Virus record (IMG/VR): IMGVR_UViG_3300025276_003896
Location: 1-32,400 of that record
Direction: 5' to 3' (one strand)
Length of the DNA stretch: 32,400 bases
Source of the DNA: a virus
In this document: piece by piece, positions 1-32,400 of the stretch
Position numbering within the stretch: the stretch's first letter is position 1
Layout: every line of letters begins with the position of its first letter
Made by a program: the position numbers and the translations under genes
Notes under the pieces: model-generated
What the model was told of the DNA's origin: nothing
What the model saw: only the letters and a program-made list of their open reading frames with translations
Databases searched by the model: none

Positions 1-2264
1 AACGTTACTCCTGGTAACTTCATTACGTTCTCCATCTCATATTGGACCATAGCTCGGCACTCTTCTGCTTTATCCTCTGGTACGTTTATGACAAGTTGAT
101 CATGAATCTGTGCTGTTACCCAGCCGTTGATCCCCATCTCATTTAGTCTCCTGTTAATGTTAATAGCTGATCGGTTTACAATCCCTGCTGCTAAACTTTG
201 TATCTGGAAGTTCATAGAGTTATTCTTTCCGTTCTTATAGTCACGGTACCAGCCCAACACCTTCTCTTTTCCATACTGTTGCTCCAGCTCCTTCTTGAAT
301 TTCCAGTTAAGTAACCCATCACCAAAGTGATCGTGGAGCTTCTTTAGTTGTGGTAGGTGTCTAATGCGTCCTAACTTGTTCTTTATGTAACCATTCTCTA
401 GTGCGAACTTCTTACTACGTTCCATCCAACTGGCTAACGCAGGGAATCCTCCTAGATAACCAGCTACTAACTCCTTAGCTCTTTTCTGTGGAATATCTAA
501 TGACATAGCTAGTGCATAGGCTGACATTCCATAAGGTATACCAAGTGAATAGGCCTTTGCTGACTGTCTTACTCCAGGAAATACCTTACCTAAGTAGTTA
601 TCGTCATCCTTGTTTGGTGACACGTCTGGGATATTCTCTGTTCTAATCGCTATGGTTGAGTAAAAGTCATCTCCCTTGTCAAATATCTCCTGTATTCCAG
701 GCTCCTCCGATACAGATGCGAATACGTGTGGCTCTAATGATGTGTAATCCGAATCGATAAACGCTCTACCTGGTTCACTTATCATAAACCTTCTGATGGT
801 ATTCGTGTATTTTACCACCACCTCAGCATCATCTCCATCCTCCAGAGGCTTTGGTAATTGTTGTGCGTCAGATCCGTAACGTCCTGATGTAGTTCCGTTT
901 TGCTTATAATAGAAATAATATTTACCGGCTTCCTGAGCGTCTAAAAATCTTTCTATGTAGGTGCTTCGGATCTTGATAAGCTTGTTAAACACTCTTAGGT
1001 TATCCGCCCATTCATATTTATCCTTTAGCTCCTTTAACATCTCCATGTCAAACTTATCCTTACCCTTGTCTGTTTGGTTAAGTGCTTTCTCTCCTAGAAA
1101 ATTAAACACTATATCCCCTAAGTGTGTCTTTGATTGAATGTTGATAGAGACTCCGTCGTTTTTCTTCTTCCATAGTTCAAGGCTTATTAAGAGCTGATCT
1201 GTCTCTGGTAATACAGAAACATCTCCGTCAGTTAAAAAGTCCTTAGCGTAGCCCTCAGATAGCTCTCCGACGTTCTTAGCCGTTAGTGAGAACTTACCTG
1301 ACTTCTCCGATATAGGAAGATCTAAGTTGTAGAAATCTGCTACCTTTTGTCCGTAGCTTCCTTTATGTGATGGTGGAAAGGCGTCTAAAGCCTTCGTTAA
1401 TACCCATTGCTTTACAGGTAACAGCTCCAATAGACTATCTAGTACTATTTGCTTGTTCTTCGCTATATCTTCCTGTATGTCCTTGTATGTGGCTTCTATT
1501 AGATCTATGTCTAACGTGACCCCCATCTCCTCCATTGGGATAGTTACTTCCTTATAAAGTGGCATAACTTCTTCCGTAAAGTAGAAATCCCATAACCCTT
1601 CTTCCTTAAGTGTAACCAAATATAGATTACAAATCCGAAGGGTAAGATCAGTATCAGCAGACGCATATTTAGAAAGGATGTCAAGATCTGCCTTCCATAT
1701 TTCATATTGAGCTTTTGATGTTTTTCCCCCATTAGCATGTATTGATCCTTTTAATTCTAACTGTTCTTTATTCGCCTCCTCTTCCATGTTAAGTCCAAGT
1801 GCATTTTGGTTGTAGATTGCAAGTGTTTTTAAACTGAAAGGACTTCCGTATCCAAATGCTCCCTCTTCCTGTACTGTGTGAACAAGTAACTGTGTCTCTA
1901 CCCAAAGTGAAGGTAGTAAGTCAATACCGAAATAGTTCTTAATATAACGGCAGTCAAACGAAGCATTGTGCATTACAAGCTTCTTACCTACCATCTTCTT
2001 GATTAGAGTGATGCTTAAGTCATGAGCAGAGTGAATACCTACCATAGCATCGTCTAACGCATCTGTGATCTTATTGTGAATAAGAGTAGGGAAGTAATAA
2101 CCCATGCCCTCTTCTCCTGAAATGGACCAACCGATTACCTTTCCTGTTCTTGGATTTAATGATGTTGTCTCCGTGTCTACCGCAATCACCTCTGATTCCA
2201 GTATGTGAGACATCATTTCCTTTACAGCTTCTTGGCTGCGTACTGTTACATAACTTTTATTCAT
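1..2264 (-). CDS. polA: Family A DNA polymerase with 3'-5' exonuclease domain (C-terminus cut off)
   Basis: Replicative DNA polymerase of the Pol I family. I translated it from the ATG at 2264-2262; the frame stays open to base 1, so the last residues lie outside the window. The N-terminal proofreading domain shows the DxE motif (D30, E32 in VDTETTSL). The polymerase domain has motif A DYTSLE (D506, E511), motif B with R566, K570 and YG at 578-579, and motif C HDQ (H721, D722), so both metal-binding aspartates are present. A thumb-sized segment lies between the exonuclease and palm. No 5'-3' exonuclease domain is fused; that activity is the separate gene at 23833-24825. At the position equivalent to E. 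coli Pol I Phe762 there is a leucine (L574). The leader is A-rich, with AAAATAAAGG before the start. Confidence 0.96.
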   Translation of the reverse strand, partial: MNKSYVTVRSQEAVKEMMSHILESEVIAVDTETTSLNPRTGKVIGWSISGEEGMGYYFPTLIHNKITDALDDAMVGIHSAHDLSITLIKKMVGKKLVMHNASFDCRYIKNYFGIDLLPSLWVETQLLVHTVQEEGAFGYGSPFSLKTLAIYNQNALGLNMEEEANKEQLELKGSIHANGGKTSKAQYEIWKADLDILSKYASADTDLTLRICNLYLVTLKEEGLWDFYFTEEVMPLYKEVTIPMEEMGVTLDIDLIEATYKDIQEDIAKNKQIVLDSLLELLPVKQWVLTKALDAFPPSHKGSYGQKVADFYNLDLPISEKSGKFSLTAKNVGELSEGYAKDFLTDGDVSVLPETDQLLISLELWKKKNDGVSINIQSKTHLGDIVFNFLGEKALNQTDKGKDKFDMEMLKELKDKYEWADNLRVFNKLIKIRSTYIERFLDAQEAGKYYFYYKQNGTTSGRYGSDAQQLPKPLEDGDDAEVVVKYTNTIRRFMISEPGRAFIDSDYTSLEPHVFASVSEEPGIQEIFDKGDDFYSTIAIRTENIPDVSPNKDDDNYLGKVFPGVRQSAKAYSLGIPYGMSAYALAMSLDIPQKRAKELVAGYLGGFPALASWMERSKKFALENGYIKNKLGRIRHLPQLKKLHDHFGDGLLNWKFKKELEQQYGKEKVLGWYRDYKNGKNNSMNFQIQSLAAGIVNRSAININRRLNEMGINGWVTAQIHDQLVINVPEDKAEECRAMVQYEMENVMKLPGVT

Positions 2265-2321
2265 TAAAACCTTTATTTTAATATTATACTAATATACGAA
2301 ACTTTTTTTAAATATGCAAGT

Positions 2322-2585
2322 TTATTTAAGTAAATTACTTACAGCTGTTGAGCCCGCAAAAGTTCTTTTCTTTGTGCCGTTTATTTCTACAATAGTTGGG
2401 TAAAACTCAATATCGAAAGCGTTTAGAAGATCCTCGTTCTCAGTACCGTTTATCTTTAATATAGGTAAAGTTACCCTATCTACTAAACTTTTAATTTTCT
2501 TACATGAACTACAAAAAGGAGCATAAAAATAAAGGTAAGTCTTCTTACCTGATCCTATTACCCCTATTAGTTCCTTCTTAGTCAT
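2322..2585 (-). CDS. Thioredoxin/glutaredoxin-like protein (CSSC)
   Basis: Small thiol-disulfide oxidoreductase of 87 residues. The redox motif is C25-S-S-C28 after the strand YLYFYAPF, as in thioredoxin-fold proteins, and the cis-proline loop is seen as YPT (about 62-64). The length is that of a minimal thioredoxin or glutaredoxin, with no signal peptide, so it should act in the cytoplasm. The likely role is electron donor to the phage ribonucleotide reductase or redox control of other phage or host proteins. A second thioredoxin-like gene at 19332-19589 lies right beside the reductase, so this copy may have another partner. It sits between the polymerase and fibre genes with a 57-nt gap on the polymerase side. 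Confidence 0.85.
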   Translation of the reverse strand: MTKKELIGVIGSGKKTYLYFYAPFCSSCKKIKSLVDRVTLPILKINGTENEDLLNAFDIEFYPTIVEINGTKKRTFAGSTAVSNLLK

Positions 2586-2633
2586 AATATAATATAACTA
2601 TTTTTTTTAATGATTCAAACTCCTAATGAAGTT

Positions 2634-2903
2634 TTATCTTGTTCTTACTACGAGGAACTTTGAATACACTCCGGTTGAGCCTGATAACCACATTCCGCCT
2701 ACTTCCGTTGCTGCTTCTGAAGTTGGTAGGTTGGCAACAATAACACTGCTTCCTGTTATGTTTACCCCACCACCGATATCTGTACTACCAGATACAGTTA
2801 AATCTCCTATAATATTTTGAGATCCTGTGAAGTGTCTAAAGTTATTATCTAGTTCAGTAATCGTTAATGCTGAACCCTTTTCTGATCTGTACGTTAATGC
2901 CAT
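2634..2903 (-). CDS. Small fibre-like virion protein
   Basis: This 89-residue protein begins MALTYRSEKG and continues with a LTITELDNNF segment. That resembles the N-terminal attachment motif of many phage fibre and structural proteins, where the segment before NF is thought to bind the virion. The rest is rich in Gly, Ser, Thr and Val (TVSGSTDIGGGVNITGSS), as in fibre shafts. It shares the SGS/ITG wording with the larger repeat protein at 4215-5198, so the two may be parts of one fibre or decoration system. Eight bases separate it from the GTG-started gene upstream. The leader TAAAAACCAAAAT directly before the start also occurs before the thioredoxin gene at 19589. The virion role is inferred from composition and neighbours. 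Confidence 0.7.
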   Translation of the reverse strand: MALTYRSEKGSALTITELDNNFRHFTGSQNIIGDLTVSGSTDIGGGVNITGSSVIVANLPTSEAATEVGGMWLSGSTGVYSKFLVVRTR

Positions 2904-2911
2904 TTTGGTTT

Positions 2912-3394
2912 TTATTTAGATGCTACTATTATTTCTAACTGTGATGCTGATGGGTATGATTTTGCTTTTATTGAATCCATTGATATTAAATTGCCATAAT
3001 ATAAAGAATCAACATAGCCCTCTGCTACGTAATCTGAAGTTGATGATGCGTCAAACTGTGCATTACCTGTCATAAATGTTTTCTTACCATCTAACTTAAA
3101 TACGGTTGACTCAACGTTGTCTTTTATGAAATATAAATCAACATTATTAGCAGTAAGGTTAGAGATTCTCATATACCTTACTTCACCCTTTACAAAAGAA
3201 CCTGCAACTTGTTGTTGCTCTGAGTCTGTGAAACGGAGTATCTCGATTCCGCTAGATGAAAAACTTGTTTGTATTGTATCTAATCTACGAGAAAATTGGC
3301 CGACATCTTCAATAGTTACACTATTTGAAGTATTTTGGGCTTTACAGTTGTCCAGTATTACCCTTTCGTCTAAAGTTGATATAAGTTTACCCAC
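2912..3394 (-). CDS. Hypothetical phage protein, probably structural
   Basis: I do not recognise a family for this 160-residue protein. It starts with GTG (3394-3392); an in-frame TAA lies four codons upstream, so no longer start is possible. The protein is soluble, has no signal peptide or membrane span, and has one Cys near the N-terminus. It is rich in Ser, Thr, Asn and short beta-type segments such as VRYMRISN and VDLYFIKD. It lies between a fibre-like gene and phoH, within a group of virion-type genes, so a structural role (neck, decoration or fibre-associated) is an inference from position only. The leader holds the repeated AT-rich 14-mer described at 3403-3416. Confidence 0.6.
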   Translation of the reverse strand: MGKLISTLDERVILDNCKAQNTSNSVTIEDVGQFSRRLDTIQTSFSSSGIEILRFTDSEQQQVAGSFVKGEVRYMRISNLTANNVDLYFIKDNVESTVFKLDGKKTFMTGNAQFDASSTSDYVAEGYVDSLYYGNLISMDSIKAKSYPSASQLEIIVASK

Positions 3395-3402
3395 AGATTT
3401 GT

Positions 3403-3416
3403 TTTATTATAAATAT
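3403..3416 (-). promoter_or_regulatory. Repeated AT-rich 14-mer, copy 1
   Basis: The minus-strand sequence ATATTTATAATAAA lies 8 nt before the GTG start at 3394. Exact copies occur at 9161-9174 and 27254-27267. Read on the plus strand it contains TATAAATA, the core of T4-type late promoters, but in the wrong direction for the genes here. On the minus strand it contains TATAAT. It could be a promoter element or simply an A-rich translation leader. Confidence 0.3.
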
Positions 3417-3417
3417 G

Positions 3418-4143
3418 TTATTTCTTTGATGAAACACTAAAGGATGAGGATGCTATATGGTTTAGCTCTTCTTCGTAATACTCTATTATATCATCGACTA
3501 TAGGATCCCTATGATTAGTCTTTAAAGTAATCCCTTCTAAGTTCTTTACCTTACGTGATGCTTTGTATAAAAACTTAAATCCAGAATCTGATCTTTTTCT
3601 CAAATCTATCTGATTTCCGTCTCCGCAGATTATCATCTTACTCCTTAATCCAATACGAGAAACTATCATCTCCATCTGTTCATGAGTTACATTTTGTGCT
3701 TCATCAACAATAATCATAGAATCCATAAACGTACGCCCTCTCATAAATGAAACAGGTACAATCTCTATTTGACCATTCTCAAAATACTTTTCCATCTTTT
3801 CTTTACCGTAAAGAGTATAGAAGTTTTGATATATGGGTTGAACCCAAGGATCCATTTTTTCTCTCATATCACCTGGCAAAAAACCTATATCTTCTTTAGA
3901 TACAGTTGGACGTGTGATTATGATTTTATCATATTGTCGTCTGAATAAACCATCTAAAGCTACGTTACATGCTACTAGTGTTTTACCACTACCCGCTTGA
4001 CCTGCTAATAATGTTATGGTATTATCTAATATTTTTTGTTTTGCTTCTTTTTGCTCAGGATTTAACTGAATATGAAACTTAATAGGTTTTTTTGGTTCTC
4101 GTTTAGGACGATATGTATCATCAGAATGAGGTTTACTCGCCAT
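3418..4143 (-). CDS. phoH: PhoH-like P-loop ATPase
   Basis: PhoH-family ATPase of 241 residues, a common phage gene whose role in infection is still unclear (RNA or phosphate-stress functions are proposed). The Walker A motif is GQAGSGKT (48-55), preceded by LNPEQKEA, and the Walker B motif is MIIVDEAQN (about 142-150). The ITRPTV segment after the first helix and the CGDGNQIDL segment (sensor-type loop) are typical of the family. Length fits phage single-domain PhoH proteins. The N-terminal 25 residues are basic and charged. It starts with ATG at 4143, 71 nt after the stop of the fibre repeat gene. It lies among structural genes, as in many marine phages, which says little about function. 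Confidence 0.93.
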   Translation of the reverse strand: MASKPHSDDTYRPKREPKKPIKFHIQLNPEQKEAKQKILDNTITLLAGQAGSGKTLVACNVALDGLFRRQYDKIIITRPTVSKEDIGFLPGDMREKMDPWVQPIYQNFYTLYGKEKMEKYFENGQIEIVPVSFMRGRTFMDSMIIVDEAQNVTHEQMEMIVSRIGLRSKMIICGDGNQIDLRKRSDSGFKFLYKASRKVKNLEGITLKTNHRDPIVDDIIEYYEEELNHIASSSFSVSSKK

Positions 4144-4214
4144 ACAATTATTTATTGATCTATTTAATGTTTATTACTTTTATAGTGTACTACTTAGATC
4201 TAACCCTCTATAGT

Positions 4215-5198
4215 CTAATCCGAAATAGCTGCCCAAGTCGATCCATTATTAAAATATAACTTATTAGCAAAAACTGCTAAGTCTCCTGACTGACCTGCGG
4301 GTAGACTACCTAAGTTTGTAAGTTTTAATACTTCTGTAATGCTAACAGTACCGTTAACAGTTTGATCTCCTTGGAATGTGTTAGTTCCTGTTGTGGTTAT
4401 AAAAGTTCCTAAAGTAGAGGCAACATTAGAATATCCTGTGATAGCTAGAGTCCCATTTATCGTCTGATTTCCTTGGAATGTGTTAGCTCCTGTTTTAATG
4501 CTATAGGTTGACATTGATGCAGAAACATCTGCATATCCTGTGATACCTAACGAACCGCTAATAGTTTGATTTCCTTGGAATGTGTTAGCTCCTGTTCTAA
4601 TGCTATAAGTTGCTAGAGAAGCAGAAACATCTGAATAACCTGTGATGCCTAGTGAACCGCTAATAGTTTGATTTCCTTGGAATGTATTAGCCCCTGTCTT
4701 AATGCTATAGGTTGACATTGATGCAGAAACATCTGAGTAACCTGTAATGCTTAACGAACCGCTAATAGTTTGATTTCCTTGGAATGTGTTAGTTCCTGTT
4801 CTAATGCTATAAGTTGCCAGAGAAGCAGAAACATCTGTATATCCTGCAATAGCTAACTGTCCTGTTACTATCTGGTTACCATTTACGTGTAACTTTTCTG
4901 TTGGGTTAGTAATATCAATACCTACGTTATTAAAAATAGGATCGTAGAAAAACTTAGATGCACCATCTAAAGATCCAGTATTATTGAACTGGATTGATTT
5001 ATTTGATCCTGATACTAAGGATCCTGATACAATCCCTGTAAGATTTGATCCGTCTCCTGAAAAGGAACCGCTAACGAAGGAAGATCCACTCATATTTATC
5101 TCCCCTGTGCTTCCTGAGCCATTTTGGAGTAAATCTCCTTCTACTTGTAAGAGAAACTGATAAGTATCCTCAATCTTTCTATTTATTAAACTAGCCAT
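4215..5198 (-). CDS. Fibre-like protein with 34-residue tandem repeats
   Basis: This 327-residue protein has the look of a phage fibre or adhesin shaft. Residues 1-30 hold a RKIEDTYQFLLQ segment like fibre attachment regions. Residues 30-128 are Ser/Gly-rich and include a DPIFNNVGI-TNPTEKLHVNG stretch, a beta-repeat wording common in fibre proteins. Residues 129-298 are five tandem 34-residue repeats (key words TYSI, NTFQGNQTI, ITGYSDVSAS). The end (299-327) reads GDLAVFANKLYFNNGSTWAAI, a motif often found at fibre C-termini. There is no signal peptide. It probably forms a trimeric beta-structured fibre; the repeats could vary in number between relatives. Its leader is very A-rich, including an 18-mer shared with the nrdA leader. 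Confidence 0.8.
   Translation of the reverse strand: MASLINRKIEDTYQFLLQVEGDLLQNGSGSTGEINMSGSSFVSGSFSGDGSNLTGIVSGSLVSGSNKSIQFNNTGSLDGASKFFYDPIFNNVGIDITNPTEKLHVNGNQIVTGQLAIAGYTDVSASLATYSIRTGTNTFQGNQTISGSLSITGYSDVSASMSTYSIKTGANTFQGNQTISGSLGITGYSDVSASLATYSIRTGANTFQGNQTISGSLGITGYADVSASMSTYSIKTGANTFQGNQTINGTLAITGYSNVASTLGTFITTTGTNTFQGDQTVNGTVSITEVLKLTNLGSLPAGQSGDLAVFANKLYFNNGSTWAAISD
4305..4814 (-). repeat. Five tandem 102-bp (34-codon) repeats in the fibre gene
   Basis: Codons 129-298 of the fibre gene are five in-frame units of exactly 34 residues. Units alternate: TYSIR units end in SMS and TYSIK units in SLA, so there is a 204-bp higher-order period. The fifth unit (TFITTTGTNTFQGDQT) and the end of the fourth are degenerate, and half a unit (ITGY-like, residues 113-128) precedes the first. 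This suggests duplication of dimers and decay at the C-terminal end. Confidence 0.92.
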
Positions 5199-5214
5199 TT
5201 ATTTTTATTTTAGT
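5197..5214 (-). promoter_or_regulatory. A-rich leader 18-mer shared with nrdA, copy 1
   Basis: The minus-strand 18-mer ACTAAAATAAAAATAAAT runs into the ATG of the fibre gene and occurs again at 21440-21457 before nrdA. A-rich leaders without Shine-Dalgarno sites are typical of Bacteroidetes translation starts, so this is more likely a translation leader than a promoter. Confidence 0.35.
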
Positions 5215-5266
5215 AATCGATTTGAAGTGCTGTATATTATATAAATATAGTAAATAAAAGGATGGG

Positions 5267-6502
5267 TTATTTTGTTCTAGCAAGTTTTATTAGTTTATCA
5301 AAATTAGCTTGTATCTCATTCATCTTAAGAGCAAGATTACGATTCTGGTTTTTGATCTCAAATACTTTAGTTGCAACATTTTCTTGAAAGATACTATTGC
5401 TATTTCTTAGATTTTTTATCTCATCATCAGCAATCTCACGAATAATGTTTTTCATAAAGCTAGAGTCTTCGCCCATTGAATGCTCAGCTAAACTATTTTG
5501 AAAGTTTTTAATGTCATCCTCTACTTTCTTTGCTGGCTTATTCATTATACTCTTCAAGTCAGCTATTTTTTCATCTACGCTATTGTTTTGATCAGATTTA
5601 TGGTCATCAAGCTTTTTCAGTATGTCAAGTTGAAAATTATGTAGATTATCAATATCAGAGTTTTTAGCGTAGTCAGTAGGTATTCTAGAGTTAACCCCAT
5701 TTATCAAATTAGTTAACTGAAGGTTTGAGTTTGCTATCTCACTTTTAATCTTTGGGACTACGTTGGTAGGTACGTAATCCTCTTTAATTTCTTTTACCTT
5801 TGATTCAAGTAGATTAAAATCCTTAACTGTTCTCTTAGACTCTTTGCTTGTTGCTATAAGAAGATTTTCTACCTTTGATAGTTCTTTTTTATTCTTCTTT
5901 TCTAATAATCTAAGAGCGTCTGAGGTCACATATGGATGGAACATCTCTATAATCTCACGTCTAATGTCTGATACAAGGTCATTTGATGCTACATTCTTAG
6001 GGATAGCATTCGCTACCTTCTCAAGATTAGATCTGAACTCTGTTACTAAGTCTTCAAGTATACTCTTGCTTACAACGTCAGTAGGTATTTTCTTTTCTAC
6101 ATTTTTAATATCAGAGGGAAGTTTATCAACTTTAGATGAAAGATCACGAAACACGTCGGATACCTCATTAAACTTACTCTTATTATCCTCAACTGTCACA
6201 TACTTCCCATCAATGCGTTTTTCAAACTTACCTATCTTATCATCATAGTTGTGAAACTTCTTGGTGGTTGTACTCTCTACCTCTATTATCTGACTCTCAA
6301 CTTTACTCTGTAAATCAAAAGTACGGGTTAAAAGTTCATTTACCTGGTCCCCTGTCTTCCTAATCCAATCATTATTAGATTTCCATTTATTGGTAGTCTC
6401 TTCTATGAAAATATTCAATCTCTTAAGGATTGAAGTTTCTGAGTCTATAATAGCTTTTTGAAAGGATGGCTCTTTGTCCGCTCTTGAAAAAAATGATTTC
6501 AT
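5267..6502 (-). CDS. Long coiled-coil protein with proline-hinge repeats
   Basis: This 411-residue protein is almost wholly alpha-helical by composition: very rich in Lys, Glu, Asp, Asn and Ile/Leu at heptad-like spacing, with no Cys, signal peptide or membrane span. Short proline turns recur at roughly 28-35 residue spacing: IPTDVV (139-144), IPKNVA (167-172), HPYVTS (189-194), VPTNVV (244-249) and IPTDYA (274-279). Each is followed by a helical stretch with a Ser/Asp-rich cap. This is a known style of coiled-coil fibre shaft or scaffold, but I recognise no family. It lies between the repeat fibre and a membrane coiled-coil protein, so a rod-like virion part is the likeliest role; an intracellular scaffold cannot be excluded. 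Confidence 0.7.
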   Translation of the reverse strand: MKSFFSRADKEPSFQKAIIDSETSILKRLNIFIEETTNKWKSNNDWIRKTGDQVNELLTRTFDLQSKVESQIIEVESTTTKKFHNYDDKIGKFEKRIDGKYVTVEDNKSKFNEVSDVFRDLSSKVDKLPSDIKNVEKKIPTDVVSKSILEDLVTEFRSNLEKVANAIPKNVASNDLVSDIRREIIEMFHPYVTSDALRLLEKKNKKELSKVENLLIATSKESKRTVKDFNLLESKVKEIKEDYVPTNVVPKIKSEIANSNLQLTNLINGVNSRIPTDYAKNSDIDNLHNFQLDILKKLDDHKSDQNNSVDEKIADLKSIMNKPAKKVEDDIKNFQNSLAEHSMGEDSSFMKNIIREIADDEIKNLRNSNSIFQENVATKVFEIKNQNRNLALKMNEIQANFDKLIKLARTK

Positions 6503-6532
6503 ATCTTTTATAACTTTTTATTGTGTTTGTGA

Positions 6533-7894
6533 CTAATATGTTTTAGTTAAGTCGTCTGACTCATTATTCTGTATTTCTTTTTTTAATATAGATATTTGAT
6601 TCAAGATATCCTTCTTTAATCTTGGGTTTATACCTCCAATTCTCTCTTTCTCTAAATAACTTTGAAGGTCCCTAAGTCTTTTTTTAGGATCCCTCTCTTC
6701 TAATATAATGTTTTTTCCTGCATCTTCAAAGTCTGAATGGTCTTCCTCTTCGATTTCCCAGTCAGTATTTTCTACTTTATCATAATCTACTTCAATATTT
6801 CTAAGATCAATACTGCTTGTCTCTCCATATATTTCATACATTTTATTGATAGCTTCATCAATCTCCTCTGACTTACGGGTAACTTTCGTCACAAGGTAAT
6901 CAGGTGTATTGCTAGGAGGCGTCCAATCGGATCCTTCATACTTATCAAAATCCCTCTCAGGGTACATAATATCATCATACTCATCATAGTTGTCAAGAAA
7001 ATACTGTTGTTCCTCTTCTACATTAGGTAACTTATGTGCTTGTTTTTTAGTACCTTTATTACTTGTCTTTAGTTTATCGAAGGCGAAGTTAGCCGCTAAT
7101 ATCAAACTAATAGCTAATGGATCAAATACAAACACAATAACTAATAATAGAATATTAATGATACTGTCCATCGGAACTCCTGTTAAACCTGATAGATACT
7201 CTAAAGGTCCTAACTCACCTGCTACATCAGTATCAGATTTTAGTTGTAATATTTTCAACTGATAACGTTGAAGACTGTCTGCTACCCTTTCTCTCTTCTC
7301 TCTTATGCCGCCTCTGTTGATCTCCTCTGATTCAATACGTGTCTGTGAGAGGCGTAACTCTGCCGTGCTTACAGTTTGTCGAACACCCCCAGCCACCGTG
7401 GTGTCTCGTACTTGGATCGACGTAGCCTTTGCGTTACTAAGACTTGAAATATTGTTAGAAATTTGTTCAAGTTCCTTTTCATATCTTGTTACATCTGATT
7501 GATAAAAATCTGCCTTCTCTTGTAAAAATGCAATCTTGTTGTCTCGCTGCATTAACTTATTGAAAGTGTCCTGATAAGCTGCTGATAAAAATCCGTAGAT
7601 ACCCATTGACGTAATCGCTACTAAGATGATTACAGCCATTGTAAGGTAGGATTTTAATAAGAGTGATAACTCCTCCCAGTAACGGTGTAAAAGTGTCGCA
7701 GTGACAAGCTTAGCTACCTCTAATGAGCCGGCCATTATCATGACCTCAAGGGCTGCTCCAGCAAATAACTTACTAAGACCACTAACGGAATAGAAAGCTG
7801 CTGAACCTGATACAGATAATGCTGAAAAGAGTATTAGTGTGGGGAGTACCCTCTTAGATACCCAATCCACTAAATTGTTTATACCTGATTCCAT
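6533..7894 (-). CDS. Four-span membrane protein with central coiled coil
   Basis: A 453-residue inner-membrane protein of unknown function. Three membrane helices are visible near the N-terminus (about 17-38, 43-64 and 84-106). A helical charged region follows (112-235, with KADFYQSDVTRYEKELEQIS), then a fourth span at about 245-271 (LLLVIVFVFDPLAISLILA). The C-terminal 180 residues are cytoplasmic-type, very acidic and then basic-helical. The segment SLEVAKLVTATLLHRYW (57-73), with polar residues inside a membrane helix, looks conserved and functional. The arrangement resembles coil-containing membrane proteins annotated without function in marine phages. Possible roles are membrane remodelling or a virion or entry function. 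It ends 30 nt before the coiled-coil gene, probably in one operon. Confidence 0.72.
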   Translation of the reverse strand: MESGINNLVDWVSKRVLPTLILFSALSVSGSAAFYSVSGLSKLFAGAALEVMIMAGSLEVAKLVTATLLHRYWEELSLLLKSYLTMAVIILVAITSMGIYGFLSAAYQDTFNKLMQRDNKIAFLQEKADFYQSDVTRYEKELEQISNNISSLSNAKATSIQVRDTTVAGGVRQTVSTAELRLSQTRIESEEINRGGIREKRERVADSLQRYQLKILQLKSDTDVAGELGPLEYLSGLTGVPMDSIINILLLVIVFVFDPLAISLILAANFAFDKLKTSNKGTKKQAHKLPNVEEEQQYFLDNYDEYDDIMYPERDFDKYEGSDWTPPSNTPDYLVTKVTRKSEEIDEAINKMYEIYGETSSIDLRNIEVDYDKVENTDWEIEEEDHSDFEDAGKNIILEERDPKKRLRDLQSYLEKERIGGINPRLKKDILNQISILKKEIQNNESDDLTKTY

Positions 7895-7903
7895 AAATAC
7901 TGA

Positions 7904-8281
7904 TTAACGTTTTCCTCCAAAATACTCTGTTGCATGACCTTCTTTTATTAATAACTTATTTACTTGAGTCATTGTTGGGCTAATATCAGCGGTTGTACCA
8001 ACTGTACTAACTAATATTTCCCCCAAAGCTCTTCCATATTTACCTATACCATTAACCTTTAAATGGATATTACCATCATTAAGATCCATAATCTCCTGAA
8101 GTCTTGCTTTTGCAGCTAAACCTCGTTTCTTCTCTTCTTTATCTCGTGTTCTAGATTCAGGAGCATTCATTCCGTCTAGCCTAACTCTTACTTTTTTCCA
8201 TACAGAAAATCCTAAGTCAATAAGGCAATCGATAGTATCCCCATCAACAACCCTTTCGCATATTGCATTGTATGTATACAT
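7904..8281 (-). CDS. Thermonuclease (SNase-like) family nuclease
   Basis: A 125-residue protein of the staphylococcal nuclease family. It shows VVDGDT (D13, D15), RLDGMNAPE (R34, E42) and KYGRALGEI (R84), matching SNase D19, D21, R35, E43 and R87. The Asp that matches SNase D40, a calcium ligand, is Asn here (N39). There is no signal peptide, so it would act in the cytoplasm, or outside only after lysis. Possible roles are degradation of host DNA for nucleotide supply or of DNA during lysis. It directly precedes the amidase and holin genes in coordinate order. The 44-nt leader holds a short inverted repeat (GGTTAT/ATAACC at 8298-8317) and an A-tract. Confidence 0.88.
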   Translation of the reverse strand: MYTYNAICERVVDGDTIDCLIDLGFSVWKKVRVRLDGMNAPESRTRDKEEKKRGLAAKARLQEIMDLNDGNIHLKVNGIGKYGRALGEILVSTVGTTADISPTMTQVNKLLIKEGHATEYFGGKR

Positions 8282-8325
8282 AATAGTGATTTTTTTTGGT
8301 TATTGCAAATTATAACCTGAAGTTT

Positions 8326-8820
8326 TTAACTTCTTATCGCATCTTGAAAGTCACTCCATAAAAATGAACTTCCAGGGTCGGATTTACCCTTTCCTTTGCC
8401 TCTTACGTGATCTCCGCTACAATCAGAGTGTCTTACCACATTATCAGCTGATATCTGGTATTGATTCATCCACCATTTAAAAACTTGTACAGTCTTATCA
8501 AACTGTGCTTCTGTGTAAGTTCCTGGTTGGTTTATCTTTTTAATGAATCCAGAGTAATCATTAACCCCTTCTACTAAAAGCTCAATACCTAATGAATGAG
8601 AGTTTAAACCATTTATACCTGCCCATATTGATTTGCCAGCATGAGAACACCTCATAGGTGATTCAGTCATCTTATCGTAAGTTCCATCAGGTTTAATAAA
8701 CCCATGAACTGATAAGCCTAGTTTCTTTAAAAAGTCTTTTGCGTATAGTTTCTTTCCTTCGTATACAAGATATTCCGACATGCTGTGTACTACAAGTACT
8801 TTTGGTATAATCAATCCCAT
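8326..8820 (-). CDS. N-acetylmuramoyl-L-alanine amidase (Amidase_2), endolysin
   Basis: Zinc amidase of the AmpD/T7 lysozyme type, cutting between MurNAc and the stem peptide of peptidoglycan at lysis. The fold markers are VVHSM (H12), CSHAGKS (H60), the conserved LGIEL (E80), RHSD (H131) and KSDPG (D148). H12, H131 and D148 fit the zinc ligands, with Asp rather than Cys as third ligand, as in AmpD. At 164 residues it is a single catalytic domain with no wall-binding domain and no signal peptide, so it needs a holin to reach the wall. The holin-like gene at 8824-9150 ends 3 nt before it, which supports a lysis cassette. Confidence 0.92.
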   Translation of the reverse strand: MGLIIPKVLVVHSMSEYLVYEGKKLYAKDFLKKLGLSVHGFIKPDGTYDKMTESPMRCSHAGKSIWAGINGLNSHSLGIELLVEGVNDYSGFIKKINQPGTYTEAQFDKTVQVFKWWMNQYQISADNVVRHSDCSGDHVRGKGKGKSDPGSSFLWSDFQDAIRS

Positions 8821-8823
8821 ATC

Positions 8824-9150
8824 TTAAAAGTTATCTGTTGGGTCGTTGTCTTGACCGCAATTTGAGCAAAAGTTTGGGATGTCATCTGGTGTTGCTTCTG
8901 TTGGTGGTGCTATAGGTTCATCATCTCGACCATTAAACCAAAAATCTATTACCTTACTGTAAGATCCAATAAATGCACCGAGTACTAATAATAAGATTTC
9001 TTTCCATTCCTGTGAAAAAGAAGGAGTATCACCTTCACTTAATATTGCAAATCCAATACCCACCATTATTAATAAGAACGTTGTTAGGATAACAGCGGTT
9101 ATAATAAACCTATTTCTGTTATTTTTTTTCTGTTTTTGAGTCATTTCCAT
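8824..9150 (-). CDS. Putative holin with C-terminal CxxC
   Basis: A 108-residue membrane protein with a basic N-terminus (KQKKNNRNR), a first span at about 15-37 and a second at about 51-70. The second span contains LGAFIGSYSKVIDFWF, which resembles the last helix of 3-TM-type phage holins. The tail is acidic and ends in C95-S-N-C98, half of a zinc ribbon, which is odd for a holin. Its place 3 nt before the amidase gene is the main reason for the holin call. By family logic it would form membrane lesions that release the signal-less amidase. Alternatively it is an inner-membrane partner of the secreted proteins encoded just upstream. Confidence 0.6.
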   Translation of the reverse strand: MEMTQKQKKNNRNRFIITAVILTTFLLIMVGIGFAILSEGDTPSFSQEWKEILLLVLGAFIGSYSKVIDFWFNGRDDEPIAPPTEATPDDIPNFCSNCGQDNDPTDNF

Positions 9151-9160
9151 TATAAGAAAG

Positions 9161-9174
9161 TTTATTATAAATAT
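9161..9174 (-). promoter_or_regulatory. Repeated AT-rich 14-mer, copy 2
   Basis: An exact copy of ATATTTATAATAAA lies 10 nt before the ATG of the holin-like gene, overlapping by one base the end of the upstream gene. Its position close to a start is the same as for the copy at 3403-3416. Confidence 0.3.
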
Positions 9175-10814
9175 TAGAATTGAAAACGAGAACCAATAGT
9201 GAAAGATAATAAAGACTTTATCTCTTTATTGGTGTTACTTGATACGTTTACTCCTAAGTTTAAGACGAACCTTTTTGATAATGCATAATTACCGCTAACC
9301 CCAGTTATTACTGCTATATCCTTATTTTCTATAGTTGTATTACTGTATAAATCTTGCATATGTAAAGGTAAAGAAAATGCAACCATAGGAGATAGTGAAA
9401 ACCTTTCAAAGTTGTATGACTTCGTGTAAAATCCAGTCAAAGATATCGAAAGTAAGGAGGTATCTAGATAAATACCTTCTTTAGAAACTTGATAGTTTAA
9501 GAAAATACTTGTTGCTCCAGCTGAGATTCCTATTACTGATCCCTTCTTTCCCAGCCTTACTATACTGTGATTACTTCCAGCTGTCAATGTAGAATACATT
9601 CTGCTACCCATTAATGAAGTAGAGTAGACATACTTAGGTATTCCCTTTACAAAAAATACTTTAGAAAAGTTAACCATTAACATATACTGTTTTAGGTTTG
9701 ACCAAATCATAGAGTTTAAAGCATACGTCTTATCTCCTCGAAGAGAACTTCTTGAGACTCCTAAAGTCATAGCAACATCAAAGCTTCCTAGTAGGTTCTC
9801 CATTGAGGATACATTAGCTACTACAATAGGAGGATTTACATTCTTCTTTTTCTTTTTCTCCTCTTCTTCTTCATCTTCTTCAGTCTCTTCCGTAGATTCG
9901 TCTTCCTTATCTTCTTCTGATTCCTCTTCTTCAGTCTCTTCCGTAGATTCATCTTCCTTATCTTCTTCTGATTCCTCTTTAGACTCCTCTTCTTTAATTT
10001 CCTCCTCTTCTGCTACTTCTTCTTGTTCATCCGATTTAGAGTCGTCACTATCGTCGCTCTCTCCTTCAGTGTCATTCCCTTCACTACTTGAATCTTCTGA
10101 CTCTTCTGATGAAGTGTTATCTCCTTCTTGACTTTCTGTGGACTCTGTAGACTCCGAATCTGAACTTTCAGATCCTTGATTTTCATTTGTGTCTCCCGTC
10201 TCTGTGCTTGAACTATCGTTCGTTGAGTTCGATTCTGAACTAGTATTTCCTTCACTAGTTCCACTGCTTGTATCATTTCCTGAAGTTTGAGAAGATGTAT
10301 TTTCACTCTCAGTAACAGGACTTTTACTTGATGTTGTAGATGTTTCATTAGTTGTGTTTTTAGTTAATCCTGTTGAAGCAGAAGGGGTATCTACTACCGA
10401 TGTTTCTGGTACAGGGGTAACTGTTACCGGTGGTTCTGCTGCAGGGATAACCGTTGCCGGTGTTTGAGCGGCTGCGGCAGTTGCTGCTTTTGTGGCCTCC
10501 GTTGCTGTCTGTTGGACAGTCTGCTGTGTTGCAGTTATCGTTACTTGTGATTGAGAACAAGGGCTAAAGTTAGTCCATCTTAAATATACACCCTCTAACC
10601 AAGATTGTAAAGATCCGTTCTTGAAATCTTGTGAACTAAACACTCTTGATTGGTCGTAGAAAGATACCACAGTCTGACCATTCATCGGAACCGTGAATAC
10701 TTTAGTTTCTCCGGTGCAACGATCTGTATAATAACTAGTTAAGATTTGAGATTTACCTACATATCCAAATAGTAAAATAGTAATTATTAATAGTTTACGA
10801 ACCTGATTGTGCAT
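9174..10814 (-). CDS. Outer-membrane barrel protein with long acidic Ser/Thr linker
   Basis: A 546-residue secreted protein in three parts. Residues 1-23 are a signal peptide, with likely cleavage at GKS before QILT. Residues 24-90 form a small domain with two cysteines (C33, C86) that could form a disulfide. Residues 95-325 are low-complexity: Ala/Thr/Pro-rich, then Ser/Thr/Asn/Gly, then Asp/Glu-rich, ending in a Lys run. Residues about 335-546 show alternating amphipathic strands (GVSRSSLRGDKTY, VIGISAGATSIFLNYQ) and end in GSRFQF, with C-terminal Phe, as in outer-membrane beta-barrels. It is the last gene of the run that includes the CsgG-like protein, 31 nt after it, so it may be the cargo, anchor or partner of that pore. 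I know no named family for it. Confidence 0.75.
   Translation of the reverse strand: MHNQVRKLLIITILLFGYVGKSQILTSYYTDRCTGETKVFTVPMNGQTVVSFYDQSRVFSSQDFKNGSLQSWLEGVYLRWTNFSPCSQSQVTITATQQTVQQTATEATKAATAAAAQTPATVIPAAEPPVTVTPVPETSVVDTPSASTGLTKNTTNETSTTSSKSPVTESENTSSQTSGNDTSSGTSEGNTSSESNSTNDSSSTETGDTNENQGSESSDSESTESTESQEGDNTSSEESEDSSSEGNDTEGESDDSDDSKSDEQEEVAEEEEIKEEESKEESEEDKEDESTEETEEEESEEDKEDESTEETEEDEEEEEKKKKKNVNPPIVVANVSSMENLLGSFDVAMTLGVSRSSLRGDKTYALNSMIWSNLKQYMLMVNFSKVFFVKGIPKYVYSTSLMGSRMYSTLTAGSNHSIVRLGKKGSVIGISAGATSIFLNYQVSKEGIYLDTSLLSISLTGFYTKSYNFERFSLSPMVAFSLPLHMQDLYSNTTIENKDIAVITGVSGNYALSKRFVLNLGVNVSSNTNKEIKSLLSFTIGSRFQF
9878..9979 (-). repeat. 51-bp direct duplication in the acidic linker
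   Basis: Two adjacent 51-bp copies (9878-9928 and 9929-9979) differ at one base (9900 against 9951). They encode two copies of a 17-residue acidic unit (EESEEDKEDESTEETEE). The near identity at the DNA level points to a recent in-frame duplication, so linker length is probably variable among relatives. Confidence 0.93.
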
Positions 10815-10845
10815 TTGATGCGGTTTATCTTATAAGATATTAAAA

Positions 10846-11586
10846 TTATTGAGTACTTTCAAGTCTCTCCCATAATTTTCTGCGGATCATCCGCTTAACT
10901 ATTTTAGCTACAGAAGTTTCAAGTGCCTTCTTTGTTGCTGTTCCAATACTGCTTTGGTTGAACTTTATCTCAGTTAAGTTTTCATCGTTCAATAAGGTCA
11001 TTTCTCTGATGGTTGTTGCCTTTCCAAGACCTGAACCTGAGAAGTATAGTCCAGTTTCAGAATCTACCATTTTAACTTGCATTCCTAATCTAGTAACTAA
11101 GTCTTCTTTAACTCCGCCTTTAAGGTTTATAGTTTCATCATTACTGATACTAAAATCATAGAGCTCAACGTAAAGGAAATACTTTGCCAGTGTTATATTT
11201 CCTACTATGTCCACTGTGTTCGCTGTAAAACCTTTAGCTGATGCTGTGTGTTGTGTTACCATTCTATCTTTAATAGCATCTTTAGTTTCTACGAACTCAA
11301 ATCTGGGCCATAATTCATCAAGATAAGCAAGAGTTATGTTAGTAAGACCAAGTCCTACTCTATAATCTCCAAGTTCTGGGTACTGTTTTAGAACTTCTTC
11401 GCTTATGCCAATGTTTAACAATGCAATCGGAATAGATTCACCATCATATTCTGGGATTGTCCATAAAGATTCTCTACTTTCAAAAGTTGCAGTGTAGTCC
11501 TCCGTGCTAGTACGGCCCAAGTTTTGTCCATAAATGGCTTGGACCGTGCACAGCAACAGGGTAATCAGGGTTATTTTGCTTTTCAT
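10846..11586 (-). CDS. CsgG-family outer-membrane secretion pore protein
   Basis: CsgG forms the outer-membrane channel of the curli (type VIII) export system. This 246-residue protein matches the family through most of its length. GLGLTNITLAYLDELWPRFEFVE fits the CsgG helix and strand around LVTALKDSRWFIPLER. VDIVGNITLAKYFLYVELYDF fits the ANIMVEGSI strand. MQVKMVDSETGLYFSGSG fits the LRVVNVSTGEILSS strand, and ATKKALETSVAKIVKRMI fits the last helix. The start is taken at ATG 11586, which gives a signal peptide (MKSKITLITLLLC...YGQ) and lies 1 nt after the stop of the gene before; a longer frame to 11625 exists but would bury the signal peptide. Unlike E. coli CsgG it has no clear lipobox. 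Membrane hairpin residues would be in the ISNDETINLKGG region. Confidence 0.78.
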   Translation of the reverse strand: MKSKITLITLLLCTVQAIYGQNLGRTSTEDYTATFESRESLWTIPEYDGESIPIALLNIGISEEVLKQYPELGDYRVGLGLTNITLAYLDELWPRFEFVETKDAIKDRMVTQHTASAKGFTANTVDIVGNITLAKYFLYVELYDFSISNDETINLKGGVKEDLVTRLGMQVKMVDSETGLYFSGSGLGKATTIREMTLLNDENLTEIKFNQSSIGTATKKALETSVAKIVKRMIRRKLWERLESTQ

Positions 11587-11587
11587 A

Positions 11588-11761
11588 TTACCAGGCTTTA
11601 ACATCAGCAATCCCAAAGGTTGCATTCGAAATGTCAGCGTCTCCAGTGATAACTGAATATACTAGCAACGTGAATGTAACGGCTACTGTTAATGTTAAAA
11701 ATCCAATAAAGCTTACGCCAACCCACTCAATCGGGGTCATGTCTTTAAATAGTGTCTTCAT
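11588..11761 (-). CDS. 57-residue single-span membrane protein
   Basis: A small gene read directly from the sequence: ATG at 11761-11759, stop TAA at 11590-11588. The protein begins MKTLFKDMTPIEWVGVSF and has one hydrophobic span at about 13-38 (IEWVGVSFIGFLTLTVAVT), followed by a short tail ending in DVKAW. The stop is one base from the ATG of the CsgG-like gene (TAA-T-ATG), so the two are almost certainly translationally coupled. Upstream, 27 nt separate it from the next gene, including a 9-bp tandem repeat (11766-11783). I recognise no family; as an inner-membrane peptide beside a secretion pore it could be an assembly or regulatory partner. Confidence 0.72.
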   Translation of the reverse strand: MKTLFKDMTPIEWVGVSFIGFLTLTVAVTFTLLVYSVITGDADISNATFGIADVKAW

Positions 11762-11788
11762 TATATTAGGGTTATTAGGGTTATTTTT

Positions 11789-12034
11789 TTACCAGGTAAG
11801 TTTCTCTTTTATCTTTTCTGTTTTTTTTGGTTTAATATATATCTTCTTAACGATGGTGTCTTTTTTTACTTCTTGTTGTGGAATATTAATAATGATTTGT
11901 GGAGCTGTTTCTATAGTTTTTTCCACTACCGTCTCTTCTTCTTCTCCTTCAAATAAACTTTTTATTAATAATCCACCACCAGTTGTAATAGCTAATGTTA
12001 TTATACCGATAATTGCTTTTTTAATGTCTTCCAT
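11789..12034 (-). CDS. Small membrane-anchored periplasmic protein with Lys-rich tail
   Basis: An 81-residue protein with one N-terminal membrane span (about 6-27, KKAIIGIITLAITTGGGLLIK). An acidic patch follows (EGEEEET), then an extended section with many Val, Ile, Pro and Lys residues (INIPQQEVKKDTIVKK, KPKKTEKIKEK). The extended charged region after a single anchor recalls proteins that reach across the periplasm, such as TonB-like or inner-membrane spanin-like proteins, though no family motif is seen. It begins 4 nt after the lipoprotein gene, in the CsgG-type operon. A membrane anchor next to a lipoprotein gene is the arrangement of two-component spanins, but the gene order is reversed from the usual one. 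Confidence 0.65.
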   Translation of the reverse strand: MEDIKKAIIGIITLAITTGGGLLIKSLFEGEEEETVVEKTIETAPQIIINIPQQEVKKDTIVKKIYIKPKKTEKIKEKLTW

Positions 12035-12038
12035 AATG

Positions 12039-12407
12039 CTATTGCTTTATTACTAATCTTACGTTATGTAATACTATCCCATCTTTACCAACGATTATAT
12101 TATAATCACCACCTTGAAGTGCTTTAGTGTAAAACTTCATTACATTATCTCCAGATTTAGCATCTATTATGCTTTTAGAAGTTAGGTTTCTAAAGTAGTC
12201 TCTTATTTCTATTGTATATTTACCTTCCTCTAATACTTTTAGATTAAACTTACTTCCGTCTGTTATATTAGATCCCTCAAACTTTAGTCCTGTAGTTTCA
12301 GTTATTAACATACTACCGACTGTATTAGAGTTAATAGTTGTGATTTCTAAGTAGTCATCCTTAGCACAACCTAAGGTTATTAATAATATAAATAATACTT
12401 TTTTCAT
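12039..12407 (-). CDS. Small lipoprotein, possibly surface-exposed
   Basis: A 122-residue protein with a lipoprotein signal peptide: basic start MKKV, hydrophobic core, and ITLGC with C14 as the lipid-modified cysteine (a relaxed lipobox). After the cysteine comes A-K-D-D, which fits the K-(D/E)2 lipoprotein export signal described for surface lipoproteins of Bacteroidetes such as Capnocytophaga; surface exposure is therefore an inference. The rest looks like a small beta domain (GKYTIEIRDYF, GGDYNIIVGKDGIV). It starts with ATG sharing one base with the stop of the cohesin-like gene (TAATG), which implies tight coupling. Function unknown; in context an accessory factor of the CsgG-type pore or an o-spanin-like lipoprotein. 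Confidence 0.72.
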   Translation of the reverse strand: MKKVLFILLITLGCAKDDYLEITTINSNTVGSMLITETTGLKFEGSNITDGSKFNLKVLEEGKYTIEIRDYFRNLTSKSIIDAKSGDNVMKFYTKALQGGDYNIIVGKDGIVLHNVRLVIKQ

Positions 12408-14086
12408 TATTGTAAGTTTAATATTAATCTACGTCCATCTATGTCAGCAGCATCAGTATTGAATATTGATACTAAACCAACTGGTGAGGTTACGTTTCCA
12501 GTAAAATATATTTTAAATACATCTCCTGTTTCTATTTCACCTCCGTTTTGTTCTATACTACCTAAGTTAACTCTACCATTAGTTTCTGAAGCAAAGTTAG
12601 TTACCGTATTACCTGTATTGAATACTGCTTCTTCAAAAGTTAATACTGTACTATCGTAATTAACTTTTAACTGTAAAGCTGATACGTTAAATGAGTTAAG
12701 TTTTAAAGTTGCTACTACTTTACCATCTTCTATAGCAGTTAACCATTCACCATTTATAAACCCATCTGTTTTTTTGGATTCTCCATATGAATAGGATTTA
12801 GCAGTTTGAGAACTAGCAGCATCACCATCTACTGATGATGAGTGTGAACCATTTGCATCTCCTACAAATCCAAACTTAAACCACTCTGTATATGATGATT
12901 GAGTAAAATTAATCGATAGGGGGTGTGTTAATGATGAGTTAGGTTCAGTTATGTTGTTTTTAAACTTATATACTGACCAAGTGTTCCAATCATCTTTTTT
13001 AACAGGATGAAAAGAGTTATTAAATACTCCCGTCCCATCATTAGGAATAATATCTACTACTCCCATTACATGGCCTAATAAGTTATAAGCATCTTGTGGA
13101 TTTAAATCTCTATTTTCGTCTGTATCCACAGCTGTATATTGCCACCCATAGGTAAATTCATTACCTCCATTACCATGTGAGTATTTACCTAACTCCTTTA
13201 ATGTTAAAGTAACATCTGATAATGTAATAACGTTATCCATAAGAGACTCCCATTGAGTAGCTGAGTATGATGTTACAAAATCTAATGTATAACTATCTGT
13301 GCTTGTAAGAACATAATCTGTTATATTAATCTGTCCTCCTGAGTCAAAGTATAAGTTATTGCTAACTGATGTACCGTTCTTTTTTATGACTACTCCTATT
13401 TTAGTTACATCTATGTTAGTGTTAAAATCTGCTTTAACATATATGTTTGAATTTAAATCTTCTAATGGTTTATGAGAAACGGACATAATATCATATCCTC
13501 TTACTTTACCAACTGGGAAAACGTATTCTTCTGTGCCTGTGTTATCAGTTACTCTAGCCATAGTTACTACTATGTTATCAGTATAGCTATGATTAGCACC
13601 AGCATCCTTAGCTAAAAACTTTAATGTAGCATAGTTACCAGATATTGCTGTAGTGGATACTGCTTCAACGTGATCAACTGACCATCCAGCTACTTGTGAA
13701 TATGATCCACCTTGAGTAGACCATTGTGCCCATAAGTCGTTAGCATCGTAGTTAGGATTTACTGTCCACTTTTGACCATTACCACTCCAGTTACTAAGAG
13801 TTGATTGTGCTCCTGTTGGTACCGAAAACTCATGTCCTACTCTGGCATATGCATTAGTGTTATATTGTAAATCTACGTGTATGTAAGTTATTATATTAGA
13901 GCTTAAGTTACTTATATTAAGCTTCATTATAATAGTATCGTTAACCTGTACACTAGATAATGCTTTGTTTGCATCTTGTGTAGTACCAGAGTATACTAAG
14001 TCAATATCTATACCGTCTGAGGATGAGGTTAGTTGGCCTAAAAGCGTAATAGGTAGTAATATTATAAAAAATAATAGTTTTTTCAT
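12407..14086 (-). CDS. Secreted protein with cohesin-like and dockerin-like parts
   Basis: A 559-residue exported protein with signal peptide 1-17 (PITLLG before QLTSS). Residues about 25-195 form a beta-rich domain like cohesin/carbohydrate-binding modules (IIMKLNISNLSSNIITYIHVDLQY). Around 315-342 a dockerin/EF-hand-like calcium loop is seen: D321, D323, N325 and D332 at positions 1, 3, 5 and 12, followed by AYNLLGHVMG. A second loop-like site is GDANGSHSSSVDGDA (409-423). Residues about 450-559 form a second cohesin-like domain (LQLKVNYDSTVLTFEEAVF). No type IX secretion tail is visible. The ATG overlaps the stop of the gene before by 4 nt (ATGA). It could be the surface cargo, an adhesin or a decoy, of the CsgG-type system. 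The domain calls come from pattern only. Confidence 0.68.
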   Translation of the reverse strand: MKKLLFFIILLPITLLGQLTSSSDGIDIDLVYSGTTQDANKALSSVQVNDTIIMKLNISNLSSNIITYIHVDLQYNTNAYARVGHEFSVPTGAQSTLSNWSGNGQKWTVNPNYDANDLWAQWSTQGGSYSQVAGWSVDHVEAVSTTAISGNYATLKFLAKDAGANHSYTDNIVVTMARVTDNTGTEEYVFPVGKVRGYDIMSVSHKPLEDLNSNIYVKADFNTNIDVTKIGVVIKKNGTSVSNNLYFDSGGQINITDYVLTSTDSYTLDFVTSYSATQWESLMDNVITLSDVTLTLKELGKYSHGNGGNEFTYGWQYTAVDTDENRDLNPQDAYNLLGHVMGVVDIIPNDGTGVFNNSFHPVKKDDWNTWSVYKFKNNITEPNSSLTHPLSINFTQSSYTEWFKFGFVGDANGSHSSSVDGDAASSQTAKSYSYGESKKTDGFINGEWLTAIEDGKVVATLKLNSFNVSALQLKVNYDSTVLTFEEAVFNTGNTVTNFASETNGRVNLGSIEQNGGEIETGDVFKIYFTGNVTSPVGLVSIFNTDAADIDGRRLILNLQ

Positions 14087-14574
14087 AGCTTTAATCTTTC
14101 AATAAGTTCTATACATGCTTTTTTTAATGATGTTGAGACTGAAGCTTGTGAAAATGTTCCCCCTTGATCTATGATTAAAGTAGAGGTTGATATACTCTTA
14201 GATTGCCCTCTTACTACTTTAGATTTAACCTTCTTCCCGTTTTTATAAAGTGTTCCTTCTATAATAACATTGGTTATATCTACATTCTTAGAGTATATAG
14301 CAAGCTGAGCCGATGCTTGTTGTTTTCCGAAAAATAAAATGCTTACCTCTAATACGAGGTTTGATGATGGATCTAGATAGTATTCTCTATCCTGGAGTAC
14401 TTCTTCAAGTATATTGGATACTCCAAATTCTAAGTTTGGGTTACCGGCTAGGTCTCCGGAAACTATTCTGTTCTCAATCTTACCTACAAATATAGTTTTC
14501 TCGTCATGACTTCCAAAGCCAAATAAGACAAGAAACACTATACTCGTGAGTATTAGTCTTCTTACTGTTATCAT
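14083..14574 (-). CDS. Exported protein with CsgG-like C-terminal pattern
   Basis: A 163-residue protein with a signal peptide (MITVRRLILTSIVFLVLFGFG) and no lipid-modified cysteine. The mature part has alternating strands (NLVLEVSILFFG, ITNVIIEGTLYKNGK) and ends in a helix after SQASVSTSLKKACIELIERL. This recalls the last helix of CsgG-family and related periplasmic proteins, but no full family match can be claimed; CsgE and CsgF hallmarks are absent. It is the first gene of the run that ends at the outer-membrane barrel (9174), with the terminator at 14686-14716 upstream, and it overlaps the cohesin-like gene by 4 nt. A periplasmic adaptor for the pore is the most natural reading. Confidence 0.6.
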   Translation of the reverse strand: MITVRRLILTSIVFLVLFGFGSHDEKTIFVGKIENRIVSGDLAGNPNLEFGVSNILEEVLQDREYYLDPSSNLVLEVSILFFGKQQASAQLAIYSKNVDITNVIIEGTLYKNGKKVKSKVVRGQSKSISTSTLIIDQGGTFSQASVSTSLKKACIELIERLKL

Positions 14575-14634
14575 CCTGTTACCTTTTTGTTGTTAAACAA
14601 AAAAAACTATTAGGTATAACTAAAAATTAAAATG

Positions 14635-14663
14635 GAACTATATTAGGGTTGTCTGTTGTGCAA
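14635..14663 (-). promoter_or_regulatory. Weak Bacteroidetes-like promoter candidate for the CsgG-type operon
   Basis: On the minus strand a TTG (14663-14661) is followed after 18 nt by TATAGTTC (14642-14635). This partly fits the Bacteroidetes consensus TTG-N19-22-TAnnTTTG, with two mismatches and a slightly short spacer. It lies about 60 nt before the first ATG of the run and just after a terminator, where a promoter is needed. Confidence 0.28.
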
Positions 14664-14685
14664 TAATAAATATCATGGTAAAATG

Positions 14686-14716
14686 AAAAAAGAGGCAACT
14701 AAGCCTCTTTTTTTTT
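14686..14716 (-). terminator. Rho-independent terminator, symmetric in both directions
   Basis: The stem AGAGGC/GCCTCT (14691-14696 with 14703-14708) has a 6-nt loop and is flanked by A and T runs, so it can end transcription on either strand. It follows the stop of the P-loop gene at 14744 and separates that gene from the secreted-protein operon. The rest of the 14575-14743 gap holds only AT-rich leader sequence. Confidence 0.88.
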
Positions 14717-14743
14717 AATATATAACAATAAACCTATATAGCT

Positions 14744-15280
14744 TTATAAGATGAGCTTCAATATAGTTTCTACTGTGTTCTCTCCTACTTGTACTTCATG
14801 ATAAGGTATATTATGCTCATCTAACTTCTCTACGCATAGTTTATCTATTGCTAGAGACTCTTCTAAGTCTTGAAATCTCTCACCTTCATCATGAGAACCT
14901 TCTGTTCTTTTTAACATTATATTAAGATTGTCATATTTTTTATGTAAATCTACTACCATGTTATGAAAACTTTGACCGTAAAACTCTGCCGGATATCCTG
15001 ACGTATAATAACTATGGTATATAGTTGAAAACATTATTGGTGAATCTATTATTATGTAATCAACCTTTCCATATGATTGAGCTATCCCTCTATGCTGATT
15101 AGCAAATACATACAGCTGATCTTGTATAGCTGGATAGTTTTTATCCCACGCTAATGTCTTAGGAAACTCATAAGGGTTGTTGCAACTAATATGATTCTTT
15201 TTTAACTCATAAAACAATCCTGCTGCTATTGTTGATTTACCAGCTCCAGGACCAGAAAATAGATTTATTAACTTACTCAT
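14744..15280 (-). CDS. P-loop NTPase, nucleotide-kinase-like
   Basis: A 178-residue cytoplasmic P-loop protein. Walker A is GPGAGKST (10-17), and a Walker-B-like strand VDYIIIDSP comes at about 93-101. The SPIMFSTIYHSYY segment after it and the NIMLKRTEG strand (lid-like) resemble AAA_28/AAA_33-type kinases and NadR- or thymidylate-kinase-like folds. The substrate cannot be told. The start ATG shares one base with the stop of the S1/P1 nuclease gene (TAATG), and a strong terminator follows its stop. Kinase activity on a nucleoside or nucleotide released by the adjacent nuclease is an attractive but unproved link. Confidence 0.75.
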   Translation of the reverse strand: MSKLINLFSGPGAGKSTIAAGLFYELKKNHISCNNPYEFPKTLAWDKNYPAIQDQLYVFANQHRGIAQSYGKVDYIIIDSPIMFSTIYHSYYTSGYPAEFYGQSFHNMVVDLHKKYDNLNIMLKRTEGSHDEGERFQDLEESLAIDKLCVEKLDEHNIPYHEVQVGENTVETILKLIL

Positions 15281-16056
15281 TATCCTAATATATGATTGAT
15301 TAATGCTCCTAATCGTTTACCTGCCATGAATAACCTATCCTCTAATATTGGTTTGTATTTGTAGATATAATCGTATGAAAGGTAATCACCTTCCTTTGTG
15401 TTCTCGTAGATGTCTTTTGCATGTTGATGTGATTCATAGGCCCACTCAACTGCAACTCTTTGGTCTACTATTGTTTTTCTGTTTTTATTCTCCAAGTAAG
15501 TTGACCATTCCGTATAACTCATTTTGAAATCATCTATTAAGTTACTATCCCAAAGTACATGTAAATTAGTGTTTGTTTCAACACCTTTTCTACCTTTGAA
15601 CTTTAATCTTATCTTGCTTCCGCCATAATCAGAATATCTTCCTGTATGCATTGGTTGATGTAGATCTCCTACCAAATGTACTAAATACTTTAAATAGAAC
15701 TTCTTACGGTCTTTAGTAGCATCTTTTGACTTAAGGATCTCAATTGCTTTGTTGATTATTGTAACAACGTTCTCCTCTGTATGCTCCATCTCTGAATATT
15801 CCTTGTCTAATGGTAAGTTTACATAATGCCATTTGTCATAAGGTCTCCAGTCTGGATTACTTCTCATCTCATCCGCCCAAGTTGATACTGATGCTAGTGA
15901 TTCTCCGTCTAAAATATCATATACAATATCTTTTACTTCATCCGTAAGCTGTCTCTCTGCGATCTCACCTACTATCCTATGTCCAACCTTACCCCACTCA
16001 TCATTACCAAATAAAAATATAGGTACCAGTAAAATTAATAATAGTATTTTTTTCAT
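15280..16056 (-). CDS. Secreted S1/P1-type zinc nuclease
   Basis: Zinc-dependent single-strand nuclease and 3'-nucleotidase family, normally exported. A signal peptide (1-17, ending LFG) precedes NDEWGKVGHR. All nine P1 nuclease zinc ligands can be placed with exact spacing: W21, H26, D62, H77, H127, D131, H137, H166 and D170. Supporting motifs are STWAD, WHYVN, HLVGDLHQPMH and NLHVLWD. At 258 residues it has family length. In P1 the ligand Trp is the mature N-terminus; here three residues (NDE) would remain if cleavage follows the G, unless further trimming occurs. It is coupled to the P-loop NTPase gene. In the host periplasm it could degrade incoming or released nucleic acid, either to feed phosphate and nucleosides or to block rival phage DNA. 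Confidence 0.93.
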   Translation of the reverse strand: MKKILLLILLVPIFLFGNDEWGKVGHRIVGEIAERQLTDEVKDIVYDILDGESLASVSTWADEMRSNPDWRPYDKWHYVNLPLDKEYSEMEHTEENVVTIINKAIEILKSKDATKDRKKFYLKYLVHLVGDLHQPMHTGRYSDYGGSKIRLKFKGRKGVETNTNLHVLWDSNLIDDFKMSYTEWSTYLENKNRKTIVDQRVAVEWAYESHQHAKDIYENTKEGDYLSYDYIYKYKPILEDRLFMAGKRLGALINHILG

Positions 16057-16073
16057 ATCCTTTTAATGAGTTG

Positions 16074-16298
16074 TTACTTCTTTTTTTCTATTAATATCTT
16101 TCGTATGTGATATACTTGTATTCCAATGATTATAAAGTTTAATACTGCTAGAGACACTGTTCCTAATATCACAGCATATCCTAACCAAACTACTCCACCT
16201 AATACACCAAATATTCGTAACTTCAACATATCTTTCTGTAGGAACTGTGTTATTATCAGTATATTACCTATCCATCCTACTATTTCAATCCACTCCAT
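16074..16298 (-). CDS. Small membrane protein, YgjV-like
   Basis: A 74-residue protein with two to three hydrophobic helices: about 4-20 (WIEIVGWIGNILIITQF), 28-46 (RIFGVLGGVVWLGYAVILG) and 47-67. It ends in a Lys-rich tail. The layout and the WxGNxL...Q..K..L pattern are like small YgjV-type inner-membrane proteins and half-sized MtN3/PnuC-like helical bundles; no transport function can be claimed. It lies 17 nt before the S1/P1 gene and follows the terminator of the TonB receptor gene, so it is probably first in a unit with the nuclease and P-loop genes. The leader contains ATAATAAAC, shared with several other leaders here. Confidence 0.65.
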   Translation of the reverse strand: MEWIEIVGWIGNILIITQFLQKDMLKLRIFGVLGGVVWLGYAVILGTVSLAVLNFIIIGIQVYHIRKILIEKKK

Positions 16299-16327
16299 AA
16301 TGTTTATTATATTTTGATGTTAATAAA

Positions 16328-16349
16328 AAAGGAGGCCGAAGCCTCCCTT
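16328..16349 (-). terminator. Rho-independent terminator after the TonB receptor gene
   Basis: Read on the minus strand: GGAGGC, a TTCG tetraloop, GCCTCC, then TTTTTT. The UUCG loop and GC stem make a strong hairpin directly after the stop of the receptor gene at 16355. It ends that gene as a separate unit from the small membrane protein and nuclease genes downstream. Confidence 0.93.
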
Positions 16350-16354
16350 ATTAT

Positions 16355-18868
16355 CTAAAACTTATATTTCAAAGATACGTTCCATGTACGTCCAAATCCG
16401 AACCATACTGAGTTGCGTGTGTCTACTCCGTTCCAAGTCTGCGATTCTGCAGTAGCTTGTATGTTGGAGTTTGACTCTGCAATATACGTAGTGTCTAATA
16501 GGTTGTTTATATTACCTCGTATACTAACTCCTGAACCAATATTTATAGTGGCTCCGAAGTCAACTAATCCGTAAGATGGTAACTTAATAGCTCCTTCGTT
16601 GTCAGGTGTTAGGAAAGCTGAATCTGTGATGCTATAATCAGCATACAAGCCATCAACAAATCTATAGTCCAAATCTAAGTTTAGTATTCCTAATCTTTGA
16701 TCTATTCCTAATAACGCTGTAATCTGTGCTGCGTCTCCTACTTTAGCGTCTTTAGTATATAAGATACCTGTACCAACCTGCTCTTGATTCTCATCAAACA
16801 AAGCTGATTCAAAGTCTTTAGTATATCTCCAGTCTCCTAATGATAACATACCACGAATCTTAGTAGATCCTGTTGGACGATAAGTTCCTTCTAACTCAAT
16901 ACCGTTGTGAACTACATCAACATTCTTAAACTGTGCAAAACCGTCAACACCTTGTTGGTTGGTTAAACTTCTCTGAACAAAACGGTTACCCCATACTGTT
17001 GAGTATGCATTGATGTTAATCTTAACAGAGTTAGAAATGAATCCATATCCTATCTCTACAGAAGTAATCTTCTCATTCTGTAAATCTTCATTTACATTAT
17101 TTGCGTATCCTGGAAATACTGATCCGAACTGAGGTTGTCTTGAAATGAACCCTGCGTTAAAGAACACATTCGAGCTCTCATTGATGTTGTAATTGGCTCC
17201 ACCTTTAAGATATCCACCAGCTACATTTTTCTTTTCAGATAAAGGATTGGTTGGTTGATCAAACAAATCCTCACGTTGGAATGACTGATTTGAAGCACCT
17301 AACTGAATAACTGCTGTAATTTTATCTCCAGAGTATTCTGCTAAACCATTAACTCCTTGCCATCCTACATGTCCAATGTTGTAGTAATCGATCTTAACTC
17401 CTGAAAGACCTGTGTCTTTAAATGGTGTTGCTTCGATAGTCGTTTCTACAATCTGACCTGCTGAGTTCTTGTTTCCTGTTGATAAGTAACCATTTAATCC
17501 CATTAGGTTGTTCATAGCTCGGTAGTGATAACCTGTGTATTTACGCAAGTCAACACCAATAGAGTAACGCATTTTACCTGATTGGATGTTTAAGTTTGAA
17601 ATACCACCAACCCAGTTGTGTGAGTTCATAGAAGCTCTACGTACCATCACAGCACGATTTACTCCATCATTACGAAAGCCATTTGATCCAATCAATGAAC
17701 CATCAAAGTTACCCCTTGCTAAGCCTCCTGTATAAGGAGAAGTAGAGGAAATATTCTCTGCTACAACTGCATCAAAATCAATAAATCCGTTAGCATCACG
17801 TGCCCCGTTTCCATCTTCTAAATAATGCTCTGTGAGATCTTTCTTGTAAGGTAGAGTGTTTGTTACTGAGTTTCTAAAGTAGTTTCCACGAGGACCTGTT
17901 CCTCCACCACGACCCGCAGAACCGTATAACGATGTTGCTAAAGTTACATTGTCAGAGATTTTATAATCCCAGTTAAACGTAGCTAAAGGTTTATTGTAGA
18001 AGTTTCTACGCATGCTAAACTCTTGTCCGTTTAATGTACCTCCGTTTGTATTCCATCGTCTGTCAATACCCTCGTCTCCGAAGTTTTGGTAATCACGAAT
18101 AGATACCCATACGTCACGTTGATGATGCCACTGTCCTGATCCTAGAAATGAGAAGTTAAACTTGTGGTCTGAACCTTCTGGAGTGTATCCTACTGCTGTA
18201 AAGTAAGTATAACCTGCTCCCCTTGTATTGTAAATATAACCATCTCCTGACCACTTCGATAGTAAATAAGATGATGACCATCCTTTCTCATTAACTCCAG
18301 TGTTATAAACAGCTGTAGTTTTGAGGTAACCATCATTACCTGTCATTTGAGTGAAAGATCCACCTTTCTCCTTATCCGCTGACTTAGTAAAAATCGAAAC
18401 GGTTCCTCCCACTGAAGGGACTGCTAACTTAGAGGCTCCTAAACCTCTTTGTATTTGGATACCTGACGTAATGTCGGACAATCCTTGCCAATTTGACCAA
18501 TAAACCCAGCCGTTCTCCATATCATTAACCGGTTGGCCGTTGATAAGAAAAGAAGTGTTACTCTGATCAAAACCACGTAATGAGATTCGGCTATCACCAT
18601 ATCCCCCTCCTTGCTTTGTTGCGTACACACCAGGTGTCTTGTTCATAATCTCTGGAAACTCTTGGTTTCCAACTTTTAAAAGTACCTCCTGTGCAGAGAT
18701 CTTTGATAAAGCAATTGGCGTTTGTCTCTCTTTTGCGATTGTTATCACTCCAGAGGTTACTACCACCTCTTCTAAGTCTACGTTTAAAATAGTCTTAGAA
18801 TCTGTACTTGTTTCCTGAGCAGAGCTCAAGCCTGATACTAATAGGATTAATCCTACAAATTTTCTCAT
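16355..18868 (-). CDS. TonB-dependent outer-membrane receptor
   Basis: A complete 837-residue TonB-dependent receptor, an outer-membrane barrel that imports bound ligands (siderophores, vitamins, glycans) using TonB energy. Signal peptide 1-17 (GLSSA before QETST). A TonB-box-like VDLEEVVVT follows at about 30-38. The plug domain (45-165) shows FPEIMNKTPGVYATKQGGG, ISLRGFD, INGQPVNDMENGWVYWSNW and VGGTVSIFTK. The barrel runs from about 170 to a terminal VSLKYKF with C-terminal Phe. There is no CarboxypepD-like N-terminal domain, and no SusD partner nearby, so it is of the simple FecA/BtuB type. The wording is strongly Bacteroidetes. No frameshift or stop interrupts it, so it is likely functional. 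It has its own terminator. Substrate unknown. Confidence 0.95.
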   Translation of the reverse strand: MRKFVGLILLVSGLSSAQETSTDSKTILNVDLEEVVVTSGVITIAKERQTPIALSKISAQEVLLKVGNQEFPEIMNKTPGVYATKQGGGYGDSRISLRGFDQSNTSFLINGQPVNDMENGWVYWSNWQGLSDITSGIQIQRGLGASKLAVPSVGGTVSIFTKSADKEKGGSFTQMTGNDGYLKTTAVYNTGVNEKGWSSSYLLSKWSGDGYIYNTRGAGYTYFTAVGYTPEGSDHKFNFSFLGSGQWHHQRDVWVSIRDYQNFGDEGIDRRWNTNGGTLNGQEFSMRRNFYNKPLATFNWDYKISDNVTLATSLYGSAGRGGGTGPRGNYFRNSVTNTLPYKKDLTEHYLEDGNGARDANGFIDFDAVVAENISSTSPYTGGLARGNFDGSLIGSNGFRNDGVNRAVMVRRASMNSHNWVGGISNLNIQSGKMRYSIGVDLRKYTGYHYRAMNNLMGLNGYLSTGNKNSAGQIVETTIEATPFKDTGLSGVKIDYYNIGHVGWQGVNGLAEYSGDKITAVIQLGASNQSFQREDLFDQPTNPLSEKKNVAGGYLKGGANYNINESSNVFFNAGFISRQPQFGSVFPGYANNVNEDLQNEKITSVEIGYGFISNSVKININAYSTVWGNRFVQRSLTNQQGVDGFAQFKNVDVVHNGIELEGTYRPTGSTKIRGMLSLGDWRYTKDFESALFDENQEQVGTGILYTKDAKVGDAAQITALLGIDQRLGILNLDLDYRFVDGLYADYSITDSAFLTPDNEGAIKLPSYGLVDFGATINIGSGVSIRGNINNLLDTTYIAESNSNIQATAESQTWNGVDTRNSVWFGFGRTWNVSLKYKF

Positions 18869-18908
18869 GAATGCATGATTTTAAAGTTAAACATTAATAC
18901 AACCTTTA

Positions 18909-19331
18909 TTATTTTTTATTATTGGAAGCTACTCGTACTTCGTGCCAGTTCACTCTTCCTTTTTTTATTGCGTTCTTTATATTTCTTTGGTGTTTAAGCA
19001 ATTGACTCTTTCCACTCTTTACTTCTATAATATGAACTGCACATTTCTCCGGATCATGTGTGTCTGTAAATGATACGTAATCTATTGGCTTTGCCATAAA
19101 AATAGCTGTCTCTGGGGGTACTGGAAACTCATCCATAAATGGGACGAAGTTCTCAATAGTCATCCCCCAGTTAATAGCCGATGATTTAAATGCCGCATCT
19201 CTCCTAATCTCTCCTCGTTCCTTGTTAAAGTCTAAAACTTGTTTATCTATCTTGCTCTTTAACTTGTAAATGACAAGTGTTAATGATGCGAAAACTAATA
19301 AACTTATTACTGGTAAAACTATTGGTATCAT
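18909..19331 (-). CDS. Membrane-anchored Holliday-resolvase-like nuclease
   Basis: A 140-residue protein with an N-terminal membrane span (about 3-22) and a PD-(D/E)xK-type nuclease domain like the family described as endonuclease distantly related to archaeal Holliday junction resolvase (Endonuc_Holl). The features are a basic linker, SSAINWGMTIENFVPF (E60), the acidic KPIDYVSF (D84), and IIEVKSGKSQLLKHQRNIK (E103, K105), then AIKKGRVNW. These match the order E, PxD, ExK. The domain may cut branched or host DNA, but a membrane-tethered site is unusual for a recombination enzyme. The start is directly adjacent to the stop of the thioredoxin gene (no spacer), linking it to the nucleotide-metabolism genes. 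Confidence 0.8.
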   Translation of the reverse strand: MIPIVLPVISLLVFASLTLVIYKLKSKIDKQVLDFNKERGEIRRDAAFKSSAINWGMTIENFVPFMDEFPVPPETAIFMAKPIDYVSFTDTHDPEKCAVHIIEVKSGKSQLLKHQRNIKNAIKKGRVNWHEVRVASNNKK

Positions 19332-19589
19332 TTATGCTACTTTTTTAATTGCTGTGTTATATACATGCATCGGATTCATTCCTGATATTCTCTCAGTTCC
19401 GTTAGGCCCTTCTACGATTACTAATGGAATATTTCTTACATGGTTTGCTTGTGCTGCCTCTGGGTTAGCATCTATGTCGATGTTTAAAAAAGATACTCCA
19501 GGATTCTCACCCTTAACTGCATCTATAACAGGTGTTAAGCTCTTGCACGGCTGACACCAGTTGGCGAAATATTTAGAAACTTTAATCAT
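19332..19589 (-). CDS. Thioredoxin-like protein (CQPC)
   Basis: An 85-residue minimal thioredoxin. FANWCQPCKSL carries the redox pair C12 and C15, and NIPLVIV (cis-Pro) fits the second substrate-binding loop. The Gly of the usual CGPC is Gln here. There is no signal peptide, so it is cytoplasmic. It lies 54 nt after nrdA, and the large subunit has the C-terminal CESC pair that such proteins re-reduce, so the likely job is hydrogen donor for the phage ribonucleotide reductase. The leader TAAAAACCAAAAT is the same as before the gene at 2634-2903. Confidence 0.93.
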   Translation of the reverse strand: MIKVSKYFANWCQPCKSLTPVIDAVKGENPGVSFLNIDIDANPEAAQANHVRNIPLVIVEGPNGTERISGMNPMHVYNTAIKKVA

Positions 19590-19643
19590 ATTTTGGTTTT
19601 TAGTTTATATTATTAACCTATTTGTATTTTTTAGTTGATAGTT

Positions 19644-21434
19644 TTAACCATCACAGCTTTCACACGTCGGGTCAGTTGCCGCTGTAGCTAAATCCCCTCT
19701 AAGTACGCTCTCCGTTCTTACGTAATATAATGTTTTTACGCCAGCTTTCCAAGCCTCCATAGTTACTTGATTGATCCATTTTGGTGTTGCTACAGATGGG
19801 AATGCTAAGTTTAATGAAACTCCTTGATCCACATACTGTTGGCGGATACCTGCTTGTTTTACTAATTCAAGTTGGTTTATTTCTTTGAAAGTTTTAAAAA
19901 CACCTTTGATTCTAAATGTCTTGTGATTATCTTCCTCTTTAACTTCATCCTTTTTAACTACTTTACCGTTAAGGTAACACCAGTTATCAAGTTCGTTGAT
20001 GTCTTGTATAGAACCTCCGTCAATTAATATCTTATCCCAAGTCTCCTTATTGTTGATTCCAATCTTACGGAATACTTTCTCAAGTTCAATGTTCTTTCTG
20101 ATGAATGTCCCCTTTGCACTCTGCTCTGTAAATACATTAGCTGCCCAAGGCTCAATACCTGCTGATACATTTCCTGATAACTTTGAGTTAGATACTGTAG
20201 GAGCTATCGCTCTTAAGTGTGTGTTTCTAAATCCACTATCTCTGCACCATAAAGGCTCTCCAAGCTCTTCTGCCATATCACGTGAAGCTCTTTCAGATTC
20301 AATCTTCATCTGTGAGAAGATCTTACGAGTTTCAAACTGTGCTGTCATTCCTTCAAATGGTATTCCATTCTGTTGGAGGTATGTGTGCCATCCTAATGCT
20401 CCAAGCCCTAAAGCTCTTCCTTTTTCAGCTGAACGTACTGAGTTCTCAAACCCTTTCATGTTCTTAGCTTTTTGGATAAACTCTTCTAATACTCCGTCAA
20501 GGAACCAAGTGGCTGTGTAAATAAGATCAGTATCTTTCCAATCATCATACTTAGCAACATTTAGTGAAGATAAACAGCATACAAATGAATGACTCTCATC
20601 AGTATGAAGCATGATCTCGGAACATATATTCGTCATATGAACCTTTAGACCATTGTCCTTGTACATAGGAGGATTCTGCTTGTTAACATTACCCTTAAAC
20701 ATAATATAAGGCTCCCCTGTTGCTTTACGCTTCTGTAGTAACTTACCCCACTTACGTCTTGCTTCAGGTTGTCCATCTTGTAGATTACGCATAAACTTAT
20801 CTCCCACTATAGCACACTGGTGCAGGTTTAGTGATTGACGGTTTACATCTCCTTTAGGTTCTCTAATCTCTAACCAGTCTTCAAAATCTCCGTGTTCTAT
20901 GTTAAGATTTACAGATGCTGCTCCTCTTCTAACACTTCCTTGATTAGTTGCTAGTATTGTTGAGTCATATATCTTAGTAAATGGTACAACTCCGTCAGAA
21001 GTTCCATTACCGGTGATATCAGCTCCTGCTGGTCTTATTTGGTTGATACCAATTCCTACTCCTCCTCCGTGCTTTGCAAGTAACATAAGCTCCAGATTCT
21101 TTGTTCCAATCTCAAAAATGCTGTCTCCAACATCAATACCGAAACATGAGATAGGAAGACCCCTGTCTGTACCTGTATTAGATAGCACAGGAGACGCTAA
21201 ACATAGCCAACCCTTCCATATGTAGTCGAAGAACTTTGAAGCCATCTCCGGCTTCTTGAGGCGTTGTGCGATCCTAGTGGATACTCTCCAGTAAGCGTCT
21301 TTAGGTGTTTCTCCTTCCGTAAGATAACCTTTTGATATTGTCTTTAAATATACCTCTGTCAAACCCCAGCTAGGAAAGTCTACATCTTTTTCCCATCCTA
21401 GTTCTTTTGCTATTTTAGTAGCCTCTTTACTCAT
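19644..21434 (-). CDS. nrdA: Class I ribonucleotide reductase, large (alpha) subunit
   Basis: Converts ribonucleoside diphosphates to deoxy forms, supplying dNTPs for phage replication. The catalytic parts are present: C97 in LPISCFG and C286/C287 (the pair C225-C462 in E. coli), N269, C271 and E273 in TNICSE, the YY pair in LYYVRTES, and a C-terminal relay C591-E-S-C594. At 596 residues it is shorter than E. coli NrdA, and the N-terminal ATP-cone is missing, so overall activity feedback by dATP is probably absent. The GSVRRGAASVNL segment is typical of the family. The start at 21434 has AAAGG just upstream. It lies next to nrdB and a thioredoxin. Confidence 0.97.
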   Translation of the reverse strand: MSKEATKIAKELGWEKDVDFPSWGLTEVYLKTISKGYLTEGETPKDAYWRVSTRIAQRLKKPEMASKFFDYIWKGWLCLASPVLSNTGTDRGLPISCFGIDVGDSIFEIGTKNLELMLLAKHGGGVGIGINQIRPAGADITGNGTSDGVVPFTKIYDSTILATNQGSVRRGAASVNLNIEHGDFEDWLEIREPKGDVNRQSLNLHQCAIVGDKFMRNLQDGQPEARRKWGKLLQKRKATGEPYIMFKGNVNKQNPPMYKDNGLKVHMTNICSEIMLHTDESHSFVCCLSSLNVAKYDDWKDTDLIYTATWFLDGVLEEFIQKAKNMKGFENSVRSAEKGRALGLGALGWHTYLQQNGIPFEGMTAQFETRKIFSQMKIESERASRDMAEELGEPLWCRDSGFRNTHLRAIAPTVSNSKLSGNVSAGIEPWAANVFTEQSAKGTFIRKNIELEKVFRKIGINNKETWDKILIDGGSIQDINELDNWCYLNGKVVKKDEVKEEDNHKTFRIKGVFKTFKEINQLELVKQAGIRQQYVDQGVSLNLAFPSVATPKWINQVTMEAWKAGVKTLYYVRTESVLRGDLATAATDPTCESCDG

Positions 21435-21439
21435 CCTTT

Positions 21440-21457
21440 ATTTATTTTTATTTTAGT
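21440..21457 (-). promoter_or_regulatory. A-rich leader 18-mer, copy 2, before nrdA
   Basis: The same 18-mer ACTAAAATAAAAATAAAT as at 5197-5214, here 5 nt before the ATG of nrdA and followed by AAAGG, one of the few Shine-Dalgarno-like spots in the window. Confidence 0.35.
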
Positions 21458-21487
21458 GAAATAACTTTTGTGTCTTTTATAACTTTT

Positions 21488-22483
21488 TTAAAATAAATCG
21501 CCCCAGTCGTCTCCTTCGTTATCTTTGCTGTAATCTGTTGGACGTATTGCAAAAAAGTCAGTACTCGTTGTTCCGCCACTCAAATGCCAAAACCAATCCA
21601 GTTCCGATGCCTGTTCTTCATTATACTCGAAAATACCTGAGTATCCTAACTCTACAAGCTTTGCGTTTGCTCTCTGCTTGATAAATTCCTTTAAATCAGT
21701 TGCCTTAATGTTTTCTAAATCTCCCATCTCAAACATCTTGTCGATAAACTTATGCTCCATGTCTACCATAAGACGTGCTGCCTCTTCAATAGATTCTCTA
21801 GTTTCTCCCTTTAAATCTGGATACTCCTCACACATATGACGGAATAACTGACATCCCATCTTTGAATGTAGAGATTCATCACGAATACTCCACTTCATTT
21901 GCTGACCAACCCCTTTAAGTAAGTTACGCATTTGGAAGCTATATAAAACTGCAAAGGATGAGAATAAAGCAACTCCTTCTGCAAATGCTGAGAATATGGC
22001 TAAACTCTTTCCTACTTCTTGACGTGCTGATGCATTGGTTGCAAGATCTTTATGAGTCCAATCGTTAGTTGTTTCTGTAAGCATCTCAAACTTATTAGCG
22101 ATAGTAGGCTCGTGCATAAACGCATCAAAGTCCTCTAATCCTAATGTCTCATTCAAATAAGAATAAGCTACAGCGTGAACTGTTTCTGATGCTCCAAATG
22201 AAATAGCCATCTGCTTAATCTCATGCTTAGGGAACCAACGTGTTACGAATGTTGACCAGTAATCTTGAACTGCACACTCTGTTTGACTGAATCCTAATAG
22301 GATGTTCCCTACTAAGTTCTTCTCTGATGGTGTTAGATTCTCATTCCAGTCTTTTACATCACCCTGCATACTAATTTCGGTGTGTAGCCACGATGCTTGT
22401 TGCATCGGAAGCCACCCTTCGGTAAAGTATATAGGGTATTCGAATGGTTTATAGGCTATTCTGTCTTCAAATAATTTTGGCAT
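21488..22483 (-). CDS. nrdB: Class I ribonucleotide reductase, small (beta) subunit
   Basis: The metal-cofactor subunit that generates the radical for NrdA. By spacing, the ligands are E69, E100, H103, E169, E203 and H206, and the radical tyrosine is Y107 (SETVHAVAYSYL). The residue matching E. coli D84 is Glu (E69), as in some non-classical subgroups, while the radical Tyr is kept, so the metal centre might not be the standard di-iron type. There is no ATP-cone. The acidic C-terminus ending DDWGDLF is the tail by which beta binds alpha. At 331 residues length is normal. It starts 2 nt after the helicase stop and ends 53 nt before the nrdA start. Confidence 0.97.
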   Translation of the reverse strand: MPKLFEDRIAYKPFEYPIYFTEGWLPMQQASWLHTEISMQGDVKDWNENLTPSEKNLVGNILLGFSQTECAVQDYWSTFVTRWFPKHEIKQMAISFGASETVHAVAYSYLNETLGLEDFDAFMHEPTIANKFEMLTETTNDWTHKDLATNASARQEVGKSLAIFSAFAEGVALFSSFAVLYSFQMRNLLKGVGQQMKWSIRDESLHSKMGCQLFRHMCEEYPDLKGETRESIEEAARLMVDMEHKFIDKMFEMGDLENIKATDLKEFIKQRANAKLVELGYSGIFEYNEEQASELDWFWHLSGGTTSTDFFAIRPTDYSKDNEGDDWGDLF

Positions 22484-22485
22484 AG

Positions 22486-23829
22486 TTAAAATGGTAAGTC
22501 GTTAGGTTGTAGTTGTTTTATCTTTTTTAATATATTTGTGGAAGTATCTTGCGAAAACTTCACGTCATCTTCTAAATCAGTATAATCAGAGACAATAAAA
22601 TGCCCTGTGGATGTATCTGCCTCTACTGAAAAAGTCATACCATCCATCCCATATCTATTTTTCATAAAGTGGAATCTACCTGTACCGTTGACTTTATCTT
22701 CTTTAGTTCTTGACAATGAAAGACACATATCTGTTATCATAATTTTATCATAAGATCCAGCAGCTTTATCTCCTTCGATAATCTTATCTTGAGCTCCTGA
22801 TCTATTAACTTGAGACACAGACCAGATAGGTATTTCTAACTCTCTAGCCAAGCCTTTTGTACTGGTATAAATATCATCTATTTCCTGTTTTCTGTCAGTT
22901 GATGAGCGTCCAGATTTTAGTAAATCAACGTAATCTATTATAACTAAATCAGGCTTAAACTCCACATCCTCAATCTTTTGCAGGTGACTCTTTACAGTAT
23001 TAAGGGTAGCTTTTCCCATTGCAAAATCTTTTATTATTAACTTCCCCTTAAGCTTGGAAACCGTATCAATAACAGTCTCTTTATGCTTTAATACATCCTG
23101 TACTGAAATCTTTGTGAAGTACGCATCGTAGCGTCTTCCTACATAGTGCTCATCTAACTCTAAAGTATAATGAACAACATTGTATCCCATCTGAACTGCG
23201 TGTCCTCCGAGTGCTACTAAACTCCAAGATTTACCTCCACCTGGATTCCCAAAGATTAAACCAAAGTCTCCTTTTCCTAAACCTCCTTGAATATGTTCGT
23301 TGATCTTAGACCAAGGTGTTGGAATCTCATGTCTGATATCTTCTACAAACCTTGCTTCAATATCTTTGTCGTACTCGTGACCTACGTTTCTGTCACCACC
23401 AATTTTCTTTACAATCTCCAGTTCCTCGATTAATGCTTCAACATCATCACCACTGTTTAGCTTATTGGCGTGGTCCATAATAGTCTGCTTACCTTTTTTG
23501 ACCTTCAGGAAGTTTACAAGAACATCTTTGTAATACTCAATATCAACGTTCTTGATTTGACAAATCTGCTTAACCTCTGCTGCGAAGTCAGCCTCCTCAT
23601 CCAAGTGACCGTCCTTCAATGCTACAATAATAGCCTGCACCGGAATGCAAGTGTCATATTTATTATAGTGTTCTAATAGCTTGTCTATCAACCACTTATG
23701 AGCATTGTGTGAAAAGTATTCCGATGAAAGAACATCGTAAACCCCTTTTAGAAAAGGCTTGTCTACCATGAGTGATGAAATTAAATGCCTTTGGAAGCTA
23801 ACTCCATACCCGTCTAATGATTTTACCAT
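22486..23829 (-). CDS. DnaB-type replicative DNA helicase
   Basis: RecA-fold hexameric helicase (DnaB/T4 gp41 superfamily 4), unwinding DNA at the phage fork. The N-terminal helical domain occupies about 1-130 and the linker 130-165. The ATPase domain begins near 170: Walker A GNPGGGKSW (194-202), a LELDEHYVGRR segment (H1a-like motif) and Walker B DLVIIDYVDLLK at about 291-302. After it come SVSQVNRSG (motif H3-like, with the Q) and FHFMKNRYG, the arginine-finger motif. The 447-residue length fits T4 gp41-like helicases. No primase domain is fused, and no primase gene is seen in the window. It forms a block with the exonuclease (4-nt gap) and nrdB. Confidence 0.96.
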   Translation of the reverse strand: MVKSLDGYGVSFQRHLISSLMVDKPFLKGVYDVLSSEYFSHNAHKWLIDKLLEHYNKYDTCIPVQAIIVALKDGHLDEEADFAAEVKQICQIKNVDIEYYKDVLVNFLKVKKGKQTIMDHANKLNSGDDVEALIEELEIVKKIGGDRNVGHEYDKDIEARFVEDIRHEIPTPWSKINEHIQGGLGKGDFGLIFGNPGGGKSWSLVALGGHAVQMGYNVVHYTLELDEHYVGRRYDAYFTKISVQDVLKHKETVIDTVSKLKGKLIIKDFAMGKATLNTVKSHLQKIEDVEFKPDLVIIDYVDLLKSGRSSTDRKQEIDDIYTSTKGLARELEIPIWSVSQVNRSGAQDKIIEGDKAAGSYDKIMITDMCLSLSRTKEDKVNGTGRFHFMKNRYGMDGMTFSVEADTSTGHFIVSDYTDLEDDVKFSQDTSTNILKKIKQLQPNDLPF

Positions 23830-23832
23830 AAC

Positions 23833-24825
23833 CTATTTTTTAAAATTTAATAACCATTTTGATACATCTCGTATCAGTGTTTCAATATAGTCTTTTTTTG
23901 CGAAACTGCAAATCATTTCCTCATTTAATTTTGGAAAATCTTCAGACATTACCTTATCTAAGTGATCCTCATGACTATCATTAATCATAGGACGTATTAG
24001 ATCCATAACTTTATGTTGTTTTCGTATCTCAGGCTCAGTTAATATTATCTTTGAATATAAGAGGTTCTCATCCATCTTCTTTCCGCAAACATCTATTAAG
24101 TCGTCTATGTTTAAAACCTCCGTTAGAAGCTCTGGAAATAGCTTTGTGACACCTTTAGGGCCTATCCCTCTTACTCCATCTACATTGTCAGACTTGTCTC
24201 CTATAAGAGTCTTGTAAATAAGAAAGTTCTCCGGAAGGATTCCATACTTTTCCTTGATCGTTTCTGGTGTATAGTGAACTTTCTCTATTGGACGAAAAAC
24301 TGTTATCTTATCACTAACTATTTGAAGGAAATCTTTGTCAGAAGAAATAATAGTTGAGTCCTTGTCTAACTTATTAGCTACATAACTTATCGCATCATCA
24401 GCTTCTATACCATTCATTATAATAGTCTTGACTGGTAGAAACTTTAAATACTCTATAAGCCTTCGTAGTTGTGCTAACTTAGCCTCGTGCTCCTCGTCAG
24501 TAGAATGGAAGATAAACTTATTTGTTATCTTGCGAGTCCCTCTGCCCTTCTTATAATTGGGTAGAACCCTTTTCTTTCTGATTGTTGACTCAGCACCGTC
24601 AAAGAAAACATAAACTTCAGTAGGACTTTGATTTACCATCATCCTTCCTAAGGAATTTAAAAAACCCCCTAAGCCTCCAATATGTGCTCCGTTAGGTGCT
24701 ATAGTGTTTATAGCTGAAAAGTTACGAAAGAAAAGGTTAAGACCATCTATTATCAAAACCTTCTCTCTTCGTTTTACTACTTCGCCCTCTTTTACTTTGT
24801 CTAATAAACTGAGAACGTCCTTCAC
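23833..24825 (-). CDS. 5'-3' exonuclease (FEN/T4 RNase H family)
   Basis: Flap/5' exonuclease that removes RNA primers and flaps, the activity absent from the main polymerase. The acidic residues are in LIIDGLN (D27), YVFFDGAE, GIEADDAI and SSDKDF; the helix-hairpin DNA-binding region is IGDKSDNVDGVRGIGPKG. At 330 residues its length fits T4 RNase H-like proteins. The start codon is GTG (24825-24823) and shares one base with the stop of the recombinase gene (TAGTG), so translation is coupled. Residues 1-22 are an extra charged leader before the first strand. It sits next to the helicase. Confidence 0.95.
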   Translation of the reverse strand: MKDVLSLLDKVKEGEVVKRREKVLIIDGLNLFFRNFSAINTIAPNGAHIGGLGGFLNSLGRMMVNQSPTEVYVFFDGAESTIRKKRVLPNYKKGRGTRKITNKFIFHSTDEEHEAKLAQLRRLIEYLKFLPVKTIIMNGIEADDAISYVANKLDKDSTIISSDKDFLQIVSDKITVFRPIEKVHYTPETIKEKYGILPENFLIYKTLIGDKSDNVDGVRGIGPKGVTKLFPELLTEVLNIDDLIDVCGKKMDENLLYSKIILTEPEIRKQHKVMDLIRPMINDSHEDHLDKVMSEDFPKLNEEMICSFAKKDYIETLIRDVSKWLLNFKK

Positions 24826-25898
24826 TATTGAGGTTCCTTATCGTGGGTTAATGATCTAGAGTCATCATTGGAGTATTCTTCGATAACATCGAATCCTTCT
24901 CCTCCCATAATATCAGCCCATTGCTTTGAGAAATCTGATTTATACTTCTTAAGATCAGAGTCATTATCCATTATAAATCCATGAGGGGTCATGATAAGTT
25001 TACCTCTTGTTGTAATACCATTAATATGGTTTTTATCCAACTGAACATTTACACGTTTAGCAAATTCTACTTGCTTACCGTCTTTAATAGCTTTTAACTT
25101 AGATGTTCCTGCGTTAGTTATATTTCCAAAAGTAACTACAAAAGTGGAATCGTACCACATTGACTTACCTCCTTTATTCTCCATCTTAGGTTGACCCATC
25201 GGTGAATCTGGTTTAGCTGCCCAAACCTTATTGATACAAACTAAAGTGTTTGTGTAAGGAGAAGACTCTTTACGAGATAGTGTGATTCTCTGGTTAATGT
25301 TATTACCAAACTGTGTAGACATCGCTCCTGCGTTCCACTCATTGTTATTCTTGTTTGAAGTAATAGAAAGCTCACAAGGAACTGATCCAATACTATCCCA
25401 GAAAAACATTAAATCATAAGGTAGTTCACCCTTCTTTTGGTCATCTAACATTGTACCAATAAAAGATGCTACATCTTCTATTGAGTTTAAAGTTTCACGG
25501 TCTGTGTAAATAAAGAACCCTTCGTAATCTGTAATCTCTCCAGTACTCTCGTCTACGACTTCACTTACTTCAAAACCCATATCCGTTGCATGTTGCCAGT
25601 TCCACTTCATCTCCGTGATTATAAAAACTGGTAGTATGCCTCTTTTCTGTGCTGAAACTGCTGCTTCAATCATCGCTGTTGTCTTACCTGTGTCAGAATG
25701 ACCACGAAGTAAAACTATATGTCCTGTAGGAATACCAGGTATTGAAGTTACATCTGAAAATGCTGGTGATAGTGGAACCCATTTCTGTTCCTTGAACTTT
25801 GATACTGTTGATATTCCCTTCTGTTCACGATACTTTGAAAGTGAGAAGTTTGCTTTCTGTGCTGCTACTGCAGCTTCTGTTAGTGATTTCTTTGCCAT
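24825..25898 (-). CDS. uvsX: RecA/UvsX-like recombinase
   Basis: Strand-exchange ATPase for recombination-dependent replication and repair. Walker A is GHSDTGKTT (66-74), preceded by IPTGHIVLLR. Walker B is the DLMFFWDSIG strand (about 161-170), and later segments GNNINQR and MWYDSTFVVTFG fit the DNA-binding loop and core of UvsX. Total 357 residues, close to T4 UvsX (about 390). The N-terminus has a near-repeat, SKYREQKG and SKFKEQKW (21-40), which may form the subunit-linking region. The C-terminus is acidic (EEYSNDDS). It lies between SSB and the exonuclease, a typical T4-like arrangement, and 3 nt after the SSB stop. Confidence 0.95.
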   Translation of the reverse strand: MAKKSLTEAAVAAQKANFSLSKYREQKGISTVSKFKEQKWVPLSPAFSDVTSIPGIPTGHIVLLRGHSDTGKTTAMIEAAVSAQKRGILPVFIITEMKWNWQHATDMGFEVSEVVDESTGEITDYEGFFIYTDRETLNSIEDVASFIGTMLDDQKKGELPYDLMFFWDSIGSVPCELSITSNKNNNEWNAGAMSTQFGNNINQRITLSRKESSPYTNTLVCINKVWAAKPDSPMGQPKMENKGGKSMWYDSTFVVTFGNITNAGTSKLKAIKDGKQVEFAKRVNVQLDKNHINGITTRGKLIMTPHGFIMDNDSDLKKYKSDFSKQWADIMGGEGFDVIEEYSNDDSRSLTHDKEPQ

Positions 25899-25901
25899 AA
25901 C

Positions 25902-26768
25902 TTAAAATGGAAGGTCCCCAAATGGATCCTCCTCTGTTTTTACTTCTTGTTTTACTTTTTCTGGTTGCTCTACTATAGGTGCGGATTGATGAACTGATGT
26001 GTAATCCATTCCAGTCTCTTCAGAGGGTTCTGGCTGTGACGTATTGTCAGTATACGGTGCTAAAACTTTACCAATAATCTCTTTAAGTTCATTAAAACTC
26101 TTCTTAGTAAACTGATCGATAAGTTCCGGTTGATTTGTCATGTACTGCTTTACTACATCTTCTGAACCTAATGGAGAAAGGTTTCCAAGTTCAAACTTAG
26201 TTTGCTTGTATGTTCCCATATCCTCAATCCATACTTTGATATCTCTACCATTAATAGGATCATAAATAAGATGGCCATCCTTCTCTATAGTGTCAAGAAG
26301 TGATTGTAATAACTTCTCAGTTACTCCCCAATACTTAACTCCGGAAGCTTCTTGTCCTCTTACTATAACAGGTAAAAAGAATTTACTTGAGCACCTTAGC
26401 TGATAAAGTATCTTATTCTTAATATCAGGATTCAAGTTTTTATACTCTTCAGAGTTTTCTGATGTGAGCATTTCCTCAAACATCTCTAAAGGATCCGATT
26501 CTCCGTAAGAAGACGGAGATAGTACTGATATCTTATACTCACGTGAACCTACTTTTTCAGTTACTCCCGTATTATAATAAAACTTGAGTTCCTGGATTGG
26601 AATGTCCCCGTCTGGAATAGGCACAATACGCAAGATCTGCGGCTGATTAAGCCGTGCCTTGAAAAGTGCTTTTTCTGATTGGTTTGATTGATTTTTGGTT
26701 TGCTGGTTGAATCTACCTCGTAGAGCATCCAGCTTGGCCTTTTGGGCCGAAGCGTCAAAACTGTTCAT
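25902..26768 (-). CDS. gp32-like single-stranded DNA-binding protein
   Basis: Phage SSB that coats ssDNA during replication and recombination. It has an N-terminal cooperative-binding-type basic/Gln/Asn region (LRGRFNQQTKNQSNQ), a core with aromatic and charged strands (LKFYYNTG, KYWGVTEKLLQSLLD, DIKVWIED) and a very acidic, Pro/Glu-rich C-terminal tail ending EEDPFGDLPF, the usual site for partner proteins. Only one Cys is seen (RCSSKF), so the zinc finger of T4 gp32 is absent. Size (288 aa) and place directly before uvsX support the call. Confidence 0.9.
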   Translation of the reverse strand: MNSFDASAQKAKLDALRGRFNQQTKNQSNQSEKALFKARLNQPQILRIVPIPDGDIPIQELKFYYNTGVTEKVGSREYKISVLSPSSYGESDPLEMFEEMLTSENSEEYKNLNPDIKNKILYQLRCSSKFFLPVIVRGQEASGVKYWGVTEKLLQSLLDTIEKDGHLIYDPINGRDIKVWIEDMGTYKQTKFELGNLSPLGSEDVVKQYMTNQPELIDQFTKKSFNELKEIIGKVLAPYTDNTSQPEPSEETGMDYTSVHQSAPIVEQPEKVKQEVKTEEDPFGDLPF

Positions 26769-26809
26769 AATAACAAAATTTATATAACTATTTAAAAAAA
26801 AACTCTTTA

Positions 26810-27295
26810 CTAATCTAACTGAATGATCTTATGGATCTTTGTGTTCAGTTGTTTTAAACTGTTATGCTGTGTTAGCAATATGCAGTTTCTATAATGATTC
26901 CAATCCACTTTAAATCTTGTGTCAACCACACCATTATTGAGTTTTTTTATTAACTCATTTAATGCATTGATGGTATAAAGTGTGTTAGAATCTTTCTTTC
27001 TATGTAATAAAATGGTGTTTTCAGGTATGCTTTCAACGTTCCCACTATCTACATTATATGTTAAAACGTACTCTTCCGAGTCCATAATCTTTAATACAAA
27101 TATCTTATTATATTGTATAGTATAGTCATTTTGAACATCTTCTATCAACTTATCTAAACTATCTAAAGTTGTAAATGTTGCAAATAACCTTTTATTCATT
27201 CTTTCTTCCATTGATTCTATATCATAAACACTTGTAAAATCATAGTTTAAGTGTTTATTATAAATATCATTAGGATTATTTAAAGTTGTAATCAT
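26810..27295 (-). CDS. Hypothetical protein in the replication block
   Basis: A 161-residue soluble protein I do not recognise. It has no signal peptide or membrane span. It contains alternating helical and strand segments (EERMNKRLFATFTTLDSLDKLIED, IFVLKIMDSEEYVLTYN), one Cys near the end (RNCILL) and a C-terminus rich in basic and polar residues. The strand pattern YNKIFVLK...EYVLTYNV resembles a small alpha/beta fold. Its start overlaps the end of the reduced polymerase gene by 20 nt and its stop is 42 nt before the SSB start, so it is co-transcribed with replication genes and may act with the second polymerase. Confidence 0.68.
   Translation of the reverse strand: MITTLNNPNDIYNKHLNYDFTSVYDIESMEERMNKRLFATFTTLDSLDKLIEDVQNDYTIQYNKIFVLKIMDSEEYVLTYNVDSGNVESIPENTILLHRKKDSNTLYTINALNELIKKLNNGVVDTRFKVDWNHYRNCILLTQHNSLKQLNTKIHKIIQLD
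27254..27267 (-). promoter_or_regulatory. Repeated AT-rich 14-mer, copy 3
   Basis: The third exact copy of ATATTTATAATAAA. Here it lies inside the coding region of the 26810-27295 gene (codons for DIYNK, near residue 11), so it may be chance or a promoter internal to the gene. Confidence 0.2.
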
Positions 27296-28544
27296 AACCG
27301 CTATTAATACTGGTGTTTAAATCCTTATTTTTAAATACTTTTTGGATATACGTTAGAAGGTTTTCCTCCCCTTTTTTTACATCTAACAAAAAACTATCAT
27401 ACACTGTGAGAACGATTTTAGTTTGAGACCCCTTAAGTATCTCGTGTATCTTCTCTAATATTTCTACATTGTAGGAACTTTCGGTTGCCTGTAGAAAATA
27501 GTTGAATAGTTTTTCTTTATTCATTTCTCCTAAAATACCTTTCTCAAAACGGTATCCGCTTATGGGCTCCTCAAGGTATCCTTTAGATTGATACTCATCA
27601 TACAACTCTTGTTGTTTTCTAAGCAATACTCTAAAGTACGACAAATCTTTGTATTTTGCAAATATTCTTCCGTAAAATTGTTGAAATGTTATTTCCTTAG
27701 CCTTATCCCTACTGACTCCGTACATGTTAGCAAAACTCTGATGGATGTCGCTGTCTTCAAATTTATAACCAATAAGATGTGATACAATAACAGGATGATA
27801 TGCCTTTATATCAAAATCTACAAAGTAATCGTTTTGTGGGATGAATGCGGAGCGTTCTCCTGTCTTCTTATTTAGTGCAGCATAGTTTACTCCTCCGAAC
27901 TTGTTTGAAGGCCGTGTAGTGCTTGTGTTTAAGTTATACTGAGTGTATACGAAGGGCTTCTCTCTATTGTAAAAGTGCTTGAAGAATATATCGGTATCGA
28001 TTCCGAAACCTGACCGCTCGATATTGTAGTAAACCATCGAAACTCTCTTGTTATAGAAGTCTGCATACTTTTGATTGTTATAGATTAAACTTTTTGTTAT
28101 ATTTTTGTAATCCTCCTGGAAGGACTCGTAATGCTTTACTATAGGAATGATTCTATTAATGCCAGTAAGCTTAGGATACCTCGACTTAAAAATCTTGTGA
28201 GTCTTCGTTTTGCTGAAACTAAATGTATTGGGAGGAAGAACGCAACCCAATAAACTATATAATGGAAAGTAATGTCTAACTGATTTAAGATCCTGACACC
28301 ATAACTTTTTAAATTTTCGTAATATCTGAATAACTTCATCTATTGGAACATTTATCGTGTCTGTATGGTTGACAGGTAAAATGAAACCCTTCGTAGACGA
28401 TAAAGGTCTAATGTAAACAGCACAAATAGAATTGTCTAAAGGATGTGAGATATCATCTGATGGTAAAACATCAATGTACGCCTCATCATAACCGCTATTC
28501 TGTAACCTTTCTAACTGGTCTTTACTTTCTACTAACCAATACAT
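27276..28544 (-). CDS. Second, reduced family A DNA polymerase-like protein
   Basis: A 422-residue diverged Pol I homologue. A Klenow-like order can be read: a degenerate exonuclease region (1-130), where the DxE of the first motif is not kept; IERSGFGIDTD (175-185), like the segment that precedes the thumb; STTRPSNKFGG (208-218), like the TxRLSSxxPN loop; motif A DIKAYHPVIVSHL (D245, but His250 where Glu is usual); DIHQSF; motif B R279, K283, F287, YG 291-292; and motif C YDS (382-384), where HDE is usual. The two metal aspartates (D245, D383) remain. Only about 20 residues stand where the thumb (about 100 residues) should be. It may be an accessory polymerase or a structural replisome part. 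A TATAAATA box lies 10 nt before the ATG. Confidence 0.82.
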   Translation of the reverse strand: MYWLVESKDQLERLQNSGYDEAYIDVLPSDDISHPLDNSICAVYIRPLSSTKGFILPVNHTDTINVPIDEVIQILRKFKKLWCQDLKSVRHYFPLYSLLGCVLPPNTFSFSKTKTHKIFKSRYPKLTGINRIIPIVKHYESFQEDYKNITKSLIYNNQKYADFYNKRVSMVYYNIERSGFGIDTDIFFKHFYNREKPFVYTQYNLNTSTTRPSNKFGGVNYAALNKKTGERSAFIPQNDYFVDFDIKAYHPVIVSHLIGYKFEDSDIHQSFANMYGVSRDKAKEITFQQFYGRIFAKYKDLSYFRVLLRKQQELYDEYQSKGYLEEPISGYRFEKGILGEMNKEKLFNYFLQATESSYNVEILEKIHEILKGSQTKIVLTVYDSFLLDVKKGEENLLTYIQKVFKNKDLNTSINSGYDYNFK

Positions 28545-28553
28545 AATAAAACC

Positions 28554-28561
28554 TATTTATA
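28554..28561 (-). promoter_or_regulatory. TATAAATA box before the reduced polymerase gene
   Basis: On the minus strand TATAAATA stands 10 nt before the ATG at 28544. It equals the T4 late promoter core and is in the right direction here, though a replication gene is not an expected late gene, and the spacing would give a nearly leaderless message. Confidence 0.28.
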
Positions 28562-28572
28562 TCTAATATAGG

Positions 28573-29157
28573 CTATATTTTATAATATTGCAAGTAATCT
28601 TTACGAAATATTTTAGAAAATCCAGGTAAACGCTGCTGTTGCTCCACTATCATTACTGTGTTCTTATTGGCTTTATAAACTCCGTCTTTACTCCCAATAA
28701 GTAGCCATTTTAACTGTATGCCCTGATATAGTTGCCATTTTATGGAACTATCTTTGTTTTCTAGTTTCGCATAGTCTTCTTTTGATATCTCGTAATATAT
28801 ATTCTGATTCGTCTTTTTAGTGAAATACCTAGTAAAATCACCTACACTATAATCATCCTCTGTTGGAATAGGTTGGTTTTTGTTTGGAGATAATCCTGGT
28901 TTTGTTCTCGATTCCCCACTAGGGAGGGTTCCAATCCACGTAGAGTATTTTTTAGGAACTGATGGGTTTTCTGAATCCTCTTGTGATTTTCTCACTATAA
29001 GCACAGTTGGTGCTTGATTAGGGGTTTTACCAGAAAAAAACTGATCTTTTGAATTCTGCCAATAATATCCTTTATACTCTAGTTGATTGTCAGTTCTAAA
29101 AAACTCACCACCATTAGTGTATAGATTTGTCTTTACTTGTGATTTAGGATAATACAT
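28573..29157 (-). CDS. Hypothetical baseplate-associated protein
   Basis: A 194-residue protein beginning MYYPKSQVKTNLYTNGGEF. It is rich in Tyr, Lys, Gln and Asn, has no cysteine, signal peptide or membrane span, and looks beta-rich with aromatic strands (YKGYYWQNSKDQFFSGKTP). The opening motif and the GYYW...G.YFTGKTP type of pattern are familiar from phage structural proteins of this kind, but I cannot name a function. It follows the hub gene with a 10-nt gap, so it is probably a baseplate or tail component such as a wedge or a fibre-attachment protein. Confidence 0.68.
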   Translation of the reverse strand: MYYPKSQVKTNLYTNGGEFFRTDNQLEYKGYYWQNSKDQFFSGKTPNQAPTVLIVRKSQEDSENPSVPKKYSTWIGTLPSGESRTKPGLSPNKNQPIPTEDDYSVGDFTRYFTKKTNQNIYYEISKEDYAKLENKDSSIKWQLYQGIQLKWLLIGSKDGVYKANKNTVMIVEQQQRLPGFSKIFRKDYLQYYKI

Positions 29158-29167
29158 TATATTATTA

Positions 29168-32122
29168 TTAGAAATTTAAGTTTAGAGGAGGAGAGGGGGT
29201 TATAAAGCTTAAACCTTGAGGTAGGAAGTTTGAATACTCTAAATTTTCTGGGTTTATCTCCTTAGTGCCTTTTTCTACTTTAAAATGAATATGATCCGTT
29301 ACCTTCTCTGAATATTGTGGTGACAAGTCTACTGCGGTTGAAACAACATCTCCTTGCTGTACGAAATCTCCAAAATTAAGATTACTTATTTTTTTACTAT
29401 AAAACATGTAAACTGTATACCCCTCGTAATCACCTGATCCGATTATCTTTACTCCAGGAAGTTTGTTGTTAGAATCTGCTCTAGTGTACTGTAATATCCC
29501 TGATATTGGTGCATATACACTCTCTCCAATAAGAGTTGATATGTCCAATCCTGTATGGACTTCTCCACCTGCTCTTGAAGCTCCAAAATTTCCATCACCT
29601 CCGGAGTCGAACCTTACTGATCCAAGTGCTGGTCTATAGAATGAAATAGGTATATCCTCATCTAATATATCTACGTTATCTATTTTTTTAGATAATTTGC
29701 TGTCTTCTAATGTAACATTTAATAAAGTACCTGCAGGTTTTGATAATGCTGTTATAGTTGTTGACCATGTATTATTTTGTAAAGTATGAGTTATCCCTCT
29801 TACAATAAATTCTACTTTTTTATTACCTTCCGAATTTTGATAATCTCTAGGTAAAAACTTAGAATCAACTAGTACTTGGTTAAATAGTTTCATTCCAGAT
29901 AATCCATCTACTTCGATTTCTATTTCTATAGGAATAAAACCAATAATAGAAGATGATATATTTCCATCTTTGCTTAAAGATTTGCTAGCCTCTACTATAT
30001 ATGTTCTGATAAATTCACTTAATATAGTTTTGTTCTTAGCTACATCCTCATCTCCAATGTCTAGGTAGTTAATAGACTTAATCCCTTCAATATAAGGGCC
30101 AAAGTAACTCATAAGTCTATCTAATGCAGCCGTTCTTTTTTGCGATAGTTTAGATTTTTGTACTCGATCTTCATTTTTATCAGGAGTGAAAGTTGTAGTG
30201 CCTGCAGTACCTGTTGTAGCTATTGGTTGACCTTCTGTGAAAGCCTTAAAGTTATCATTTGTTGTTATCAGCTCACCATCAAAACATTTTAATTTTACAG
30301 ATCCTGTAGCTAATGAGTTTCCGTCTACTTGAATTTGTGAAAATCTGTCCTGTAGTCCCTTATTTAAATTGGTGAAAAAGTTAGAAATCTCTGATGTTGT
30401 TTCATTATTAGCTGTAGCACCTATTGAAATCATAGTCGCTAGATTTTTACTAATCTTTGTGTCAAATGAAAAGTTTTTTACAAAGTTTGAAGATTCTCCT
30501 CCAAATCCATATACTTGTAAAGTTGAAGAATTATCTTTATCGTTTATTCTATTACCGTCTTTACCTACTCTAATATTTAGATTACTATCTAAAATATATA
30601 ATGTCTTACCGTCATCAGTAGGTAGTGAAGGTCTGAGGTCTACGTAACCTCCTAGACAAGAATTTATACCTTCACAAATCTTATTAATCAAATCATATAG
30701 ACTAAAAGGAATCGATTCTTTCTTTTGATCTATCGTCATAATAGAGTCTATAAACTCATGAGTAAGGTATATATTCATTATTATACCTCTACTTCTACTT
30801 TCCTGAGTTCCTGTTGGTGGTGTAATCTCCTCAAAAACATCAAATAAAGATTTAGTTTTAGCAATGTCTCCTATTTGATTTTCTTTATATTGAGGGAAAA
30901 CATTTCTTATAATACAAATTCTAGGATCTGTTGAGATTAATCCTGGAAAGTTCATCATGTAGTTATCCAAACGAGTATCTATCAATATACAAGGCTCCCT
31001 AGCATCCCCATTTATTTGTGTAGGAAGTATATTATCTTGAACCCATTCTAAAAAAGCTCCAAGTCTTACGTAATCCTTTCCTTTATTAATGACATTATTA
31101 GATGCTTGTGCACCTCCGCTGTTATTTATTACGGTAGTATAAGATGCCTTTACAAAATCCTTGTTGTTTGGGATTACCCCCTGTTCTGAAGAGAATGATT
31201 CTGTTCTACTACAGTATAGGAAGTTCTTTATACTATTTATGTTTATTTCCGCATTATCTGGTTTTGTTGGGTCAGCTGGGATTTCTTTTGTTAGAGTATT
31301 GACTTTTACAGACTCGATTACATCTCCTAATGATATAATGTCTAGTTCTATCTCATAATACCCTTGAGGGTTGAATCTCCAGCTAAAGTTCCTTACTTTA
31401 CAAAAGAATGCATCATAGTTTCCTTGATAATCACTTTTTATCTTCTCTATCTTTTCATAAAACTGTAAATGTGTTGTACCTTCTTGTGCAAACCAACCGT
31501 TTGTAGTATCATCTACTAAAGTAGGTCCCATCTGTGAGAAGTCTTTGTTATTATCAAAATAGATTCCGTGTCCCCATTCAACTAAAATAGTGTAACCTAA
31601 CCTAACATATAATAACTCTAATATATTAAACTGCTCTAAGCTATTTGCTCTAATACTTATTTTACCTGTTCTTATAGACCCTATATTATTATGAGCTACA
31701 TTAAATCCAGTTATACCTGGCATAGCTTGTATTCCGAAAGTGTTAGTACCTCCGGCTCCATAAGCACCTGTATTTGATAATTCCTTACGCTGATCTATGC
31801 CGGACCTGCCTAAAATAGAGTTTCCATCTCTAACTCTAGAAGTTCCGTTAAATAATACATACTCCTTAGCTAATCCTATTCCTTTATACCTATCAGCTTC
31901 TGTTTGAGTAAATCCAATATCTGTGAGTCTTTTAATATCCTCTATCTTTACTGAGGATGCTACCTTAACCCAAGAATTTCTCCCATTTAAATAAGTTATT
32001 TCCTGTTGGGTTTTGTTTGATTCACCGTACCCTGAACCATGTATTTGTTGTCTTACGTCTATCTGATCATTAACGTACTTTTGAAAAGGTCCGCCAATAA
32101 TACTTACATCATTTACTGCCAT
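29168..32122 (-). CDS. Baseplate hub/tail lysin with C-terminal M23 peptidase domain
   Basis: A 984-residue tail protein. The first 820 residues have the look of a gp27/gp5-like hub: GHGIYF, FFCKVRNFSWRFNPQGYYEIELDI (D4/hub-type strand), VDSKFLPRDYQN and VRGITHTLQNNTWSTTITAL, the ending of hub barrels in related phages. Residues about 827-960 are a LytM/M23 domain: HTGLDIS (H856, D860) and HIHFKV (H944, H946), with the VYAPISG strand between. In the usual YxHL motif the His is Phe (F907 in VYMFYS), so one catalytic His is missing. It would punch and perhaps cut the peptidoglycan during entry. The ATG is 2 nt from the stop of the LysM gene, and the next baseplate gene follows 10 nt later. Confidence 0.87.
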   Translation of the reverse strand: MAVNDVSIIGGPFQKYVNDQIDVRQQIHGSGYGESNKTQQEITYLNGRNSWVKVASSVKIEDIKRLTDIGFTQTEADRYKGIGLAKEYVLFNGTSRVRDGNSILGRSGIDQRKELSNTGAYGAGGTNTFGIQAMPGITGFNVAHNNIGSIRTGKISIRANSLEQFNILELLYVRLGYTILVEWGHGIYFDNNKDFSQMGPTLVDDTTNGWFAQEGTTHLQFYEKIEKIKSDYQGNYDAFFCKVRNFSWRFNPQGYYEIELDIISLGDVIESVKVNTLTKEIPADPTKPDNAEININSIKNFLYCSRTESFSSEQGVIPNNKDFVKASYTTVINNSGGAQASNNVINKGKDYVRLGAFLEWVQDNILPTQINGDAREPCILIDTRLDNYMMNFPGLISTDPRICIIRNVFPQYKENQIGDIAKTKSLFDVFEEITPPTGTQESRSRGIIMNIYLTHEFIDSIMTIDQKKESIPFSLYDLINKICEGINSCLGGYVDLRPSLPTDDGKTLYILDSNLNIRVGKDGNRINDKDNSSTLQVYGFGGESSNFVKNFSFDTKISKNLATMISIGATANNETTSEISNFFTNLNKGLQDRFSQIQVDGNSLATGSVKLKCFDGELITTNDNFKAFTEGQPIATTGTAGTTTFTPDKNEDRVQKSKLSQKRTAALDRLMSYFGPYIEGIKSINYLDIGDEDVAKNKTILSEFIRTYIVEASKSLSKDGNISSSIIGFIPIEIEIEVDGLSGMKLFNQVLVDSKFLPRDYQNSEGNKKVEFIVRGITHTLQNNTWSTTITALSKPAGTLLNVTLEDSKLSKKIDNVDILDEDIPISFYRPALGSVRFDSGGDGNFGASRAGGEVHTGLDISTLIGESVYAPISGILQYTRADSNNKLPGVKIIGSGDYEGYTVYMFYSKKISNLNFGDFVQQGDVVSTAVDLSPQYSEKVTDHIHFKVEKGTKEINPENLEYSNFLPQGLSFITPSPPLNLNF

Positions 32123-32124
32123 AA

Positions 32125-32400
32125 CTATCTATTTACACTTTCAAAGTTTAAGATTAAACCTTGTATATTTGATGGTATTCTCAACTGAACTCCCTGTGGT
32201 GGGTAATAGCTGTTCTGTTCAGATCCATAGTTGGCTGATGATATTGCCCACCATAATGTAGAATCACCATAATATTGTTGAGCTAGTAAGTCATACCTAT
32301 CTCCTGCCTCTGTAATAACATACAAATCATTATCGGTAATTGCAACTTCTGGGTACTTTACTGTTGAGTAAAATGTTTCTCCAGAGAGGTTCTTTCTAAG
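32125..32400 (-). CDS. gp53-like baseplate protein with LysM-type domain (N-terminus cut off)
   Basis: The frame is open to the end of the window, so the start lies beyond it; the visible 91 residues begin LRKNLSGETFYSTVKYPEV and end in the TAG at 32127-32125. A shorter TTG start at 32325 would remove the KYPEVAI strand and is less likely. The LysM-like wording is ITEAGDRYDLLAQQYYGD, LWWAISSAN, then PPQGVQLRIP, which matches T4 gp53 and other baseplate wedge LysM proteins. It is probably a wedge component. Spacing to the hub gene is 2 nt. Confidence 0.8.
   Translation of the reverse strand, partial: LRKNLSGETFYSTVKYPEVAITDNDLYVITEAGDRYDLLAQQYYGDSTLWWAISSANYGSEQNSYYPPQGVQLRIPSNIQGLILNFESVNR

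Follow-up and report, generated by a model that had tools for sequence, protein, structure and literature searches.

What does a phage do with a complete TonB-dependent receptor (TBDR)? Auxiliary genes of phages usually encode enzymes or periplasmic proteins, and TBDRs are classic phage receptors, as for T5 with FhuA. The question is raised by a linear 32.4-kb virus record from IMG/VR, which was analyzed whole (the window). It is a fragment of an immuto-like myophage, a marine virus of Bacteroidetes-type bacteria, without a capsid gene, and all of its main open reading frames (ORFs) except one are on the minus strand. Its phage-type genes encode DNA polymerase A, PhoH, ribonucleotide reductase, a DnaB-type helicase, a 5'-3' exonuclease, a UvsX/RecA-like protein and an amidase. 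The features around the receptor gene are listed below.

12407..14086, minus strand: secreted cohesin-like protein, 559 aa; in immuto-like phages it is conserved and marks the right border of the cassette
14744..15280, minus strand: P-loop kinase (PF13521; PHROG "thymidylate kinase"), from Pfam, PHROG and fold
15280..16056, minus strand: secreted S1/P1-type nuclease (PF02265, 2.5e-60), from Pfam and motifs
16074..16298, minus strand: small membrane protein, 74 aa, matching Imp-YgjV in Pfam (1.6e-6)
16349-16328, minus strand: strong intrinsic terminator of the TBDR gene, GGAGGC-TTCG-GCCTCC-TTTTTT, directly after the stop
16355..18868, minus strand (ATG at 18868): TBDR, 837 aa, intact, from ORF, Pfam and AlphaFold2 model
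18909..19331, minus strand: endonuclease related to archaeal Holliday junction resolvase; conserved left border
19332..19589, minus strand: thioredoxin-like protein, from sequence
19644..21434, minus strand: class I ribonucleotide reductase alpha, NrdA, from NCBIfam
21488..22483, minus strand: class I ribonucleotide reductase beta, NrdB, from NCBIfam

The initial annotation described a complete receptor among same-strand phage genes with its own terminator, and this description was confirmed. The ORF is uninterrupted on the minus strand, the plus-strand translation of the same span is riddled with stops, and phage genes on the same strand flank it on both sides. Pfam analysis revealed a plug (PF07715, 6.9e-11; residues about 47 to 155) and a barrel (PF00593, 3.6e-11), both exceeding the curated cut-offs. 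Inspection of the amino acid sequence revealed a hydrophobic, signal-peptide-like N terminus, a TonB-box-like segment (LEEVVVTS, residues 32 to 39) and a final Phe. The AlphaFold2 model (mean pLDDT, 85.7; pTM, 0.84) is a plugged 22-strand barrel, and its nearest solved folds are FhuA (Foldseek E, 2.3e-35), BtuB (Z, 36.7) and FecA. Plug, 22-strand barrel, TonB-box-like segment and C-terminal aromatic residue are thus all present, and by all of the sequence and fold tests run, the protein is a TBDR, with ligand transport itself predicted.

We considered whether the gene could have entered the record by an assembly chimera or by host contamination of the viral collection, given that the window lacks a capsid gene and that some genome bins hold phage contigs (e.g., L100). 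Against this, the order nrdB-nrdA-...-TBDR-S1/P1-kinase-cohesin-like recurs in two independent assemblies, L020 (89 kb) and L032, which argues against a chimera. Long TBDR contigs also carry phage markers, for which tail sheath and Gp23 were used: the Gp23 major capsid protein was found in 3/33 and tail sheath in 8/33, and Terminase_6C gave no match in these 33 contigs. Exactly one TBDR was present in 32 of the 33. We also observed that a 252-kb viral contig (L016, G004) has a second, different TBDR at 233705-234970 beside the family member. The initial annotation would have been overturned by a chimeric join, or by near-identity to one host gene with absence from related phages; neither was seen, the closest host protein being 76 to 77% identical. 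Artifact is thus an extremely improbable explanation.

The receptor is not confined to this record. At least 453 IMG/VR contigs found by exact-peptide seeds encode relatives, and the best 80 of the 453, which were kept for locus comparison, are 65 to 78% identical and lie on several phage backbones. The view that a phage copy is unusual therefore does not hold for marine Bacteroidota phages, in which hundreds of viral contigs bear the receptor, although nothing above 34% identity was found among annotated phage records. As a host-derived gene inside phage genomes, it is a candidate phage auxiliary metabolic gene, which would be expressed in infection and raise phage yield.

The bacterial relatives, aligned over their full length, reach 76 to 77% identity in marine Flavobacteriia, and others are found in Balneolota and Cytophagales. 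Copies from marine Flavobacteriia, Balneolaceae and Cytophagales (L082, L083, L088, L090 and L108), whether beside pgi or elsewhere, belong to the same family as the window copy. They differ from it in being chromosomal, and many start with an additional carboxypeptidase-like domain at the N terminus, which is absent from the window copy. Exactly one family copy was found in 21/21 host genomes tested, among 2 to 21 receptor candidates each, but when 119 genomes were drawn evenly from the order, just 21 had the family (E <= 1e-100). The notion of a host core gene was rejected on this basis: in marine Bacteroidota/Balneolota the family is one accessory receptor, present as a single copy. The usual locus in many Flavobacteriia places it beside pgi, an M23 peptidase and DUF3108. 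In several flavobacterial host loci (L095, L097, L117, L125, L126, L129, L146 and L149), the pgi-side TBDR is followed by a secreted endonuclease/exonuclease/phosphatase protein and a second TBDR, and in L129 a DUF5689 gene comes after the second TBDR.

In trees, the phage and host proteins interleave, with 16 label changes, at least 10 to 12 of them forced by strong branches. A single viral clade was rejected (log-likelihood difference, 1015; p-AU, 1.7e-54), and grouping of the window TBDR with phages L020, L042 and L045 was not (p, 0.84). The tree partners of phage copies include Balneolaceae (L031 and L043), Schleiferiaceae (L075), the Crocinitomicaceae side (L074) and Flavobacteriaceae. 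The label changes by themselves carry no direction of transfer, and phage contigs turn up in some genome bins; L100 (NZGF01000066, from a Crocinitomicaceae bin) seems to be one, and its TBDR neighbors match those of viral L059-L061. Rejection of the single viral clade, together with the forced changes, indicates that the same receptor family was captured many times, and the sequences thus point to distinct phage lineages having repeatedly taken up one host receptor family.

To compare gene neighborhoods, the 80 loci were grouped by backbone genes into A (immuto-like), B (family-B polymerase, clamp, clamp loader and GroEL) and C (QueE/FolE). In these three backbones, the TBDR heads a cassette comprised of the TBDR, a small membrane protein, a secreted S1/P1 nuclease and a nucleoside/nucleotide kinase. 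Among loci with enough sequence, the kinase lies downstream of the TBDR in 27/28 loci of backbone B, 3/5 of A and 2/3 of C, and the nuclease and small membrane protein sit between them in many loci. The reverse check gave a TBDR upstream in 19/21 kinase loci with enough flank and adjoining S1/P1 in 14/16 evaluable viral loci. At least 10 TBDR-bearing phage loci of other lineages have neither kinase nor S1/P1, so it is the receptor that stays constant across lineages. Its neighbors in other lineages encode IMP dehydrogenase, phosphoribosyltransferases, ThyX, NAD synthase and glutamine synthetase. A glutamine synthetase-like gene was observed within a few kilobases of the TBDR in one phage lineage (L064, L072 and L077-L079).

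The S1/P1 nuclease of the window has all of the Trp/His/Asp zinc-ligand motifs of its family. The phage nucleases form one clade (with L177 a distant exception) whose sister is Candidatus Arcticimaribacter, and on a host contig of this genus (L087) the TBDR is followed by an S1/P1 nuclease, a NupC-type nucleoside transporter, LOG and a secreted DNA/RNA endonuclease. Among hosts, no other locus gives a direct hint of function, and this one is based on two related genomes (L085 and L087). The kinase model is nearest in fold to NadR kinase, deoxyadenosine kinase and thymidylate kinase, and PHROGs label 27/27 members of the kinase family thymidylate kinase. The slot of the small membrane protein is occupied in other phages by a different small membrane family (m8; 72 to 81 aa), and merging m8 and the YgjV proteins into one family was not supported.

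Two further linkages proved to be lineage specific. An nrdA-TBDR pair was dropped since the TBDR adjoins 0/80 nrdA loci, and a general pairing with the secreted endonuclease was rejected since the TBDR is found at 8/80 endonuclease loci and immuto has the endonuclease without a TBDR. The secreted DNA/RNA non-specific endonuclease is common in viral contigs (L178-L256), mostly without a TBDR and often near the same kinase family or a cohesin/CsgG-like block. Thioredoxin-like homologues adjoin the TBDR in L003, L008, L009, L017 and L059-L061. Elsewhere in the window, a run of secreted proteins at 9174-14574 consists of a lipoprotein-like protein (122 aa), the cohesin-like protein (559 aa) and proteins of 163 and 259 aa, the last two CsgG/curli-export-like by eye with no Pfam match; immuto-like phages and many further viral contigs share this conserved run. 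A strand switch was seen at 11631-12056, where a 141-aa ORF lies on the plus strand; phage L020 encodes a homologue of it, about 143 aa long.

The pattern of sequence change bears on whether the receptor functions. dN/dS was 0.08 to 0.29 for phage pairs and 0.03 to 0.11 for host pairs, indicating purifying selection, and the low phage values argue that its function has been retained. Conservation is highest in the plug, and the extracellular loops are conserved to the same degree as the barrel. Whether phage is compared with host, host with host or phage with phage, the loops diverge no faster than the barrel, so escape through the loops of phage copies was rejected. Together with the conserved plug, this pattern is easier to reconcile with transport of a ligand than with a simple decoy at the cell surface, and the loop conservation is consistent with a single ligand common to the copies.

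Of the functions proposed in the initial annotation, nutrient supply fits best in view of plug conservation, purifying selection and nucleotide-salvage neighbors; decoy or exclusion is less likely, and generic competition for TonB leaves unexplained why one receptor family was captured each time. The TBDR probably feeds the infected cell and is not a stray gene, and we think it fairly likely that it imports some nutrient. It would be made during infection and inserted into the host outer membrane, where host TonB-ExbB-ExbD would power it and so raise uptake of one scarce nutrient. The cassette would then form an outside-to-inside salvage route for nucleic acid breakdown products, with the TBDR at the outer membrane, the secreted S1/P1 nuclease acting in the periplasm, the small protein taking part at the inner membrane and the kinase trapping the product as a (deoxy)nucleotide, adjoining ribonucleotide reductase. 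Behind this reading stand the intact phage gene, repeated capture, purifying selection, cassette linkage, nuclease motifs and kinase fold.

The substrate is the weak step of the proposed mechanism. The presence of S1/P1 beside the TBDR in both phage and Arcticimaribacter host, together with the nucleotide-gene neighbors, makes a nucleic-acid-derived substrate the most likely, but neighbors alone are weak evidence, because nucleotide genes are in any case plentiful in these phages. The extracellular loops are net negative (25 K+R versus 40 D+E), which would be surprising if DNA or RNA itself were the ligand; the usual host locus has no nucleotide gene to indicate the substrate; and the loci without kinase and S1/P1 also count against it. 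That the receptor is a host-derived, working auxiliary transporter of a nucleic-acid-derived substrate is accordingly put forward tentatively, as a serious possibility somewhat short of even. It is doubtful, although conceivable, that in marine Bacteroidota phages the salvage route for nucleic acid breakdown products is complete from envelope to cytoplasm, made up of receptor, periplasmic nuclease, small inner-membrane carrier and trapping kinase, with a receptor that was repeatedly exchanged with hosts and an S1/P1 nuclease of one phage lineage.

The receptor might instead import iron, a siderophore, haem, cobalamin or another scarce nutrient as general growth support, with its cassette neighbors as unrelated cargo. 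Class I ribonucleotide reductase normally needs metal, the loops are net negative, several phage lineages have the TBDR without the cassette, and the closest folds are FhuA, FecA and BtuB, though these dominate solved TBDRs. The weak profile scores also go to receptors of this kind, but they fall far under the curated cut-offs, both for the siderophore (TIGR01783; 69.2 versus 223.5) and haem-transferrin (TIGR01786; 69.1 versus 323.75) subfamilies and for the cobalamin receptor BtuB equivalog (TIGR01779; 49.8 bits versus 599.7). The SusC/RagA glycan receptor model was absent from the NCBIfam matches, and Pfam scans of the neighboring genes gave no SusD partner. NCBIfam and PDB sequence searches yielded no substrate call, and fold comparison returned generic TBDR matches only, with no solved relative pointing to a ligand. 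Since such an importer also leaves the S1/P1 linkage in phage and host unexplained, we regard it as a minority possibility, though a serious rival.

The remaining alternatives concern competing or repeat infection. The phage copy could mask, replace or out-compete the host receptor to which rival phages, or the carrying phage itself, adsorb, for example as a decoy on debris; pb5 and Llp complexes were among the structural matches of the model, and repeated capture of one family fits if that family is a common adsorption target. Such superinfection exclusion is likewise a serious rival but rather unlikely, since conservation peaks in the plug, for which a surface decoy would have no need, the loops of phage-host pairs diverge no faster than the barrel, and the gene sits in a replication/nucleotide block with kinase and nuclease. 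PADLOC anti-phage defense models matched neither the TBDR nor four of its neighbors. Alternatively, any overexpressed TBDR could titrate TonB and block the TonB-dependent infection of rivals, as the TonB-box-like segment would allow. This is highly unlikely, because it does not explain why the same family was captured each time from the receptor repertoire or why the loops were kept. Nutrient import remains our preferred reading. If the complete salvage route also proves true, uptake across the outer membrane would be a routine target of viral reprogramming. Phage lineages keep taking one outer membrane transporter, from a protein class more often exploited as a phage doorway. The finding offers a direct way to test what restricts the growth of phages in marine Bacteroidota. 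It may also show what an orphan receptor family transports, and it is relevant to the movement of receptor genes between bacteria and phages.

A TBDR in a phage is not unprecedented, as the marine megaphage Mar_Mega_1 has a putative SusC-type TBDR, also found in LR745206, which its authors read as boosting uptake during infection (PMC9723777). Both are TonB-dependent receptors in marine phages, but in the passage concerned the Mar_Mega_1 gene is a single one, read as serving carbohydrate uptake, with no cassette or repeated capture described (PMC9723777). LR745206 matches the window TBDR over residues 24 to 228 only, at 31% identity. In the literature searched, which excludes most subscription journals, this was the only report bearing on phage-borne TBDRs, and descriptions of repeated capture, of the cassette and of the receptor's prevalence were not found. 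A second comparison is the outer membrane DNA uptake receptor RA0C_RS04915 of Riemerella anatipestifer with its DUF5689 partner, for which the authors proposed carriage of nucleic acid (PMC8459023); the DUF5689 family is required for DNA uptake in Riemerella. Like the window family, this receptor is of the flavobacterial outer membrane, and in some genera a DUF5689-linked TBDR adjoins the host locus of the family. It is nevertheless a different gene, set apart by DUF5689 linkage and locus: the window family is pgi-side, the DUF5689-linked host gene is a separate TBDR, and the phages have no DUF5689 partner. The closest isolated phage by UvsX (63%) is Flavobacterium phage vB_FspM_immuto_2-6A (NC_055915). 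It shares with the window the order ssb-UvsX-exonuclease-helicase-NrdB-NrdA-Holliday-type endonuclease, the endonuclease adjoining nrdA there too, and has a cohesin-domain gene further on. Unlike in the window, no gene for a TBDR, S1/P1 nuclease or kinase lies in the interval from the Holliday-type endonuclease to the cohesin-like gene, and the immuto locus is a natural empty-site comparison for the window cassette.
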